This document shows, one piece after another, positions 1 to 64,000 of a stretch of 64,000 nt of DNA. Origin of the DNA: Paracoccus rhizosphaerae. GTDB taxonomy: Bacteria > Pseudomonadota > Alphaproteobacteria > Rhodobacterales > Rhodobacteraceae. A program made the position numbers and the translations under genes. The stretch spans positions 1-64,000 of the forward strand of contig NZ_JAOTBE010000005.1 in the NCBI RefSeq assembly GCF_026162645.1, written 5' to 3'. The notes beneath the pieces are model-generated. The model made no database searches, had not been told where the DNA came from, and saw only the letters and a list, made by a program, of their open reading frames with translations. Numbering within the stretch: position 1 is the stretch's first letter; each line of letters opens with the position of its first letter.

Positions 1-126
1 AACGGTCAGCTCCCGCAATCAGTGCTGAAGGGGCAAACGCCCATCGACGCGCTCAGGGACTGGCAGAAACAAAGACCGGAGATCTTCAAGAAGCGGCCCT
101 GCAATCACGTGGGATGTGACATCTAA
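1..126 (+). pseudogene. IS481-family transposase, C-terminal fragment
   Basis: Frame 1 is open from the first base and stops with TAA at 124-126. The 41 residues (NGQLPQSVLKG, then TPIDALRDWQ and a final NHVGCDI) match the usual C-terminus of IS481-family transposases, just past the third catalytic residue of the DDE domain. The 5' part lies outside the window, so it cannot be told whether the gene is intact there. The N-terminal half of a similar transposase lies nearby on the opposite strand, so this is either the end of a second copy or one arm of a rearranged element. The 196 bases between the two pieces (127-322) match nothing I recognise. Confidence 0.7.
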
Positions 127-146
127 TATCGCAGTTCATCGTCGTT

Positions 147-896
147 TTACCCTTGCTTGAGCGGAAGGCCGATGATCCAGCAACTTCGCAATCTCATCAG
201 GGCCGCGCCCCGTCGTAGCTCAGGCCCCGCGAGGATACCTGACCGATGAGCAATTTGTTCTAGCTGAGTGAACCGCAGACGGTGCGCCTTCGCCCTCTTT
301 CCCAACGGCCGCGACTGCCTAAATGTTGGCGACCTGCAAATATTTAGAAAGCGGCGCGCGTTGGCCGCCGTCTTCGCCGGATAGATGCGCACGAAGACCC
401 ACCGCGTGGCACGGTCGATGGCGACGAACAGATACCGGCGGCGGTCCTCGTCTGCCATCTGCGGCAGGTATTTCACGTCGACATGGAGGTAGCCCGGCTC
501 GTAGGCCTTGAACGGCTTGTGCGCAGGCCGCGGCACGACGGGCCTGAGTGCGCGCAGGTTACCCGCCTCATGCCGACGCAAGCAGCGGTCGAGCCCGGAG
601 CGCGAGACGTGCGGGTTCAGGAACTCGCGCACCACCGACAGGAGGTCGTCGAGCGGCAGCAGCAGGGTCTTGCGCAGGGACACCGCCACCGCCTCCTGCG
701 CCGGCGTCAGCGTGGTCTGCAACCGATGAGGGGTGTGGCTGCGGCCGTCGACGCGGTCCCGGCTCCGCCACTTCCAGATTGTCTGCTCGGAGATGCCGTA
801 GCGCTCCGCCACCTTCCAGGCGGGTTCTATGCTCGCCTGGATCGCAGCCGGGATCTTCGGCGGCGTCGTCGCCTGCTTGTGAAGAGAGATCAGCAT
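147..896 (-). pseudogene. IS481-family transposase, N-terminal part, truncated
   Basis: The first ~185 residues look like an IS481-family transposase: an N-terminal helix-turn-helix (KVAERYGISEQTIWKWRSRD), a linker region, then the start of a DDE integrase core with the first aspartate in YLHVDVKYLPQ and the second in LFVAIDRATRW. Homology ends near NARRFLN (about position 325). The remaining ~60 residues are unrelated and the third catalytic residue is missing, so the enzyme is dead. It points toward the IS481 C-terminal fragment at the window edge, in the opposite orientation, which suggests deletion or inversion between two copies rather than one intact element. Confidence 0.8.
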
Positions 897-1080
897 CCTT
901 GCCTCCCGTTCCGAACCTCGCGCAGAACCGATCTTGTTATGAAGAACGAGGTCCGGCGAGGGTCAATGGGATCATCCGGGGAAGGGCAGCTAGGTCGTGT
1001 CGACAAATAGGATTTACACAGCGGTCTGATCGTAATTCAAGCTGGTATCCTTGGTGGAGATCAGCTTGACACGAGACCTC

Positions 1081-1848
1081 ATGTCAGACGAGGAACAGGC
1101 GTTCCACGAGCGGTTCATCCTGTCGATCCGCGCCCCGAGCGGGCGCAAAGCCCCGAACCATCGCCTTGCTCTGGATGACATCTTCTGGATACCGCGGACG
1201 TGATCGCCGTGGCGGGACCTGCCGAAAGAGTTCGGCAAGTGGTCATCCGTCTATCGCCAGTTCCTCTGCTGGACACTTGCCGGTCTGTGGGAGCAGATCC
1301 TCGAGGCGCTGAACGAAGGCGGGCTGGTCTCGGACGCGCGTCAGATGATCGACGGCACCGTGGTCCGGGCCCATCATCAGGCAGCGGGCGCTAAAGGGGG
1401 ACTCCGAGAGAGGGTCTCGGCCGTTCATGAGGTGGCCTCACGCCCAAGATCCACCTCCGCGTCAACGGGGCAGGCGCCCCTATGAAAACTGATATCACGC
1501 CGGGGCAGACATCGGACTATGTCGCCTTCGACTTGTTTACGGACGACAACCTGCCCAAGCCTGCCGTCCTGCTTGCAGACCATGGCTATGACCCAGTAAG
1601 GTTCGCAGCACGATGGAGGTGCGTAACGTTGTCCCGGAGATCCCGATGCGCAAGTCAAGCAAGCCGCGCGTCGGCGTGTACCGTACCCTCGACCAGCTGC
1701 GCAATCTGGTTGAACGGTGCTTCAACAAGCTCAAGAATGCCCGCTGCGTCGCTACCCGCTACGACGAGACCGCCGAAAGCTTCCCGGCCTTCATCGACAT
1801 CACCTTGATCCGCCTCTGGCTCCGCCATTTGCCAACATGCCCTAAGGC
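1081..1848 (+). pseudogene. IS5-family (IS427-like) transposase, multiply disrupted
   Basis: Read across three frames, this is an IS5/IS427-type transposase. It begins MSDEEQAFHERFILSIRAPS at 1081. The in-frame TGA at 1201 stands where family members have Gly before SPWRDLP. The frame then runs on to the first catalytic Asp (MIDGTVVRAHH). A frameshift near 1385-1435 moves it to the frame with IHLRVNG and the second Asp (LLADHGYD). A second shift near 1600 leads to VRNVVPEIPMRKS and the catalytic Glu (VERCFNKLKNAR). The end (RLWLRH then CCAACATGCCCTAA) suggests one more lost base, since relatives end HFVNMT. A possible left end is GGTCGTGTCGACAAATAG near 991; no matching right inverted repeat was found. 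Confidence 0.8.
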
Positions 1849-1882
1849 CGGTCGAAATCCCCAACAGGGCCTGTAGCAATGG

Positions 1883-1911
1883 AAAAAGCCCCGGCGCGAG
1901 TGCGTCGGGGC
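1883..1911 (-). terminator. Rho-independent terminator of the F0 atp operon
   Basis: On the minus strand a 10-bp stem (one A/C mismatch), GCCCCGACGC / GCGCCGGGGC with a 4-base loop, is followed by TTTTT. It lies 24 bases after the atpF stop codon. Confidence 0.85.
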
Positions 1912-1935
1912 CTTCAAGAGTGGATAGCAATGTCG

Positions 1936-2499
1936 TCAGTTCAGGCGGCGCGCCACGTCGTCGATGGCATCGTCGATGCCGGCCGAGCGTTGGCCTGCGC
2001 GAACCTGTGTGGCGAGGATCTCGGACGCGGCGGCGACGGCCGTCTGGACCGCACGGTCGCGGACGGCGCGAACGGCGTCGTTTTCGGCGCTGGAGATCTG
2101 GTCCTGCGCAGCCTGCAGACGACGCTCGATTGAACGATCAAGATCTTGACGGGCCTTGTTGGCCTGGGCCTCGGCCTCGCGCTTGGCGTTGGCGACGATC
2201 TGCTCGGCCTGGGTCTTTACCTCGCGCTGGCGACGCTCATAGCTGGCGTAGATCTCCTGCGCATCCTCGCGCAGGCGCCGGGCCTCGTCCAGGTCGTTGC
2301 GGATGCCGTCGGCGCGCTTGTCCAGCGAGCCACCCAGCATGGCCGGAACGCGGTAATAGACCAGGATTGCAATGAAGGCGATGAAGGCCAGCAGCACGAT
2401 GAAGTTCGTGTTGCGCAGCGAGAAGAACGGGCCGGTCGCCGCGGCGGCAGGTCCTGCCGCCAGCAGGGTCGCGGCGGCCATTGCGGTCATGCGGTTCAT
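1936..2499 (-). CDS. atpF: F0F1 ATP synthase subunit b
   Basis: 187-residue membrane-anchored peripheral stalk subunit of the F0 sector; it links subunit a to the F1 head through delta. The N-terminus has a leader-like hydrophobic stretch, then the transmembrane segment ([20 protein letters not shown]), followed by a long charged, Ala/Glu/Arg-rich helix typical of the b dimer. Its ATG overlaps the stop of the upstream b' gene by 4 bases (ATGA), so the two are translationally coupled. It is the last gene of the operon atpI-atpB-atpE-atpX-atpF and is followed directly by the terminator. Length is as expected for Rhodobacteraceae. Confidence 0.96.
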
Positions 2500-3134
2500 T
2501 GCAAAGCCCCCTTCATCCGGCCATCGACGGCCGCACCGACGGCGGCATCGTCAGCCTTGCCGCCGAAAGCGGCAACTAGTTCGGCCGTCACGTCGCGCGC
2601 CACCTGCCGCGCGTCGGTTTCCGCCGAGGCGCGGATTTCGCGGATGCGCGTTTCGGACTCGGCCGTGCGGGCGGCGATCTCGGCGTCGGCTTTGGCGATG
2701 GCCGCGTCCAGCTGCGCCTGGATCTCGGCGCGGTTCTGGTTGACGATGGCCTGCGCCTCGTGGCGGGCATCCGCCAGCGCCTTGTCATAGGCGGCTTCGG
2801 CTTCGCGCGCCTTGTGCTTGAATTCTTCTGCGGCCATCAGATCGCCGGTGACGGCGCCCTGGCGGTCCGACAACACGGCCGCGATCCGCGGCAGAGCGAC
2901 CCGGGACAGGACCAGATACAGCACGACCAGCGTGACGACCAGCCAAAAGATCTGGTTGCCGAAGGTGGCGATATCCAGCTGCGGAAGGCCCGCGGCTTCT
3001 TCGGCATGTCCGACAAGCTCGACCCCAGGGGTCGGCACGTGGGCGCCGGCGGCATGGGTCTCGTCGACGACGACGGCCACGCCTTCAGTGGTTTCGACCG
3101 CGGTGGTGGCGGCCTCTTGCAACAGGCTGAACAT
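2496..3134 (-). CDS. atpX: F0F1 ATP synthase subunit b' (AtpX)
   Basis: 212 residues. Photosynthetic bacteria and Rhodobacteraceae carry two b-type stalk subunits; this is the second, diverged copy. A non-membrane N-terminal region of ~60 residues, rich in Ala/Val/Glu, precedes the transmembrane segment ([20 protein letters not shown]), and a charged coiled-coil helix follows. It lies between atpE and atpF and overlaps the atpF start. It forms the heterodimeric peripheral stalk with AtpF. Start chosen at the ATG at 3134; no better start is visible. Confidence 0.94.
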
Positions 3135-3209
3135 ATCCTACCCCATGGCCTTTGAACGAACGATGGGGTGGGGGTCAGGCCCCCACCCCGCCGCAAGGAT
3201 GGCGAGGGA

Positions 3210-3446
3210 TCAGACCGCGAACATCAGCAGAAGCGCGACGAGGAACGAGAAGATCCCCAGGGCTTCCGCAAAGGCCATGCCGATGAACAGCGTGGCGGTC
3301 TGGCCGGCAGCGGCGGACGGGTTGCGCAGGGCGCCCGACAGGAAGTTGCCGGCCACGTTGCCCACGCCGAGGGCGGCGAAGCCCATGCCGAACGCGGTCA
3401 GGCCGACGCCGATGTACTGGCCCAGTTCTCCGATATTGCCTTCCAT
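3210..3446 (-). CDS. atpE: F0F1 ATP synthase subunit c
   Basis: 78-residue proteolipid that forms the rotating c-ring. Two transmembrane helices flank the polar loop RNPSAA. The glycine-rich first helix ([12 protein letters not shown]) and the proton-carrying glutamate in the second helix ([11 protein letters not shown]) are both present. It sits between atpB and atpX with short gaps. The ATG is preceded by an AAGGAGAAA ribosome binding site, stronger than those of its neighbours, as expected for a subunit needed in about ten copies. Confidence 0.97.
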
Positions 3447-3529
3447 GGTATTTCTCCTTGCGGTTGGAAGATTGGCGATCTTGATGACGCGGTCCCGACT
3501 GGGGACCGCCCGGGGCGCTGGCCTTGCCG

Positions 3530-4285
3530 TCAGTGCGACGGGTGCAGCGCGTCCTTGAGGTAGACGCAGGTCAGGATGGTGAAGACATAGGCCTGCACGA
3601 AGGCGACCAGCACCTCGAAGGCATACATCCCGACAACCGCGATGATGGCGACAGGGGCGACGGCGGCGATGGCCGCAAAGCCCGCGAAGACCTTGATGAC
3701 GGCGTGGCCCGCGATCATGTTGCCGGCCAGTCGGATGGACAGGCTCAGCGGGCGCACGAAGTAGCTGATGACCTCGATCACGGCCAGGATCGGACGCACG
3801 GCCAGCGGCGCCGAGCGGACCCAGAAGAGGTCAAGGAAATGCGCGCCGTTCTTGACGAAGCCGATGATCGTGACGCCGAAGAACACGGCCAGCGCCAGGA
3901 TGCCGGTCACCGCGATGTGCGAGGTTACGGTGAAGGCCATCGGAATGAGGCCCAGAAGGTTCGCGAAGACCACGAACATGAACAGCGTCAGGATATACGG
4001 GAAATATTGCAGGCCATCCTTGCCGGCAATGTCCTCGATCATCTTGTGGACGAGGCCATAGGCCATTTCGGCCATGGACTGCGCGCGGTTCGGGACGATG
4101 GCGCGGCCACGGGTGCCCAGCACCAGCAGCGCGATCGAAGCCAGCGCCGTCAGCGCCAGCCACAGGGTGACGTTGGTCGGCGTATACCAGTGCACCTCTC
4201 CGGCGCCGAACAGCGGCGAGACCACGAACTGGTCCATCGGGTGGAATTCAAGGCCGCCGCCAGTCGCTTCCGTCGCCACGATCAA
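3530..4285 (-). CDS. atpB: F0F1 ATP synthase subunit a
   Basis: 251-residue polytopic membrane protein that forms the two proton half-channels against the c-ring. The essential arginine is in [13 protein letters not shown] within the fourth or fifth membrane segment, and the conserved C-terminal [18 protein letters not shown] helix is present. The ATG overlaps the atpI stop by 4 bases. Length and gene order (atpI-B-E-X-F) are typical for the group. The F1 genes are not in the window, consistent with split F0 and F1 operons in Rhodobacteraceae. Confidence 0.97.
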
Positions 4286-4635
4286 TCCCTCTCGTCACTT
4301 CCCGGCGTGTCGCCGGATTTCCTGTCAAGCTCGGACGCGGTGCGCATCAAGGTCTTGATGCCGGCCGCGAGGCCGAGGAAAATGAACAGGACCATCAGGA
4401 TGGGCGTCGTGCCCAGCAGATAGTCCAGCCCGTAACCGATCGCGAAGCCCAGCCCCAGCCCGGCCACCAGTTCGATCACCATGCGCCAGGCAAGGTTCGC
4501 CTGTTCGTACTTGCCCATCGGGTTCGGACCCTTGGGCTTGGGCGCCTTCTCGGCCAGTCTCGCCTCCAGCGCGCGCAGTCGGGCGTCATCCGCTGCCCTG
4601 TCCGCGTCGTCCTGGGGCCCACCGGCCATTTTCAC
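4282..4635 (-). CDS. atpI: ATP synthase protein I (AtpI), F0 assembly factor
   Basis: 117 residues: a hydrophilic N-terminal half with a charged helix ([12 protein letters not shown]), then two hydrophobic segments ([20 protein letters not shown] and [16 protein letters not shown]), the AtpI/AtpQ pattern. The family helps assemble the c-ring and is often linked to magnesium supply. It is the first gene of the F0 operon and overlaps atpB. The promoter must lie in the AT-rich stretch 4680-4745 shared with the divergent ArsR gene. Confidence 0.92.
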
Positions 4636-4827
4636 GCCCCCGTCATCGTTGGGCGCTGTCTAGGGGCAACCGCCGGTCAAGTCAAGCAAGCGGCATCATC
4701 TTATAACCAACTGATGATAATATGATTTTTAAAACCCAGACCGAAAAGCTTGCGGGTTGCATTCGCCCTTCCCGTTCGTCATCATTCAACCGCCCGGTTG
4801 ATCATCCCACCGCATGAAGGCGCTCCG
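4636..4827. promoter_or_regulatory. Divergent promoter region of the atp F0 operon and the arsR-psuK-psuG operon
   Basis: 192 bases between divergent starts. An AT-rich island at about 4695-4735 stands out from the GC-rich surroundings. It contains the inverted repeat ATCATC (4695-4700) / GATGAT (4713-4718), spaced by 12 bases, which could be a regulator site. No clear sigma-70 pair could be fixed by eye. Confidence 0.4.
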
Positions 4828-5184
4828 ATGACCCCTCCCCCCCTGTCAGTTCGGCTGGATCTGATCTTCGCGGCGCTGGCCGATCCAACCCGCCGCAGGG
4901 TCCTGACGATGCTGCTGGAAGACGACATGGCGGTCAGTGATGTCGCGCAGCCTTTTGACGTCAGCCTGGCCGCCATCTCGAAACACCTGGCGGTGCTTGC
5001 GGCCGCCGGCCTGATCCGGCAAGAGCGGCGCGGCCGGATCACCTGGTGCAAGCTCGACCCTGACGGGATGCGCGCGGCCTCGGTCTGGATGCAGGGTTTC
5101 GGGCAGTTCGACCCGGTGGACCTTGACGATTTCGAACGGTTCCTGCGGACCGAACTGAGGGAAAGCGATGACCAGGACGCCTGA
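4828..5184 (+). CDS. ArsR-family transcriptional regulator
   Basis: 118-residue winged-helix regulator. The ArsR fold is clear: IFAALADPTRRRVLTMLLE, then the DNA-recognition part (VSDVAQPFDVSLAAISKHLAVL) and the wing (QERRGRITWCKL). There is no cysteine pair of the metal-sensing type, so a metal signal is unlikely. The start was set at ATG 4828; a TTG at 4750 would add an unconserved 26-residue tail. It overlaps psuK by 17 bases, so it is in one operon with the pseudouridine genes and may control them. The direct ligand is unknown. Confidence 0.85.
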   Translation: MTPPPLSVRLDLIFAALADPTRRRVLTMLLEDDMAVSDVAQPFDVSLAAISKHLAVLAAAGLIRQERRGRITWCKLDPDGMRAASVWMQGFGQFDPVDLDDFERFLRTELRESDDQDA

Positions 5185-6043
5185 CGTGCTCTGTATCGGG
5201 GCAATGCTGTGGGACGTGATCGGCCGCGCGCCGCGTCGCATGGCGCCGGGGGCCGACGTGCCCGGCCGCATCAGGCACCTGCCCGGCGGGGTGGCCCTGA
5301 ACGTGGCCGTCGCGCTGGCGCGTTGGGGCCTGGCGCCAGCGGTCCTGTCGGCGGTCGGTCGCGACCCCGAGGGCGAGGCCCTGGTCGCCGAGGCCAATCG
5401 CCTGGGCGTCCTGACCGATCGCCTGACGCGCGATGCGGGCCTGCCGACCGACTGCTATATGGGCATCGAGGACAGCGAGGGACTGATCGCGGCCATCGCC
5501 GATGCGCACAGCCTGGAGCAGGCCGGCGCCGCCATCCTGTCCCCGCTGGACGTGCTCGACTGGACCGGCCCGGTCGTCCTCGACGGCAACCTGACGCAGG
5601 ACCTGCTGGACGCGATCGCCCGCGACCGCCGCCTGGCGCGCGCCGACCTGCGAGTCGTGCCCGCCAGCCCCGGCAAGGCCGAGCGGCTGGAGCCGCTGAT
5701 CGCCGCCCGTCGCGGCTGCTTCTACCTCAACCGCCTCGAGGCCGAGATCCTGGCCGGCCGCGCCTGTCCCGACGCAGCCTCGGCCGCCGAGGCTGTCGTC
5801 GCGCGCGGTGCTGCCCGTGTCCTCGTGACCGACGGGCCGAATCCTGCGGCCGAAGCCATGGCCGGCGGCGTTACCCTGACCCACTGCCCGCCTTCTGTCA
5901 CCGTCGCGCGCGTGACCGGCGCGGGCGACTGCTTCCTGGCTGCACATCTGTCGGCCGAACTCAACAACTTGCCGCGCGATGCGGCCCTGACCCGCGCCGT
6001 CGAGGCGTCGGCCGCCCATGTCTCCGGAAAGGACGTCCCTTGA
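5168..6043 (+). CDS. psuK: PfkB-family sugar kinase, probable pseudouridine kinase
   Basis: 291 residues with the ribokinase-like fold: N-terminal GAMLWDVIGR, the substrate-binding LPGGVALNVAVALARWG, and the ATP/anion-hole signature VTGAGDCFLAAHL near residues 248-260. The gene overlaps the psuG start (TTGA), and that neighbour turns pseudouridine 5'-phosphate into ribose 5-phosphate and uracil; this makes pseudouridine the likely substrate. Together the two enzymes salvage pseudouridine from RNA turnover in the cytoplasm. Sequence alone would only say carbohydrate kinase. Confidence 0.85.
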   Translation: MTRTPDVLCIGAMLWDVIGRAPRRMAPGADVPGRIRHLPGGVALNVAVALARWGLAPAVLSAVGRDPEGEALVAEANRLGVLTDRLTRDAGLPTDCYMGIEDSEGLIAAIADAHSLEQAGAAILSPLDVLDWTGPVVLDGNLTQDLLDAIARDRRLARADLRVVPASPGKAERLEPLIAARRGCFYLNRLEAEILAGRACPDAASAAEAVVARGAARVLVTDGPNPAAEAMAGGVTLTHCPPSVTVARVTGAGDCFLAAHLSAELNNLPRDAALTRAVEASAAHVSGKDVP

Positions 6044-6960
6044 CCCACAGCGCCCCCCTTGCCTTTGCCCCCGAAGTCGCCGACGCACTGGACCGCGGCC
6101 TGCCCGTCGTCGCGCTGGAATCGACGATCATCACCCACGGGATGCCCTGGCCGCAAAACCTCGAGATGGCCGAGAAGGTTGAGGCCGTGATCCGCGACAA
6201 CGGCGCGGTCCCGGCAACCATCGCCGTGATGGACGGGCTGATCCACATCGGCCTGACCCGTGACGCGCTGCGCAAGCTGGCGCAGACCCCCCCGGCCGAG
6301 GCCATGAAGCTGAGCCGCGCCGACCTGGCCGTGTGCCTGGCCAATGGGCGCACCGGGGCCACGACCGTCGCAGCGACGATGATCTGCGCACACCTGGCCG
6401 GGATCCGCGTCTTCGCGACGGGCGGCATCGGCGGCGTGCATCGCGGGGCCGAAACCACGTTCGACCTGTCCGCCGACCTTCAGGAACTGGCGCAGACCCC
6501 GGTAACGGTGGTGGCCGCCGGCGCCAAGGCGATCCTTGATCTGCCGAAAACGTGGGAGGTGCTGGAAACCCTGGGCGTCCCGGTCATCGCTTTCGGCCAG
6601 GACGAGCTTCCGGCCTTCTGGTCGCGAAGCTCTGGCATTAAGGCGCCGCTGCGGATGGACCGCCCCGAGGAGATCGCCGCCGCCGCCGACATGCGCGCCC
6701 GGCTTGGCCTGCGCGGCGGCCAACTGATCGCCAACCCGATCCCAGAGGCCGCCGAGATCCCGCAGGGCCAAATCACCCCGGTCATCGAACAGGCGCTGGC
6801 GGAGGCAGAGGCGCAGCGCATCGCCGCCAAGGAAGTCACGCCTTTCCTTCTGTCGCGCATCTTCGAGCTGACCGAAGGCCGCTCGCTCGAGTCGAACATC
6901 GAACTGGTCCTGAACAACGCCCGGCTGGCCGCGAATATCGCCGCAGCCATGACGCACTAG
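6040..6960 (+). CDS. psuG: Pseudouridine-5'-phosphate glycosidase
   Basis: 306 residues, the normal family length. It splits the C-C glycosidic bond of pseudouridine 5'-phosphate reversibly. Diagnostic stretches are VVALESTIITHGMPWPQN, the metal/phosphate region GGIGGVHRGAE, VVAAGAKAILDLPKTWEVLE and the C-terminal NIELVLNNARLAANIA. The start is TTG at 6040, overlapping the psuK stop codon (TTGA). This is the only start that gives the conserved N-terminus THSAPLAFAPEV, and it implies translational coupling. The stop overlaps the convergent patatin gene by 4 bases. Confidence 0.95.
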   Translation: MTHSAPLAFAPEVADALDRGLPVVALESTIITHGMPWPQNLEMAEKVEAVIRDNGAVPATIAVMDGLIHIGLTRDALRKLAQTPPAEAMKLSRADLAVCLANGRTGATTVAATMICAHLAGIRVFATGGIGGVHRGAETTFDLSADLQELAQTPVTVVAAGAKAILDLPKTWEVLETLGVPVIAFGQDELPAFWSRSSGIKAPLRMDRPEEIAAAADMRARLGLRGGQLIANPIPEAAEIPQGQITPVIEQALAEAEAQRIAAKEVTPFLLSRIFELTEGRSLESNIELVLNNARLAANIAAAMTH

Positions 6961-8021
6961 GTCGGCCGCATCGCCGGGAACAGCGCCGTCAGGTCAAAAC
7001 TGTCGGCGGTGTTCAGCTTGTCGGCGTGATCCTCGATGAAGCGGTCGGCAGCCACCTGCCCTGCCGCCTTCATCGACGCCAGCAGCCCCGGCCCCGGCAT
7101 CAGCTTGGACCGCGCCGTCAAGTCCGTCATCAACGCATCGTCGTCGATCAGGTGGACCAGCACGTTCTTCATGGTGCCGTCGTCCAGCTTGCCCTGCGCG
7201 AACAACCGCTTGACGAAGTTGATGGCGCGAAGCTGGCTCATGAGCGAGCTGTTGAAGCTGACCTCGTTCACGCGGTCCGCAATCTCGACCGGGCTGCGCG
7301 GCAGCGTCTCGCGCATCAGCGGGTTGATCGCGATGATCAGGATGTCGCGCGGCAGGCTGGAGCGATAGAGCGGGAACAGCGCCGGGTTGCCCGTGAAGCC
7401 GCCGTCCCAGAAGGCCTCGATCCTGCCGGTGTCAGGGTCGAAGATCTCGACCGCGCGGAACAGCGTCGGAAGACAGGCCGAGGCCATGATGGCCTCGGGT
7501 GTGGCCCCCGTGCCGGAAAAGACCTTGATCCGCCCGGTGCGGACATTGGTGGCGGCCACATAGAGGCTGGGGCCGGTGGCGCAGGCGAAGTCGGGGTAAG
7601 GCAATCCGCGCAGCAGCCCGTCCAGCGGGTTCACGTAGAACGGGCCATAGTCATAGGGGCTGAAGAGCCGCGTGAGGTTGTCCAGCCAGGCCGCCGGGGA
7701 CAGCATCTCGGTCCAGCGGTGCAGCCCGCGCGGCATAGGCACCAGCGAATGCAGCCAGCGCACGACGCGATTGTCGCTCATCTGCCCGACCTGAGACCAC
7801 ATGAAGTTCAGGTTTTCCCGAGCGGCCCGGCGCCCGGCAGCACCTTTATGCGCCCCCAGCCCGGCCTTCAGCGCCGCGCCGTTCAGCGCCCCGGCCGATG
7901 TGCCGCTGATCGCCGCCAGATCCAGCCACTGTTCGTCAAGAAGCCTGTCCAGAACGCCCCAGGTAAAGGCGCCATGCGCGCCACCACCCTGCAGCGCGAC
8001 GTTGATGCTCTTGTGCTTCAT
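6957..8021 (-). CDS. Patatin-like phospholipase family protein
   Basis: 354 residues from ATG 8021, which begins MKHKSINVALQGGGAHGAF. The patatin features are complete: oxyanion hole GGGAHG, nucleophile serine in GTSAG (ISGTSAGALNG) and the catalytic aspartate in DGGFTGNP. No signal peptide is visible, so it should act in the cytoplasm or at the inner membrane on acyl lipids. Upstream in-frame ATGs at 8054 and 8108 would add an unconserved tail. Convergent with psuG; the substrate is unknown. Confidence 0.9.
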   Translation of the reverse strand: MKHKSINVALQGGGAHGAFTWGVLDRLLDEQWLDLAAISGTSAGALNGAALKAGLGAHKGAAGRRAARENLNFMWSQVGQMSDNRVVRWLHSLVPMPRGLHRWTEMLSPAAWLDNLTRLFSPYDYGPFYVNPLDGLLRGLPYPDFACATGPSLYVAATNVRTGRIKVFSGTGATPEAIMASACLPTLFRAVEIFDPDTGRIEAFWDGGFTGNPALFPLYRSSLPRDILIIAINPLMRETLPRSPVEIADRVNEVSFNSSLMSQLRAINFVKRLFAQGKLDDGTMKNVLVHLIDDDALMTDLTARSKLMPGPGLLASMKAAGQVAADRFIEDHADKLNTADSFDLTALFPAMRPT

Positions 8022-8120
8022 GGTCAGGCCCCGCGCATGATGCAGTTGCAGCATGATACGAGGTTCCGACACTAGAACAACCCCCTGCCTGTCGCTGCAT
8101 CGCAGCATTAGAAGGCCTGG

Positions 8121-9248
8121 TCAGTCCTCGGCGGTAGCCTCCGCGCGGCTCTTGCCGGCGACGTCCAGCGCCAGCGTGGCCGCCATAAAGCGGTCGAGGT
8201 CGCCATCCAGCACGCCCTGGGTGTCGCTCGTTTCCTCGCTGGTGCGCAGGTCCTTCACCATCTGATAGGGGTGCAGGACATAGGAGCGGATCTGATTGCC
8301 CCAGCCGGCATCGCCCTTGGCAGCGTGCTGGGCATTGATCTCGGCGTTCCGGCGGTCCAATTCCATCTGGTAAAGCCGCGCTTTCAGCGCCGCCATGGCG
8401 TTGGCGCGGTTCTGGTGCTGGGACTTTTCGGAACTGGTCACGACAATGTTCGTCGGCAGGTGGGTGATCCGCACCGCCGAGTCCGTCGTGTTGACGTGCT
8501 GGCCGCCCGCCCCCGAGGACCGATAGGTGTCGATGCGGATGTCGCGGTCGGGGATGTCGATCTCGATGTTCTCGTCCACCACCGGATAGACCCAGACGCT
8601 GCTGAAAGACGTATGCCGCCGGGCGGCGCTGTCATAAGGGCTGATCCGGACCAGCCGGTGCACACCCGATTCCGACTTTAGCCAGCCATAGGCGTTATGG
8701 CCGGTGATCTTGTAGGCGGCGCTGCGGATCCCCGCCTCGTCGCCGCCGGTCTCGGACAGCAGTTCGACCTCGTAGCCCTTCTTCTCGGCCCACCGAACAT
8801 ACATCCGCGCCAGCATGGCAGCCCAGTCGCAGCTTTCCGTCCCGCCGGCCCCGGCGTTGATCTCGAGAAACGTATCGTTGGCGTCGGCCTCGCCGTTCAG
8901 CAGCGCCTCAAGCTCCTTCTGCGCGGCAAGATCGGCCAGCGCCTTCAGGTTGGCCTCGGCCTCTGCGACCAATTCGGCGTCGCCCTCCTCCTCGGCCAAC
9001 TCGACCATCTCGGCATTGGCGGCCAGGTCGCCCTCGATCCGGCGATAGGTGTCGATCGCGTCGGACAGCGACTGCCGCTCGCGCATCAGCTTCTGCGCGC
9101 GCGCGGGATCGGACCAAAGATCACCGTCCTCGATCATCGCGTTCATCTCTTCCAGCCGGTGGGGCGCCGTCGTCCAGTCCAGCCGCTGCCCCAGCAGCGA
9201 CAGCGAGCGGCGGATGGCCTCGATGGCAGAGAGCGTCTCGGCGCGCAT
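8121..9248 (-). CDS. prfB: Peptide chain release factor 2
   Basis: 375 residues from ATG 9248 ([18 protein letters not shown]). RF2 recognises UGA and UAA and triggers peptide release. The GGQ motif is in [17 protein letters not shown] near residue 240. The stop-codon recognition tripeptide is SPY in [16 protein letters not shown], where E. coli RF2 has SPF. No programmed frameshift is needed: the frame is open throughout. An ATG at 9311 in frame would add 21 residues absent from RF2 proteins. Gene lies between the patatin gene and the divergent mgtC-like gene. Confidence 0.96.
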
Positions 9249-9371
9249 GGACAGGCTCCTTCGGTCTGGCGTCAGGTCCGGTGTGATAACGCGCCCCGCC
9301 ACCTTGGGCAAGGGCGGCGCGGTCGCAACCGGCGGGCGCCGTGCCGCGTTCCCCCCAGAAACGGAGTTACC

Positions 9372-9866
9372 ATGCCAGAGCTTGTGTCCCAGACTTTCGA
9401 GTCCCTCAATTCGATGAGCCTGTCAGTCGCCACCACCCGGATGGTCCTTGCGCTGATCCTTGGCGCGCTGATCGGCTGGGAACGGGAAAGTTCGGATCAC
9501 GAGGCGGGGCTGCGGACGCACATGATGATCTCGATGGCGGCGGCGCTTTTCACCATCATCGCGATGGAGCTGACGCATATGCGCGCCGACAACGACGCCG
9601 AGCTGCAGATCGATCCGCTGCGCCTGATCGAAGCCGTTACCTCGGGTGTGGCCTTCCTGGCGGCGGGATCAATCATCATCACCAGGGGGTCGGTGCGGGG
9701 CCTGACGACCGGGGCATCGATGTGGCTGGCCGGCGCCATCGGGCTGTCCTGCGGCACTGGCAAGGGGATGCTCGCCATCATTGCCGCTGCGTTCGGCCTG
9801 CTGGTCCTGCGCCTGCTGCGCCACGTCGCGCGGCAAAAGGAGACGCGGTCGAAGCATGGCGGCTGA
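9372..9866 (+). CDS. MgtC/SapB-family membrane protein
   Basis: 164 residues with about four to five membrane segments and the MgtC N-terminal signature ([14 protein letters not shown], then [18 protein letters not shown] and [15 protein letters not shown]). Family members are linked to magnesium homeostasis or to inhibition of ATP synthase in pathogens, but short environmental members lacking the C-terminal cytoplasmic domain, like this one, have no settled function. A GGAG ribosome binding site stands at 9363-9366, five bases before the ATG. Single gene, followed by a strong hairpin. Confidence 0.85.
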
Positions 9867-9895
9867 CAGCCGGACCAGAGCACCCTGCGGGGGGT

Positions 9896-9918
9896 GCGGG
9901 GGGCAGCAAGCCCCCCGC
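9896..9918. terminator. Hairpin between convergent mgtC-like gene and mrcA
   Basis: Perfect 9-bp stem GCGGGGGGC / GCCCCCCGC with a 5-base loop, located between two convergent genes. It has no T-run on either strand, so it may be a bidirectional weak terminator or a 3'-end stabiliser. Confidence 0.5.
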
Positions 9919-9939
9919 CGTCGCGGGACGCAACCCGCG

Positions 9940-12504
9940 TCAGTAGAGGCCGCCGGACGACATCGTGCCGAAGTCCGTCCGTTTCGGGATCACCCGCCTT
10001 TCACCCGTCGAAGTCGTGATCGCCTGGGCCGCGCTCTCGCCAGCCTCCCAAGGCAGGATGACCGTCTCGTCGCCAAAGCCCGACACGACATAGGGCGCCA
10101 GCCAGTTGGGGTCCGTTCCGTCGCGGAAATATTCGCGGATGACGTTCGGCCCGGTCGCGTCGTCGGGCAGGCGCTGGCCCGTGATCCGGTCGATCTTCAC
10201 CCAATAGCCGCCTTCGGGCACCTTGAACTCGGTGCCGCCGAACTTGGCCACGGCCTCGCGCATGAAGTCGTTGAAGACCGGCACGCACAGCGTCCCGCCA
10301 TAGGCGCGCGCCCCCAGCGACCGCGGCTGATCATAGCCGAGATAGCAGCCCGCCACGATGTTGCTGGAGTAGCCGATGAACCACACGTCCTTGGCGTCGT
10401 TCGTCGTGCCCGTCTTGCCGGCGATCGGCACCGGCAGGTCGACGCCGGACCCGGACCCGCGCTCGACCGCCCCCTCCAGCATCGAGGTCAGCTGATAGGC
10501 CGTCACCGCATCCATCACCCGCTCGCGGTTGGTGTCGATGACGGGCGCCTGTCCCGCCGGCATCGCCTGCAGGGCGCAGGTCTCGCAGACGCGCTGATCG
10601 TGACGATAGATCGTGCGACCGCGCCGGTCCTGGACACGGTCGACCAGCGTCGGCTCGACCCTCTCGCCGCCATTGGCGAACATCGCATAGGCGGCGACCA
10701 TCTTGAACAGCGTCGTCTCCTGTGCGCCCAGGGCGTTGGCCAGGAACGGCTTCAGGTCGTCATAGACGCCGAAATCCTCGGCGTAACGCGCCACCTGGTC
10801 CATGCCGATGTCATCGGCGATCCGGATCGTCATCAGGTTCCGGGACTGCTCGATCCCCGTGCGCAGCGGCGTCGGCCCGTAATGGCGGCCTGAGGAATTT
10901 TTCGGCTCCCACAGGCCTTGGGGCGTGTTGATGCGGATCGGTTCATCCACCACGATCGTCGCGGGGGTATAGTTGTTGTCCAGCGCCGCGGCATAAACGA
11001 ACGGCTTGAAGCTGGACCCCGGCTGGCGCTGTGCTTGCGTCGCCCGGTTGAAGACCGAGCTTTCATAGGAAAATCCGCCCTGCATCGCCAGAACGCGGCC
11101 AGTGTTGACGTCCATCGCCATGAAGCCGCCCTGCACCTGCGGCACCTGCCGCAGCGTCCAGCGGATGAAGCTGCCGTCGCTGTCGCTGGTCATCGCGCGC
11201 ACCAGCACCACGTCGCCCACGTCCAGAAGGTCGTCGGCCACCTGCGCCTGCGCCCCCACCTGGCCCGTGTCGCGGTCCAGCGGCCGGGCCCATTGCACGT
11301 CGGCGGCGGGGATCCAGTGGCCGTCAGCGTCCTCTTCGATTCCCTCAATTCCAATGCGGGCGTCGCTTTCGCCCATCTCCAGCACGACGGCGGGATGCCA
11401 ACCCGGGATGTCGCGCGGCAGGCGCAGGTCCCACAGCGCGCCGCGCCAGGCGGCTTCGTTGTCCAACGCCTCGGCCGGGACCGTCTCTCCGGTGCCGCGC
11501 CAGACGCCCTGGTTGCGGTCGTAATCCTCAAGCGCCTTCTGCAGCGCAGTTGCGGCCTCGGACTGCAGCTCGGGGTCGACGGTCGCGCGGATCGTCAGGC
11601 CGCCGCCGAAGAACTCCTCCTGCCCAAACTCGCGGCTCAGCTGGCGGCGGATCTCGTCGGTGAAATAGTCCCGCGGCGGCAGGGCGCGCTGGAACGACGG
11701 GAAATCGCCGTTCTGCACGGACTTGAGCGGCAGCTTGGCCTCGGCCTCGTAGGTGGCCTCGCTGATATAGCCGTTCTGCCACATCTCACGCAGGACATAA
11801 TTGCGGCGTTCGGTCACCCGCTCCTTGGCGCGGACGGGGTGATAGCGGCCGGGTGCCTGCGGCATGGCGGCCAGCATCGCCGCCTCGTGCGGCTCCAGTT
11901 CGGCCAGGGACTGGTTGAAATAGGTCTGGGCGGCGGCGGCCACCCCGAAGCTGTTCTGGCCCAGGAAGATCTCGTTCAGGTACAGTTCCAGGATCTGGTC
12001 CTTGGTCAATGTGCGTTCCAGCCGCGACGCCAGAATCAGCTCCTTCACCTTGCGTTCAACGCTGCGGTCGCTGGACAGAAGGAAGTTCTTCATCACCTGC
12101 TGCGTGATCGTAGACGCGCCGCGCACATTCGATCCGCGCGAGGCCAGCGCCTGCCACGCCGCGCCGAAGATCCCGCGCAGGTCATAGCCTGGATGGCTGT
12201 AGAAGTTCTTGTCCTCGGCGCTGATGAAGGCCTGCTTGACCAGGTCCGGGATCTCGTCGATGGGCACGAACAGGCGGCGTTCCTCGGCGAATTCGTCGAT
12301 CAACTGGCCTTCCGCCGAATAGATGCGGCTGATGGTCTTGGGAGAGTACTGCGCCAGGGTCTCGTGACTTGGCAGGTCGCGCGAATAGATCCAGAAGATC
12401 CCGCCGATGGTCAGCGCGGCGAAGAACGCCGCCGTCACGACCCAGGAAAAGATCGCACCGAAGAATGAGAGTATGATCCGCAGCACGGGGATTTGCCTTT
12501 CCAA
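9940..12504 (-). CDS. mrcA: Penicillin-binding protein 1A (bifunctional transglycosylase/transpeptidase)
   Basis: 854 residues. A short cytoplasmic start is followed by one membrane anchor (residues ~10-40). The glycosyltransferase 51 domain holds the catalytic Glu in SAEDKNFYSHPGYD near residue 97, then GASTITQQVMKN. An OB-like insertion comes next, and then the transpeptidase domain with SxxK in GSSFKPFVYA (~residue 496), SRN (~553) and KTG in GKTGTTND (~695). It builds and cross-links peptidoglycan in the periplasm. It lies downstream of amiC on the same strand (54-base gap), so they may be co-transcribed. Confidence 0.96.
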   Translation of the reverse strand: MERQIPVLRIILSFFGAIFSWVVTAAFFAALTIGGIFWIYSRDLPSHETLAQYSPKTISRIYSAEGQLIDEFAEERRLFVPIDEIPDLVKQAFISAEDKNFYSHPGYDLRGIFGAAWQALASRGSNVRGASTITQQVMKNFLLSSDRSVERKVKELILASRLERTLTKDQILELYLNEIFLGQNSFGVAAAAQTYFNQSLAELEPHEAAMLAAMPQAPGRYHPVRAKERVTERRNYVLREMWQNGYISEATYEAEAKLPLKSVQNGDFPSFQRALPPRDYFTDEIRRQLSREFGQEEFFGGGLTIRATVDPELQSEAATALQKALEDYDRNQGVWRGTGETVPAEALDNEAAWRGALWDLRLPRDIPGWHPAVVLEMGESDARIGIEGIEEDADGHWIPAADVQWARPLDRDTGQVGAQAQVADDLLDVGDVVLVRAMTSDSDGSFIRWTLRQVPQVQGGFMAMDVNTGRVLAMQGGFSYESSVFNRATQAQRQPGSSFKPFVYAAALDNNYTPATIVVDEPIRINTPQGLWEPKNSSGRHYGPTPLRTGIEQSRNLMTIRIADDIGMDQVARYAEDFGVYDDLKPFLANALGAQETTLFKMVAAYAMFANGGERVEPTLVDRVQDRRGRTIYRHDQRVCETCALQAMPAGQAPVIDTNRERVMDAVTAYQLTSMLEGAVERGSGSGVDLPVPIAGKTGTTNDAKDVWFIGYSSNIVAGCYLGYDQPRSLGARAYGGTLCVPVFNDFMREAVAKFGGTEFKVPEGGYWVKIDRITGQRLPDDATGPNVIREYFRDGTDPNWLAPYVVSGFGDETVILPWEAGESAAQAITTSTGERRVIPKRTDFGTMSSGGLY

Positions 12505-12558
12505 GCCTTGCGCCGTCTATAGCGGCAGCGGCCTTCCCGGTCAAAGCAACTGTCGGTG

Positions 12559-13770
12559 TCAGCGCCGCAGCAGTGCCGCCCGCGCCTGTTCGTCGCGCCA
12601 CCAGCCGGTGACGGCCTCGGCCACCGCCGTCGCCATGCGGGCGCGCCAGTCGGGATCCGTCAGGTTGAAAAGATCCGCCTCGTCGGTGATGAAGCCCAGC
12701 TCTAGCAGGACCGAGGCGATGTCGGGCGACTTCAGGACCGAGAACGCCGCCCCCTGCACCGGCCGGCCGTGCAACCCGATTCCCCGCAGCGCCATGCGCG
12801 AGGTCAGGTGTCGCGCGAATGCCTCGGATCGGGGCTGGGTGTCGGTGCGGGCAAAATCCATCAGCGCAACCGCAAGGCCGTCGTCCTGTCCCGTCAGGTC
12901 CTGACCCAGCAGCAGGTCGTCACGCTGGTGGCGCATCACCAGCTGCCGGCTGGCGCGTTCGTCCGCGGACGAGGACCAGACATAGATCGTGGCCCCCGCC
13001 GCCTGCCCCTGCGGCAGCGCATCGGCATGCAGCGACATCAATAGATGCGCCCCCGCTTGCCGGGCCGTGGTCATCCGCGCCTCGAGAGGGACATACACGT
13101 CATCGTCGCGGGTCATCGCCACGGTGACGCCCCGCGCCTCCAGCTCGGCTCGCAATTCCTGCGCGAACCTCAGCACAAGATCGGCTTCGGTCTCCCCTCC
13201 GGCCTGCGCGCCGGGATCGAACCCGCCGTGGCCCGGATCCAGCGCGACCACCAGCCCCTCGGCCAACGGTGGCGCCGGCACGTCGGCAGGGTCGGGCAGG
13301 TTGCGAAGCGCCGCCGCGGCCGAGGGCCGGGGCGCGAACTCGCCCTCCCGCACGGGGTCCAGCGCGATGCGCAATGTCGCATCAAGCCCCCCGGTCGACA
13401 TGCCCGCGCTGGCGACGCGGAACGGGCGCGGAAGCTCCATCACGATCCGGCTCCAGCCTTGGCGGAAGCTGCCCCATCGGATCGCGGGCATCAGGTCCTG
13501 CCCGAACAGCTGCGAAGGGTTGCGCCCCGACAGGTCCGTGTCCTTCAGGTCGATGACCAGCCGCGCAGGCTCTCCGACAAGAAAGGCGCGCCAGGGGACC
13601 GGTCGGTCCAAGGTCAGGCGCACCTCCAGCGGCATTGGCCCGAAGATCGACTGCCACCACCCGGTCGCAGCCTCGGTCACCGAGGACGCGCCAAGACGCA
13701 GTCTGGCAGGGTCCTGCGCCAGCGCCTGCAAGGGCAGCAGCAGCGCAAGGACCAGGACGACCGCCCTCAT
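12559..13770 (-). CDS. amiC: N-acetylmuramoyl-L-alanine amidase (AmiC-like, AMIN domain)
   Basis: 403 residues with a signal peptide (MRAVVLVLALLLPLQALAQ), an AMIN domain (~25-140) that targets the septum, and an Amidase_3 catalytic domain (~175-395). Zinc ligands are visible in DPGHGGFDPG, the Glu after GGETEADL and SLHADA; the catalytic Glu is in LLELGFITDEAD. It cleaves peptide stems from peptidoglycan in the periplasm during cell separation. The ATG overlaps the stop of the upstream aminotransferase by 4 bases and mrcA follows, so cell-wall cutting and synthesis are genetically linked here. Confidence 0.94.
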   Translation of the reverse strand: MRAVVLVLALLLPLQALAQDPARLRLGASSVTEAATGWWQSIFGPMPLEVRLTLDRPVPWRAFLVGEPARLVIDLKDTDLSGRNPSQLFGQDLMPAIRWGSFRQGWSRIVMELPRPFRVASAGMSTGGLDATLRIALDPVREGEFAPRPSAAAALRNLPDPADVPAPPLAEGLVVALDPGHGGFDPGAQAGGETEADLVLRFAQELRAELEARGVTVAMTRDDDVYVPLEARMTTARQAGAHLLMSLHADALPQGQAAGATIYVWSSSADERASRQLVMRHQRDDLLLGQDLTGQDDGLAVALMDFARTDTQPRSEAFARHLTSRMALRGIGLHGRPVQGAAFSVLKSPDIASVLLELGFITDEADLFNLTDPDWRARMATAVAEAVTGWWRDEQARAALLRR

Positions 13771-14900
13771 CTGGACGCCATGAACGCGGTCAGCCGCCTC
13801 AGGCCCTCGGCAATGTCGGCGGTGGCGCGGGCATAGGAAAAGCGCAGCGTCCCGCGGCCCCGCTCGGGGTCGAAGTCCAGCCCCGGTGTAACCGCCACGC
13901 CCGCGTTTTCAAGGATTTCCGCCGCGAACTTCACCGAATCGTCGGTGATGTGCGACACGTCGGCATAGATGTAGAACGCGCCTTCGGGCGGCGCGATGCG
14001 GTCGAAGCCGGCACGCGGCAGACCCTCCAGCATCAGGCGGCGGTTCTCGGCATAGACGGCCAGATTGGCCTCGGCCTCGGGAATGCAATCCAGCGCGGCC
14101 AGGGCAGCCACCTGGCTGGCATGGGGCGGGCAAATGAACAGGTTCTGGGCCAGCCGCTCGATCGTGCGGACCATGTCGGGAGGCACCACCATCCAGCCGA
14201 CACGCCAGCCCGTCATCGAGAAATACTTGCTGAACGAATTGATGACGACGACCTCATCCGTCACCTCCAGCGCGGAATGGCAGCGGTCGCCATAGCCCAG
14301 GCCGTGATAGATCTCGTCCGAGATGACGGCCATGCCCCGCGCCCGCGCCGCATCGGTCAGCGCCCGCAGTTCCGGCACCGTCAGCACAGTTCCCGAGGGG
14401 TTGCCGGGCGATGCCAGGATCAGCCCCGCCGCATCCGGCAGATCATTGGGCCGCGGCTGATAGCGATCCTCGGGGCGCGTCGGAATGCCTACGGCTTCCA
14501 GCGACATGGCACGCAGGATCTGGCGATAGCTGGGATAGCCCGGAAACCCCATCGCCACCCGATCGCCCGCGTCGAACAGCGCCGAGAACGCCAGAATGAA
14601 CGCGCCGCTGCTGCCAGACGTCACCACGACCCGCGCGGGGTCCAGGTCGACCCCGTACCAGCGGCGGTACAGATCGGCGATGCCCTGCCGCAGTGCCGGC
14701 AGACCGAGGGCGACGGTATAGCCCAAGGGCTGCGCCAGCGCCTCGGCCAGCGCACGCCGCGCGCCTTCGGGAGCGGGCGTACCGGGCTGGCCCACCTCCA
14801 TGTGGATAATATGGCGCCCTGCCGCCTCGGCGCGGCTGGCAGCTTCCATCACGTCCATCACGATGAACGGGTCAACCTGTCCGCGCAGGGAAGATCGCAT
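13767..14900 (-). CDS. Class I/II PLP-dependent aminotransferase
   Basis: 377 residues from ATG 14900 (MRSSLRGQVDPF), preceded by AAGAGG. Fold type I aminotransferase features: substrate loop VGQPGTPAP, GYTVALGLPALRQ, the aspartate binding the PLP ring nitrogen (SDEIYHGLGY), the Schiff-base lysine in NSFSKYFSMTGWRVGW and the C-terminal arginine in LRFSYARA. Resembles aspartate/valine-pyruvate-type enzymes; the amino donor cannot be told from sequence. A further ATG at 14972 would add 24 unconserved residues. Overlaps amiC by 4 bases, probably one transcript with amiC and mrcA. Confidence 0.9.
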   Translation of the reverse strand: MRSSLRGQVDPFIVMDVMEAASRAEAAGRHIIHMEVGQPGTPAPEGARRALAEALAQPLGYTVALGLPALRQGIADLYRRWYGVDLDPARVVVTSGSSGAFILAFSALFDAGDRVAMGFPGYPSYRQILRAMSLEAVGIPTRPEDRYQPRPNDLPDAAGLILASPGNPSGTVLTVPELRALTDAARARGMAVISDEIYHGLGYGDRCHSALEVTDEVVVINSFSKYFSMTGWRVGWMVVPPDMVRTIERLAQNLFICPPHASQVAALAALDCIPEAEANLAVYAENRRLMLEGLPRAGFDRIAPPEGAFYIYADVSHITDDSVKFAAEILENAGVAVTPGLDFDPERGRGTLRFSYARATADIAEGLRRLTAFMASR

Positions 14901-15074
14901 GGCTCGGCCTCTTGTTTTTTGGCATGGTGATAACGCGGGACGCGCGGCTGCTCCAGTCATTTGGACGGACAACTTGATCGATCGCGGTCACGCGCCTGTG
15001 TCGCCCGTCTTCTTGCCATCGCAGGCGCCACAGTCCAAGCTGCCGCGCGACATGAACCGAGAGGGTCCCTTGCC

Positions 15075-15821
15075 ATGAACCGCCTGTCCGCCGCGCTGCT
15101 GATCAGTGCCGCACTCGCCTCACCTGCGACGGCTTTCGACATCAAGGCCATGTCCGAGGAAGAAAAGGCCGCATTCGGCGCGGCCGTGCGCGAATACCTG
15201 ATGGAAAATCCGCAGGTTCTGATCGAATCCATCAACGTGCTGGAAACCCGGCAGGCCGAGCAGAGCGCGCAGAACGATCTGGAACTGGTCGCGGCAAACA
15301 GCGAGGCGATCTTCAACGACGGCCACAGCTGGGTCGGCGGCAATCCCGACGGCGACCTGACGATGGTCGAATTCCTCGACTATCGCTGCGGCGTCTGCCG
15401 CCAGTTCAACCAGGAGATCTTTGACGCCGTCAAGGAAGATGGAAATATCCGGCTGATCTTGAAGGAATTTCCTATTCTGGGCGAAGAGAGTGAGCTGTCC
15501 AGCCGCTTTGCCATTTCGGTCCATCAGATCGCGGGGGACGAGGCCTACAAGGCGGCACATGACGCGCTGATCACCCTGCGTGGTCCCGCCACCATCGAAT
15601 CCCTTCGCAAGATCGCTGACGACATCGAGGTCGACGCGGACAGCATCGTCCAGCACATGAATACCAAGGCCGTGACCAAGGTGCTGCGCGACAACCGCCA
15701 GCTGGCCGAGGTCATGGCGATCCAGGGCACCCCGACCTTTGTCATCGGCGACCAGCTGCTGCGCGGCGTCCCACGCGTGGGGGTGGCCGAGACCATCGCC
15801 CAGATCCGCGAGACGATGTAG
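15075..15821 (+). CDS. Periplasmic DsbA-family thioredoxin-like protein
   Basis: 248 residues. A signal peptide (residues 1-20, cleaving after SPATA) is followed by a charged helical N-terminal region of ~60 residues, then a DsbA-type thioredoxin domain with the active-site CGVC (C105-C108) in FLDYRCGVCRQFN and the cis-proline in IQGTPTFVIG. It resembles the Com1/ScsC/BdbD group with an N-terminal oligomerisation helix, so it could be either a disulfide oxidase or an isomerase. It acts in the periplasm. Monocistronic, divergent from the aminotransferase operon with a 174-base promoter gap in which no clear motif was found. Confidence 0.9.
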   Translation: MNRLSAALLISAALASPATAFDIKAMSEEEKAAFGAAVREYLMENPQVLIESINVLETRQAEQSAQNDLELVAANSEAIFNDGHSWVGGNPDGDLTMVEFLDYRCGVCRQFNQEIFDAVKEDGNIRLILKEFPILGEESELSSRFAISVHQIAGDEAYKAAHDALITLRGPATIESLRKIADDIEVDADSIVQHMNTKAVTKVLRDNRQLAEVMAIQGTPTFVIGDQLLRGVPRVGVAETIAQIRETM

Positions 15822-15973
15822 CGCCCTTTTTACCGCCAGCACCCGCGTTGCAATAACCCGGCTCCGCCACCCGGCGGTTCGGGTCTGACCGCCTCCGTCG
15901 AGGAACTGAACCCCAGCCAGGCGGAAGAATTTCCGCAAGGCATGCGCCCGCGCAGATGTGGGTTCCTGAAGCA

Positions 15974-15998
15974 CGCCGCGCCCCGTGTGGGGCGGCGG
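15974..15998 (-). terminator. GC-rich hairpin downstream of the mannose-1-phosphate guanylyltransferase gene
   Basis: On the minus strand CCGCCGCCCC-ACAC-GGGGCGCGGCG folds into an imperfect stem 14 bases after the stop codon. There is no T-run, so termination is only suggested. Confidence 0.35.
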
Positions 15999-16011
15999 TC
16001 AGGATCGGTCT

Positions 16012-17445
16012 TCAGTCGGCGGAACTGCGGGAATAGACATCCTCATAGCGGATGATGTCGTCTTCACCCAGATAGCTGCCGGTCTGTACCTCGATCAGGA
16101 CCATCGGAACCTTACCCGGATTTTCCATCCGGTGAACCGCGCCCAGTGGCACATAGATTGACTGGTTCTCGGTCACCAGGGTGACGCGATCATCGACGGT
16201 GACCCGCGCGGTGCCCGACACGACGACCCAATGCTCCGACCGGTGGACATGGCTTTGCAGCGACAGGGCCGCACCCGGCTTGACGACGATGCGCTTCACC
16301 TGGAAGCGGTCGGCCAGGGCCAGCGTCTCGAACCAGCCCCAGGGGCGGTGGTCGCGCGGGAAGCTTTCTGCCTGCTTCGCGCGCTTGGCCTTCAGCGCGC
16401 TGACCGCCTGACGGACGTCCTGGGCACGCGAACGGTCGGCGACAAGGACGGCGTCGGCGGTGGCCACGACCATCAGGTCCGACAGGCCGATGCCGACGAC
16501 CTCCAGATCCTCGCTGTCGGACCTCAGCAGCACGTCGTGGCAGTCGATCGCCGTCGACCGCGCGTCCGTCACCACGCCGGTATCCGAGGGCGCCTGTCCC
16601 AGCGCCTCTCTCCACACCGCGTCCCAACCGCCAAGGTCAGACCACCGCCCCGAGAACCGCACGACCGAAAGATTGTCGGCCTTCTCCATCACCGCATAGT
16701 CGATCGAGTTGTCCTCGGCTTCGGCCCAAGGCTCTCGCGCAAGGCGGAGGAAACCGAGGTCGGTCTTCGCCTCGTCCAGCGCCGCCTGGACCGGCTGCAG
16801 ATAGGCGGGTGCGTGAGTGCGGAAGGCATCGATCATCGTCCGGGCGCTGAAGAGAAAGATCCCCGCGTTCCAGAGGAAGTTGCCGGCGGCCACCATGTCA
16901 GCTGCCGTCGCCGCATCGGGTTTTTCGACGAAGCGACCCAGGGGCTGCGGCCCCCCTCCAGTCGAGGCCAGCTGCAAATAGCCATAGCCGGTCTCGGGCC
17001 GATCGGGCGTGATCCCGAAGGTGACGATGCGCCCCTGCGCTGCGGCACCGGCCCCCTCGGCCACGGCGGCGGCAAAAGCCTCCGCATCGGGAATGACGTG
17101 ATCCGAGGGCGCGACCAGCACCAGCCGGTCGAGGTCCTCCGCCGCGACCATCAGGGCGGCGGCCAGGATCGCGGGAGCGGTGTTGCGCCCGGCAGGCTCG
17201 ATGACAATGGCGCCGGGGGCGATGCCCGCCTGCTCCAGCTGCTCGGCCACAATGAAGCGGAAGTCGGAATTGGTCATCACGACGGGCGCGCCAAAGAGCG
17301 GCCCCGACAGCCGCCGGGCCGAGGCCTGGAACAGCGTCTCGTCACCGACAAGTGCCGCGAATTGCTTGGGAAAGCTTTTGCGAGAAACGGGCCACAGCCG
17401 CGTCCCTGATCCGCCAGCCATCAGAACCGGGGTTATTTTTCCCAT
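16012..17445 (-). CDS. Mannose-1-phosphate guanylyltransferase / mannose-6-phosphate isomerase (type II)
   Basis: 477 residues from ATG 17445 (MGKITPVLMAGGSGTRLWP), preceded by AAAGG. The nucleotidyltransferase domain (~1-280) has the GGSGTRLWPxSRxxxPKQF signature; the C-terminal cupin (~360-470) has the isomerase metal site in QSHVHRSEHWVVVSGTARV. It makes GDP-mannose from fructose 6-phosphate-derived mannose phosphates for exopolysaccharide or LPS. No other polysaccharide genes are nearby. An in-frame start at 17559 would add 38 unconserved residues. Confidence 0.93.
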   Translation of the reverse strand: MGKITPVLMAGGSGTRLWPVSRKSFPKQFAALVGDETLFQASARRLSGPLFGAPVVMTNSDFRFIVAEQLEQAGIAPGAIVIEPAGRNTAPAILAAALMVAAEDLDRLVLVAPSDHVIPDAEAFAAAVAEGAGAAAQGRIVTFGITPDRPETGYGYLQLASTGGGPQPLGRFVEKPDAATAADMVAAGNFLWNAGIFLFSARTMIDAFRTHAPAYLQPVQAALDEAKTDLGFLRLAREPWAEAEDNSIDYAVMEKADNLSVVRFSGRWSDLGGWDAVWREALGQAPSDTGVVTDARSTAIDCHDVLLRSDSEDLEVVGIGLSDLMVVATADAVLVADRSRAQDVRQAVSALKAKRAKQAESFPRDHRPWGWFETLALADRFQVKRIVVKPGAALSLQSHVHRSEHWVVVSGTARVTVDDRVTLVTENQSIYVPLGAVHRMENPGKVPMVLIEVQTGSYLGEDDIIRYEDVYSRSSAD

Positions 17446-17622
17446 CGCCACACCTTTCACGCATTGGCTGTCTACCGTGCCGGCACAAGCCGGACCGACG
17501 CCGCCACTCAAGGGCCTGGGCGCCTGCCCGTCAACTGCTGCCGATCGCTGCCGGCCCAATAGCGCAGTTTTATGCGCAGGCTGTTGCGGACAGAAGACGG
17601 GGCCGGATCGTGCAAGGCTGTC

Positions 17623-17650
17623 AGCACTGGCCCCTGCAGGAGCCAGTGCT
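17623..17650. repeat. 28-base near-perfect palindrome
   Basis: AGCACTGGC-C-CCTGCAGG-A-GCCAGTGCT: arms of 9 bases, one C/A mismatch on each side and a self-complementary centre. As RNA it gives a long hairpin, as DNA a possible binding site for a dimeric protein. It is not followed by a T-run, and no second copy was noticed in the window. Confidence 0.7.
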
Positions 17651-18033
17651 CAATTTCGCCTATTGGCGCAGGAATTGCTGCCAGAGGCCTCAGCGCTTGC
17701 TTTCAGGCGTGGTGCTGACGGGCTTCCAGGTCAAGTTCGGTTTTGGGCCTTGGCGGCATCGGCCTGTTGTCAGGCTCGGTCGTGAAGTTCAGCCGTCGTC
17801 CCCCCGCGGACCCTCCTCTTGGAAGATGCCGCCGTGACTGCCGGAAGACTGACGGGGTTTTTTTTTCCACCCATAGTGGCATTCCTTCTCTTATCCACGA
17901 GCTGGCCCGATTGTCAGGGATAAGTTTGTGAAAAGTCAGCTATTGGACCTGCGACTGTGAACTGGTGCCGTATACCGGCCACAAATGGTCGGCGGGTATA
18001 CCTCGAAAGCGCCTTATCCCATGCATGGCAGCC

Positions 18034-18062
18034 GGGGCGCGAAACTGGGCCTTTCGCGCCCC
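18034..18062 (-). terminator. Hairpin downstream of nrdJ
   Basis: Perfect 11-bp inverted repeat GGGGCGCGAAA / TTTCGCGCCCC with a 7-base loop, beginning 12 bases after the nrdJ stop codon. The minus strand after it lacks a T-run, but stem strength and position fit a terminator. Confidence 0.6.
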
Positions 18063-18073
18063 AACCCAATCTC

Positions 18074-21000
18074 TCAGCTGCAGCCGCTGGTGCCGCCGCA
18101 GGTGTTGCACTTCATGCAGGTGCCGTTCCGGACCAGCGTATAATTACCGCATTCGCCGCAGGGATCGCCTTCATATCCCTGCATCCGGGCCTGGGTGCGC
18201 AAATCGAGACCGACCTCTGCCATGCCGGTGGCCACGGCGGCGGTCGCGGTGCCCGCCTGTAGCACCATCAGGTCATGCGGCAGGCGCTTGCGCAGATAGC
18301 CGGCGCTGCTGATCTGCTTCAGCATCGTCAGGGACTTCAACTCGGACTGCTCGGTCACAGGCGCATGGCGGCCTTCACCTTCGCCGCCCCCCATTTCGTC
18401 AAAACGCGCGCCTTCGGGTGCCACATGCGCCAGATCGGTGCGGTCCAGATAGCTGACAGCAAGTTCGCGGAACACATAGTCGATGATCGAGGTCGCGTTC
18501 TTGATGCTGTCGTTGCCCTGCACCATCCCCGCCGGCTCGAACCGGGTGAAGGTGAAGGCGTCCACGAACTCCTCCAGCGGCACGCCGTATTGCAGGCCGA
18601 CCGATACGGCGATGGCAAAGTTGTTCATCATCGCCCGGAAGCCCGCGCCTTCCTTGTGCATGTCGATGAAGATCTCGCCCAGCTTGCCGTCGTCGTATTC
18701 GCCGGTGCGCAGATAGACCTTGTGACCGCCGACGATGGCCTTCTGGGTATAACCCTTGCGCCGCTGCGGCAGCTTTTCGCGGTTCGACCGAACGATCTCC
18801 TTGACGATCACGCGCTCGACGATCTTCTCGGCCAGGACGGCGGCCTTGGCGTGCTGGGTGCCGGTGGCCAGGATCTCCTCGGCTTCGTCGTCATCCTCGA
18901 CCAGGGCGCTGGCCAGCGGCTGCGACAGCTTCGATCCGTCCCGATAAAGCGCGTTGGCTTTGATGCCCAGGCTGTGCGACAGCTCGTACGCCGCCAGCGC
19001 GTCTTCGATCGTGGCGCTGTTGGGCATGTTGATCGTCTTGCTGATCGCGCCCGAGATGAAGCTCTGCGCCGCGGCCATGATGCGGATGTGGCTTTCGACA
19101 GAAAGATAGCGTTTGCCGGTCTTGCCGCAGGCATTGGCGCAGTCGAAGACCGGCAGATGTTCGGCCCGCAGGTGCGGCGCACCCTCCAGCGTCATCGTCC
19201 CGCAGACATGGTCGTTCGCGGCTTCGATCTGCGCGCGGCTGAAGCCCAGGTGGCGCAGCAAGTCGAAGGTCGGGTCGGCCAGCTTGTCGGCCGGGATGCC
19301 CAGCGTACCGCGGCAGAAATCCTCGCCTAGGGTCCATTGGTTGAAGACGAAGCGGATGTCGAAGGCACTGCCCAGGGCGGCCTCGATTTTGGCGATTTCG
19401 GCCGCGCCGAAGCCGTGTCCGGCCAGCGAGGCGTGGTTGATCGCCGGGCAGTTGCCAAGCGTCGCGTGCCCCACGGCGTGGCCGACGATCTCCTCGATCT
19501 GGACGCTGGAGTAGCCCAGCACCTCCAGCGCGGCCGGAACCGACTGGTTGATGATCTTGAAATAGCCGCCGCCGGCCAGCTTCTTGAACTTGACTAACGC
19601 GAAATCGGGCTCGATCCCAGTGGTGTCGCAGTCCATGACAAGACCGATGGTGCCGGTGGGCGCGATGACGGTGGTCTGGGCGTTGCGGAAGCCGTGCGCC
19701 TCGCCCAGGGCCAGCGCCTCGTCCCAGGCCGCCCGCGCCAGCCCAGCCAGCGACGGGTCGGGGCAGTTCGCCGCGTCCAGCGCGACGGGGGCAACGTTAA
19801 CGCCTTCGCAGTCCGTCCCGTGCGCGGCGGCACGATGATTGCGGATCACCCGCAGCATGTGGTCGCGGTTTCGGGCATAGCCGGGGAAGGCGCCCAGCTC
19901 GGCCGCCATCTCGGCGCTGGTGGCATAGGCGACGCCGGTCATGATCGCCGTCAGGGCACCGCACAGCGCGCGTCCGGCCTCGCTGTCATAGCCCAGCCCC
20001 ATGTTCATCAGCAGACCGCCGATATTCGCATAACCCAAACCAAGGGTGCGGAAGTCGAAGCTGCGCTGCGCGATTTCGCGGCTGGGGAATTGTGCCATCA
20101 GCACGCTGATCTCCAGCGTCAGGGTCCAGAGCCGGGTGGCGTGGACATAGCCATCCGCATCGAAGCGCCCGTCATGCCAGAAGGTCAGCAGGTTCATCGA
20201 CGCCAGGTTGCAGGCGGTGTCGTCCAGGAACATGTATTCGCTGCACGGGTTCGACCCGCGGATCGGCCCGTCCTCGGGGCAGGTGTGCCAGGCGTTGACG
20301 GTGTCGTGGAACTGGATGCCCGGATCGGCGCAGGCCCAGGCCGCGTGGCCGACCTGATCCCACAGTTCGCGGGCGCTGACGACCTTGGCAGGCCTGCCGT
20401 CGGTGCGGCGGATCAGCTCCCACGGTTGGTCGTCGCGCACCGCCCGCAGGAAGGCATCCGTCACCCGGACCGAGTTGTTCGAGTTCTGGCCCGAAACGCT
20501 GACATAGGCCTCGGAGTCCCAGTCCGTGTCATAGGTCGGAAACTCGATGCTGTCGAAGCCCTGGCGCGCGTATTGCAGCACCCGGTTCACATAGGTCTCG
20601 GGGATCATCGCGCGTTTGGCGGATCTAATGGCTGACTTCAGCGCATCGTTGCGGGCCGGATCGGTCTCTCCCCCACCGGCGCGGATTGCGGCAAAGATCG
20701 CGTTCAGTTCGCGCTCGTGGATCTTCGATCCGGCGACCAGGCTGGCGACCTTCTGCTCCTCGATGACCTTCCAGTTGATGAAGGCCTCGATGTCGGGGTG
20801 GTCCATGTCGCAGATGACCATCTTGGCCGCCCGCCGAGTGGTGCCACCCGACTTGATCGCGCCCGCCGCCCGGTCGCCGATCTTCAAAAAACCCATCAGG
20901 CCGCTGGACTTGCCGCCGCCGGACAGCTTCTCGCCCTCGCCGCGCAGGCTGCTGAAATTGGTGCCCGTGCCGCTGCCGTACTTGAAGAGCCGCGCCTCCC

Positions 21001-21658
21001 GGACCCAAAGGTCCATGATGCCGCCGTCGTTCACCAGATCGTCGCTGACCGACTGGATGAAGCAGGCATGCGGCTGCGGATGCTCATAGGCGCTGGTCGA
21101 GGCGGTCAACCTGCCGGTCTTGTGGTCGACATAAAAATGCCCCTGCCCCGGTCCGTCGATGCCATAGGCCCAATGCAGGCCAGTATTGAACCATTGGGGG
21201 CTGTTCGGCGCCGCCATCTGGCGGGCCAGCATGTGCCGCATCTCGTCCAGATAAGCGCGCGCGTCTTCTTCTTTTGAAAAATACCCACCTTTCCAACCCC
21301 AGTAGGTCCAGGCCCCGGCCAGCCGGTCGAAGACCTGCGCGGCGCTCGTTTCGCCCACGAAGCGCTGGTCCGCGGGCAGTTCGGTCAAGGCGGCCTCGTC
21401 TGCGGTGCTGCGCCACAGGAACTCGGGCACGCCCTTCTCGCGCACGCGCTTCAGGCGGGCGGGGACGCCGGCCTTGCGGAAGTACTTCTGGGCAATGACG
21501 TCGCTTGCGACCTGGCTCCAGCCCTGGGGGACCTCGACCCGGTCGTTTCGGAACACGACCGAGCCGTCCGGGTTGCGGATCTCGCTGACGGTGGTGGTGA
21601 ACCCGATCCCGCCATAGGCTCCGCCGGTTTCCGTGGTGAATCGCCGTTCGATCTGCAT
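18074..21658 (-). CDS. nrdJ: Adenosylcobalamin-dependent ribonucleotide reductase (class II)
   Basis: 1194 residues, the long NrdJ form. It reduces ribonucleotides to deoxyribonucleotides with coenzyme B12 as radical source and works with or without oxygen. Seen: the substrate-site region [15 protein letters not shown], the active-site stretch [19 protein letters not shown] (~residue 470), [19 protein letters not shown] (~672) and a cysteine-rich C-terminal tail with two CxxC pairs (CGECGNY and CMKCNTCGG) that passes electrons to the active site. No B12 riboswitch was recognised upstream. A possible NrdR box pair lies 145-190 bases before the start. Confidence 0.97.
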
Positions 21659-22100
21659 GCCAACCCCCTGTTGCTGTCCGACGCAGCCACAGCACCCGCG
21701 GTCACAGGATCCCCGCCTCCGGCAACCGCCAAAGGGCTTTAACGGGGCAGGCCCCGCCGCAAGGATCGGTTCGGATCGCGCTTGTATCAGAACCGTCAGG
21801 TTCCACTACATCTGGTGCCATTCTGGCCTCTTGCCACAAGGTGACGGTGTCTTGGCAACAGTTCAACAGGTATTTTTACTCTCGCGCAGGCGCTTCCTCG
21901 TTGACATCAGGCTATGCCGCAGCGCCGCAGATTCGCGCACAGACCGCCACGCGGTTTTCATGCCAGACCCAGCTGCAACGGCATTTCTTCTGCGAATGCA
22001 GGCCGATGCATCAGCCAGTTCAGCGACTTTCCACAGGCTTATCCCGCCCTCATCCGCAGGTTGCGCACAGCGGTTGCAAATCCGCCACATTCCTGCGTCT
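21659..22100. other. 442-bp non-coding region upstream of nrdJ
   Basis: Lies between the 5-formyl-THF cyclo-ligase stop and the nrdJ start. It holds candidate NrdR boxes (21803-21850) and, at 22027-22047, CTTTCCACA and TTATCCCGC, which resemble DnaA boxes. An open frame at 21863-22090 on the minus strand has no recognisable protein pattern and was not accepted. No riboswitch was recognised. Confidence 0.45.
21803..21850 (-). promoter_or_regulatory. nrdJ: Candidate tandem NrdR boxes before nrdJ
   Basis: On the minus strand GCACCAGATGTAGTGG (21803-21818) agrees with the NrdR consensus ACACWATATNTWGTGT at most positions. A second, poorer site with outer ACAC and GTGG arms spans 21834-21850. Their centres are about 31 bases apart, three helical turns, as is usual for paired NrdR boxes. 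The second site has one base too many between its arms. Confidence 0.4.
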
Positions 22101-22640
22101 TCAGCGAAATTCTCGCACCCCGCGGTCCGTCACGATCATGTCCAGCGGCTGATCGAACGGCTCTGCCGGAATCATGGGCAGTTCCTGGCAGGCATAGGCC
22201 AGGCCGATGGCCGCCGCCGGTCCTGATTCGCGCAGCACCTCCAGCGTTCGGTCATAGAAGCCGCCGCCATATCCCAGCCGGTTGCCATCTGCGTCGAAGC
22301 CCGCCAGCGGCACGATCAGCACGTCGGGGCGCATCTGCGGCGCGTCTTCAGGCGGGTGAGAGGTGCCGAAGGATCCGGGCACCAGATCGCGCCCGTCCCA
22401 CAGCCTGAACAGCAGCGGCTGCGCGTGGCCCGGCACGACCGGAAGGACCACGGGACCTTCATGCGCCCGCATGGCAGGGCGGGGGTCCGCCTCGCCGCGC
22501 ATCGGCCAGTATCCGGCCAGCACCATGCCGGCAAATGGTGCCAGCGCCGCCTGCAGGTGGCGGTCCAGCGCCGCATCGTCGCCGCCCTGCGCGCGCGCGA
22601 CCAACGCCTGCGCGCGCAACTCCTGCTTCGTCGTCGTCAT
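22101..22640 (-). CDS. 5-formyltetrahydrofolate cyclo-ligase
   Basis: 179 residues; ATP-dependent conversion of 5-formyl-THF to 5,10-methenyl-THF. The family hallmarks LIVPLAGFDADGNRLGYGGGFYDRTLE (shown here in part: GYGGGFYDRTLE) and the N-terminal basic helix are present. Its ATG overlaps the mgtE stop by 4 bases, so the two are co-translated. In Rhodobacter relatives the 6S RNA gene is near this gene; here mgtE occupies the upstream side and no 6S-like RNA was recognised. Confidence 0.92.
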   Translation of the reverse strand: MTTTKQELRAQALVARAQGGDDAALDRHLQAALAPFAGMVLAGYWPMRGEADPRPAMRAHEGPVVLPVVPGHAQPLLFRLWDGRDLVPGSFGTSHPPEDAPQMRPDVLIVPLAGFDADGNRLGYGGGFYDRTLEVLRESGPAAAIGLAYACQELPMIPAEPFDQPLDMIVTDRGVREFR

Positions 22641-24034
22641 AGCAGCACCGCCGTCGCAAGACCCAGAAATGCCAGAAAGCCGATCACGTCGGTCATCATC
22701 GTCACGAACGTCCCTGACGCCAGCGCCGGGTCTGCCCCAAGCTTGTTCAGCGCCAGCGGGATGAGGATCCCGGCCAGCGCCGCCACCAACAGGTTCACGA
22801 TCATCGCCAGGCCGATGACCGTCGCCAGACCCGGATCCCCGAACCAGAGCATGGTGATTCCGGCCATCACCACGCCGAAGATCGCCCCGTTGATCAGCCC
22901 GACTGTCACCTCGCGGCGCACGACGCGGACGGCGTTCGACCGCGACAGGTCACGGGTCGCCAAGCCCCGCACCGCCACCGTCAGCGTTTGCGTCCCGGCA
23001 TTGCCACCCATCGAGGCGACGATCGGCATCAGGACGGCCAGGGCGACCAGTTGGGCGATCGCACTTTCGAAGATCGCTATGACGCTGGCGGCCGCCAGGG
23101 CGGTCACGATGTTGGCGCCCAGCCAGGGCACGCGCTGCCCGACAGTCTGCAGCACGGTGTCGTTGATCGTGGATTCGTCGCCGACGCCCGCCAGCCTCAG
23201 GATGTCCTCCTCGTGCTCTTCGTCCAGGATCGCCATGGCGTCGTCGATGGTGATCACGCCGACCAGACGGTCGTGACGGTCCACCACCGGGGCCGAGATG
23301 AGGTGATACTGGTTGAAGACATAGGCGACGTCGCCTTCCTCGGCATAGGCGCTGATGGTGCGGAAGCTGTCCTCGGCCAGGTCGCGCAGCATCGTGTCAT
23401 GGCGCGACGCCAGCAGCCGCCCCAAGGTCACATAGCCTGTGGCGTGGCGGCGCGGGTCCACCAGGATCACGTGATAGAACTGCTCGGGCAGCCATTCCTC
23501 GGACTGCAGGAACCTGATCGTCTGGCCGACGGTCCAATGCTCTGGCGCCGTCACCACCTCGGATTGCATCAGCCGGCCGGCGGAGTATTCGGGATAGGCC
23601 AGCGACTGCTGGACCGCCGCCCGGTCGCCCGCATCCAGCGCGGCCAAGATTTGGTCACGGTCCGACTGATCCAGGTCCTCGACCAGGTCGACGACGTCGT
23701 CGCTGTCCATCTCTCGGACCGCTTCGGCCAGGACCTCTCGCGGCATCTGCTCGATCACGTCCTCGCGGATCGACTCGTCGATCTCGGACAGGATCTCGCC
23801 GTCGATCTGCCGGGCATAAAGCTCCAGGAACGTTCGCCGACGCGGCGCCGCCAGCCGCTCGATCAGGTCGGCGATGTCGGCCGCATGCATCGGCTCCAGC
23901 GAGGCGTTCAGCGCGTCACTGTCACCGGCGTCGATGGCCGCATCGATCTGGGCCAGCAACTCTGCGTTGGGGCCGAAATCATCCTCGTCCTGTTCGAACT
24001 GAGCTTCGTTGCGCTGGCTGTCGTCGGCCATCAT
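22637..24034 (-). CDS. mgtE: Magnesium transporter MgtE
   Basis: 465 residues. A cytoplasmic N domain of helical repeats (~30-140), a tandem CBS pair (~145-270, e.g. YSAGRLMQSEVV and VAYVFNQYHLISAPVVDRHD) that senses magnesium, a connecting helix, and five membrane segments. The pore signature GGNAGTQTLTVAVRGLATRDL is followed by the last segments ending in VMMTDVIGFLAFLGLA-type sequence. It imports Mg2+ through the inner membrane and gates closed when cytosolic Mg2+ is high. A second gene with a possible magnesium link, the MgtC-like protein, is at 9372. Confidence 0.95.
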   Translation of the reverse strand: MMADDSQRNEAQFEQDEDDFGPNAELLAQIDAAIDAGDSDALNASLEPMHAADIADLIERLAAPRRRTFLELYARQIDGEILSEIDESIREDVIEQMPREVLAEAVREMDSDDVVDLVEDLDQSDRDQILAALDAGDRAAVQQSLAYPEYSAGRLMQSEVVTAPEHWTVGQTIRFLQSEEWLPEQFYHVILVDPRRHATGYVTLGRLLASRHDTMLRDLAEDSFRTISAYAEEGDVAYVFNQYHLISAPVVDRHDRLVGVITIDDAMAILDEEHEEDILRLAGVGDESTINDTVLQTVGQRVPWLGANIVTALAAASVIAIFESAIAQLVALAVLMPIVASMGGNAGTQTLTVAVRGLATRDLSRSNAVRVVRREVTVGLINGAIFGVVMAGITMLWFGDPGLATVIGLAMIVNLLVAALAGILIPLALNKLGADPALASGTFVTMMTDVIGFLAFLGLATAVLL

Positions 24035-24065
24035 GCCCCCGTCGCTTGAATTTCAGACATCGGGC

Positions 24066-24851
24066 CTAGCCCGCCAGAAGCGCCAGCGCCTGTTCGTGCA
24101 GGTGCGCCGAGGCGGCGGCGACCACCTGGCCACCCTCGGCCGCGGGCCCGCCCTGCCAATTGGTGACGATGCCGCCGGCCGCTTCGACCACGGCCAGGGG
24201 ACCAGCGATGTCGTAGGGCTGCAGCCCGGCCTCGATCACAAGATCGATCTGCCCCAAGGCCAGCAGCGCATAGGCATAGCAGTCCAGCCCGTAACGCGTC
24301 AGCCGCACGCGGTCGGCGACGCGCCGGAAGGCGGCATGTTCGGCCGCATCGCCGACTTCGGGGAACGTCGTCATCAGGACCGCGGCGTCCAGCCCGACAC
24401 CACCCCGCACCCTCAGATCGCGGTCACCCATCGGAGCAGTCATCCGCGCGCGCCCAAGCCCGCCTTCGAAGCGCTCGCCCGTATAGGGCTGGTCGATCAT
24501 GCCGTATCTGATGGCCTGCCCGTCCGACAGGCCGATCAGGACGCCCCAGCTGGGCGCACCGCACAGGAAGGCCCGCGTACCGTCGATGGGGTCAAGGATC
24601 CATGTCAGCCCGGTGGTGCCGGTGCTGCCCCCGAATTCCTCGCCCAGAATGGCATCGTCGGGGCGCTGACGGGCCAGCACGTCGCGCATTGCCGTCTCGG
24701 CAGCGCGGTCGGCCTGCGTCACCGGGTCGAAATCCGCGGGACGCTTGTTGTTGGTGATCAGGTCAGCGCTGCGGAACAGCGGCAGGATGGCGGCACGGGC
24801 TGCATCGGCCATGTCGTGGGCGGTGCGGATGATCTGTGCTGCGTCCTTCAT
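24066..24851 (-). CDS. hisN: Histidinol-phosphatase, inositol-monophosphatase family
   Basis: 261 residues of the IMPase fold. Metal-binding motifs: GEEFG, ILDPIDGTRAF (DPIDGT) and LQPYDIAGPLAVVEAAGG. The HisN-type features are the DFDPVTQADRAAE start and GLDCYAYALLALGQIDLVIE, which favour histidinol phosphate, the penultimate step of histidine synthesis, over inositol phosphate. A related IMPase at 44319 is diverged, so they likely act on different substrates. Stands alone, transcribed with or after the XRE regulator. Confidence 0.87.
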   Translation of the reverse strand: MKDAAQIIRTAHDMADAARAAILPLFRSADLITNNKRPADFDPVTQADRAAETAMRDVLARQRPDDAILGEEFGGSTGTTGLTWILDPIDGTRAFLCGAPSWGVLIGLSDGQAIRYGMIDQPYTGERFEGGLGRARMTAPMGDRDLRVRGGVGLDAAVLMTTFPEVGDAAEHAAFRRVADRVRLTRYGLDCYAYALLALGQIDLVIEAGLQPYDIAGPLAVVEAAGGIVTNWQGGPAAEGGQVVAAASAHLHEQALALLAG

Positions 24852-24963
24852 GCTGGCCCCCTGACGTTTCAGACGGGGTGTAACCCGTCACGCCAGCGGG
24901 GGCCAGCAGGCTTTCGAAATTGTCGTCCGACGGTCACGCATCGCCGGACGACTGCGCGGTCAC

Positions 24964-24977
24964 CCGCCTTCTGGCGG
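24964..24977 (-). terminator. Short hairpin after the XRE regulator
   Basis: CCGCC-AGAA-GGCGG on the minus strand lies 10 bases past the stop. A second small hairpin, GACGGG/CCCGTC, lies at 24872-24889. Neither has a T-run, so these are weak candidates. Confidence 0.3.
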
Positions 24978-24986
24978 TTCCGGCCT

Positions 24987-25346
24987 CTATGCCGCGACCG
25001 AAAGGACGCGCGCCAGCTCGAAGATCTGGCGGCGCTGCGCCTCGGGCATGGTATAGTAGGCGCGGACCAGCTGCAGCGCCTCCTTGTCGGCGAAGATATC
25101 GCCTTCGACCATGCCGGGCACGTCGCCCTCGTGCAGCCCTTCGAAGAAGAAGCTGACCGGAACGTCGACCGCCTGCGCGATATCCCACAGACGCGAGGCC
25201 GAAACCCGGTTCATGCCGGTTTCGTACTTCTGGATCTGCTGGAACTTGATGCCAACCTTGTCGGCCAGCTGTTGTTGGGTCATTCCAATCATCCAACGGC
25301 GATGGCGGATACGCTTACCAACATGAACATCTACACTGTGCTTCAT
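24987..25346 (-). CDS. XRE-family helix-turn-helix regulator
   Basis: 119 residues from ATG 25346 (MKHSVDVHVGKRIRHRRW), preceded by AGGGG. The Cro/CI-type DNA-binding domain covers residues ~10-70 (MTQQQLADKVGIKFQQIQKYETG), then a short Glu/Asp-rich C-terminal part that may dimerise. This compact form is common and conserved in Rhodobacteraceae, but its targets are not known to me. A longer reading from 25412 adds 22 unconserved residues. Divergent from the quinone reductase gene with a 190-base gap. Confidence 0.88.
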   Translation of the reverse strand: MKHSVDVHVGKRIRHRRWMIGMTQQQLADKVGIKFQQIQKYETGMNRVSASRLWDIAQAVDVPVSFFFEGLHEGDVPGMVEGDIFADKEALQLVRAYYTMPEAQRRQIFELARVLSVAA

Positions 25347-25536
25347 TGCCGCAACCCCTTGCAATCTAAAAGAGCGGTAGCGCAGGGTCGCACACTTATC
25401 GAGTGTCAACATAGTTAATCACCTCCATTCTGCCCAAAAGGACAGGTCCAAGCCGGGCCTTTGGCGCAATCCGGGCGCGGCGTTTGACTTCATCGGCCAA
25501 CTGACCAAGCTTCGGTGGCGGCCTTTCGGAGGGAAT

Positions 25537-26505
25537 ATGACAGAAATGATTCGGGTGGCGCGGGTCGAAGCGTTGGGAACCGACCCGGTCGTGGTCCGGG
25601 GGGAACCGCCCGCTGCGGGCAGTGACCGGGTGCTGGTCAGGATGGCTGCGGCGGCGCTGAATTTCGCGGATCTGCTGAAAGCCCAGGGGCAATACCAAGA
25701 AGCGGCCGATCCTCCGTTCATTCCCGGCCTGGAAGGTGCGGGCACCGTCCTCAGTGCCCCCGGGGACAGCGGGCTGGCCCAAGGCACCCGCGTGGCCGTC
25801 TCCGCCCCTGGCACCTTGGCCGAGGTCGTGGCCGTGCCCGCCAGCGCCGTCCAGCCGATCCCGGACGGGATGAGCTTCGAACAGGCGGCGGGTTTCCAGG
25901 TGGCTTATGGGACAAGTCATCTGGCGCTGGTCGGCCGCGGCGATCTGCAACCCGGCCAGACGCTTGTCGTGACGGGTGCCGCCGGAGGCGTGGGCCTGAC
26001 CGCGGTCGAGATCGGGCATGCCATCGGCGCCCGTGTCATCGGCATCGCGCGCGGTGCCGACAGGTTGCGCACCGTGGCAAAGGCCGGCGCGGACGAGGTC
26101 ATCGACAGCGCTGACTGCCCCGACCTGCGGGCCGCCTTGCGCGAACTGGGCGGGGCCGATGTCGTCTATGACGCCGTGGGCGACACGACAGGAGAGGCGG
26201 CTTTCCGCGCGCTGCGCCCCGGCGGGCGCTTCCTGGTCATCGGTTTTGCCGGCGGCAGGCCACCGGCCCTGCCCCTGAACCACGCGCTGGTCAAGAATAT
26301 CGCGATCCACGGCTTCTACTGGGGCGGATACAGCAGGCTGGACCCGGACGCCCTGCGGCGCAGCATGTCAGAGCTGTTCGGCATGTTCGACCAGGGGCAC
26401 CTGAACCCCGTCGCCGGCGCCGTCCTGCCGCTTGGACGGCTGGCCGAGGGCTACGCCCTCCTGCGAGAGCGCAAGAGCGTCGGAAAAGTTGTCATCACCT
26501 TGTGA
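25537..26505 (+). CDS. NADPH:quinone oxidoreductase family protein (MDR superfamily)
   Basis: 322 residues. Zinc-free quinone reductase type: N-terminal GroES-like domain (ALNFADLLKAQGQYQ, IPGLEGAGTVLS) and Rossmann domain with VTGAAGGVGLTAVEIGHAIGA and the final LRERKSVGKVVITL. These enzymes reduce quinones or activated double bonds with NADPH in the cytoplasm. A CGGAGGG ribosome binding site precedes the ATG. Monocistronic; substrate not predictable. Confidence 0.9.
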   Translation: MTEMIRVARVEALGTDPVVVRGEPPAAGSDRVLVRMAAAALNFADLLKAQGQYQEAADPPFIPGLEGAGTVLSAPGDSGLAQGTRVAVSAPGTLAEVVAVPASAVQPIPDGMSFEQAAGFQVAYGTSHLALVGRGDLQPGQTLVVTGAAGGVGLTAVEIGHAIGARVIGIARGADRLRTVAKAGADEVIDSADCPDLRAALRELGGADVVYDAVGDTTGEAAFRALRPGGRFLVIGFAGGRPPALPLNHALVKNIAIHGFYWGGYSRLDPDALRRSMSELFGMFDQGHLNPVAGAVLPLGRLAEGYALLRERKSVGKVVITL

Positions 26506-26609
26506 TAATGGACGATTTGACGCAGCCGAGGCATTGAATTGGCGTCTTATTGGTCCAATATTCTGCTCAGGCCGGGCGGGAACCGGCGTGCCTTTCAGGG
26601 GAGAGTTCG

Positions 26610-27356
26610 ATGGCAGATTACAACACTTACCGCACCGCGCAGGGCGTCGGCGCCCGCAGGGCGGTCGTCGACGAGGGCCTGCGGGCCTACATGAACAAGG
26701 TTTATGGGCTGATGGCGGTCGGGATGGGTGTGACCGCCGTCGCAGCTTATGGCATCGCAGCCGGCGCGGTGACACCGGAAGGACAGCTGACCGCACTGGG
26801 CGCTGCAATCTATACGTCGCCGCTCCGCTGGGTGATCATGTTCGCCCCGCTGCTGATGGTCTTCGCCTTCGGCGCCGCGCTGAACCGCCTGTCGGTCTCG
26901 GCCGCCACCTTCATGTTCTATGGCTTCGCCGCGCTGATGGGCCTGTCGATCAGCTCGATCTTCCTGGTCTATACCGGCGTGTCGATCGTCCAGACCTTCC
27001 TGGTGACCGCGATTGCCTTCGCGGGCCTGTCGCTCTGGGGCTATACGACCAAGAAGGATATTTCGGGTTGGGGCAGCTTCCTGATCATGGGCCTGATCGG
27101 CCTGATCGTGGCGTCGATCGTGAACATCTTCATGCAGTCGCCAGCGATGCAGTTCGCGATCTCGGTCATCGGCGTGCTGATCTTCGCCGGCCTGACCGCC
27201 TATGATACGCAGAACATCAAGAACACCTACCTCCAGATGGCAAGTTCGGATTCCGACTTCATCGGCAAGAGCGCGATCATGGGCGCCCTTCGCCTGTACC
27301 TCGACTTCCTGAACCTGTTCATGTTCCTGCTGCAGTTCATGGGCAACCGCGAGTAA
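26610..27356 (+). CDS. Bax inhibitor-1/YccA family inner membrane protein
   Basis: 248 residues with seven predicted membrane segments. It has the UPF0005 hallmarks: RAYMNKVYGLMAVGMGVTA near the start, VFAFGAALNRLSV, IFAGLTAYDTQNIK and the C-terminal ALRLYLDFLNLFMFLLQFMG. Relatives act as pH-sensitive calcium leaks or as modulators of membrane proteases such as FtsH. Start ATG 26610 follows AGGGGAGA. Single gene ending in a clear terminator. Confidence 0.93.
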   Translation: MADYNTYRTAQGVGARRAVVDEGLRAYMNKVYGLMAVGMGVTAVAAYGIAAGAVTPEGQLTALGAAIYTSPLRWVIMFAPLLMVFAFGAALNRLSVSAATFMFYGFAALMGLSISSIFLVYTGVSIVQTFLVTAIAFAGLSLWGYTTKKDISGWGSFLIMGLIGLIVASIVNIFMQSPAMQFAISVIGVLIFAGLTAYDTQNIKNTYLQMASSDSDFIGKSAIMGALRLYLDFLNLFMFLLQFMGNRE

Positions 27357-27382
27357 CCCCCCGGGCAGAGCAGATCTTCCAA

Positions 27383-27411
27383 ACCCGCCAGCCTCAGCTG
27401 GCGGGTTTTTG
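27383..27411 (+). terminator. Rho-independent terminator of the Bax-inhibitor-1 gene
   Basis: 10-bp perfect stem ACCCGCCAGC / GCTGGCGGGT with a 4-base loop, followed by TTTT. Confidence 0.92.
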
Positions 27412-27537
27412 TTTGGCCGTCCGATGCGTTGTGGCACCTGTGGTCACTGCCATGGAAAGCGCCCGAGAACCCGAGCTGAGCGTGCCACCCGACGAAACAG
27501 AAGATGCCCTTGGCACCCGGCGAGACGGGCGTCCGGA

Positions 27538-28794
27538 TCACGTTGCCGGGTCGGGGCGGGCGCGGGACATCTGGCGGATCGTGGCGAAGATCACGTCGAT
27601 GCCGCGGGCGAGTTGAGCGAAATCCGTCCACTCCTCGGGCGCATGAGAGATGCCGCCTCGGCTGGGGACGAAGACCAACCCGGTGGGGGCGAAGCGCGCC
27701 ATGATCATGGCATCATGCCCCGCACCGCTGACCATCTCGCGCTGCGACAGCCCCAGAGCTTCGGCCTGCGCGGACAGCGCGGCATGGATCTGTGCCGACA
27801 TCGGCGTCGGCGGGGCATACAGCTGCTGCTCCACGTCGCAGGTCAGGCCGTTCCCGGCTGCCCGTGCGGCGGCTGCGCGCGTCATCTCGATCAGGCGCAT
27901 GACATCGTCCTCCTGCGGGGCGCGCAGATCGACGGTGAAGCTGACCAGATCCGGGATCACGTTGGCGCCGCCCGGCAGCACCTCCAGCTTGCCGACCGTC
28001 AGGACGGAGCCGCGACCCACCTGCCGCGCCAGATCGGGCAGCTGCGACAGGATCGCCACCGCGCCGGTCAGCGCGTCCTGCCGTGCATCCATGGGCGTTG
28101 TGCCGGCGTGACCGGCCTTGCCGCGGACCGTCACCTTCAGCTGGGCCAGCCCGACGATCCGGTCGACGATGGCGACGTCCTTGCGCTCGGCCTCGAGCAC
28201 GGGACCCTGCTCGATATGCAGTTCCAAGAAGGCGTGGACCGAGCCGGGCTGAAGCACCGCCTGCCCCGCCTGCAACGGGTCGAGGCCGAAGGCAGTCATC
28301 GCCTCGGCCGCCGAAACGCCATCGTCGTCGCGCAGGTCGTGAAGGCTGGCTGCGTCAAGCTGGCCGGTCAGCAGCCGCGACCCCATCAGGCCGCCACCGA
28401 AACGGGAGCCCTCCTCCTCGATCAGGGCGATCACCTCGATAGGACGTTCCGGAACAAGACCCAGGTCGCGGAACAGGAACGCGGTCTCCAGCCCCGCGAC
28501 GACGCCTGCGGGGCCGTCGAAGCGCCCCCCGTTCGGAACCGAATCCAGGTGCGAGCCGACAAGGATCGGCGCCAAGTCGGGCTGCGACCCCTCGATCCGG
28601 CCGAAGACATTGCCGACCGCATCCTGGCGCACCGAGAGGCCCCCCTGCAGCATCTGGTCGATGACGTAATCACGCGCGCCCGCATATTCCGGGCTATAGG
28701 TCAGGCGCGTCGTGCCCTGCCCCGGCGTCGCGTTGAACTGGTCGATCCCCTGGATCATCGCCTCGACGCGCGCGACATCTGCATAACCGGTCAT
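27538..28794 (-). CDS. M20-family Zn-dependent amidohydrolase (N-carbamoyl-amino acid / allantoate type)
   Basis: 418 residues. Di-metal site: HxD in VGSHLDSVPNGGRFDG, the bridging Glu pair in IEEEGSRFGGG, a His in LELHIEQGPVLE and the last His in SGAGHDAMIMA. The lid/dimer domain has KVTVRGKAGHAGTTPMD. This is the hydantoinase/carbamoylase subgroup (HyuC/AllC/beta-ureidopropionase), which hydrolyses N-carbamoyl compounds in the cytoplasm; the exact substrate is open. The start overlaps the upstream membrane protein by 4 bases, so the substrate is probably brought in by that protein. Confidence 0.9.
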   Translation of the reverse strand: MTGYADVARVEAMIQGIDQFNATPGQGTTRLTYSPEYAGARDYVIDQMLQGGLSVRQDAVGNVFGRIEGSQPDLAPILVGSHLDSVPNGGRFDGPAGVVAGLETAFLFRDLGLVPERPIEVIALIEEEGSRFGGGLMGSRLLTGQLDAASLHDLRDDDGVSAAEAMTAFGLDPLQAGQAVLQPGSVHAFLELHIEQGPVLEAERKDVAIVDRIVGLAQLKVTVRGKAGHAGTTPMDARQDALTGAVAILSQLPDLARQVGRGSVLTVGKLEVLPGGANVIPDLVSFTVDLRAPQEDDVMRLIEMTRAAAARAAGNGLTCDVEQQLYAPPTPMSAQIHAALSAQAEALGLSQREMVSGAGHDAMIMARFAPTGLVFVPSRGGISHAPEEWTDFAQLARGIDVIFATIRQMSRARPDPAT

Positions 28795-29978
28795 GCGATC
28801 AACCCCACGAAGATACCCGCCAGGACGACCGAGACCATCGTCACGGTCACGAAACCCGCCACCAGCATCGGTGGCAGCAGATGCGCGGTCAACACCTCGC
28901 GCTCGGACGCGTCGTCGGTCAGCGTGTCGATCACGTCCTTGGTGATGATGTAGTCCGCCGGAAACCCGTAAAGCGCGGTCAGCGAACAGGCAAAGGCCAT
29001 CGCCGGCGTCGCACCCAGGATCCGCCCCACGATGAACGAGGCGACATACATGCCGACCAGACCGATGCCGATGATTGCGACCAGCGGGACGGCCAGGTCC
29101 AGCAGCATCTCGGGGGTAGCGCGCTTCAAGCCGTCGAAGATGAAGACCATCAGGATCAGGATGGTGAAGCCGAAGGCGTTGGACTTGCGCAGCGGCTCAC
29201 GCTCGAGCAGCCCGACCGACGTGGCGATGACGCCGAAGATCAGACACAGCACGAAGGGGCTGACCGCGAAGGCGGGCTTGACCAGTTCCGACACACCCCA
29301 GGCAGCCAAGGCGACGGCACCGAGGCGCAGCAGCTTGAAATAGACGGTGTCATAGGCCACCGGCATGGCGCCGAACAGGCGCGGCGGGCGCGGGACTTCG
29401 GTCGTTTCGGCCTGCGGTGCCTTGGCGCTCCAGCGGCCTTCGCGGTGCAGCGACAGGACGCGCCGCCCCTCTCGCTTGAGCATGATGGCTGTCAGCGGAT
29501 AGCCTGCGAAGCCCTGCATGACATAGATCAGGATGGCCAGCACCGACAGCGCCTGCAGCCCCGCATCGGCGGCCGCCTGCGACATGATCAGCGACGCGAC
29601 GACCCCGCCCACCAGCGGCGGCGTGCCCACGACGACGGTCTGCCAGTCCAGCACCAGAAGCCCGGCCGTGAACAGCAGCGCCACGATCCCGGCGATGCCC
29701 GACAGCGCGATGACCACCGTCCGCCACTGCCGCCCCAGTTCCTTCACCGACAGCAGCGTGCCCATGTTGGTGATCAGCAGGTACATCGCCAGGAAGACGA
29801 TCGGCGTCTGGAAGCCGGCGGTCTGAACAATGTCCTCGGGGAAGAAGGTCCAGTAGCCTGCGAGGAACAGGATCGCGCAGACGAAGACCGACGGAAGCCA
29901 TGACCGGGTCCGGGTCGAGACGACGTCGCCGATCCACAGGATCAGCGAAAGAAGCGAGAAGGCCAGCAATTGCGGCAT
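28791..29978 (-). CDS. Polytopic membrane protein, probable transporter
   Basis: 395 residues with about 11 hydrophobic segments and a hydrophilic central loop (LKREGRRVLSLHREG to RPPRLFGAMP). I do not recognise the family with certainty; the two-fold layout with glycine-rich re-entrant-looking parts (GTPPLVGGVVASLIMSQAAA and ALYGFPADYIITKDV) recalls Na+-coupled GltS-type carriers. Co-transcribed and overlapping with the M20 amidohydrolase, and divergent from a MarR regulator, so import of that enzyme's substrate is the natural guess. Confidence 0.7.
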   Translation of the reverse strand: MPQLLAFSLLSLILWIGDVVSTRTRSWLPSVFVCAILFLAGYWTFFPEDIVQTAGFQTPIVFLAMYLLITNMGTLLSVKELGRQWRTVVIALSGIAGIVALLFTAGLLVLDWQTVVVGTPPLVGGVVASLIMSQAAADAGLQALSVLAILIYVMQGFAGYPLTAIMLKREGRRVLSLHREGRWSAKAPQAETTEVPRPPRLFGAMPVAYDTVYFKLLRLGAVALAAWGVSELVKPAFAVSPFVLCLIFGVIATSVGLLEREPLRKSNAFGFTILILMVFIFDGLKRATPEMLLDLAVPLVAIIGIGLVGMYVASFIVGRILGATPAMAFACSLTALYGFPADYIITKDVIDTLTDDASEREVLTAHLLPPMLVAGFVTVTMVSVVLAGIFVGLIA

Positions 29979-30068
29979 GGGTCCAAGCCTTTCGGGTCAG
30001 ATTATTTCAAGACGCGCGGCGGCAGGACGCCATGAAGCGTGGCTGCGCCAGCCGTCGTGGCAACATTG

Positions 30069-30099
30069 ATCCATCTGGATATAGTTCGCAATGCGCAAT
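30069..30099. promoter_or_regulatory. Possible regulator sites between the transporter/M20 operon and marR
   Basis: In the 171-base divergent gap there is an inverted repeat ATCCA-TC-TGGAT (30069-30080) and a direct repeat CGCAAT / GCGCAAT (30087-30099). Either could be the MarR protein's operator; neither is long. Confidence 0.3.
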
Positions 30100-30149
30100 T
30101 GTGACGCCCTGCCGAAAGCGCCAGAGTGGGGCCGTGCAAGGGGACGACG

Positions 30150-30626
30150 ATGCCTGACAGGATGCTTGACGAACTGCTGGGATCTGACCTGCAGGAACTG
30201 ATGTCGGTCAGCTATATCGTGCTGGCGAACAACCAGGTCACGAACCGGCACATCGAACGGCGCTATCGGATGCCCGTGCAGTGCTGGTCGGCGCTCTATG
30301 TAATCGACCGGTTTCCGGGACTTCTGGCGCGGGACGTGCAGCGGTTGCTGCCGCGCCCGCAGAATACCATCAGCCGCGCGGTGTCGCTGCTGCAGTCGCG
30401 CGAACTGATCCGGATCGAGGACGACCCCCATGACGGGCGCGCCAAGCGCCTCCACCCGACCGCCGAGGGCACCGCGCTGCTGGCGGAGATCCTGGCCACG
30501 GCGCGGGCCCGCCAGGCCGAGGTCTTCGGTGTCCTGACGGAGGATGAGCGGCGCCAGTTCGTGGCGCTTTGCCACAAGATCGCCGCCGGGCCGCTTCTGA
30601 CGCGGTCCGAAGCGATGCCGGATTAG
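30150..30626 (+). CDS. MarR-family transcriptional regulator
   Basis: 158 residues from ATG 30150, preceded by AGGGGA. Winged helix: RYRMPVQCWSALYVIDRFPG, recognition helix ARDVQRLLPRPQNTISRAVSLLQ and wing DDPHDGRAKRLHPTAEG. The DxRxxRxxLT-like wing motif is the MarR signature. Divergent from the transporter/M20 amidohydrolase operon, which it probably represses until a ligand binds. Its stop overlaps the convergent molybdoenzyme gene by 4 bases. Confidence 0.9.
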   Translation: MPDRMLDELLGSDLQELMSVSYIVLANNQVTNRHIERRYRMPVQCWSALYVIDRFPGLLARDVQRLLPRPQNTISRAVSLLQSRELIRIEDDPHDGRAKRLHPTAEGTALLAEILATARARQAEVFGVLTEDERRQFVALCHKIAAGPLLTRSEAMPD

Positions 30627-32908
30627 GCAAGACGCACCGGGATGCCCTTGGACGCGGGCGTCTTCGACAGCAGGTCGTGGCGGGACAGCGGCGACAGCGG
30701 GTTCAGTTCGGGGAAATACCCGGCGATGCAGCCTCGCGGCAGGTCGTAGGCCACGATCCGCAGCCCGTCCACGCGGCGCGGCACCCCGTCATCGGCGGCT
30801 CCCGTCAGGGCGATGCGCTGGCCCGGCCGCAGGCCCTCGGCCTCGATGTCGTCGGGCGACATCATCACCAGCATGCGGTCGCCCTCGATCCCGCGCAGGC
30901 GATCCGACATGCCATAGATCGTCGTGTTGAACTGGTCGTTCGACCGCAGCGTCATCAGCCGGTACACGCCGTCGCCGTCAGCCAGGCCGGTAGCGTCCAG
31001 ATCGGCGGGCACGGTGAACTGCGCCTTGCCGGTCTCGGTCTTCCAGACTCGCTCGCGCGCGGGGTTGCCGCGATAGAAGCCGCCGGGCTGGTTCATCCGG
31101 GCCTCGAAATCGTGGAATTCGTCAGGATAGGTCGCCTCGATCAGCGACCGGACCTGGACGTAATCCCCCGACCAGTCGTCCCAGGCCAGCCGCGGGTTCG
31201 CCTGGACGGTCGCGGCGGCCAGCCCTGCAACGATCGCGACCTCTGACTTCAGATGCGGGCTGGCGGGCTCGCGCTTGCCGATCGAGCCATAGATGTGGCT
31301 GAAGCTGTCTTCCATGGTGATCTGCTGGCTGGTGCCGTTCTGAAGGTCCTCCTCGGACCGTACGAGGCAGGGCAGCAGCCATGCGGACCGGCCCGGCATC
31401 AGGTGCGTCCGGTTCAGGCGCGTGGCGATGTGGACGGTCAGCGGCATTCGGCCCCAGACCTCGGTCACCCGGTCCTGATCGGGCACCGCCCGCGCCAAGT
31501 TGCCGCCCAAGCCAACATAGCCCTGCGCCTGGCCCGCCAGCAGCGCCTCGACGAATTCGACGGTATTCCAGCCGGGCTCCTCGGGCGGCTCGATCCCGAA
31601 CATCTCGCGCAGCTTGTCGTTCGGGACAAGCTTGGGCTTTTCAGTGATGCCGACAGTGCGCTGACCCTGGACGTTGGAATGACCGCGCACCGGCGAACAT
31701 CCCGCGCCTTTCCGCCCGATGTTCCCGCGCAGCAGCAGCAGGTTCACCAGCGCGCCGATCGCGTCCGAGCCGTGGACATGCTGCGTGACGCCCATGCCAT
31801 AGATGCCGATGACGGCCTTGGAGCGGGCATAGAGGGTGCCGACGCCTTCCATCTCGGCACGTGAAAGGCCGCTGACGGCCTCCAGCCGACCCCAGGGCGT
31901 CGCGCGGACCCAGTCCATCCACTCGTCCAGCCCGGCGCAATGTTCGGCCAGGAAGGCGTGGTCTAGGACGCCACCATCGGTATCCTCCAGCGCAAGAACG
32001 TGCTTGGCGATGCCGGTCAGGGCCGCGATATCCCCGCCCGTCCGCACCTGCAGGTAGCGGTCCGAAATCTCGGTCGGCGCTCCCAGGCTCATCTGCCAGG
32101 GGTTCTGCGGGTTCGCGAACTCCAGCAGCCCCTTCTCGCGCAGCGGGTTGATCGCGACGATGTGGCATCCCCGCTCGGCCGCCTTCTGGAACGGGTGCAG
32201 GATGCGGGGGCTGTTGGTGCCGGGATTCTGGCCAACATGGATGATCATGTCGCAATGTTCCAGATCGTCCAGCACACAGGTCCCGACGGGCGATCCAATC
32301 ACCTTCTTCAGCCCGACCGAGGTGGTCTCGTGGCACATGTTCGAACTGTCGGGCAGGTTCGTGTGCCCGTAGGCGCGGGCGAACAGCCCATAGAGATAGG
32401 ACGCCTCGAGCCCCGCCTTGCCCGAGACGTAGAACGTCACCTTCTTGGGGTCCAGCCGCCGCAACTCGGCGCCGATGGCGGCGAAAGCCTCGTCCCAGCT
32501 CGTTTCGACATAGCGGTCGCTGGCGGCGTCATAGCGCATGGGATGCGTCAGGCGGCCCTGACGCTCCAGGTCGTGCTCCTCCCATGTGACCAGGTCGGAC
32601 ACCTTGTGATCGCGGAAGAAGTCCGGCCCGCAGCGGGCGGTTGTCAGGTCCCACAGCGTGGCCTTCGCACCGTTCTCGCAGAACTCGGCCACGTGCGGGT
32701 TTGGCGGCTTGGCCCATGCGCAAGAGCAGCACATGTAGCCGCCGGGCTTGTTCTGCCTCTTCAGCGTCTGAAGCGCGCCGGGGCTGCTGCGCGCCGTCTT
32801 GGCGACCTTCGCCATGCCCTCGGCCGAACCCCAGCCGCCCACCGGCCCGTCATAACCTGCGACGGGAATGTCGGCGGCTGCATCTTCCTCGGATAGGTCC
32901 TTGGCCAT
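30623..32908 (-). CDS. FdhF/YdeP-family molybdopterin oxidoreductase
   Basis: 761 residues from ATG 32908. The N-terminal CCSCAWAKPPNPHVAEFCENGA motif (shown here as CCSC...CENG) is typical of YdeP-type proteins and could hold an Fe-S cluster. Bis-MGD cofactor stretches follow: ICxxMGVTQH-like YGMGVTQHVHGSDA, LLLLRGNIGRKGAGCSPVRG, and the C-terminal MoCo dinucleotide domain (LRSNDQFNTTIYG). No selenocysteine codon; family members have unclear function (E. coli YdeP is tied to acid resistance). No signal peptide, so cytoplasmic. Follows paoC with a 38-base gap. Confidence 0.88.
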   Translation of the reverse strand: MAKDLSEEDAAADIPVAGYDGPVGGWGSAEGMAKVAKTARSSPGALQTLKRQNKPGGYMCCSCAWAKPPNPHVAEFCENGAKATLWDLTTARCGPDFFRDHKVSDLVTWEEHDLERQGRLTHPMRYDAASDRYVETSWDEAFAAIGAELRRLDPKKVTFYVSGKAGLEASYLYGLFARAYGHTNLPDSSNMCHETTSVGLKKVIGSPVGTCVLDDLEHCDMIIHVGQNPGTNSPRILHPFQKAAERGCHIVAINPLREKGLLEFANPQNPWQMSLGAPTEISDRYLQVRTGGDIAALTGIAKHVLALEDTDGGVLDHAFLAEHCAGLDEWMDWVRATPWGRLEAVSGLSRAEMEGVGTLYARSKAVIGIYGMGVTQHVHGSDAIGALVNLLLLRGNIGRKGAGCSPVRGHSNVQGQRTVGITEKPKLVPNDKLREMFGIEPPEEPGWNTVEFVEALLAGQAQGYVGLGGNLARAVPDQDRVTEVWGRMPLTVHIATRLNRTHLMPGRSAWLLPCLVRSEEDLQNGTSQQITMEDSFSHIYGSIGKREPASPHLKSEVAIVAGLAAATVQANPRLAWDDWSGDYVQVRSLIEATYPDEFHDFEARMNQPGGFYRGNPARERVWKTETGKAQFTVPADLDATGLADGDGVYRLMTLRSNDQFNTTIYGMSDRLRGIEGDRMLVMMSPDDIEAEGLRPGQRIALTGAADDGVPRRVDGLRIVAYDLPRGCIAGYFPELNPLSPLSRHDLLSKTPASKGIPVRLA

Positions 32909-32946
32909 CGGGGTCACCTTCGGCTGTGGGCAAGCGGGTTGCCGTT

Positions 32947-35157
32947 TCAGGTCGGGCCGGCGAAGGGATCGGGCAGATCCGCCAGCAGCTTGTCGGGGGT
33001 CATCGGAAAGTCCCGCAGCCGGACGCCACAGGCGTTGTAGATGGCATTGGCCACCGCGCCTGCCGCGCCGCAAATGCCCAGCTCTCCCACACCCTTGGCC
33101 TGCAGGGGCGAGGCCGCGGCATCGCGTTCCTCGATCAGCAGGACCTCCATTTCGGGTATGTCGCGGTGGACGGGGACGTGATATTCGGCCAGGTCGTGGT
33201 TGGTCAGGTGGCCGTCGCGGTGGTCGAATTGCAACTCCTCGGTCAGGGCCATGCCGATACCCCAGACCATGCCGCCCAGGCACTGCGACCGGGCGGTCTT
33301 GGCGTTCAGCACGCGGCCGAAGCCGAAGGCGCCGGTCATGCGGCGGACCCGCGTCTCTCCGGTGAAGGCATTGACCGCGACCTCGCAGAAGAAGGCGCCA
33401 TAGGTGGCCTGCTTGACCTTCTCCATCAGCTCACCGGGCTCGATCCGCCCGATCCTGGCGATGTCGCCGTCCATCAAGTCGGTCACAGGACGCGGCTCGG
33501 TTCCCTCGACCCAGGCCATGCCGTCGCGCAACTGCAGGTCGTCCGGCGCACAGTTCAGGCCGCGGGCCAGTTCCGCCCGGATCGCCTCGCAGGCCCGGAA
33601 GACGGCGGACCCGGTCGAGCTTGCGGCCCAGCTGCCGCCGGACCCGGCGCCCTGCGGGAACAGGCTGTCGCCCAAATGGACGCTCGTGCGCTCGATGGGC
33701 TGGCCCAGCATCTCGGCCGCGATCTGGCCAAGGATGGCATAGCTGCCGGTGCCGATGTCAGTCTGGTCGGTCTCCACCAGAACCGTGCCGTCGCCGCGAA
33801 GGGTCACGCGCGCCTCGGCCTTCGCCAGGATGTTGACGCGGGCGGCCGAGGCCATGCCCATGCCGATCCACCATTCGCCTTCGCGCTGCTGGCACGGCAA
33901 AGGCCTGCGACGGTCCCACCCGAAGGCGCGGGCGCCGGCGTCCAGCGCCTCGACAAGCTTGCGCGAAGAATAGGGGGTGCCCTCGCCCGGCACCTGATCC
34001 GGCACATTGCGCTTGCGCAGCTCGACCGGGTCCAGATGAAGCGCGACGGCCAGCTCGTCCATGGCGGATTCCAGTGCCGGCATGCCCACGGCTTCACCCG
34101 GTGCCCGCACCGATCCGGCGGTCAGCCGGTTGATGCGCGAGATGTTCAGTGTCAGCCGCCTGTTTTCTCCGCCATAGAGGAACTGCGTCGCCTGCAAAAC
34201 GGGCTCCGAAAACGACTCCTCGGGCAGGTTCGACACGAAGGCCTCGTGGCCCAAGGCGGTCAGGCGACCGTCGGAGTCAGCGCCAAGGCGGATGCGCTGC
34301 ACGGTCTCGGACCGCCGCATGACCGCCTGGAAGACCTGCTGACGGGTCATCACGACCCGTACCGGGCGGCCCAGCTGCCGCGACGCGATGGTCGCCGCCA
34401 CCGCCTCGTGAGAGATGCCAAGTTTCGACCCGAACCCCCCGCCGACATAGGCCGACACGATCCGCACCCTGTCTGACGGGATGCCGACGCTGTCGGCCAG
34501 TTCGTCGACGTTGTACTTGACCATCTGCAGGCTGCCATGCAGCGTCAGGCTGTCGCCGTCCCACTCCGCGATGGCGGCATGCGGCTCCATCGCGGCGCTG
34601 GCGTGGCCGGGCGTGGTGTAAGTCACGTCCACCACATGGGCCGCATCCTTCAGCGCCCCCTCCAGATCGCCGTTCTCGGTCGGGTCCTTGGCCGGTTCGG
34701 CCCGGCCGGGCGAGGGCACCAGGACCGCCTTCGACGACTGGTCGTCATATTCGACGACAAGGGCCTTCGCAGCATGGGTCGCCTGTTCGAACGTCTCGGC
34801 CACCACCAGCGCGATGGGCTGCAGCGGGAACTCCACCTGCCGCACGTCCTGCATGGGCGCCTCTCCGGCGCCGCCCTGCGCGGCACGGCGCAGCATCTCG
34901 GGGGCCGAAAACACCGCCAGAACGCCCGGCATGCCCAGAACTGCGTCACGGTTGATCGCCTTCACGCGGCCCTTGGTGATTGTCGCGCCGACAAGGACGC
35001 CTTCGGCGCAATCGGGGCGGTCGTATTCAGCGGCATAGGGCGCCTGCCCGGCCACCTTCAGGCGCCCTTCTGGACGGTCCAGCGGCTGTCCGATCACACC
35101 CTGACGGGTCTGATCCAGCAGGTTGCGATCGTCGGGGCTGTCATAGCTGTCCTTCAT
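32947..35157 (-). CDS. paoC: Aldehyde oxidoreductase-type molybdenum subunit (PaoC-like)
   Basis: 736 residues, close to E. coli PaoC. Large subunit of the xanthine-dehydrogenase family that holds the molybdopterin cofactor and the active site. Seen: the GVIGQPLDRPEGRLKVAGQA start, YVGGGFGSK, the MCD-binding GGSWAASSTGSAVF and the active-site glutamate region KGVGELGICGAAGAVANA near the C-terminus. YGGENRRLTLNISRI is PaoC-specific. It follows paoB by 2 bases. No XdhC/PaoD-type cofactor maturase is present in the window. Confidence 0.9.
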   Translation of the reverse strand: MKDSYDSPDDRNLLDQTRQGVIGQPLDRPEGRLKVAGQAPYAAEYDRPDCAEGVLVGATITKGRVKAINRDAVLGMPGVLAVFSAPEMLRRAAQGGAGEAPMQDVRQVEFPLQPIALVVAETFEQATHAAKALVVEYDDQSSKAVLVPSPGRAEPAKDPTENGDLEGALKDAAHVVDVTYTTPGHASAAMEPHAAIAEWDGDSLTLHGSLQMVKYNVDELADSVGIPSDRVRIVSAYVGGGFGSKLGISHEAVAATIASRQLGRPVRVVMTRQQVFQAVMRRSETVQRIRLGADSDGRLTALGHEAFVSNLPEESFSEPVLQATQFLYGGENRRLTLNISRINRLTAGSVRAPGEAVGMPALESAMDELAVALHLDPVELRKRNVPDQVPGEGTPYSSRKLVEALDAGARAFGWDRRRPLPCQQREGEWWIGMGMASAARVNILAKAEARVTLRGDGTVLVETDQTDIGTGSYAILGQIAAEMLGQPIERTSVHLGDSLFPQGAGSGGSWAASSTGSAVFRACEAIRAELARGLNCAPDDLQLRDGMAWVEGTEPRPVTDLMDGDIARIGRIEPGELMEKVKQATYGAFFCEVAVNAFTGETRVRRMTGAFGFGRVLNAKTARSQCLGGMVWGIGMALTEELQFDHRDGHLTNHDLAEYHVPVHRDIPEMEVLLIEERDAAASPLQAKGVGELGICGAAGAVANAIYNACGVRLRDFPMTPDKLLADLPDPFAGPT

Positions 35158-35159
35158 GG

Positions 35160-36122
35160 TCACTCCGCAGTGGCTTCGGCCAGCACGGCAGCCAAGGTGC
35201 GGCGCGCCAGCGGGATCTTGAAGTCGTTGCCGCCCTGACCCTCTGCGCCTTCCAGCAGCAGGTCGGCGGCCTTGTCGAACAGCGCCTTCGAGGGTGTCTC
35301 GCCCACCAGCAGGCTGTCGACGCGCGGGTCGATCCAGGGCTTGTGCGCGACGCCGCCGAAGGCCAGCTTCGCCTGCGCGATGGCACCGTCCTGCATGCGC
35401 AGGACCGCCGCCACGGACACCAGCGCGAAGGCATAGGATGCCCTGTCCCGGACCTTGCGGTAGATCTGCCGCGCCTCGACCGGCGCCGGCAGCAGGACGG
35501 CAGTGATGACCTCTCCGACCTCCAGCACGTTGTCGCGTGAGGGATCTTCGCCGGGCAGGCGGTGGAAGTCGGCTACCGGAATGTGGCGGGTGCCGCCCGG
35601 ACCTTCGATCTCGACCTGGGCGCCGAGGGCGGCCAGCGCCACGGCCATGTCGCCGGGATAGGTGGCGATGCAGGCGTCCGACGTACCCAGGATCGCATGG
35701 TTGCGGTTGATCCCGCCGATGGCCGCGCACCCGGACCCCGGCTGCCGCTTGTTACAGGCAGAGCGGTTGTCCATGAAATAGCTGCACCGTGTGCGCTGGC
35801 AGAGGTTCCCCGCCGTAGTGGCTTTGTTGCGCAATTGCGGGCTGGCTCCCGCCAGAATCGCCCGTGACAAGAGCGGCCAGCCGCGCCGCACGGCAGGATC
35901 GGCGGCACAGGCGGCATTGGTGACCAGCGCTCCGATGCGCAGGCCGTCGCCTTCGGGTACAATCTCGTTCAGGCCGATCCGCGTGATGTCCACCAATGCC
36001 GAAGGCGTCTCGACCTCCAGCTTCATCAGGTCCAGCAGGTTCGTCCCGCCGGCAATAAGGCAGCCCGATGCGCCTATGGCATCCGACAGGTCGGTGGCGC
36101 GGGCATAGTCGAAGGCCTTCAT
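35160..36122 (-). CDS. paoB: Aldehyde oxidoreductase-type FAD-binding subunit (PaoB-like)
   Basis: 320 residues. FAD-binding CO-dehydrogenase-flavoprotein fold (CLIAGGTNLLDLMKLEVE; GASPQLRNKATTAGN). The loop with four cysteines CQRTRCSYFMDNRSAC...GC carries the additional [4Fe-4S] cluster that marks the PaoB subgroup and is absent from ordinary xanthine dehydrogenases. Overlaps paoA by 4 bases (ATGA). Transfers electrons between the Mo/2Fe-2S part and the acceptor. Confidence 0.92.
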   Translation of the reverse strand: MKAFDYARATDLSDAIGASGCLIAGGTNLLDLMKLEVETPSALVDITRIGLNEIVPEGDGLRIGALVTNAACAADPAVRRGWPLLSRAILAGASPQLRNKATTAGNLCQRTRCSYFMDNRSACNKRQPGSGCAAIGGINRNHAILGTSDACIATYPGDMAVALAALGAQVEIEGPGGTRHIPVADFHRLPGEDPSRDNVLEVGEVITAVLLPAPVEARQIYRKVRDRASYAFALVSVAAVLRMQDGAIAQAKLAFGGVAHKPWIDPRVDSLLVGETPSKALFDKAADLLLEGAEGQGGNDFKIPLARRTLAAVLAEATAE

Positions 36123-36643
36123 GGCTTGGCCCCGCTTTCCATGACTTCCTTGATCGCGGTCAGGATGTTGGCATAGGCCCCGCAGCGGCAGAGGTTGCCG
36201 CTCATCCGTTCGCGGATCTCCTCGTCGTCCAGATGCACCCTGCCCGCCACATCTTCCGAAGCAAAGCTGGGCCAGCCCTCGCGGATCTCCTCCATCATGG
36301 CGGCGGCGGAACAGATCTGGCCGGGGGTGCAATAGCCGCACTGGAAGCCGTCGTGCGACACGAAGGCCTTTTGCAGCGCCGACAGATTGTCCGCCGCGCC
36401 CAGGCCCTCGATGGTGGTGACCTCGTCTCCGTCATGCATCACGGCGAGGCTAAGGCAGGAATTGATCCGGCGTCCGTTCACCATCACGGTGCAGGCGCCG
36501 CATTGGCCGTGGTCGCAGCCCTTCTTGGTGCCAGTCAGGCCAAGGTCGCGGCGCAGGAAGTCCAGAAGGCTGCGCCGGACATCGCCGTCGAATTCATAGG
36601 TGACGCCGTTGACGGCAATCCTGGCTGCGGGGCTTTGCGCCAT
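36119..36643 (-). CDS. paoA: Aldehyde oxidoreductase-type 2Fe-2S subunit (PaoA-like)
   Basis: 174 residues from ATG 36643, which has GGAG at the right distance. The ATG at 36655 is less well placed. Two [2Fe-2S] clusters: plant-type GCDHGQCGACTVMVNGRRINSC (C43, C48, C51 and the distal Cys) and the helical-domain CGYCTPGQ with CRCGAYAN. Unlike E. coli PaoA there is no Tat signal, so the complex should stay in the cytoplasm. It oxidises aldehydes or N-heterocycles with PaoB and PaoC. Confidence 0.92.
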   Translation of the reverse strand: MAQSPAARIAVNGVTYEFDGDVRRSLLDFLRRDLGLTGTKKGCDHGQCGACTVMVNGRRINSCLSLAVMHDGDEVTTIEGLGAADNLSALQKAFVSHDGFQCGYCTPGQICSAAAMMEEIREGWPSFASEDVAGRVHLDDEEIRERMSGNLCRCGAYANILTAIKEVMESGAKP

Positions 36644-36718
36644 CGGCTGCTCCATGGTCCGCTTGCTGGGTACCCGAAGCAACGTGTCGCAAAGGAGGGC
36701 GGTTCCATCCGCCTCCGT

Positions 36719-37702
36719 TCACGATACCAGCGCCTCGCCCTCAGCCCGCCGGGCGCTGTGCTGGGCGATCATCGCGCAGATCAGCAGCTGCGCCATGTGG
36801 AAGATCAGCACCGGCAGCACCGTGGCCCCCACTGTCGCCGCCGGAAACAGCGCCGAGGCGATGGGCAGGCCGGACGCAAGGCTCTTGGTCGAACCGCAGA
36901 AGAACAGCACGGTCCGGTCCTCGGCCGGCATCCGCGACAGGCGGCCGATCAGCGCAATGGCGCCGAAGACCGCTGCCAGCATGATGAGCGCGACCGCGAT
37001 CAGCGCGACCAGGCTGGCGGGCGGGATCTGCGACCAGAGGCCCGACACCGTGCCCGCGCTGAAGGCGGAATAGACGATCAGCAGGATCGCGCCCCGGTCC
37101 ACGACCAGGGTCAGCATGCGGTGCCGTTTCACGAAACCTCCGACCCAGGGACGCAGGATCTGGCCGATCACGAAGGGCAGCAGGATCTGCGTCCCCACGC
37201 GTATCACCGCGTCCAGATCGACACCGCCGTCGCCCGCTTGCAGCAGCAGCGCCACCAGCATTGGGGTCAGCACGACGCCCACGAGGTTCGACAGCGAGGC
37301 CGCGCAGATTGCCGCCGGGACATTGCCGCCGGCGATCGACACGAAAGCGATCGAGCTTTGGATCGTCGAGGGCAGAACGCCCAGGAACAAGAGCCCTAGC
37401 GTCACCTGCGGGCCCAGAAGGCCGCCGAACACCGCCGCAAAGCCGACCGCAAGAACCGGGAACAGCAGGTAGGTAGACGCGAAGGTCAGCCCCTGCAGCC
37501 GCCAGTTCAGCATGCCCGCCTTGACCGAGGCCGGGTCCAGCTTGGCGCCATAGAGAAAGAACAGCAGCGCCACCGCGGCATAGGTCACCTGCCCCAGAGC
37601 CTCGGCCGCGATGCCCCGCGCCGGCAGGGCCAAGCCCAGAAGCACCGTGCCCAGCAGCATCAGCATATAGGTGTCGATCCCGATCCGTTTGAGGAAACTC
37701 AT
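36719..37702 (-). CDS. Bile acid:sodium symporter (SBF-like, YfeH type) family transporter
   Basis: 327 residues with ten hydrophobic segments. The SBF-like pattern is visible: LYGAKLDPASVKAGMLNWRL, LLFLGVLPSTIQSSIAFVSIAGGN, the cross-over helix region SNLVGVVLTPMLVA, and FFCGSTKSLASGLPIASALF. Such carriers use a sodium gradient to take up organic anions. Twelve bases separate it from the gamma-glutamyltransferase-like gene upstream, implying one transcript. Substrate unknown. Confidence 0.88.
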   Translation of the reverse strand: MSFLKRIGIDTYMLMLLGTVLLGLALPARGIAAEALGQVTYAAVALLFFLYGAKLDPASVKAGMLNWRLQGLTFASTYLLFPVLAVGFAAVFGGLLGPQVTLGLLFLGVLPSTIQSSIAFVSIAGGNVPAAICAASLSNLVGVVLTPMLVALLLQAGDGGVDLDAVIRVGTQILLPFVIGQILRPWVGGFVKRHRMLTLVVDRGAILLIVYSAFSAGTVSGLWSQIPPASLVALIAVALIMLAAVFGAIALIGRLSRMPAEDRTVLFFCGSTKSLASGLPIASALFPAATVGATVLPVLIFHMAQLLICAMIAQHSARRAEGEALVS

Positions 37703-37714
37703 CCGTCTGCTCCT

Positions 37715-39298
37715 TCAGAACCCAAGGGCCATGCCGTCCTTGCGGCTGTCCGACCCGCCCTCCAGCAACCCAGTCGTCGCGTCGATGCGGATCGCCTGGG
37801 CGCCGCCCATCGGGCCGGTCAGCCGCTTGATCTGGTGGCCGCGCGCCGCCAGATCGGCGCAGATGTCCTCGGGCAGCGTCGATTCGACCTGCAGGACGCC
37901 GTCGGTGGCGAAGGTGCGCGGCTCGTCCATGGCCTGCTGCAGGCCCAGCCCCCGGTCGATCACCGCCGAGAGGAAGGCGGCGTGGCCCGCCGCCTGATAC
38001 TGACCGCCCATCACGCCGAAGGGCATGACGGTGCGCCCCGCCTGCGTCACCATGCCCGGAATGATCGTGTGCATCGGGCGCTTGCGCGGCCCGATCGCGT
38101 TGGGGTGCCCCGGGATCAGCCGGAAGGACGCCCCGCGGCTTTGGAAAAGGACGCCAGTCGCGGGGTCCAGCCGGCACGACCCGAACCCGTGGAAGATCGA
38201 GTTGATGAACGAGATCGCGTTCCCCTGCGCGTCCACGACGCACAGATAGATGGTGTCACGATGTTCGGGCTCATCCCACAACGCGGGCGGCATCGCGCGG
38301 TCCATGTCGATGCGGGCGCGCAGCGCCGCGACGGCTCGATCCGAAAGCAGCGTCTGGTCCAAGTCTCGGCAATGGTCGGGATCGCCCAGCAGCGCATCGC
38401 GGTGGTGATAGGCCAGCTTCGACGCCTCGGCCTGCACATGCAGGCGGTCCGCTGCGGACAGCGCAGCCATGTCGAAGCCTTCGATGATCTTCAAGATCAG
38501 CAGCGCCGCAAGCCCCTGCCCGTTCGGTGGGCATTCGTGGATCTCGAACCCGCGATAGCTGGCGCTGATCGGCGCGACCCACTCGGCCCCGTCGGTCGCC
38601 TCGGCAAAGTCCTCGGTCGTGTGCAGCCCGCCCAGCCCACGCAGATAGGCGATCATGCTGTCCGCCGTGGCGCCCCGGTAGAATGCGGCCGCCCCTCCGG
38701 CCGCAATCTCCTCGAACCTCTCGGCCAGTTTGGGCTGTGCGTGGCGCACCCCGGCCATGGGCACAGGCAGAAAAACCTCGGCGGCGTGCGGATCGGCGCC
38801 GATGTCGGCCGCAGCCTCGGCCCAGTCCCGCGCCACGCGCGGCGTGACCGGATAGCCTTCGCGGGCATAGCGGATCGCGTCACGGAACAGGCGTTCCAGC
38901 GGCAGCGACCCAACGTCGGCGTGCAGCCGACACCAAGCAGAGACCGCGCCCGGCACCGTCACCGCATGCGGGCTGGTCTGCGGGATCTCGGTCGTCAGGC
39001 CGGCGGCCTGCAACGCCTCGACAGTGGCTGCGGCGGGCGCGCGCCCCGACCCGTTCAGCGCCCGCACGCCCCCCCCGGCGGGCGCATAGAGCGCGAAGCA
39101 GTCACCGCCGATCCCCGTCATCAGCGGATCGGCCACCGCCTGCACCGCACTGGCGGCAATGGCGGCGTCCACGGCGTTTCCACCCTCGGCCAAAATCGTC
39201 AGTGCCGTCGCCGTCGCCAGCGGATGCGACGTCGCCACCATCGCCCGCCCCGCCAGGGTCGACGGGCGACGGCCCGACAGGAAATCGAATGCGGTCAT
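37715..39298 (-). CDS. Gamma-glutamyltransferase (GGT)-family N-terminal nucleophile hydrolase
   Basis: 527 residues from ATG 39298, preceded by AAGGGGGA. The self-cleaving threonine is in HRDTIYLCVVDAQGN (~T349), splitting the chain into large and small subunits; the small-subunit substrate loop is MGGQYQAAGHAAF. N-terminal MVATSHPLATATALTILAEGGNAVDAA is typical. No signal peptide, so unlike classical GGT it works in the cytoplasm, and may act on gamma-glutamyl compounds or on cephalosporin-like or other amides. First gene of a run with the SBF symporter and two molybdoenzymes; divergent from GntR. Confidence 0.9.
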   Translation of the reverse strand: MTAFDFLSGRRPSTLAGRAMVATSHPLATATALTILAEGGNAVDAAIAASAVQAVADPLMTGIGGDCFALYAPAGGGVRALNGSGRAPAAATVEALQAAGLTTEIPQTSPHAVTVPGAVSAWCRLHADVGSLPLERLFRDAIRYAREGYPVTPRVARDWAEAAADIGADPHAAEVFLPVPMAGVRHAQPKLAERFEEIAAGGAAAFYRGATADSMIAYLRGLGGLHTTEDFAEATDGAEWVAPISASYRGFEIHECPPNGQGLAALLILKIIEGFDMAALSAADRLHVQAEASKLAYHHRDALLGDPDHCRDLDQTLLSDRAVAALRARIDMDRAMPPALWDEPEHRDTIYLCVVDAQGNAISFINSIFHGFGSCRLDPATGVLFQSRGASFRLIPGHPNAIGPRKRPMHTIIPGMVTQAGRTVMPFGVMGGQYQAAGHAAFLSAVIDRGLGLQQAMDEPRTFATDGVLQVESTLPEDICADLAARGHQIKRLTGPMGGAQAIRIDATTGLLEGGSDSRKDGMALGF

Positions 39299-39341
39299 GG
39301 CGTCCCCCTTGCCGTGAATCACTTGGCGATGACTGTGCGAT

Positions 39342-39372
39342 ATGTATACATGTTGTGTTGAAGAGAATACAA
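39342..39372. promoter_or_regulatory. GntR operator candidates in the divergent GGT/gntR promoter
   Basis: A perfect 10-base palindrome ATGTATACAT (39342-39351) and a partly matching inverted repeat TTGTGTT-N6-AATACAA (39353-39372) lie side by side in the 90-base gap. FadR/VanR-type GntR proteins often bind T-G-T-A-T-A-C-A-like sites. The position covers both promoters. Confidence 0.65.
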
Positions 39373-39388
39373 TCATCGGATCTCTGCC

Positions 39389-40018
39389 ATGACTGCCCCG
39401 CGTTCCGCCGAACAGGTTCACGCCGCACTGGCCGCGCAGATCGTTCAGGGTCGGCTGGCCCCCGGCGCGCCTCTGGCCGAAACCGCGCTGGCCGAGCAGT
39501 TCGGCCTGTCGCGCACCCCGGTGCGCGAGGCGCTGCAGAAGCTGGCCGGAGAGGGGCTGGTCGAACGCGGCCCGCGCCGCGCCTTCGTGGTGCGCCGCAT
39601 GTCAGCAGACGCGCTGCGTCACCTGTTCGAGGCTTTGGGGGAACTGGAGGCGCTCTGCGCTGGAATGGCGGCGCGGCGCATGAGCGCGGCCGAAATCGCG
39701 ATGCTGAACCGCATCCTGCACGGCGACGGGCCGGGGGTCGACTATGCCGATGTGAACATCCGCTTTCACGATGCGCTGCGGCAGGGGGCGCAGAACCAGG
39801 TGCTGGCCGGTCTGCTGGAGGATCTGAACCGCCGCAGCCTGCCCTGGCGCAACGCGCAGTTCACGCAGCGCGCCGAACGGATCGACACGTCGCGCGCTGA
39901 ACACCGCGCCATCCTGGAGGCGGTCACCGCCCGCGACGCCGACCGCGCTGCGGCGCTGATGCGCGCGCATATGGGCGCGGCGCTCGGCACCGTGCTGGAG
40001 TTGATCGCGACGCGGTGA
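39389..40018 (+). CDS. GntR-family (FadR/FCD subfamily) transcriptional regulator
   Basis: 209 residues. N-terminal winged helix (IVQGRLAPGAPLAETALAEQ, SRTPVREALQKLAGEGLVE) and C-terminal helical FCD ligand domain, with metal-binding-type residues in DYADVNIRFHDALRQGA and EHRAILEAVTARDADRAAALMRAHM. Divergent from the GGT-symporter-Pao run, so probably its repressor, released by a small organic acid or related ligand. Confidence 0.92.
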   Translation: MTAPRSAEQVHAALAAQIVQGRLAPGAPLAETALAEQFGLSRTPVREALQKLAGEGLVERGPRRAFVVRRMSADALRHLFEALGELEALCAGMAARRMSAAEIAMLNRILHGDGPGVDYADVNIRFHDALRQGAQNQVLAGLLEDLNRRSLPWRNAQFTQRAERIDTSRAEHRAILEAVTARDADRAAALMRAHMGAALGTVLELIATR

Positions 40019-40021
40019 ACG

Positions 40022-43000
40022 TCACTCGGCTGGCTGCGCCTCGGGGCGGGGCTGCCGGCGCAGGTTCTCGATCAGGACATAGATCACCGGCGTCAGGAAC
40101 AGCGTCAGCACGAAGGCCAGTGACAGACCGCCCACGATCACCGCGCCGATTGCCCGGCGGCTTTCGGCCCCCGCCCCCGTCGCCGTGGCCAGCGGCACCG
40201 CCCCCAGGACCGTCGCGATCGTGGTCATCATTACCGGCCGCAGCCGCGTCACCGCCCCTTCCCGCGCCGCCGACACCAGATCGCGCCCCTCGTCGCGCAG
40301 CTGGTTGGCGAACTCGACGATCAGGATGCCGTTCTTGGCCATGATTCCGATCAGCAGGATCATTCCGACCTGCGAGAAGATGTTGACCGATGCGCCGGTG
40401 AACATCAGCGTCGCCACCGCCCCCGAAAGGCCAAGCGGCACCGTCAACATGATCGTCATGGGCGTGCGAAAGCTTTCGAACTGCGCGGCCAGGACCAGGA
40501 AGACGATGGCCAGCGCCATGACGAAGACGGTCGCGACACCGCCCTGGTTCTCCTGAAAATCCTCGGCCTGGCCCCGCCATGCCAGTAGCGCGCCTGCGGG
40601 AAGGTCGGCGGCGGCGGATTCCACCACGGCCATGGCGCGGGCGAGGTCGGTGCCCTCCACCAGGTCGGCCTCGGTCTCGACCGAGATCAGGCGGTCATAG
40701 CGGTCGATTTCCGGAACCGTGGCGCCGGTGGCGATGTCGGCAAAGGCCGACAGCGGGATCAGGTCGCCGCGCTGGTTGCGGATCATCACCGACAGCATGT
40801 CCTGCACGCTGTCGCGATCCTCTGGCAGCGCCTGCAGGATCACCGGATACTGCCGCCCGTCATCGGCATATTCACCGACCGTGCGCGACGCGAACAGCAC
40901 CTGCAGCGTCTGCGCCACCGTTTCGCTGTCCAGCCCCAGGTCCTGCGCCCGCGTCCGGTCGATGGAGAGCGACGCGCCGGGCTGGTTGGCGGCATAGTCG
41001 ACCTCGACCCCCGCCAGCCCCGGGGCGCCCTGCAGTTCCGCCGCCAGATCATTCGCCCAGGTCGCCGCGCGCGCCAGATCCGGCCCGCCGATCATCCAGC
41101 GGATGCTGCCGCTGCCGCTGCCGATCCCCAGCCCGCCAGAGGGCTGCAGCCAAGACGAAACCTCGGTCAGCGCCGAGATCTGCGGCCGCAGTTCCGAAAT
41201 GACCTCGTCCACGGTGACCTCTCGCTGTTCCCAAGGCACCAGGTTCACGAAGACCCAGGCGCGCCGGGGCTCACCCCAGATGCCAACGACGGTAGTCAGG
41301 TTCTCGACGACGCCCTGCTCGCGCAGCGGCGCGATGATCGCCTCGACCTTGCGGGCGGCGGCGTCGGTATAGGCCAGGTTCGACCCCTGCGGCGCCGTCA
41401 GCATGATGCGGAAGGCGCCGCGGTCCTCGTCCGGGGTCAGCTGGCGGGGCAGCGCCTGATAGACTGACACCGAGGCCGCGACCAGGAACGCCGTTCCCGC
41501 CAGAATCGCCACCGGCCGCGCGATCAGACGGGCCAGGACGGCATCATAGCCGCGTTCCAACCAGCCGATGGCGCGGTTGACGCTGCGGGTCAGCCAGTTC
41601 GGCCTGTCCTCTCGCGGCATCACGCGGGCGGCCAGCACCGGCGACAGCGTCAACGCGACGAAGCCGGACACCGCCACGGCAATTGCCATGACGATGCCAA
41701 ATTCCGCGAACAGCTGCCCCAGTTCGCCCTCCATGAAGCTGACCGGCAGGAAGACCGAGATCAGGACGGCGGTCGTCGCGATCACGGCGAAGCTGACCTG
41801 CCCCGCACCACGGCGCGCGGCCTCAGCGCGGCTGGCGCCCATGGCGCGGTGTCGCTGGATGTTCTCAAGCACCACAATGGCGTCGTCCACGACCAGGCCG
41901 ATGGCCAGGATCAGCGCGAAGAGCGTCAGGATGTTGATCGAGAACCCCAAGGCCAGCATCCCCAGCCCCGCCCCCAGGGCCGAGATGGGGATCGTCACCA
42001 CCGGCACCAGCGACAGCCGCATCGAGCCAAGGAACAGGAAGATCACCGCCGTCACCAGCGCCACCGCCTCGGCAAAGACCTTCAGGACCTGCGCCAGAGA
42101 GCTTTCGATGAACACCGCCTCGTCCGAGGTCACGCGCAGCGACATCCCCTCCGGCAGGGTCGGGCGGATGCGCTCGATCTCGGCCCGGATGGCGTTCGAG
42201 ATGGCAACCGTGTTCGACTGCGCTTGCGGCAGAACGCCCATGCCAAGCGCCACCACGCCGTTCGAGCGGAACAGCGTCTCGGTCTCTTCGGCGCCCTGTT
42301 CGATCCGGGCGATGTCGCCAAGGCGCAGGGGCCGCGTACCGTCGTCGCGCAGGACCACCTGGCGGAAGGCATCGGCCGAGGCGAAGCGCGTTTCGGCCAG
42401 CACCTGAAGCTGCCTCGCATCGGTCTCGATCTCGCCCGCCGGCAGCTCGACGTTGTTCGCCTGCAGCGCGGTGATGACGTCGCCGGTGGTCAGGCCGTAT
42501 CCGGCCATCCGCGACTGGTCCAGCCAGATGCGCATCGACGGCGCGCGTTCGCCATAGATCGAAGTGTTGGCCACGTCCGGCAGCCGCGCCAGACGGTCGA
42601 TGATGAAGCGGTCGGCATAGTCGGAGAGCTGCAGCGGCGACATCGACGGGCTGGACAGCGACAGCCGCATGACCGGATCGCCCTCGTCGTCGTTCTTCTC
42701 CACCCGCGGCGTGCCCGCCCCTTCCGGCAGGTCGTTCAGCACCCGGTCCACGGCCGCGCGAACGTCGTTGGCGGCGCTGTCGATGTCGCGCGATGGATCG
42801 AAGGTCAGGACGCTGCGCATGCCGCCCCGGTCCGAATTCGTGCGCATGGCCGTCACACCGCTGACGCCCGCCAGCGCGCCTTCGATGACCGTGGCCAGCT
42901 GGTTGTCGACAACCTCAGGACTGGCGCCGGTGTAATCGACACGGACGCTGACTTCGGCGACGTCGACCTGCGGCAATTCCCTGACCGGCAGCCGCGTCAT

Positions 43001-43084
43001 CGCGACGGCGCCGATCAGCACGATCAGCAGGTTCATCACGGTCGCCAGCACAGGGCGGCGCAGGGCGAGGTCAGGCAGGCTCAT
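40022..43084 (-). CDS. RND-family efflux pump, inner-membrane permease
   Basis: 1020 residues, full-length AcrB/MexB-like transporter with 12 membrane segments and two large periplasmic loops. Proton relay: the Asp pair in LILAIGLVVDDAIVVLENI (TM4), and the matching late segments (QVGMILLIGIMAKNGILIVEFANQL). It exports drugs or lipophilic compounds using the proton gradient. ATG overlaps the adaptor stop by 4 bases. No outer-membrane channel gene is nearby, so a shared TolC-type protein is needed. Confidence 0.94.
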   Translation of the reverse strand: MSLPDLALRRPVLATVMNLLIVLIGAVAMTRLPVRELPQVDVAEVSVRVDYTGASPEVVDNQLATVIEGALAGVSGVTAMRTNSDRGGMRSVLTFDPSRDIDSAANDVRAAVDRVLNDLPEGAGTPRVEKNDDEGDPVMRLSLSSPSMSPLQLSDYADRFIIDRLARLPDVANTSIYGERAPSMRIWLDQSRMAGYGLTTGDVITALQANNVELPAGEIETDARQLQVLAETRFASADAFRQVVLRDDGTRPLRLGDIARIEQGAEETETLFRSNGVVALGMGVLPQAQSNTVAISNAIRAEIERIRPTLPEGMSLRVTSDEAVFIESSLAQVLKVFAEAVALVTAVIFLFLGSMRLSLVPVVTIPISALGAGLGMLALGFSINILTLFALILAIGLVVDDAIVVLENIQRHRAMGASRAEAARRGAGQVSFAVIATTAVLISVFLPVSFMEGELGQLFAEFGIVMAIAVAVSGFVALTLSPVLAARVMPREDRPNWLTRSVNRAIGWLERGYDAVLARLIARPVAILAGTAFLVAASVSVYQALPRQLTPDEDRGAFRIMLTAPQGSNLAYTDAAARKVEAIIAPLREQGVVENLTTVVGIWGEPRRAWVFVNLVPWEQREVTVDEVISELRPQISALTEVSSWLQPSGGLGIGSGSGSIRWMIGGPDLARAATWANDLAAELQGAPGLAGVEVDYAANQPGASLSIDRTRAQDLGLDSETVAQTLQVLFASRTVGEYADDGRQYPVILQALPEDRDSVQDMLSVMIRNQRGDLIPLSAFADIATGATVPEIDRYDRLISVETEADLVEGTDLARAMAVVESAAADLPAGALLAWRGQAEDFQENQGGVATVFVMALAIVFLVLAAQFESFRTPMTIMLTVPLGLSGAVATLMFTGASVNIFSQVGMILLIGIMAKNGILIVEFANQLRDEGRDLVSAAREGAVTRLRPVMMTTIATVLGAVPLATATGAGAESRRAIGAVIVGGLSLAFVLTLFLTPVIYVLIENLRRQPRPEAQPAE

Positions 43085-44172
43085 CCCCCGGCCTCGGCGC
43101 TGGCCGACTGCGTCCGCGGCGTGGCGCTGATGGCGGTGCCGGGGCTGACGCGGTGCAGGTTCGATACGATGATCGGCGTGCCGGCGCCCAAGCCTGCCAG
43201 AACCTCGACGAGGCCGTCGATCTGCTGGCCGACCTCGATCTCGGCGTGCTGTGCCTTCCCGTCGAGCGCGATCAGGACAAGGTGGCGGTCGCCGTCCACG
43301 GTCAGCGCGGTTTCAGGGACCGCCGGCGCCTGGCGTTCGTCCAGCACCAGTTCGGCCTGCAGGAACATGCCGCCCGTCAGCGCGCGGTCGGCGTTGTCCA
43401 TCTGGGCGCGCAGCGCGATGGAGCGGGTGGCCGGATCGACCCGCGTGTCGATCCGCGCGATCTGGGCGGGAAAGACGCGGCCTGGCCATGCGGCCGAGCG
43501 CAGCTGCACCGCCTGCCCCACGGCCAGCCGCGGCAGAAGCGTCTCCGACACGGCGAAATCGACTTCGATCGCCGAGAGGTCGTCCAGCGTCGTGATCGGC
43601 GTCGCGCTGTCCAGAAGCTGCCCCTCGACCAGGTCGGTCAGGCCGGTCACGCCGTCGAAGGGCGCCGTCACGCGCCGATCCTCCAGCGCCAGCTGGGCGC
43701 GGTCGCGTTCGGCCTCAGCCCGCAGCAGCGCCGCCCGCGCGGTCTGGAACGCCGCATCCGAGGCGCTGCCGCTGCGGTTCAACTGCTCTTGCCGGGCGAA
43801 GGCGGCCTGGGTTTCGGCCAGCGTCGCCTCGGCTGCCATCAGGTCGGCCTGTTCCGCCCGGTCGTCCAGCGCCAGAAGCAGGTCGCCCTGCGCGACCTCG
43901 GCGCCGGGGGTAAAGGCGATGCGCATGATGCGACCGCTGGCCTCGGCCGTGACCTCGACCGCGCGACGGGCGCGGGCGGTGCCGACGGCGCGGACGCTGT
44001 CGGTGAAGCGGGCGGTCATGACCGGCACGGTCTCCACCGGCACGGCCTCTGGTACGGCCCGCGCCTGAACCTGCGGGTCGGGCGCCGCCAGAAGCCGGTC
44101 CGACAGGTGCAGCCCGGCAGCCGCCGCCCCCGCGACAACCACCGTGCCGATTATCGCCCTGAGGATCCGCAT
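43081..44172 (-). CDS. RND efflux periplasmic adaptor (membrane fusion protein)
   Basis: 363 residues from ATG 44172 (MRILRAIIGTVVVAGAAAAG), preceded by AAAGG. An N-terminal signal/anchor is followed by a lipoyl-like half (AEASGRIMRIAFTPGAEVAQGDLLLAL), a coiled-coil hairpin (~90-160, EQADLMAAEATLAETQAAFA), the second lipoyl half (VTAPFDGVTGLTDLVEGQLL) and a beta-barrel. Joins the pump to an outer-membrane channel. First gene of the pair; no regulator adjacent, divergent from the IMPase-like gene. Confidence 0.93.
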   Translation of the reverse strand: MRILRAIIGTVVVAGAAAAGLHLSDRLLAAPDPQVQARAVPEAVPVETVPVMTARFTDSVRAVGTARARRAVEVTAEASGRIMRIAFTPGAEVAQGDLLLALDDRAEQADLMAAEATLAETQAAFARQEQLNRSGSASDAAFQTARAALLRAEAERDRAQLALEDRRVTAPFDGVTGLTDLVEGQLLDSATPITTLDDLSAIEVDFAVSETLLPRLAVGQAVQLRSAAWPGRVFPAQIARIDTRVDPATRSIALRAQMDNADRALTGGMFLQAELVLDERQAPAVPETALTVDGDRHLVLIALDGKAQHAEIEVGQQIDGLVEVLAGLGAGTPIIVSNLHRVSPGTAISATPRTQSASAEAGG

Positions 44173-44318
44173 CGTCAGCCTTTCATTCGCGCGCAGCGGC
44201 AGAGTGCCCCATCCGGTCCCCGCCGCAAACCAAATCATGTGTGATCTTCCGGGGCGGCGTTGACAGCCGCTGCCCCGGCGGGCATCCGCAGGGCAACCGA
44301 GACAGAAGGGCCTACGCC

Positions 44319-45101
44319 ATGAGCACCATCGACGACCTGACGCTGGCCTGCAACGCAGCCCGGGCCGCCGGTGCCTTCCTCCGCGACCAATGGGCCGCGC
44401 GGGATCAACTGACGATCACCGCGAAGGGGGCCGGCGACTATGTGTCGCAGGCCGATCACGGGGCCGAGTCGCTGCTGCGGCGCCACCTTCTGGATGCCCA
44501 CCCCGGCGACGGCTGGCTGGGCGAAGAGACCGGGGACCTGCCCGGCCGCCGCCGCTGGATCGTCGATCCGCTGGACGGCACGACGAACTTCCTGCGCGGG
44601 ATCGCCCACTGGGCCGTGTCGGTCGCTTTGGAAGAGGATGGCCGGCTGGTGCTGGGCGTCGTTCACGACCCTCTGAAGGACGAGACCTTCAGCGCCCGCA
44701 TCGGCGACGGGCTGCGGCTGAACGACGCGGCCCTGACGCCCGCCGCGCCGCCGGGTTTCGATGCGGCCCTGTTCGGCACGGGACTGCCGTTCGGCGACAT
44801 GCCGGCAATTCCCGACCATGCCGCCGACCTGATCCGCGTGCTGCCGCATTCGGCGGGGGTGCGGCGGATGGGGGCGGCCTCGCTGGATCTGGCTTATGTC
44901 GCGGCGGGACGGCTGGACGGATTCTGGGAACGCCGCCTGCGCCCCTGGGACATCGCCGCGGGACTGGTGCTGCTGCGCGAGGCCGGCTGCCGCGTCGAGG
45001 GTTGGAGCCCCGAAGACCGCCCCGAGGACAGCGGCAACGTGATCGCCGCCCCTGCGGCGATCTTTGATCGCTTCGCCGCCACCATCCGCCAGCCCGCCTA
45101 G
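44319..45101 (+). CDS. Inositol monophosphatase family protein
   Basis: 260 residues from ATG 44319 (AGAAGGG upstream). Full Mg-dependent phosphatase motif set: GEETGDLPG, IVDPLDGTTNFLRGIAHWAVSVAL and RPWDIAAGLVLLREAG. DGTTNF and WDIAAG point to a SuhB/inositol-1-phosphatase type, in contrast to the HisN type at 24066. Works in the cytoplasm; SuhB relatives also influence rRNA antitermination. Convergent with and overlapping the FkbM methyltransferase by 4 bases. Confidence 0.9.
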   Translation: MSTIDDLTLACNAARAAGAFLRDQWAARDQLTITAKGAGDYVSQADHGAESLLRRHLLDAHPGDGWLGEETGDLPGRRRWIVDPLDGTTNFLRGIAHWAVSVALEEDGRLVLGVVHDPLKDETFSARIGDGLRLNDAALTPAAPPGFDAALFGTGLPFGDMPAIPDHAADLIRVLPHSAGVRRMGAASLDLAYVAAGRLDGFWERRLRPWDIAAGLVLLREAGCRVEGWSPEDRPEDSGNVIAAPAAIFDRFAATIRQPA

Positions 45102-45829
45102 ACCGCCCGCGCATAAAGGTCGCCGGACCGCCCATCGCGCGGCAGGCCGCGCAGCCAGGACCGCGCCGCGTCCGCATCGCGCCAGTCCGGCCACAGGAAG
45201 CGGGCATCTTCTCCGGCCACGGGGTTGAAGCAGTAGTTACCCAGTTCTTCCAGCCGGTCAATGACCGCCAAGGTCCGGTCGGGCAGGCCCGGCAGGTATT
45301 CCACCGACACCAGCGGCAGGGGCTGGCTCAGCCCGGCCAGGACGTCCAGCTCAAACCCCTCGACGTCGATCTTGACCAGATCGGGCATCCCGTGATCGGC
45401 GATCAGGCGGTCCAGCGTCGTGACCTGCACCTGCTGGCGGCGGTCCCACCGCACATGGCCGAAACCCGGTGCCTCGGCCGCATCGGCCGCGAAGCTCGCG
45501 CTGAGCGAGGACACCGTCGGGTGCAGCGACGAGACCGACATCTGCGCCATCGTCTCGGTCGGGCCGACGGCCTTGCGGACCAGGACGATGTCGCTCGGCA
45601 GGCTGCGCTGCAGGAAGCTTACGAAGGGTTCCTGCGGTTCGCAGGCGACGACGCGGGCGCCTGCACGACGCATCGCCCGCGCACGGCTGCCGACATGGGC
45701 GCCGATGTCGAAGGCCAGCTGCCCCGGCGACAAAAGGTCCCTATAGAAGCGTACCAGCTGTCGCTGCCGCACGGGATTGTAGTAGATCGCAAGCGAACGG
45801 ATCAATCCAATCCAGGTGCGCAGCTGCAT
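45098..45829 (-). CDS. FkbM-family SAM-dependent methyltransferase
   Basis: 243 residues from ATG 45829 (GGGGGAT upstream). SAM-binding motif LAFDIGAHVGSRARAMRRAGARVVACEP, then the FkbM signature LVKIDVEGFELDVLAGL. Such enzymes methylate sugars, polyketides or polysaccharide ends. Nothing nearby identifies the substrate; the GDP-mannose gene at 16012 is far away. A TTG 12 bases further upstream is an alternative start. Confidence 0.88.
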   Translation of the reverse strand: MQLRTWIGLIRSLAIYYNPVRQRQLVRFYRDLLSPGQLAFDIGAHVGSRARAMRRAGARVVACEPQEPFVSFLQRSLPSDIVLVRKAVGPTETMAQMSVSSLHPTVSSLSASFAADAAEAPGFGHVRWDRRQQVQVTTLDRLIADHGMPDLVKIDVEGFELDVLAGLSQPLPLVSVEYLPGLPDRTLAVIDRLEELGNYCFNPVAGEDARFLWPDWRDADAARSWLRGLPRDGRSGDLYARAV

Positions 45830-46030
45830 CGTATCCCCCAATGAAAGCCTCAGCCTAGGGCGGTGCGCCGGGCGCGTCCAGAAAGTGCGCTGCCGCCCTG
45901 GATGTTCCCTGAAATCGCCGGTCCTGCCCGCGACATTCCGCCACGCAGTGAAACCAGCTCCGGAACCTCTACGTGTATCAGGCTGTTAGATTGAAACATC
46001 TTCTTGTTCCCAAGGGCTGAAGGTCGATCC
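45830..46030. promoter_or_regulatory. Divergent region before the pterin/flavin-type operon
   Basis: 201 bases. It has a hairpin AGGGCGG / CCGCCCT around 45856-45899. The conserved core of an FMN riboswitch was looked for before the ribA-like gene and is not present, which argues that this operon is not part of the normal riboflavin control. Confidence 0.4.
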
Positions 46031-47155
46031 ATGCGCGTCTCTCCTCTGCTTCCCGGTGCCGCCACGCCTGTCGATCCCTTCGCCCCGGGACATGCCGAAC
46101 GCGTCGCGCGCATGGTGGCCGACCTGCGCCTGGGCCTGCCGGTCGCGCTGCTGAGCACGTCCGAAGCCGCGCTGGTCCTGCCGGTCGAGACCCTGTCTGC
46201 CGAAAGGTTCGCGGCCATTGATGCGCCGCATCAACTGGTCGTCACCTCACGGCGGGCCGAGGCGCTGCGGCATCGCCCACATGAAGGCGAGGTTGCCCTT
46301 CTGCCCGTCCCTGCAGATGCGCGGCTGGACTGGGTACGGTCGCTTGCCGACCCGTCGCGTCGGATGCCTGCCTCTGACGCGGTGCCGCAGGCGCCGCAGC
46401 AGCAGCCGACCGCCCTGCACCGCGCCGCCATCCGTCTGGTCAAGGCGGCCGAGCTTCTGCCCGCCGCGCTGGTGGTTACCGGTCCCGATGTCATGCAGAC
46501 CGCGATGCGCAACGGATTGGGCATCCTCGGCGCGGACGAGGTGCTGGCGCAACTGCTGGCGCCGCGCGATCCGCGTCCGGTCTCGGATGCGCGGGTGCCG
46601 ATGCTGGCGGCGCGCAACGGGCGCCTGCATGTCTTTCGTGCCAGCGACGGCGGTGCCGAGCATTACGCGGTTGAAGTCGGTCAGCCGGATCGGTCGAAGC
46701 CGGTCCTTGTGCGCCTTCATTCGGCCTGCTTCACCGGCGATGTGCTTGGCAGCCTGAAATGCGACTGCGGCTCGCAGCTCCGCGCCGCGCTGGCGGCGAT
46801 GGAGGCCGAGGGGTCCGGCGTGCTTCTCTATCTCAACCAGGAGGGACGCGGCATCGGGCTGGCCAACAAGATGCGTGCCTATGCGCTGCAGGACCAGGGC
46901 CTGGATACGGTCGAGGCGAATCACCGCCTAGGGTTCGAGGATGACGAGCGCGACTTCCGAACCGGCGCGGCGCTCTTGCGCCAGATGGGGATCGGACGTG
47001 TGCGGTTGATGACGAACAACCCTGCAAAGATCGCGCGGCTGGACGGCGAAGGCATCCAGGTGGTCGAACGCGTGGCCCTGCAGGTCGGTCGCGGTCCCGA
47101 CAACACCAGCTATCTTGACACCAAGGCACGCAAGTCCGGGCACCTGCTGGCATGA
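46031..47155 (+). CDS. ribA: GTP cyclohydrolase II-like protein
   Basis: 374 residues from ATG 46031. C-terminal half (~180-374) is a GTP cyclohydrolase II: zinc cysteines in SACFTGDVLGSLKCDCGSQL (C~233, 244, 246), catalytic NQEGRGIGLANKMRAYALQ, and NNPAKIARLDGEGI. It opens GTP, giving a pyrimidine or, in variants, formyl-pyrimidine product. The N-terminal ~175 residues are not a working RibB: the acidic DDEDRENEGD-type loop is missing; a VALLSTSEAALVLPVETL region may be its remnant. First gene of a five-gene operon; its stop overlaps the next start by 4 bases. Confidence 0.88.
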   Translation: MRVSPLLPGAATPVDPFAPGHAERVARMVADLRLGLPVALLSTSEAALVLPVETLSAERFAAIDAPHQLVVTSRRAEALRHRPHEGEVALLPVPADARLDWVRSLADPSRRMPASDAVPQAPQQQPTALHRAAIRLVKAAELLPAALVVTGPDVMQTAMRNGLGILGADEVLAQLLAPRDPRPVSDARVPMLAARNGRLHVFRASDGGAEHYAVEVGQPDRSKPVLVRLHSACFTGDVLGSLKCDCGSQLRAALAAMEAEGSGVLLYLNQEGRGIGLANKMRAYALQDQGLDTVEANHRLGFEDDERDFRTGAALLRQMGIGRVRLMTNNPAKIARLDGEGIQVVERVALQVGRGPDNTSYLDTKARKSGHLLA

Positions 47156-48096
47156 CCGCCCAGGCGCTATGGTGCGTGGGCGAAGGTCGGGCCGAGATCC
47201 GCGACGGTGCGTTAGGTCAGGGTGTTCTTGTCCAGACAATGTTCACGGGCATCAGCCGCGGCACGGAACGGCTGGTCCTGTCCGGCGGCGTCCCTCCGTC
47301 CGAGCAGGACCGCATGCGCGCGCCCTTTCAGGAGGGGGATTTTCCCTTTCCGGTCAAATACGGCTATGCCGCCGTCGGCCGCGCGGCCGAGGGGGATATG
47401 GCCGGACGCACCGTCTTCGCCCTCTTTCCCCACCAGTCGCAGTTCCGTCTGCCGTCAGATGCGCTGATCCCGGTGCCGGACGCGGTGCCGCCGGAACGTA
47501 CGGTCCTGGCCGCCAACATGGAAACCGCGCTGAACATCCTGTGGGACAGTCAGGCAGGTGCCGGCGACCGGGTCGCGGTGGTGGGCGGCGGGTTGGTCGG
47601 GCTGCTTGTGGCGTCACTCGCCGCGCGCCTGCCGGGGGCCGAGGTCACGGTCATCGACCCGCTGGCCGCCCGCGAACCGCTGGCCCGTGGGCTTGGCTGC
47701 GACTTCGCGGCGTCAGGCGGCGGCCTGCCGGACCAGGACGTGGTGATCCACGCCAGCGCCACCCAGGCCGGGCTGGTGGCGGCGCTGGATCTGGCTGGAC
47801 CCCAAGGCACCGTGGTCGAGGCCAGTTGGCATGGTCAGTCGCAAGTCGCACTGCCGCTTGGCGGCGCGTTCCACAGCCGCCGCCTGCGGATCGTCAGCTC
47901 TCAGGTCGGGGCCATCCCGCCCGACCGCGCGCCGCGCTGGACCTATCGCCGACGCCTGACCAAGGCGCTGGCGCTGCTGGCAGACGCTCGGTTGGACGCG
48001 CTGATCTCTGGTCAGACAGACTTCGCTGACCTGCCCGCCGCCTATCCGGGGATCCTGTCAGACCCCGGCACGTTATGTCATCGCGTCAAATTCTGA
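47152..48096 (+). CDS. Zinc-free MDR-type dehydrogenase (BchC-like)
   Basis: 314 residues. The N-terminal part FTGISRGTERLVLSGGVPPS replaces the usual zinc Cys of alcohol dehydrogenases with Ser, as in BchC-type enzymes; VKYGYAAVGRAAEGDMAGRT and HQSQFRLPSDALIPVPDAVP follow. The Rossmann domain carries VAVVGGGLVGLLVASLAARLPG. Likely an NAD(P)-dependent oxidoreductase acting on an alcohol or ketone made by the neighbouring enzymes. It overlaps ribA by 4 bases and lies 18 bases before the PTPS-like gene. No bacteriochlorophyll genes are in the window. Confidence 0.82.
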   Translation: MTAQALWCVGEGRAEIRDGALGQGVLVQTMFTGISRGTERLVLSGGVPPSEQDRMRAPFQEGDFPFPVKYGYAAVGRAAEGDMAGRTVFALFPHQSQFRLPSDALIPVPDAVPPERTVLAANMETALNILWDSQAGAGDRVAVVGGGLVGLLVASLAARLPGAEVTVIDPLAAREPLARGLGCDFAASGGGLPDQDVVIHASATQAGLVAALDLAGPQGTVVEASWHGQSQVALPLGGAFHSRRLRIVSSQVGAIPPDRAPRWTYRRRLTKALALLADARLDALISGQTDFADLPAAYPGILSDPGTLCHRVKF

Positions 48097-48114
48097 CCAC
48101 TTGCAGGAGCGCAA

Positions 48115-48510
48115 ATGTTCGCAGTCGAAGTCCGGGACCATATCATGATCGCCCATTCCCTGCCGTCGCCCACCTTCGGGCCCGCACAGGGGATGCACGG
48201 CGCGACCTTCACCGTCGACGCCGCCTTCTTCGCCGAGGAGATGGATGACGAAAGCCTGGTTGTCGACATGGGCCTGGCAACCGAGGCGCTGTCGGATGCC
48301 CTTGCGCCGCTGCGCTACAAGAACCTGGACGAGATCGAGGCCTTCGGCGGCAAGTTCACCACGACCGAGTTCCTCTGCAAGCACATCTTCGACCAGTTGG
48401 CCGACAAGGCGCGGACGGGCGATCTGGGCGATCCGGCGCGGCTGAAGCGGCTGCGCGTGACGCTGCAGGAAAGCCACATGGCGCGCGCCTGGTTCGAGGG
48501 GGATCTCTGA
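48115..48510 (+). CDS. Divergent 6-pyruvoyltetrahydropterin synthase/QueD-like protein
   Basis: 131 residues, T-fold family. Usual PTPS/QueD proteins bind zinc through one His plus the two of HGH. Here H14 (MIAHSL) and H28 remain, but the pair reads HGA (H28-G29-A30), and the catalytic Cys of QueD is missing. NLDEIEAFGGKFTTTEFLCKHIFD and the C-terminal ESHMARAWFEG (E119) keep the fold. H9 or H121 might supply a third ligand. So it probably works on a pterin-like compound but not as a standard QueD. Third gene of the operon; AGGAG precedes the ATG. Confidence 0.8.
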   Translation: MFAVEVRDHIMIAHSLPSPTFGPAQGMHGATFTVDAAFFAEEMDDESLVVDMGLATEALSDALAPLRYKNLDEIEAFGGKFTTTEFLCKHIFDQLADKARTGDLGDPARLKRLRVTLQESHMARAWFEGDL

Positions 48511-48512
48511 TC

Positions 48513-49286
48513 ATGGGGTTCTCGGCACAGTGGCTGGCGCTGCGCGAACCCGCCGACCAAAAGGCGCGGGACCCGGCCCTGCTGACCCGTGCCGTCGCGG
48601 CCGCAGGACCAGCACCGGTGATCCTGGACTTGGGCTGCGGCACGGGATCGACCGTCCGGGCCCTGGCGCCGCACCTGCCCGAGACCGCCCGCTGGCATCT
48701 GGTCGACAACGATCCGCTGCTGCTGGACCAGGCCAGCGCCGAGGCCCCCGGTCGCGTGCAGGTGCATGAACTGGATTTGGCGCAACTGGACGCCCTGCCG
48801 CTGGAGGGGGTGACGCTGGTCACCGCCTCGGCCCTCCTGGACCTGATGCCGGCCGCCTGGATCGAGGATCTGGCCGCCATACTGGCGGCGGCGGGGCTGC
48901 CCTTCTATGCCGCACTGTCCTATGATGGCATCATGTCGTGGGAGCCAGCCCTGCCCAAGGACCACGACGTGACCCGCGCCTTCAACGACCACCAGCGCAG
49001 CGACAAGGGCTTGGGGCCGGCCCTGGGACCCGATGCTGGAACCGTGGCCGCGACCATCTTCCGCGCCGCGGGATTCAACGTGCAGCAGGCGATCAGCCCG
49101 TGGCGGATCGCGGCAGAGGCCGTACCCCTGCACCGGGCGCTGGTGGAGGGAATTGCGGACGCGGCCGGCCAGGCGGGCCAGCCGATGGCCGCCGAATGGG
49201 GCCGGGCCCGCGCCGGAATGGCCTCTGAGAGTCGCTGCCTGATCGGTCATCTGGACCTTCTGGCGCTGCCGCCCCGCACTGCCTGA
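48513..49286 (+). CDS. Class I SAM-dependent methyltransferase
   Basis: 257 residues. SAM-binding motif ILDLGCGTGSTVRALAPHLP and acidic DNDPLLLDQA, then motif VTASALLDLMPAAW. The substrate half is unlike common metabolic methyltransferases. Starts 3 bases after the PTPS-like stop, so it is tightly coupled. In context it may methylate the pterin- or flavin-like product; this is inference only. Confidence 0.8.
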   Translation: MGFSAQWLALREPADQKARDPALLTRAVAAAGPAPVILDLGCGTGSTVRALAPHLPETARWHLVDNDPLLLDQASAEAPGRVQVHELDLAQLDALPLEGVTLVTASALLDLMPAAWIEDLAAILAAAGLPFYAALSYDGIMSWEPALPKDHDVTRAFNDHQRSDKGLGPALGPDAGTVAATIFRAAGFNVQQAISPWRIAAEAVPLHRALVEGIADAAGQAGQPMAAEWGRARAGMASESRCLIGHLDLLALPPRTA

Positions 49287-49311
49287 CCCTTATCCGAAGG
49301 AGACGAACACC

Positions 49312-50148
49312 ATGCAGGCCGTCGACGTCACCCCCCGGGTCTGGGACCGCATCCTGGCGGTGCGCAGCGGCCAGGCATGTGCCTGCTGCGGCCGTTTTTC
49401 CGCCGGAGAACGGGCGGCGCTGGACCTTTACGGCCCCGTGGCGCGACGCGACCTGGGGCCGGTCACGGTGGCGCAGATCGGACAGTCGCTGGACGGGCGC
49501 ATCGCCACGATGTCTGGCGACGCGCGCGACGTCTCTGGACCCGACGGGCTGGCGCATCTTCACCGCCTGCGGGCGCTGGTCGACGGTGTGGTGATCGGGG
49601 TGGGAACCGCGCTGCACGACCATCCGCGCCTGACGGTGCGGCTGTGCAGCGGCCACGACCCGGCCCGCATCGTCATTGACCCGCGCGGGCGCCTGCCCGA
49701 TGATGCACCGATGCTGGCCGCGACCGGTGCGCGGCGCATCGTCGTGCAGGGCGTCGACCGCCCCCGCCCCCGCGGAGTCGAGATCCTGCGCCTGCCCCTG
49801 CATGACAGGCAGCTGGACCCGTCGCAGATCCTGGACGGGCTGCGAACGGTGGGTCTTGGCTCGCTGCTGATCGAGGGCGGCGGGACGACCATCACCGGGT
49901 TCCTCGAAGCCGGGCTGCTGGACCGTCTGCAGGTCTCAATCGCGCCCCTGATCATCGGCGCCGGCCCGCAGGGCCTGACCAGCCGGACGCCAGTCGATCG
50001 GCTGAAGGACGCGCTGCGCCCCGACACGCGCGTTTTCGGCTTGGGCAGCGACATCGTCTTCGACTGCGGGCTGGGCGATCTGGCCGCCAGATGCATGCTG
50101 CCGGTCCACTCGAAGCACCCACTGAGGCAAGTCCCGGCGGCGGGCTAG
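49312..50148 (+). CDS. RibD C-terminal-domain reductase without deaminase domain
   Basis: 278 residues. The main part (~50-250) is a RibD/DHFR-like reductase: VTVAQIGQSLDGRIATMSGDA, VDGVVIGVGTALHDHPRLTVR, and LLIEGGGTTITGFLEAGLLD. The usual N-terminal zinc deaminase of RibD is absent; instead there are ~45 residues with a cysteine cluster (C23-A-C25-C26). It should reduce a ribosyl- or sugar-amine intermediate with NADPH. Last gene of the operon; overlaps the convergent CoA-transferase end by 4 bases. The riboflavin pathway proper must be elsewhere. Confidence 0.85.
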   Translation: MQAVDVTPRVWDRILAVRSGQACACCGRFSAGERAALDLYGPVARRDLGPVTVAQIGQSLDGRIATMSGDARDVSGPDGLAHLHRLRALVDGVVIGVGTALHDHPRLTVRLCSGHDPARIVIDPRGRLPDDAPMLAATGARRIVVQGVDRPRPRGVEILRLPLHDRQLDPSQILDGLRTVGLGSLLIEGGGTTITGFLEAGLLDRLQVSIAPLIIGAGPQGLTSRTPVDRLKDALRPDTRVFGLGSDIVFDCGLGDLAARCMLPVHSKHPLRQVPAAG

Positions 50149-51284
50149 AAGCTCCAGCGCCCCTCGCCAAGCGCCGGGGCCGCGCCTTCGGCCACGGTCG
50201 CGCTGCGCGACAGGGTGATCGGCGTGCGCAAGCCCGCGATCCCCTCGGGGCCGATGACCATGCCTCGTGCCTGTGACTGCGGGTCCGACAGCGCCTCGGA
50301 CACGCGATTGATCGGACCGGCGGGCACGCCGACTGCGGTCAGCGCGGCGATAAGATCCGCCCGGTCGCGCTGCGACGTCGCCTGCGCCAGCCGCGCGCAA
50401 AGGGCTTCCCGTCGCGCCACGCGCTGCGCGTTGGTGGCCAGTTCGGGATCCTCGGCCAGGTCTGGCAGGTTCAATGCCAGGCACAGCGCGCGGAATTGCC
50501 GGTCGTTGCCGCAGGCGATGATCAGGTGACCATCGCGCGCCGGAAAAACCTGGTAGGGCACGATATTGGGATGCGCGTTTCCCAGCCGCGTCGGCTCGGT
50601 CCCGCCCAGCAGGTGGTTCGCGGCCTGATTGGCCAGCACCCCCAGCGCGCAGTCGAAGAGTGCCAGATCGACCTGCTGCCCCTGCCCTGACCGCGCCCGC
50701 TCGGCCAGGGCCGCCTGGATACCAATGACGCCGTAAAGGCCGGTGAAGATGTCGATCCAGGCAACGCCGACCTTCTGCGGCTCGCCCTCGGGGTCGCCGG
50801 TCAGGTCCATGATCCCGCTCATGCCCTGGATCAGGAAATCATAGCCGGGCTGACCGGCGCGTGGTCCTGTCTGCCCGAACCCGGTGACCGAGGCATATAC
50901 CAGCCCCGGATTGCGCGCCGACAGGCTGGCATAGTCCAGACCGAAACGCGTCAGGCCACCATACTTGAAGTTCTCGATGACGACGTCGGCCTGGTCGATC
51001 AGGCCGCGCAGCCGTGCCAAGTCGTCCGCGTCGTTGAAATCGCAGGTGACGCTGGTCTTGCCGCGGTTGGCAGCGTGGAAATAGGCGGCCACCCTTTCGG
51101 TTGATCCGTCGGCGCGGGGACGGTCGATGAAGGGCGGCCCCCAGCGGCGGGTATCGTCGCCGTCGGGTGATTCCACCTTGATGACTGTTGCCCCCAGGTC
51201 GGCGAGGGTCTGGCCGATCCACGGACCGGCCAGGATGCGCGCAAGCTCGACGACCTTCAGGCCGCACAGCGGACCTTCAGGCAA
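50145..51284 (-). CDS. CaiB/BaiF-family CoA-transferase, probable glutarate CoA-transferase
   Basis: 379 residues of the class III CoA-transferase family: [20 protein letters not shown] at the start, [21 protein letters not shown], the catalytic Asp in [20 protein letters not shown] and a C-terminal part [10 protein letters not shown]-like. It moves CoA from a donor, often succinyl-CoA, to a carboxylic acid. It overlaps the end of gcdH by 8 bases, so glutarate activation to glutaryl-CoA is the likely job (compare Pseudomonas gcdG and human SUGCT). Confidence 0.88.
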
Positions 51285-52485
51285 AGGCCTGCAGCCCCGT
51301 CTGGGCCCGGCCCAGGATCAGCGCATGGACGTCATGCGTGCCTTCGTAGGTGTTCACTGTTTCCAGGTTCTGGGCATGGCGCATGACGTGGTATTCGATC
51401 TGGATGCCGTTGCCGCCATGCATGTCGCGGGCGACGCGGGCGATGTCCAGCGCCTTGCCGCAGTTGTTGCGCTTGATGAGAGAGATCATCTCGGGCGCGA
51501 AGCGGCCCTGGTCCATCAGGCGCCCGACGCGCAGGCTGGCCTGCAGGCCCAAGGCGATCTCGGTCTGCATGTCAGCCAGCTTCTTCTGGTAAAGCTGCGT
51601 CGCGGCCAGCGGGCGGTTGAACTGCTTTCGGTCCATGCCATAGCGGTGGGCGCGGAACCAGCAATCCTCGGCCGCGCCCATGACGCCCCAGCTGATGCCA
51701 TAGCGCGCACGGTTCAGGCAGCCGAACGGCCCCGACATGCCGCTGACATTGGGCAGCAGCGCGTCTTCGCCGACCTCGACATCCTCCATCACGATCTCTC
51801 CGGTGATGGAAGCGCGCAGCGACAGCTTGCCGCCGATCTTGGGTGCCGACAGGCCCTTCATGCCCTTTTCCAGAACGAAACCGCGGATCTTGCCGTCATG
51901 GGCGTCGGACTTGGCCCAGACCACGAAAACATCCGCGATGGGCGCGTTCGAGATCCACATCTTCGACCCATTCAGACGATAGCCGCCATCGGTCTTGACG
52001 GCGCGGGTCTTCATGCCGGCGGGGTCCGACCCGGCATCGGGTTCGGTCAGGCCGAAACAGCCGATCCATTCGCCGCTGGCCAGCTTCGGCAGGTATTTCC
52101 GGCGCTGCTCCTCGGACCCGTAGGCGTGGATCGGGAACATCACCAGGCTGCTCTGCACCGACATCATCGACCGATAGCCGCTGTCGATCCGCTCGACCTC
52201 TCGGGCGACGAGACCGTAGGCGACATAGGAGGCGCCAACTCCGCCATACTCCTCGGGGATGGTGACGCCCAAAAGGCCGCTGGCGCCCATTTCGCGAAAG
52301 ATCTCGGGATCGGTGTGTTCGGTCAGATAGGCCTCCTGCACGCGGGGGGCCAGCTTGTCGGCGGCGAAGGAGGCGGCCGTGTCGCGGATCATCCGCTCGT
52401 CTTCCTCAAGCTGGTCGTTCAGCAGGAACGGGTCTTCCCAGGTGAAGGTGCCGCCCTTGTGGTCAACGGTGGTCTTGTCCAGCAT
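51277..52485 (-). CDS. gcdH: Glutaryl-CoA dehydrogenase
   Basis: 402 residues from ATG 52485 (GGAAGG upstream). FAD-dependent, oxidises and decarboxylates glutaryl-CoA to crotonyl-CoA in lysine and glutarate breakdown. Seen: FAD site [38 protein letters not shown], substrate arginine stretch and the catalytic Glu in [20 protein letters not shown] near residue 385. [20 protein letters not shown] is typical of the GCD subgroup. Divergent from the LysR gene with a perfect operator between. The ORF extends to 52572 but that part is unconserved. Confidence 0.94.
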
Positions 52486-52566
52486 GATCTGCCTTCCTGC
52501 ATCGAATGACTGTTTGCCATGGTGTATCGCATCGGCCACCAAGACAGAAACAGTATTTCCACATGA

Positions 52567-52589
52567 GAACATTCATCCTATGAATGTTC
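52567..52589. promoter_or_regulatory. LysR operator, perfect inverted repeat between gcdH and gcdR
   Basis: GAACATTCAT-CCT-ATGAATGTTC: 10-bp perfect arms with a 3-base spacer. It contains the T-N11-A core of LysR-type sites (T52572 to A52584). It ends two bases before the regulator's own ATG, so binding there should also repress the regulator itself. Confidence 0.85.
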
Positions 52590-52590
52590 G

Positions 52591-53523
52591 ATGCGCCAAC
52601 GCCGCTTTCTTCCCAGCCTGTCACAGTTGATCGCTTTCGAGGCGGTGATCCGCCACCGCTCGGTCACGGCGGCGGCGGATGAGCTGCACCTGACGCAAAG
52701 CACGGTCAGCCGGCTGATCGCGTCGCTGGAACGCCAGCTGGGCAAGCCGCTGTTCGCGCGCGACCGCAAGCGGCTGACGCCCACGCCCGAGGCGCAGGTC
52801 TATGCCGCCAGCGTGACGCAGGGGCTGGACCTGATCCAGCGGGCCAGCATGGGGTTGATCGCGAACCCCGGCGGAGGTGCGCTGTCGCTGTCTGTGCTGC
52901 CGACCTTTGCGACGCGGTGGCTGGCGCCGCGGATCGGGCAGTTCCTGGCGGACAATCCGGGCATCTCGATCAACCTCTCGACCAAGATCCAGCGCTTCAG
53001 CTTCGCGACCGAGACGTTCGACGCTGCAATCTACTTCGGCGCCGACGACTGGCCCGACGCGCATCACATGAAGCTGTTCGACGAACGGCTGACGGCCTGC
53101 GCCTCGCCCCTGTTCCTGGACAGCCACCCGATCACCGGACCGGTTGACCTGGCCGGGCTGCCGGTGCTGCAACTGGAGACGCGCCCGCACGGCTGGCAAG
53201 CGTGGTTCAACGCGCAGGGCGGCGGCGGGGGCGTCGTGTCGGGCATGGTCATGGACCAGTTCTCGATGATGATCCAGGCAGCGATCAGCGGACTGGGCGT
53301 GGCGCTGCTGCCAAGCTACCTGGCCCATCCCGAAATCGCCGAGGGTCGCCTGGTGCCGATCCTGCAACCCGCGGTTCCCGGCGACGGGGCCTATTGGCTG
53401 GCGTGGCCCGAACGGGGCGACGGCAACCCAGCGCTGGCGCGTTTTCGTCAATGGGTCGCGGCGACGGTCACGTTGGACCTGCTGTCAAGCCAGGAAGCAG
53501 GTGAAGACCCCGCCGCAGGCTGA
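52591..53523 (+). CDS. gcdR: LysR-family transcriptional regulator, probable GcdR
   Basis: 310 residues. N-terminal HTH (LSQLIAFEAVIRHRSVTAAADELHLTQSTVSRLIASLERQLG in part: TAAADELHLTQSTVSRLIAS) and C-terminal periplasmic-binding-like effector domain with DQFSMMIQAAISGLGVALLPSY. Divergent from gcdH, so it probably activates glutarate/glutaryl-CoA catabolism when glutarate is present. The ATG is preceded by no good Shine-Dalgarno sequence because the operator palindrome occupies that place. Confidence 0.88.
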   Translation: MRQRRFLPSLSQLIAFEAVIRHRSVTAAADELHLTQSTVSRLIASLERQLGKPLFARDRKRLTPTPEAQVYAASVTQGLDLIQRASMGLIANPGGGALSLSVLPTFATRWLAPRIGQFLADNPGISINLSTKIQRFSFATETFDAAIYFGADDWPDAHHMKLFDERLTACASPLFLDSHPITGPVDLAGLPVLQLETRPHGWQAWFNAQGGGGGVVSGMVMDQFSMMIQAAISGLGVALLPSYLAHPEIAEGRLVPILQPAVPGDGAYWLAWPERGDGNPALARFRQWVAATVTLDLLSSQEAGEDPAAG

Positions 53524-53585
53524 CGCCGAAATCAGTTTCATAACAGTAAATTAGACGCCCACCGGCCATTTCCTGCCGAAATTCA

Positions 53586-53610
53586 GGAACACATCGGCGA
53601 TCCAACTGTT
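53586..53610 (+). promoter_or_regulatory. EcfG-type promoter candidate before the PRC-barrel gene
   Basis: GGAAC (53586-53590), 16 bases, TGTT (53607-53610), 35 bases before the start codon. EcfG promoters read GGAAC-N16/17-CGTT. Confidence 0.55.
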
Positions 53611-53644
53611 GCTGGTGTCCAAATCCGAAACACAGGAGACGACG

Positions 53645-54883
53645 ATGAAACAGCGTCTGACACACATTCTGGCCGCCTCGCTGCTCTGCTCGACCGCAGC
53701 GCCAGCGCTGGCCCAGGAGGCCGCAGATGGCATGGGACAAGACACCGGCTCCGACTATTGTACCCAGCTTGAACGGATCGCCGACGAATACAACGACAGG
53801 CTGCAACAGGAATGGCTGGACCAGGCGCGCCCGGTCATCGAAGCTGGCGACGATGCTGCCTGCGAACCCTATGTGGTGCAGGTCAATGCCGCGCTCGACC
53901 AGGGCGACCAGGCCGAGATGATCGAGGGCCGCATCGTGGTCACGCAGCCTGATCCAACCGTCACCGTCGAACAGCCCGCCCCCGAGGTCAGCGTGACGCA
54001 GCCCGAGCCGCAGGTCGACGTGACCGTCCCGCGCCCGCAGATCATCGTGCGTCAGGCTCCGCCGACGGTGACGATCGACATGCCCCAGCCGACCGTGACC
54101 ATCGACCAGCCAGACCCCGAGATCATCGTGCAAATGCCTGACCCGCAGGTTGACGTCACGACGCCCGAGCCGCAGGTTGATGTCGACATGGCCGAGCCGG
54201 TTGTTGAGGTCGAACAGGGCGAAGCCCAGGTCGATGTCGCATTGGAAGATGCGCAGGACACCGGCGGGGCCGACGTTCAGGTTGAGCAGGGAACCCCGCA
54301 GGTTCAGCTGGTCGATCAGGGCGAGGCCGAGGTAGCTCTGGAACAGATGCAGCCTGAGGTGATCTTTGAACCTGCCGAACCGATCATCCAGTTCACCCAG
54401 CAGGAAGAGCCGCAGGTCGACATCAACGCAGCCGGCGAGGCGAATGTCAGCGTCGAGGATCAGGCCGCGGATGCGACCGCCGAGCAAGAGATGCCGCAGC
54501 AGGACATGCAGCAGCAGGATGACGCTGCCATGAACGCCGAATGGCGTCAGGGCCGCGAGGCGATGATGGCGCCCGAGGTCGAGCTTACCGGTTATGTGGC
54601 GGTCGACCAGAACACGATTTCGGTCGAAGAGTTGAATGGCGCCGAGGTCTATGGCCAGGACGAAGCGAACATCGGCAACGTCGAGGATGTGCGCCTGTCG
54701 GAAGATGGCGTGGTTGAGTTCTTCATCGTCGACGTTGGCGGCTTCCTGGGGATCGGTGCGCACACCGTGGCGCTTGGTCTTGACGAGGTGACCGTGCTGC
54801 GCAGCGAAGCCGGCGACGAGATCCGCATCTATGTCGACGCATCGCGCGAGCAGCTTGAACAGATGCCCGCCTACGAAGGGTGA
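53645..54883 (+). CDS. PRC-barrel envelope protein with Pro/Val-rich repeat domain
   Basis: 412 residues from ATG 53645 (GGAG upstream). A signal peptide (1-24, cleaved after ALAQ) is followed by a small domain with two cysteines (C39, C73: DYCTQLER, ACEPYVVQ). Then comes a ~100-residue run (100-200) of 10-11-residue units such as QPAPEVSVTQPEPQVDVTVP, a Gln/Glu/Ala-rich acidic linker, and a PRC-barrel domain (~312-395, VELTGYVAVDQNTISVEELN). Exported and very acidic; function unknown, likely linked to envelope stress. An EcfG-type promoter precedes it. Confidence 0.8.
   Translation: MKQRLTHILAASLLCSTAAPALAQEAADGMGQDTGSDYCTQLERIADEYNDRLQQEWLDQARPVIEAGDDAACEPYVVQVNAALDQGDQAEMIEGRIVVTQPDPTVTVEQPAPEVSVTQPEPQVDVTVPRPQIIVRQAPPTVTIDMPQPTVTIDQPDPEIIVQMPDPQVDVTTPEPQVDVDMAEPVVEVEQGEAQVDVALEDAQDTGGADVQVEQGTPQVQLVDQGEAEVALEQMQPEVIFEPAEPIIQFTQQEEPQVDINAAGEANVSVEDQAADATAEQEMPQQDMQQQDDAAMNAEWRQGREAMMAPEVELTGYVAVDQNTISVEELNGAEVYGQDEANIGNVEDVRLSEDGVVEFFIVDVGGFLGIGAHTVALGLDEVTVLRSEAGDEIRIYVDASREQLEQMPAYEG
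53942..54244 (+). repeat. In-gene repeat coding the Pro-x-Val-x-Val units
   Basis: About nine degenerate units of 30-33 bases code for P-x-P-x-(V/I)-x-(V/I) strands with alternating valine/isoleucine and acidic residues. The codons vary between copies, so the repeat is old rather than a recent slip expansion. Confidence 0.7.
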
Positions 54884-54891
54884 CCGGCGAA

Positions 54892-54919
54892 GCGGAGCGC
54901 TCCGGCGCTCCGCCCTTTT
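54892..54919 (+). terminator. Rho-independent terminator of the PRC-barrel gene
   Basis: Perfect 9-bp stem GCGGAGCGC / GCGCTCCGC with a TCCG loop and TTTT after it, beginning 9 bases past the stop codon. Confidence 0.88.
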
Positions 54920-55008
54920 CTTCCTTACGAGTTGCACACATGAATATGGCGGCAGCCCTGGGTGGACTGCCGCCAGTCTTATTAAAGCCATCGCTTCAGC
55001 GGGGGCAA

Positions 55009-55488
55009 TTATTCCTCATTGGGGGGGTCGATCGCGTTCCGAAGGATCGCCCGCGCTCGAGAGATCCGGCTTTTGACCGTCCCGATGTCGCAGTCCAGGA
55101 TCTCGGCCGCATTGAGATAGCTCTCGCCGATGACGCCCACCAGCACGATCGCCTCTCGGTAATGCGTCGGCATCTGGTCAAGCGCTTGCCACAGCTCGTT
55201 GTTGCGCAGGTGCCATTCCTGCGTAGGCTGGGTGCTGGGGCCGATCGATACGCAGTCGGCCGACCCCGTCGGTTCCCTGGCAGCCTTCTTGCGGTTGGTG
55301 TAGAACCGGTTGCGCATGATCGTGAACAGCCACGCCCGCATGTAGGTGCCGGGCCGATAGCTGTCAGCATGTTCGATGGCACGTACCAGCGTTTCCTGAA
55401 CCAGATCTTCCGCCTCGGTCGGGTTGCCACACAGCGACTGGCCGTACGCGTGCAGCGCGCGGACGTGGTCGAGTAAGTCGTCTGACAT
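55009..55488 (-). CDS. ECF sigma factor, EcfG-like (general stress response)
   Basis: 159 residues from ATG 55488 (GGAAGG upstream). Region 2 reads SLCGNPTEAEDLVQETLVRA and GTYMRAWLFTIMRNRFYT; region 4 reads REAIVLVGVIGESYLNAAEI and GTVKSRISRARAIL. This pattern is close to alphaproteobacterial EcfG, the general stress sigma factor. It is shorter than the open frame, whose upstream part is unconserved. No phyR response regulator or classical nepR is adjacent. Five GGAAC-type promoters in the next 10 kb fit this sigma factor. It lacks such a site itself. Confidence 0.88.
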   Translation of the reverse strand: MSDDLLDHVRALHAYGQSLCGNPTEAEDLVQETLVRAIEHADSYRPGTYMRAWLFTIMRNRFYTNRKKAAREPTGSADCVSIGPSTQPTQEWHLRNNELWQALDQMPTHYREAIVLVGVIGESYLNAAEILDCDIGTVKSRISRARAILRNAIDPPNEE

Positions 55489-55625
55489 GCGTTGCCTTCC
55501 GTCAGCCTGTCCGTCTTCTGAAATCGTCCGGGTAAGACTTTTCCCACATGTGCAAATGCTCGTGAACGGTGTTGGGTTCCGCCGTCGCTTTGGCTGGTGC
55601 GTCCCCGAACCTGCCGCCATCGGCA

Positions 55626-55650
55626 GGAACATTCGCGACGAGTCCCGGTT
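55626..55650 (+). promoter_or_regulatory. EcfG-type promoter candidate before the SDR gene
   Basis: GGAAC (55626-55630), 16 bases, GGTT (55647-55650), 33 bases before the ATG of the SDR gene. Confidence 0.6.
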
Positions 55651-55682
55651 AGGGCCCACGATACCCCGACTGGAGCCTGCCG

Positions 55683-56540
55683 ATGTCACGCTATCCCAAG
55701 CCCCCCTTCCCCGAACAGACGCAAGAACTGCCCGGCAGCTTTGCGCGCATGAACCCGGTCCCCGATCATGGCGAGGACAGCTGGCGCGGCGCCAACCGCC
55801 TGGCCGGCAAGACCGCGCTGATCACCGGCGGCGACAGCGGCATCGGCCGCGCCGTGGCTATCGCCTATGCCCGCGAGGGTGCCGACGTCGCGCTGTCCTA
55901 CCTGTCCGAGGACGACGACGCGCGCTCGACATCGCAGCTGGTCGAGGCCGAGGGCCGCCGCTGCCTGTGCTTCGAGGGCGACATCGCCGACCCCGCCCAT
56001 TGCCGCAGCATCATCGACGGGATCATCGACAAGTGGGGCCAGCTGGACATCCTGGTCAACAATGCCGGACACCAGGAGCTGTTCGACCGGATCGAGGACA
56101 TTCCCGACGAGGAATGGCGCAAGACCTTCGCCACGAACATCGACGCGATCTTCTATCTGTGCAAGGCGGCGATGCCGCACCTGAAGGAAGGCGCCTCGAT
56201 CATCAACACGGTCTCGATCAATTCGGACCAGCCCAGCCCGGCGCTTCTGGCCTATGCCTCGACCAAGGGGGCGATCCAGAACTTCACCATGGGGCTGGCC
56301 CAGATGGTCGCATATCGCGGCGTCAGGGTGAACTGCGTGGCGCCTGGGCCGGTCTGGACACCGCTGATCCCCGGCAGCTTCAAGCCCGAGGCAGTGTCGA
56401 AGTTCGGCGCGAGCTACCCGATGGGACGGCCCGCCCAGCCGGTCGAGCTGGCCTCTGCCTATGTGATGCTGGCCGAGGACATGTCGAGCTATGTCTCGGG
56501 CGCGACCATCGCCGTGACCGGCGGCAAGCCCTTTATCTGA
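55683..56540 (+). CDS. SDR-family oxidoreductase (YghA / general stress protein 39 type)
   Basis: 285 residues. An extra N-terminal region (~40 residues, PFPEQTQELPGSFARMNPVP) marks the YghA/YdaD subgroup. NAD(P)-binding GGDSGIGRAVAIAYAREGAD, NNAG in LVNNAGHQE, catalytic SINS... with Y-A-S-T-K (LAYASTKGAIQNF), and the end YVSGATIAVTGGKPF. Relatives are stress-induced; the substrate is unknown. EcfG-type promoter upstream; two small genes follow on the same strand with gaps of 15 and 24 bases. Confidence 0.9.
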   Translation: MSRYPKPPFPEQTQELPGSFARMNPVPDHGEDSWRGANRLAGKTALITGGDSGIGRAVAIAYAREGADVALSYLSEDDDARSTSQLVEAEGRRCLCFEGDIADPAHCRSIIDGIIDKWGQLDILVNNAGHQELFDRIEDIPDEEWRKTFATNIDAIFYLCKAAMPHLKEGASIINTVSINSDQPSPALLAYASTKGAIQNFTMGLAQMVAYRGVRVNCVAPGPVWTPLIPGSFKPEAVSKFGASYPMGRPAQPVELASAYVMLAEDMSSYVSGATIAVTGGKPFI

Positions 56541-56777
<237 letters not shown>

Positions 56778-56801
56778 CCACCTGAAGCAGAGGAACCAAC
56801 C

Positions 56802-57125
56802 ATGAGCAAGGATCCCCCACCGACCGACCGCGACGGTGCGCGCGACAACCCCGACATGCTCCGCCGAGAGATCGACCGGGGCGCTGCGGCCGACAAGGTC
56901 GATTATCCCGACCCGGCCGCCGCCCCCCTTGGCACCGACGCCGAAGCCAGCGGAAATCCCGTCACGCCGGCCGAAGCGCATGTCGCCGCCGGCGATCAGC
57001 GCCGCCGCGAGGAAACCGCCGGGCGCGAAACGCAGAACGTCCAGGCCCCCGACAAGGGGCGCATGGTGCTGCCGATCGTGTTGATGGTCGTGGTGATCCT
57101 GTTGGGGATCTGGGCGCTGGTCTAG
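56802..57125 (+). CDS. Small hydrophilic protein with C-terminal membrane tail
   Basis: 107 residues. Residues 1-85 are polar, rich in Asp/Ala/Pro/Arg and probably disordered; 88-106 form one membrane segment (MVLPIVLMVVVILLGIWAL). This tail-anchored layout is frequent in stress-induced proteins. AGAGGAACC precedes the ATG. No known family; third gene of the SDR operon, its stop overlapping the convergent small gene by 4 bases. Confidence 0.75.
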   Translation: MSKDPPPTDRDGARDNPDMLRREIDRGAAADKVDYPDPAAAPLGTDAEASGNPVTPAEAHVAAGDQRRREETAGRETQNVQAPDKGRMVLPIVLMVVVILLGIWALV

Positions 57126-57331
57126 GGATGCTCGTCCTGGCCGAGGCCCTGGTTGTGGTCAGGCACGTTCGGCATCGTCATCTGCGGCCCATCAGCGGTA
57201 TCCAACGCCTGCGCCAGACGCATGGCCAAGGCCCGCACCTCGGGCGACAGCGGGATGTTCCCTACATCCGCCTGCATCCGCAACAGCGCATCATCAACGC
57301 CGCACTGACCATCCACCGATTTTCCCACCAT
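57122..57331 (-). CDS. Small protein, possible NepR-like (paralogue of the 57481 gene)
   Basis: 69 residues from ATG 57331, with GAGG eight bases upstream. The core IPLSPEVRALAMRLAQALD closely matches MPLSDEIRALVERLRQALQ of the neighbouring gene on the other strand. The two divergent genes start 150 bases apart. The P-L-S-x-E-(I/V)-R-A-L-x-x-R-L-x-Q-A-L core faintly recalls the anti-sigma factor NepR. The tail is polar and unlike NepR. Confidence 0.6.
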   Translation of the reverse strand: MVGKSVDGQCGVDDALLRMQADVGNIPLSPEVRALAMRLAQALDTADGPQMTMPNVPDHNQGLGQDEHP

Positions 57332-57480
57332 CGCGCCATCCTCAAGCCAACCCGACTAACATAGGTCAACTGTTGCAAAAGGCGAAGCCCTACTTGCCTG
57401 CGACCTTTTGACCGATGAACGAATGGCGACAGAAGCCCCCCGCATGATCCGTCTTCAACGTCTTGCAGAGGTCCGACGAC

Positions 57481-57633
57481 ATGACGAACAGCGACCAAGA
57501 AACCAGCGCCCGCGATCTTCAGCGCCAGTTTGCCCCGCTGCGGCAGAGCCTTCAGCAGATGCCTCTGTCGGACGAGATCCGCGCCCTTGTCGAACGCCTG
57601 CGCCAGGCGCTGCAACGGTCAGGGCGCGGATAA
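57481..57633 (+). CDS. Small 50-residue protein, possible NepR-like
   Basis: 50 residues, MTNSDQETSARDLQRQFAPL then RQSLQQMPLSDEIRALVERL and QALQRSGRG. AGAGG stands 10-15 bases before the ATG. Two amphipathic helices joined by MPLSDE are predicted; NepR proteins share the layout of a helix, then P-x-P-D-x-(F/I)-x-x-L-(L/V)-x-x-L, and a short size. The likeness is weak and by eye. It is paralogous to the 57122 gene on the opposite strand. Confidence 0.6.
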   Translation: MTNSDQETSARDLQRQFAPLRQSLQQMPLSDEIRALVERLRQALQRSGRG

Positions 57634-57648
57634 GCCGGTCAAAGACCG

Positions 57649-58635
57649 TCAGCGGCGGCGGGACCCGGTCCGGGTCAGCAGAGTGCCCAGCAGCACGGTC
57701 GCCCCGCCGAAGGCCGCCAGCCGTACAGCCGTTTTCGCAACCTCGCTCCGATCGCTGCGAAGCCCGCCGTCGATGCCACCTGCGATCTGCGGCGGCTCAT
57801 GCAGGTTTCCGTCAGTAACCGCCGCCACCGGTGCCCGGTCGAAATAGGTCCGCAGGAAGCCCCCCATCAGGTGCGTGCTCAGTTGGGGCGAAATCGCGTG
57901 ACCAAGCCGCACCATCGCGGTCACGGCGCCAACCATTGTCGTGGCCCTCGGGCGGTCTGCGACGCGGCAGATCGCCCGCGCGACGCGCCGCGCATCCAGC
58001 AGCGGCGGCGGTGCGCTGAGGCGGCGGCCGGTATAGTTCGCGCCGTGGCTGATGCCCGGCGTGTCCACGAAGGACGGATAGATGTCGCAGACATGGATGT
58101 GCGGCTGGTCCTGCAGCTCTCCGCGCAGCGCCTCGGAAAAGCCGCGCAGCCCGAACTTGCTGGCGCCATAGGCCGCCGCGAATGGCGTGGAGGCGAAGCC
58201 GCCCAGAGAGATCACGTTGACGAAGACCCCCTGCCCCTGCTGGCGAAAGATCGGCAGCGCGGCATGCGCCTCGTTCATGTGGCCGATCAGGTTGGTGCGG
58301 ATCACCCGCTCATGGGCCTCCATCGGGACCTCGTCGTATCTCCCGACCGCGCCCACGCCGGGATTGCTGACCCAGACGTCGATCCCGCCGCCGAAGTCGC
58401 AGGCGGCATCCGCCAGCGCGCGGACATGCGCGATGTCCCCGATGTCGGCCTGGACGGCCAGCGCCGCCGCTCCGCGGGCGCGGCAGCGGCGGGCGACGGC
58501 CTCGGTCGCGTCCAGATCGCGCGCCGCAAGGACGAGGATCGCCCGTTCCTTGGCGAAGGCCATGGCCGTCGCCTCGCCGATGCCGCTCGACCCGCCGGTG
58601 ATGACGACGACGCGGGGACCTGGTTCCTGGTGCAT
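57649..58635 (-). CDS. SDR-family oxidoreductase with C-terminal extension
   Basis: 328 residues from ATG 58635 (AAGGAACG upstream). Cofactor site VVITGGSSGIGEATAMAFAKE, NPGVG in place of NNAG, catalytic Ser in VNVISLGGF and Y-x3-K in AAYGASKFGLRGF. The last ~70 residues hold a hydrophobic segment (AAFGGATVLLGTLL) that may tie it to the membrane. The classical SDR substrate type; possibly lipid or sugar. An EcfG-type promoter lies upstream on its strand. Confidence 0.88.
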   Translation of the reverse strand: MHQEPGPRVVVITGGSSGIGEATAMAFAKERAILVLAARDLDATEAVARRCRARGAAALAVQADIGDIAHVRALADAACDFGGGIDVWVSNPGVGAVGRYDEVPMEAHERVIRTNLIGHMNEAHAALPIFRQQGQGVFVNVISLGGFASTPFAAAYGASKFGLRGFSEALRGELQDQPHIHVCDIYPSFVDTPGISHGANYTGRRLSAPPPLLDARRVARAICRVADRPRATTMVGAVTAMVRLGHAISPQLSTHLMGGFLRTYFDRAPVAAVTDGNLHEPPQIAGGIDGGLRSDRSEVAKTAVRLAAFGGATVLLGTLLTRTGSRRR

Positions 58636-58684
58636 GTTGCGTTCCTTTTCCTGGCCGCCCGGCGGGCGGCGTGGCTGCAGGAAG

Positions 58685-58709
58685 AACCGGCGACCGGTCC
58701 GCATGTTCC
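58685..58709 (-). promoter_or_regulatory. EcfG-type promoter candidate before the minus-strand SDR gene
   Basis: On the minus strand GGAAC (58709-58705), 16 bases, GGTT (58688-58685), about 50 bases before the start codon. Confidence 0.6.
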
Positions 58710-58807
58710 CGCGCGCAGGAACAACGCCGCCGGTTCGCAGTTGGTGACGTCTTCCCGCCTGATGCCCGCGGGCACGCCGCCCGCATCTTTCAGAACCCGG
58801 AGCCATC

Positions 58808-59425
58808 ATGCACAGACGCAAGACAGATATCGTGACCGTCACCGGCCTGGCCGCGCTGGCGATCGGCGCCGCCGCCGTGACGCGGCTGATGAACGAAACC
58901 CGCAACCGCCCTCCGGATAGCGCCCCCGGCCGCACCGCCAGGCAGTCGCGCTTCGGCGCATATATCGTCGCCGGGCGGACCGTGACCATCGACGCCCCCC
59001 GAGACCGCATCCACGCGATGTGGCGCGAACCCGAACAGCTGGCCCGCTTCATGCAGGACCTGCGTGCGGTCGAGCGTGGCCCCGGCGACCGGATGACTTG
59101 GGTCATCGCCACACCCGGCGGTGACGCCCGCATCGAGACGCGGCTGGTCGAGGACCGCCACGGCGAGGCACTGGCCTGGCGGTCGGTCGAGGGGTCGGAC
59201 TTCGACATCGAGGCGAAGGTGCAACTGCGCGACGCCCCCGCCGGACGCGGCACCGAAGTCGAGGCCCATGTCGCCTGGCGCCCGCACTGGGGCATGGCCG
59301 GGCAATGGGCCGCCAAGCTGCGCCGCGCCGACCCCCGGACCCGTGGCCGTCACGAACTGAAGCGGCTGAAGATGCTGCTGGAGACCGGCGAGATCGCCAC
59401 CAATGCCAACCAGAGGAACACCTGA
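58808..59425 (+). CDS. SRPBCC-family lipid-transfer/cyclase-like protein
   Basis: 205 residues. N-terminal membrane anchor (VTGLAALAIGAAAVTRLM, ~9-27), then a START/SRPBCC domain: GRTVTIDAPRDRIHAMWREP, EQLARFMQDLRAVE and the C-terminal long helix. Resembles membrane-linked SRPBCC proteins of stress clusters. Its stop overlaps the ATG of the zinc dehydrogenase (TGATG), so they are one transcript. No clear promoter was fixed, although GGAAC occurs at 58718. Confidence 0.82.
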   Translation: MHRRKTDIVTVTGLAALAIGAAAVTRLMNETRNRPPDSAPGRTARQSRFGAYIVAGRTVTIDAPRDRIHAMWREPEQLARFMQDLRAVERGPGDRMTWVIATPGGDARIETRLVEDRHGEALAWRSVEGSDFDIEAKVQLRDAPAGRGTEVEAHVAWRPHWGMAGQWAAKLRRADPRTRGRHELKRLKMLLETGEIATNANQRNT

Positions 59426-60594
59426 TGCGCGCTCTTACTTGGCACGGCCGTCACGATGTGCGGGTCGAAAACGCCCCGGACCCCGAAATTGTCAACCCGC
59501 GCGACGCGATCATCGAGGTGACATCGACCGCGATCTGCGGATCGGACCTGCACCTTTACGACGGCGTCATCCCCGGCGTCGCCAAGGGCGACATCCTGGG
59601 TCACGAGTTCATGGGCCGCGTGGTCGAAACCGGCCCGAAATCGACTTTGCAGAAGGGCCAGCGGGTCGTGGTGCCCTTCACGATCAGCTGCGGAAGCTGC
59701 TTCTTCTGCAAGGCCAGCCTCTATTCCGCCTGCGACAACTCGAATCCGGTCGAAAAGCAGGACGCGTCCGAGATGCTCTATGGCCACGCCATGAGCGGGC
59801 TGTTCGGCTATTCGCACCTGACCGGCGGCTATCCCGGTGGTCAGGCGGAATATGTCCGCGTGCCGTTTTCAGACGTGGGACCGATCGTCGTGCCTGACGG
59901 GGTGCCCGACGAACAGGTGCTGTTCCTGTCAGACATCCTTCCGACCGGCTGGATGGCCGCTGAGAACTGCGACATCGAACCAGGTGACACGGTCGCGGTC
60001 TGGGGCTGCGGCCCTGTGGGACTGTTTGCCGTGCAGTCGGCGCTGCTGATGGGCGCGGGCAAGGTCATCGCCATCGACCACTATCCGCACCGGCTGGACC
60101 TGGCGCGCAAGCTGGGGGCCGAGGTCATCGACTTCAAGCAGACCCACGTGCTCGAGGCACTGATGGAAATGTCGGGCGGTCTGGGTCCAGACGCTGTCAT
60201 CGACGCCGTTGGCATGGAGAGCCACGGCTTTGCACCCGACAACCTGCTGGATTCCGCCAAGCAGCGCTTCGGCATGGGCGCCGACAGCGCGCATGCCCTG
60301 CGCATGGCGCTGATGGCGGTGCGCAAGGGCGGCCGCGTGTCTGTGCCGGGCGTCTATGGCGGCATGGCCGACAAGTTCCCGCTTGGCGCGCTGATGGAGA
60401 AGGGCCTGCAGATCCGCACCGGCCAGACCCATGTGCAACGCTATACGAAGGAGCTGATGCACCGGATCATGGAGGGAGAGATCGACACCACCTTCCTGAT
60501 CTCTCACCGCCTGCCGCTCGAGGAGGCTGCGCGCGGCTATCGCAACTTCCACGACCAGCAGAACGAATGGACAAAAGTCGTGCTGACCCCCTGA
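59425..60594 (+). CDS. Zinc-dependent alcohol dehydrogenase, formaldehyde-dehydrogenase-like
   Basis: 389 residues. Catalytic zinc: CGSDLHLYDG and GHEFMG; structural zinc: four cysteines in SCGSCFFCKASLYSACDN. Rossmann domain VAVWGCGPVGLFAVQSALLM. Long form with the insertion seen in glutathione-independent formaldehyde dehydrogenases; LNK-type relatives are stress genes in Rhizobiales. Overlaps the SRPBCC stop by one base. The physiological aldehyde or alcohol is not known. Confidence 0.9.
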   Translation: MRALTWHGRHDVRVENAPDPEIVNPRDAIIEVTSTAICGSDLHLYDGVIPGVAKGDILGHEFMGRVVETGPKSTLQKGQRVVVPFTISCGSCFFCKASLYSACDNSNPVEKQDASEMLYGHAMSGLFGYSHLTGGYPGGQAEYVRVPFSDVGPIVVPDGVPDEQVLFLSDILPTGWMAAENCDIEPGDTVAVWGCGPVGLFAVQSALLMGAGKVIAIDHYPHRLDLARKLGAEVIDFKQTHVLEALMEMSGGLGPDAVIDAVGMESHGFAPDNLLDSAKQRFGMGADSAHALRMALMAVRKGGRVSVPGVYGGMADKFPLGALMEKGLQIRTGQTHVQRYTKELMHRIMEGEIDTTFLISHRLPLEEAARGYRNFHDQQNEWTKVVLTP

Positions 60595-60598
60595 TCCG

Positions 60599-60623
60599 GG
60601 AACATTGCCGCGCCCTGCCGGTT
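60599..60623 (+). promoter_or_regulatory. EcfG-type promoter candidate before the small-protein/ferritin-like operon
   Basis: GGAAC (60599-60603), 16 bases, GGTT (60620-60623), 27 bases before the ATG at 60650. It begins just after the stop codon of the dehydrogenase. Confidence 0.6.
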
Positions 60624-60649
60624 CTGGGGACATCCGAAAGGAGACCAAC

Positions 60650-60946
60650 ATGGCACATGCAGACAGGAAGGGCTTCGGCCCCGGACAGCAGGACCAGGCG
60701 AAAGGCGACGGGACCGGCGGACTTGCCCCCGCCGACCCCGGCACGCGCCTGCCCCAAGAACCGCTGTCGAACCGCGACACCTCGCGCCATTCCGACCAGC
60801 GCGGGCTGGATTCGGCCCATGTCCAGAACGAACAGGGCCGTTCCAACGTCGACAACCACGGCCCCGGCCGGGGCGAACCCGGCGCGGTGGCCGACAAGGA
60901 CAAGCTGGCCGACGAACGCCCGAACGACCGCAAGGACGAGGCATGA
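60650..60946 (+). CDS. Small hydrophilic, probably disordered protein
   Basis: 98 residues from ATG 60650 (AAAGGAG upstream). Almost no hydrophobic residues; rich in Asp, Gly, Arg, Asn and Gln (e.g. GFGPGQQDQAKGDGTGG and RSNVDNHGPGRGEPG). Such hydrophilin-like composition is common among desiccation and osmotic stress proteins. No family recognised. Its stop overlaps the next start by 4 bases. Confidence 0.72.
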   Translation: MAHADRKGFGPGQQDQAKGDGTGGLAPADPGTRLPQEPLSNRDTSRHSDQRGLDSAHVQNEQGRSNVDNHGPGRGEPGAVADKDKLADERPNDRKDEA

Positions 60947-61140
60947 GCAACAAGCATCCGAAGACCGACGAACCCACCGACAAGGATCTGCGCGAGGATC
61001 CGGGCATCGGACGTTCGAAGGGCGCCGACCGCAAGGACCCGCCCATTGAGGGCGACAACACATTTGAAGGCGACGTCGCCAATGACACTACGCCGCAAGG
61101 GGGCGTCGATCCCTCTCAGCGCGGCCGCACCAACAAGTAA
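60943..61140 (+). CDS. Small charged, probably disordered protein
   Basis: 65 residues, MSNKHPKTDEPTDKDLREDP then polar, no hydrophobic core. Overlaps the preceding small gene by 4 bases and is followed by the ferritin-like gene after 13 bases, so the three are one operon. Function unknown; hydrophilin-like composition. Confidence 0.7.
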   Translation: MSNKHPKTDEPTDKDLREDPGIGRSKGADRKDPPIEGDNTFEGDVANDTTPQGGVDPSQRGRTNK

Positions 61141-61153
61141 GGAAGGACCTCTG

Positions 61154-61603
61154 ATGGCCACCACCGTAGGAACCGAAAACACCATTCAGGACCTGGTCAA
61201 GAACCTGATCCTGCTCGAACGCGACGCCATCGCCGCCTACGAGACGACGATCGAGAAGCTGTCCGACAGCACCATCGCCAGCCAGATCGAGAGCTTTCGC
61301 CAAGACCACCTCCAGCACCTGGACGTGCTGAACGAGATGGCTGCCGAGACCGGGGCCGAAGCCCCCTTGGAAGGCGACATGAAGCAGATGCTGACAACCG
61401 GCAAGGTCACCTTGGCCGGGATGATGGGCGACAGCGCCATCCTCAAGGCCATGAAGACCAACGAGGATGACACCGTCACCGCCTATGACCGCGCAGCCGC
61501 GCATCGCGATGCCATCCCGAAGTCGAAGGCGTTCTTCGAAAAAGCGCTGGCCGACGAACGTCGTCACCGCGAATGGATGGAGCGGACGGCGGAAGCGCTC
61601 TGA
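61154..61603 (+). CDS. Ferritin-like PA2169-type four-helix-bundle protein (DUF2383)
   Basis: 149 residues from ATG 61154 (GGAAGGA upstream). Four-helix-bundle with metal-site-like residues: LILLERDAIAAYETTIEKL, SFRQDHLQHLDVLNEMAAE, DTVTAYDRAAAHRDAIP, and LADERRHREWMERT. E and H spacing resembles ferritin-like di-iron proteins; relatives are stress-inducible. Last gene of the EcfG-type operon, with a strong terminator after it. Confidence 0.85.
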   Translation: MATTVGTENTIQDLVKNLILLERDAIAAYETTIEKLSDSTIASQIESFRQDHLQHLDVLNEMAAETGAEAPLEGDMKQMLTTGKVTLAGMMGDSAILKAMKTNEDDTVTAYDRAAAHRDAIPKSKAFFEKALADERRHREWMERTAEAL

Positions 61604-61622
61604 TCTGTCTGGACAGATGACG

Positions 61623-61652
61623 AAGCCGGCGCCATTGCGGCGCCGGCTTTTT
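61623..61652 (+). terminator. Rho-independent terminator of the ferritin-like operon
   Basis: Perfect 11-bp stem AAGCCGGCGCC / GGCGCCGGCTT with a 5-base loop, and TTTTT at its end. It may also serve the convergent channel gene. Confidence 0.92.
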
Positions 61653-61676
61653 CATGGGCAGCGCAAGCTGCGCTGG

Positions 61677-62735
61677 TCAGCCGTCCGCTTGCAGAAACGC
61701 AGGCGCCTTCTCGGTTTCGACAGTGGCGCGGGTACGTGGCAGCGCCGCCTTCTGTTCGGACTGCAGATAGGCCAGCAGCCTTTCCCGGATCTCGCAGCGC
61801 AGGTCGAAGGCGCGGCCGGCGTTGCGAGCGCTGGCCAGAACGCGAACCTCGACCACGCTTTCGCGGAAGTCGGTGACCTGCAGCACGAAGGTCTCTCCGT
61901 TCCACAGGGGCGATGCGCGGACGATCCGTTCGGCCTCGGCCCGCAAGTCTGGGATCGATACGTCGTAATCGACATAAAGCATCACCACCCCGATCAGCGT
62001 CGCGTCGCTGCGGGTCCAGTTCTGGAACGGCGTCTCCATGAAATAATTCAGCGGCACGATCAGCCGGCGCTTGTCCCAGATGCGGACGACGACATAGGTC
62101 GCGGTGATCTCCTCGACATTGCCCCATTCGCCCTCGACGATGACGGCGTCATCGATGCGGATGGGCTGCGTCAGGGCCAGCTGGATGCCCGCCAGAAGGT
62201 TGCGCAGGACCGGCTGCAGCGCCAGACCGACAACGATGCCCGCCGCCCCGGCCGAGGCCAGCAGGCTGACGCCGTATTGCCGCACGCCGTCGATGGTCAT
62301 CAGCGCCGCGCTGAGGCCGATGGCAAAGATCAGCACATCACCCACGCGGTGGAGGATGCGCGTCTGTGTCACATGCTTGCGCGCGATCAGGTTGTCCTCG
62401 ACATCCAGTCGGAAGCGGCGCAGGTGCAGCGCCATCCAGATGTCCAGGGCCGCACGGAACATCATCGTGACGCAGGCGATGAAGGCCAGCAGCAGCAGGT
62501 GACGCAGCAGCGCCGTTTCGGGCCAAGGCAGCGGTACGGCGTTCGAGGCGACCGAGACCGCCACGATGATCAGGGCCAGCTGGACCGCGCCACGGGTGCG
62601 GGCCAGAAGCGGACGCCAGAAGCCGCCGTTATGGGCCACCACGCGCAGCGCCACGCGCTGGATCACCATAAAGGCCAGCCAGGCCACGACAAGCGCAAGG
62701 GCGAAGACAAGGGCGGTCTCGGTCCAGCGGGTCAT
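61677..62735 (-). CDS. MscS-family mechanosensitive ion channel
   Basis: 352 residues from ATG 62735. About five membrane segments, then the pore helix and beta domain of MscS: SLLASAGAAGIVVGLALQPV, RNLLAGIQLALTQPIRIDDA and VEEITATYVVVRIWDKRRLIVPLNYF (in part VVVRIWDKRRLIVPLNYFM). Opens under membrane tension at low osmolarity. The frame extends to 62906 but that part is unconserved. Convergent with the ferritin-like operon; divergent from the NADH dehydrogenase gene. Confidence 0.9.
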   Translation of the reverse strand: MTRWTETALVFALALVVAWLAFMVIQRVALRVVAHNGGFWRPLLARTRGAVQLALIIVAVSVASNAVPLPWPETALLRHLLLLAFIACVTMMFRAALDIWMALHLRRFRLDVEDNLIARKHVTQTRILHRVGDVLIFAIGLSAALMTIDGVRQYGVSLLASAGAAGIVVGLALQPVLRNLLAGIQLALTQPIRIDDAVIVEGEWGNVEEITATYVVVRIWDKRRLIVPLNYFMETPFQNWTRSDATLIGVVMLYVDYDVSIPDLRAEAERIVRASPLWNGETFVLQVTDFRESVVEVRVLASARNAGRAFDLRCEIRERLLAYLQSEQKAALPRTRATVETEKAPAFLQADG

Positions 62736-62899
62736 GCAAACTCCATTCTTGGTGTCAGGTCGGGGCCGCGCAGCCCCTCGGGGGTCGAACAACCCTTGCC
62801 CCGTCAGGTTCCACGGACCGGACGCATCCACCGGCAGCGGCCGATGCCCGCCGGGTTGCGACATTCCTGCATGGCCGGGCTGCAGGACAGGGGGATGTC

Positions 62900-62924
62900 G
62901 GAACATTCGCCACCTCCAGCGCTT
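62900..62924 (+). promoter_or_regulatory. EcfG-type promoter candidate before the NADH dehydrogenase gene
   Basis: GGAAC (62900-62904), 16 bases, GCTT (62921-62924), 54 bases before the ATG. The -10 element is weaker than at the other sites. Confidence 0.45.
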
Positions 62925-62977
62925 GGGTCAAGGCAGGGGCGGCAGCCACAAGGCAACGCGGATGGAAAGGCAGAACG

Positions 62978-64000
62978 ATGACAGCCCACCACGAGCAGCA
63001 TGACATCGCCACCTGGACGACCGACGTGCTGGTGATCGGCGCGGGTTTCGCCGGGCTGGAGGTCGCGCGTGCCTTGGGCCGGGCCGGCATCCCAGCAATT
63101 ATCGTGGACCGGCGCAACCATCACCTGTTCCAGCCGCTGCTCTACCAGGTGGCGACGGCGTCGCTGTCGGCTACTGACGTGGCCGAGCCGGTGCGCCAGA
63201 TCCTTCGACGCCACCGGTCGGTGCAGGTGATCCTGGGCGAGGTCGAACAGGTCGACGCGACGCTCTGCCGCGCGCGCCTGGGCGGCGGAGAGCTGATCGC
63301 GTACCGGCATCTCGTCCTGGCGCCCGGATCGGGGCACAGCTATTTCGGCCATGACGATTGGGCGGCGCATGCGCCCGGCCTGAAATCGATCGAGGACGCC
63401 CGCAGCATCCGGTCACGCCTGCTGGTGGCCTTCGAACGCGCCGAACGCTGCACCGATCCCGACGAAAAGCGCCGCCTGCTGACCTTCGCGATCATCGGCG
63501 CCGGTCCAACCGGAGTCGAGCTTGCGGGCTCGATCTCGGAACTGGGGCGGCGGACACTGGCGCGAGAGTTTCGTACCATCGACCCGGCCGCCATCCGCAT
63601 CCTGCTGATCGAGGCGGGGCCACGCATCCTGGCGGGTTTTCCCGACGACATGGCCGCCTATGCCAGCGACAGCCTGGAATGTCGCGGCGTCGAGATCCGG
63701 ACCGGAACACCCGTCAGCGATATCGGTCCCGAACATGTCGAGCTGGACGACGAAAGCCTCGATGTCGGTTTGATCATCTGGGCCGCGGGGGTTCGGCCCT
63801 CGCCCCTGGCGGCGCAGGTTGCCGAGACGGATCGCGGCGGCCGGGCCATCGTCGACGCGCGGCTGATGGTCCCAGGCCTCGACAACGTCTTCGTGCTGGG
63901 CGACGCGGCCGCCTGCCCCGATGCCGAGGGAAACCCCCTTCCCGGCCTGGCGCAGGTCGCGCAGCAGCAGGGCCGCCACCTAGGGCCGGCGCTGGTCGCG
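62978..64000 (+). CDS. Type II NADH dehydrogenase (NDH-2), 3' end outside window
   Basis: Starts MTAHHEQHDIATWTTDVLVI at ATG 62978 (AAAGG upstream) and is open to the last base, 341 residues. FAD-binding GAGFAGLEVARALGRAG, NHHLFQPLLYQVATASLSA, the second dinucleotide site FAIIGAGPTGVELAGSISEL, and VFVLGDAAACPD. NDH-2 oxidises NADH and passes electrons to quinone without pumping protons. The C-terminal membrane-binding part lies beyond the window. An EcfG-type promoter lies upstream, suggesting stress-linked respiration. Confidence 0.92.
   Translation, partial: MTAHHEQHDIATWTTDVLVIGAGFAGLEVARALGRAGIPAIIVDRRNHHLFQPLLYQVATASLSATDVAEPVRQILRRHRSVQVILGEVEQVDATLCRARLGGGELIAYRHLVLAPGSGHSYFGHDDWAAHAPGLKSIEDARSIRSRLLVAFERAERCTDPDEKRRLLTFAIIGAGPTGVELAGSISELGRRTLAREFRTIDPAAIRILLIEAGPRILAGFPDDMAAYASDSLECRGVEIRTGTPVSDIGPEHVELDDESLDVGLIIWAAGVRPSPLAAQVAETDRGGRAIVDARLMVPGLDNVFVLGDAAACPDAEGNPLPGLAQVAQQQGRHLGPALVA

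Follow-up and report, generated by a model that had tools for sequence, protein, structure and literature searches.

The five genes described here, which form an operon within a stretch of 64,000 nucleotides from Paracoccus rhizosphaerae (hereafter, the window), represent about half of a widespread bacterial pathway. The conserved unit comprises six genes, the sixth of which encodes a GT4 glycosyltransferase and lies outside the window, and the operon is one of the two loci that encode this six-gene pathway in the window's genome. The reading that we favour, with some reserve, is that the pathway leads from GTP, via a diaminopyrimidine, to a reduced, methylated, and glycosylated pterin-type product, separately from riboflavin, queuosine, and biopterin. 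One of its members belongs to PTPS-IV, a subfamily that has a name but for which no product has been published, and the six-gene set offers a defined target for finding the compound.

The operon consists of five successive open reading frames, all on the + strand and as tightly spaced as the preliminary description had stated, with gaps of -4, 18, 2, and 25 bases. The first (46031..47155) encodes a RibBA-derived GTP cyclohydrolase II (GCH II), with a C-terminal GCH II domain and an N-terminal degenerate RibB-fold domain. The profile scores of this RibA-like protein (Pfam GTP_cyclohydro2, PF00925, 205.8 bits, 4e-61; TIGR00505, 224.4 bits against a cut-off of 205.85), together with the three zinc cysteines and the tyrosine of the RAY motif, invariant in 17/17 RibA-like orthologs, make it a predicted GTP cyclohydrolase II. 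In the structural model, residues 179-352 superimpose on E. coli GCH II (2bz0_B; Z 25.0, rmsd 1.4, 51% identity), and residues 20-178 on RibB (3lrj_B; Z 15.0, 144 aligned, rmsd 2.9). The stretch matching what we take to be the place of the acidic motif in RibB-type domains reads VALLSTSEAALVLPVETL, with no acidic run, and a bifunctional RibBA identity was rejected, since the RibB fold is present but the acidic motif of an active RibB domain is absent. The initial label of a GCH II-like protein thus holds for one domain, yet this is not a bare GCH II; similarly, RibB would indeed be missing as an activity, whereas a degenerate RibB-type fold is fused to the GCH II domain.

The last gene (49312..50148) encodes a RibD_C reductase of 278 residues (PF01872, 2.3e-35; Pfam RibD_C, 122.7 bits), about 50 of which are extra N-terminal ones. 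As originally proposed, it is a RibD-type reductase without deaminase: Pfam found RibD_C alone in this protein, and the absence of an N-terminal deaminase domain discards a bifunctional RibD. Its best PDB matches are 2azn (97.8 bits) and 6p8c (91.9 bits), the latter named 2,5-diamino-6-ribosylamino-pyrimidinone 5'-phosphate reductase, with the next match at 66.2 bits, and by sequence it appears closest to the archaeal-type reductases of the non-deaminated substrate. Even though the closest solved structures are of that type, an identity as archaeal-type DARPP reductase (ArfC) was rejected, as TIGR01508 gave 101.7 against a cut-off of 186.45. Cluster-type RibD_C proteins (at least 240 bits) are separated from full-length RibD (155 bits at most).

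The third gene (48115..48510) encodes a T-fold protein of the SCO6650 type (Pfam PTPS, 71.9 bits). Its profile matches the Streptomyces ortholog SCO6650 (PDB 3d7j) at 2.3e-52, whereas the top PTPS and QueD entries in the PDB reach 2.4e-5 and 1.6e-3, respectively. It belongs to subfamily PTPS-IV of COG0720, as it carries FGPAQ, given as the signature of that subfamily in a passage of PMC5445326, and has PF00925 and PF01872 genes nearby. Residues F21, G22, P23, A24, Q25, H28, G29, and A30 are invariant across the 19/19 aligned orthologs (mean column identity, 73%), bearing out the early remark that HGA replaces HGH. The QueD (PTPS-I) motif, CxxxHGH according to the part of PMC5041015 concerned, is not found in the sequence PAQGMHGAT, which has no Cys and reads HGA, and TIGR03367 gives 31.3 bits against a cut-off of 89.25, so that QueD was discarded; a plain queuosine role was also rejected. 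Neither do PTPS-II (biopterin), for the lack of the CxxxxxHGH motif and of the catalytic Cys-Asp-His, nor PTPS-III (folate), where AQGMHGA stands in place of ExxHGH, fit this protein. In the alignment to 1b66, the PTPS positions Cys, Asp, and His, presumably catalytic, are occupied by A, R (consensus N), and Y, and one presumed zinc ligand is also replaced; the active site of PTPS-IV thus appears degenerate. Calling the protein PTPS/QueD-like was right as to the fold family and overstated the likeness to QueD, and members of this subfamily are misnamed by automatic annotation, e.g., as 6-carboxytetrahydropterin synthase.

The two remaining genes say less about their substrates. The MDR-superfamily dehydrogenase (47152..48096) matches Pfam ADH_zinc_N weakly (25.1 bits, 1.8e-5, under the cut-off of 31.8) and has unspecific best PDB matches, and among 103 loci it shows no Cys in the columns conserved at 93% or more. 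It had been called BchC-like, but the likeness is distant at most and a BchC identity was rejected, with 41.7 bits on TIGR01202 against a cut-off of 291.25. The gene lies within 200 bases of PTPS-IV, on the same strand, in 96/108 loci. The class I SAM-dependent methyltransferase (48513..49286; PF13649, 3.8e-10; Methyltransf_25, 40.8 bits) was recognised correctly from the start. The fold search with its AlphaFold model (pLDDT 96.8) gave 3mgg_B as the best PDB match (Z 19.6), and since all matches are generic class I folds, no substrate is indicated.

The association of these genes was evident in a sample of 385 genomes of the class (45 PTPS-IV carriers and 340 others), where class-wide scoring was limited to some of the first-look candidates (5 for GT4, 6 for RibD_C, and 11 for PTPS-IV in large genomes). 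GT4 was found in 44/45 carriers and 1/340 non-carriers (Fisher 1e-55), and the cluster RibD_C in 39/45 and 1/340, respectively (Fisher 7e-46), both values being uncorrected for relatedness. The six carriers without a cluster-type RibD_C at threshold, one of them 68% complete, count against the pathway, and without PTPS-IV, GT4 was present in G316 and RibD_C in G373 (74% complete). Full scoring of 36 family genomes gave GT4 in 18/19 carriers and 1/17 non-carriers, the latter being hand-picked rather than random. GT4 and the reductase therefore accompany PTPS-IV in nearly every sampled carrier, from streamlined genomes (1.4-1.6 Mb) to Streptomyces. In the window's genome, the GT4 gene (C66:18878-19903, 423 bits) is on a separate contig from the operon.

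The neighbourhoods tell a similar story. Among the 59 loci with at least 8 kb on each side of PTPS-IV, a subset of 81 PTPS-IV loci that includes the window, MDR is present in 59, the methyltransferase in 57, GT4 in 51, RibD_C in 40, and RibA in 25. The exact five-gene set occurs in 27/81 loci, and the co-occurrence of the five genes exceeds chance; the neighbourhood survey suggested in the preliminary description thus supports the set it had proposed, which is nevertheless incomplete without GT4. Across 108 loci (L024-L103, the window, L134-L143, and L152-L168; the counts are biased, since 80 of the loci are those ranking highest among at least 581 relatives, and one or more loci are counted twice, as with L157 and L095), RibD_C appears in 75 and RibA inside the stretch in only 38, the latter count standing against the pathway reading. 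The Streptomyces PTPS-IV paralogs L173 and L174, in other contexts, were left out of these counts. GT4 and the methyltransferase form a single open reading frame in 3/108 loci (L153, L155, and L156), and the order MDR-PTPS-IV-GT4-methyltransferase also occurs in Streptomyces fungicidicus, Microbacterium, Thiodictyon, and Methylosinus plasmids. The six genes lie contiguously, together with one for a creatininase, in three genomes of 1.4-1.6 Mb; creatininase is present in only 8/108 loci and absent from the window's operon.

In the pathway that we propose, GCH II would open GTP to yield 2,5-diamino-6-ribosylamino-pyrimidinone phosphate. Where the enzyme stops at the formylated form, as in SCO6655, whose product stays formylated, deformylation would fall to a neighbouring creatininase-family protein. 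RibD_C would reduce the sugar part of the pyrimidinone intermediate, and PTPS-IV, with the triad lost and binding-pocket residues of the fold kept, would act on or hold a pterin-like intermediate. The MDR enzyme may oxidise or reduce a side chain, the methyltransferase would methylate the pterin-like intermediate, and GT4 would add a sugar. Because there is no deaminase in the set, and hence no enzyme removing the 2-amino group, the 2-amino-4-oxo ring would be kept, and the product would be of pterin rather than flavin type; the GT4 within the set makes it probably glycosylated. The earlier suggestion of a methylated, reduced pterin- or pyrimidine-type metabolite is thus narrowed in favour of a pterin, while it had overlooked glycosylation and its flavin-type alternative becomes less likely. 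On the other side, PTPS-IV has none of the classical catalytic residues, and no enzyme consuming the product was found. Moreover, once a RibD_C-type reduction had produced a ribityl chain, the rearrangement leading to dihydroneopterin could no longer take place, which leaves the pterin reading with no account of the second-ring route.

Alternatively, the six-gene core could make an open-ring methylated, glycosylated ribityl-aminopyrimidine and no pterin, with PTPS-IV serving for binding or as a scaffold only. RibD_C-type reduction suits an open pyrimidine, and PTPS-IV has lost the catalytic triad and a zinc ligand; yet the strong conservation of PTPS-IV and the pterin-binding residues kept in SCO6650 argue against this unlikely, though serious, alternative. 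It is far less probable that RibA and RibD_C are a spare module feeding flavin synthesis, with the other genes being incidental. The intact GCH II residues, the creatininase-family formamidase (BrbF), which belongs to alternative riboflavin entry routes in alphaproteobacteria according to the consulted part of PMC9478397, and the genome G406, where the cluster RibD_C is the sole RibD_C match, would agree with it. However, the reductase has no deaminase, RibD_C tracks PTPS-IV and GT4 rather than genomes at large, and other RibD_C and GCH II proteins exist in G504, G581, and the window's genome, which has a second RibD_C protein on C136 (open frame of 388 aa), two further GCH II domains (C136 and C88), and another, higher-scoring PTPS on C114. 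The set is thus separate from riboflavin and queuosine synthesis, as first claimed.

An F420-like or deazaflavin product, for which an unpublished remark on PTPS-IV is quoted in a passage of PMC5041015, seems slimmer still: the archaeal riboflavin/F420 front end has steps similar to those of the GCH, the formamidase, and the RibD_C-type protein, but no F420-specific gene (e.g., CofG/CofH) is among the recurrent PTPS-IV neighbours. The least credible alternative, in which aromatic amino acid hydroxylases would be supplied with a biopterin-like cofactor, is suggested by the pairing of a PTPS fold with a dehydrogenase within one operon and by a PF00351 protein in the window's genome (C158), and is opposed by the replaced triad and by PF00351 occurring in 13/37 carriers and 10/36 hand-picked, non-random non-carriers (p 0.62).

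The proposed pterin pathway has partial counterparts. It shares GTP ring opening and a reduction preceding any deamination with the archaeal-type riboflavin/F420 front end and BrbF, as far as described in the part of PMC9478397 concerned, and a separate creatininase-family deformylation as an optional step, but it goes on with PTPS-IV, MDR, methyltransferase, and GT4. In S. fungicidicus, the locus includes MDR, PTPS-IV, GT4, methyltransferase, CDP-alcohol phosphotransferase, a flippase-like protein, creatininase, and RibA; here RibA reads RAM (Met) instead of RAY (Tyr) and has creatininase beside it, contrary to the window, and no RibD_C match was found in the cluster stretch, which counts against the pathway. 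Cyanopterin from cyanobacteria and limipterin from Chlorobium are glycosylated pterins that likewise involve a glycosyltransferase and sometimes methylation, but start from GCH I and tetrahydrobiopterin. The best PDB matches of GT4 are unspecific, with a much better score for other GT4 enzymes (2.4e-19) than for UDP-glucose:tetrahydrobiopterin glucosyltransferase (weak, 2.5e-4). The gene combination is less novel than first thought, since an ortholog structure exists (3d7j) and the 2017 AGeNNT survey placed PF00925 and PF01872 near PTPS-IV with FGPAQ, as in the window (cluster-node 62, PMC5445326); the passages on that node mention no neighbour family beyond these two, and neither a product nor GT4, methyltransferase, MDR, or envelope genes. 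No described product for the gene set was found in one open-access library, and what is new here is the six-gene unit, including GT4, tied to PTPS-IV carriers.

The second locus of the window's genome also suggests a possible anchoring of the product in the envelope, which would be an unexpected location for a pterin. The GT4 operon additionally encodes a CDP-alcohol phosphotransferase, a flippase-like protein, and a sulfatase-fold membrane protein, and adjoins a cytochrome b561 gene. A rather doubtful extension is that the methylated glycosyl-pterin, made in the cytoplasm by the six enzymes, acts as an envelope-anchored redox cofactor at the outer side of the inner membrane. The phosphotransferase would link it to a phospholipid, the flippase-like protein would move it across the membrane, and the sulfatase-fold transferase, replaced in other lineages by an MdoH-type glucosyltransferase, would hand it to a periplasmic acceptor, with cytochrome b561 as the electron source. 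We know of no described envelope-anchored pterin redox carrier. CDP-alcohol phosphotransferase with sulfatase-fold occurs in 9/19 carriers and 1/17 hand-picked, non-random non-carriers (p 0.008, relatedness ignored), counts that we list among the results against this link. Also against it are two genomes with envelope genes but without PTPS-IV: G018, with CDP-alcohol phosphotransferase, sulfatase-fold, flippase-like, MdoH-like (462.5 bits), and cytochrome b561 matches in one stretch, and G011, with GT4, MdoH-like, FkbM, and cytochrome b561 matches.

Upstream of the operon, a divergent FkbM-family methyltransferase (45098..45841, - strand; PF05050, 5e-16) is a common neighbour, with orthologs in 43/108 PTPS-IV loci and on the opposite strand in 43/43. 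The frame at 44235-45194 (- strand) was taken as a shadow, as it has no Pfam match and overlaps, on the other strand, a gene for an inositol-monophosphatase-family protein (44241..45101, + strand, putative start; PRK10757 of NCBIfam, 176.4 bits against a cut-off of 332). Orthologs of the latter occur in 19/108 PTPS-IV loci, and the gene is accessory in Rhodobacteraceae loci.

The operon at 46031-50148 (+) of the window belongs to a pathway that is real, conserved and as yet unexplained. The five same-strand ORFs of the preliminary description were recovered at their coordinates, with gaps of -4, 18, 2 and 25 bases, and their families were strongly assigned by Pfam and NCBIfam for the GTP cyclohydrolase II (GCH II) protein RibA, the PTPS-family protein, the class I methyltransferase and the RibD_C protein, the last of which is indeed devoid of a deaminase, and weakly for the dehydrogenase (MDR). 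Immediately upstream, on the opposite strand, lie an RND efflux permease and a periplasmic adaptor (40022-44238, -).

The PTPS-like protein is a member of the PTPS-IV subfamily. A profile built from 19 orthologs matched PDB 3d7j (Streptomyces SCO6650) at 2.3e-52, versus 2.4e-5 or weaker for genuine PTPS structures and 1.6e-3 or weaker for those of QueD. SCO6650 reportedly lacks zinc and PTPS activity, while retaining a pterin-like pocket. In the alignment, the PTPS catalytic positions read A, R or N, and Y in PTPS-IV, and the final His of HGH is replaced by Ala. The window's protein contains FGPAQ, used or cited as the PTPS-IV motif in two papers, including PMC5445326; the latter also reports PF00925 and PF01872 as PTPS-IV neighbours, naming PF00925, which is GTP cyclohydrolase II, GTP cyclohydrolase I. 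Earlier work had described the subfamily and some of its neighbours; what we add here is the six-gene definition, the split between two loci, the occurrence of the unit in small genomes and its envelope partner genes.

Within the window's family, 19 of 248 genomes carry PTPS-IV (21 matches were obtained, two of them weak and HGH-type); the figures are 45 of 385 for the class and 19 of 299 for the phylum, six of these last 19 being outside the class. The named scan gave the top 80 of at least 581 relatives, among them Rhodobacteraceae, Rhizobiales, a Xanthomonas and Pseudohaliea; 20 plasmid records had a match, six from Streptomyces, with Arthrobacter, Microbacterium and Thiodictyon also represented. 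On two Streptomyces plasmids (L173 and L174), PTPS-IV-like genes stand in a different context, among cupin, MEKHLA and MBL-fold proteins, perhaps with a second function.

HMMs made from the loci discriminated orthologs from background. Among 108 PTPS-IV loci, MDR was found nearby in 103, the methyltransferase in 101, the glycosyltransferase GT4 in 95, RibD_C in 75, and RibA in 38; MDR (96/108) and GT4 (77/108) lie on the same strand within 200 bases. The five genes first proposed as a set do co-occur, in 34 of the 108 loci, but the conserved unit comprises six, including GT4 (complete in 31/108). Genome-wide, cluster-type GT4 occurs in 44/45 carriers of PTPS-IV versus 1/340 others, and RibD_C of the cluster type, which scores at least 240 bits against at most 155 for full-length RibD, in 39/45 versus 1/340. 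In G299, the sole carrier without cluster-type GT4, PTPS-IV lies at position 156 of its contig. When every first-look candidate was scored in 36 family genomes, GT4 was present in 18/19 carriers versus 1/17 non-carriers. In three of the 108 loci (L153, L155 and L156), from genomes outside the class, GT4 and the methyltransferase form a single ORF, a gene-fusion link joining the two steps.

In the small genomes G504, G581 (1.4 Mb) and G406 (1.6 Mb), which are 94-96% complete, one block holds MDR, PTPS-IV, GT4, methyltransferase, RibD_C and RibA, with a creatininase adjoining MDR. None of the remaining set genes was seen in these 20-kb stretches, outside which the searches covered PTPS-IV, GT4, RibD_C and PF00925 (also PF00351 in G406 and G504). 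Since the cluster copy is the sole RibD_C match of G406 (96% complete), this genome may lack riboflavin synthesis, may encode it in a sequence gap, or may use the cluster enzyme for it as well.

A biopterin cofactor role was rejected, as PF00351 hydroxylases occur in 13/37 carriers versus 10/36 non-carriers. The window's own genome has RibD_C and GCH II proteins besides those of the operon. RibA has intact GCH II key residues and a structural match to E. coli GCH II (Z 25.0), and the RibD_C protein, below the TIGR01508 cut-off, is nearest to reductases working before deamination. From these features, together with the missing deaminase, the early steps probably yield a reduced 2,5-diamino-pyrimidinone. 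PTPS-IV and MDR would then form a core or a side chain of pterin type, to be decorated by the methyltransferase and GT4. Against such a simple route speak the inability of a ribityl product to turn into neopterin via the known rearrangement, the loci in which RibA was unseen, which are the majority, and the six carriers without the cluster RibD_C type.

The reaction of SCO6655, a Streptomyces GCH II paralog, is said to end at a formylated product. The cluster RibA of Streptomyces fungicidicus (L169:16479-17138) reads RAM, versus RAY in the alphaproteobacterial ones, and has a creatininase adjacent, features that fit this variant. In one Sulfitobacter locus (L049), the key residues of the RibA copy align poorly, perhaps through gene decay or an assembly error.

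GT4 is absent from the window's operon, its ortholog in the same genome being located on another contig (G000:C66:18878-19903, 423 bits). There, a CDP-alcohol phosphotransferase, a sulfatase-fold protein, a flippase-like LPG_synthase_TM protein and GT4 follow one another on the same strand, their ends overlapping, and a cytochrome b561 is divergent (L181). Genes of this stretch also flank PTPS-IV in other genomes: near it, in the 108 loci, are CDP-alcohol phosphotransferase (44), FkbM (43), MdoH-type glucosyltransferase (42), cytochrome b561 (37), sulfatase-fold (35), flippase-like (34), inositol-phosphatase-like (19) and creatininase (8) genes. The MdoH-type and sulfatase-fold genes are almost mutually exclusive (both in 4 loci, the former alone in 38, the latter alone in 31). 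The CDP-alcohol phosphotransferase retains the Asp/Gly motif of its family in 19/19. This envelope link is suggestive but weaker than the six-gene core: both the phosphotransferase and the sulfatase-fold protein occur in 9/19 carriers versus 1/17 non-carriers, and two genomes without PTPS-IV have envelope genes: G011 (L182: GT4, MdoH-like, FkbM, cytochrome b561) and G018 (L185: CDP-alcohol phosphotransferase, sulfatase-fold, flippase-like, MdoH-like, cytochrome b561). A YceI-domain protein (L024:6316-7008) and an Exo_endo_phos protein (L060:6743-7603) recur nearby in a few Rhodobacteraceae, in 4 and 3 of 81 loci, respectively.
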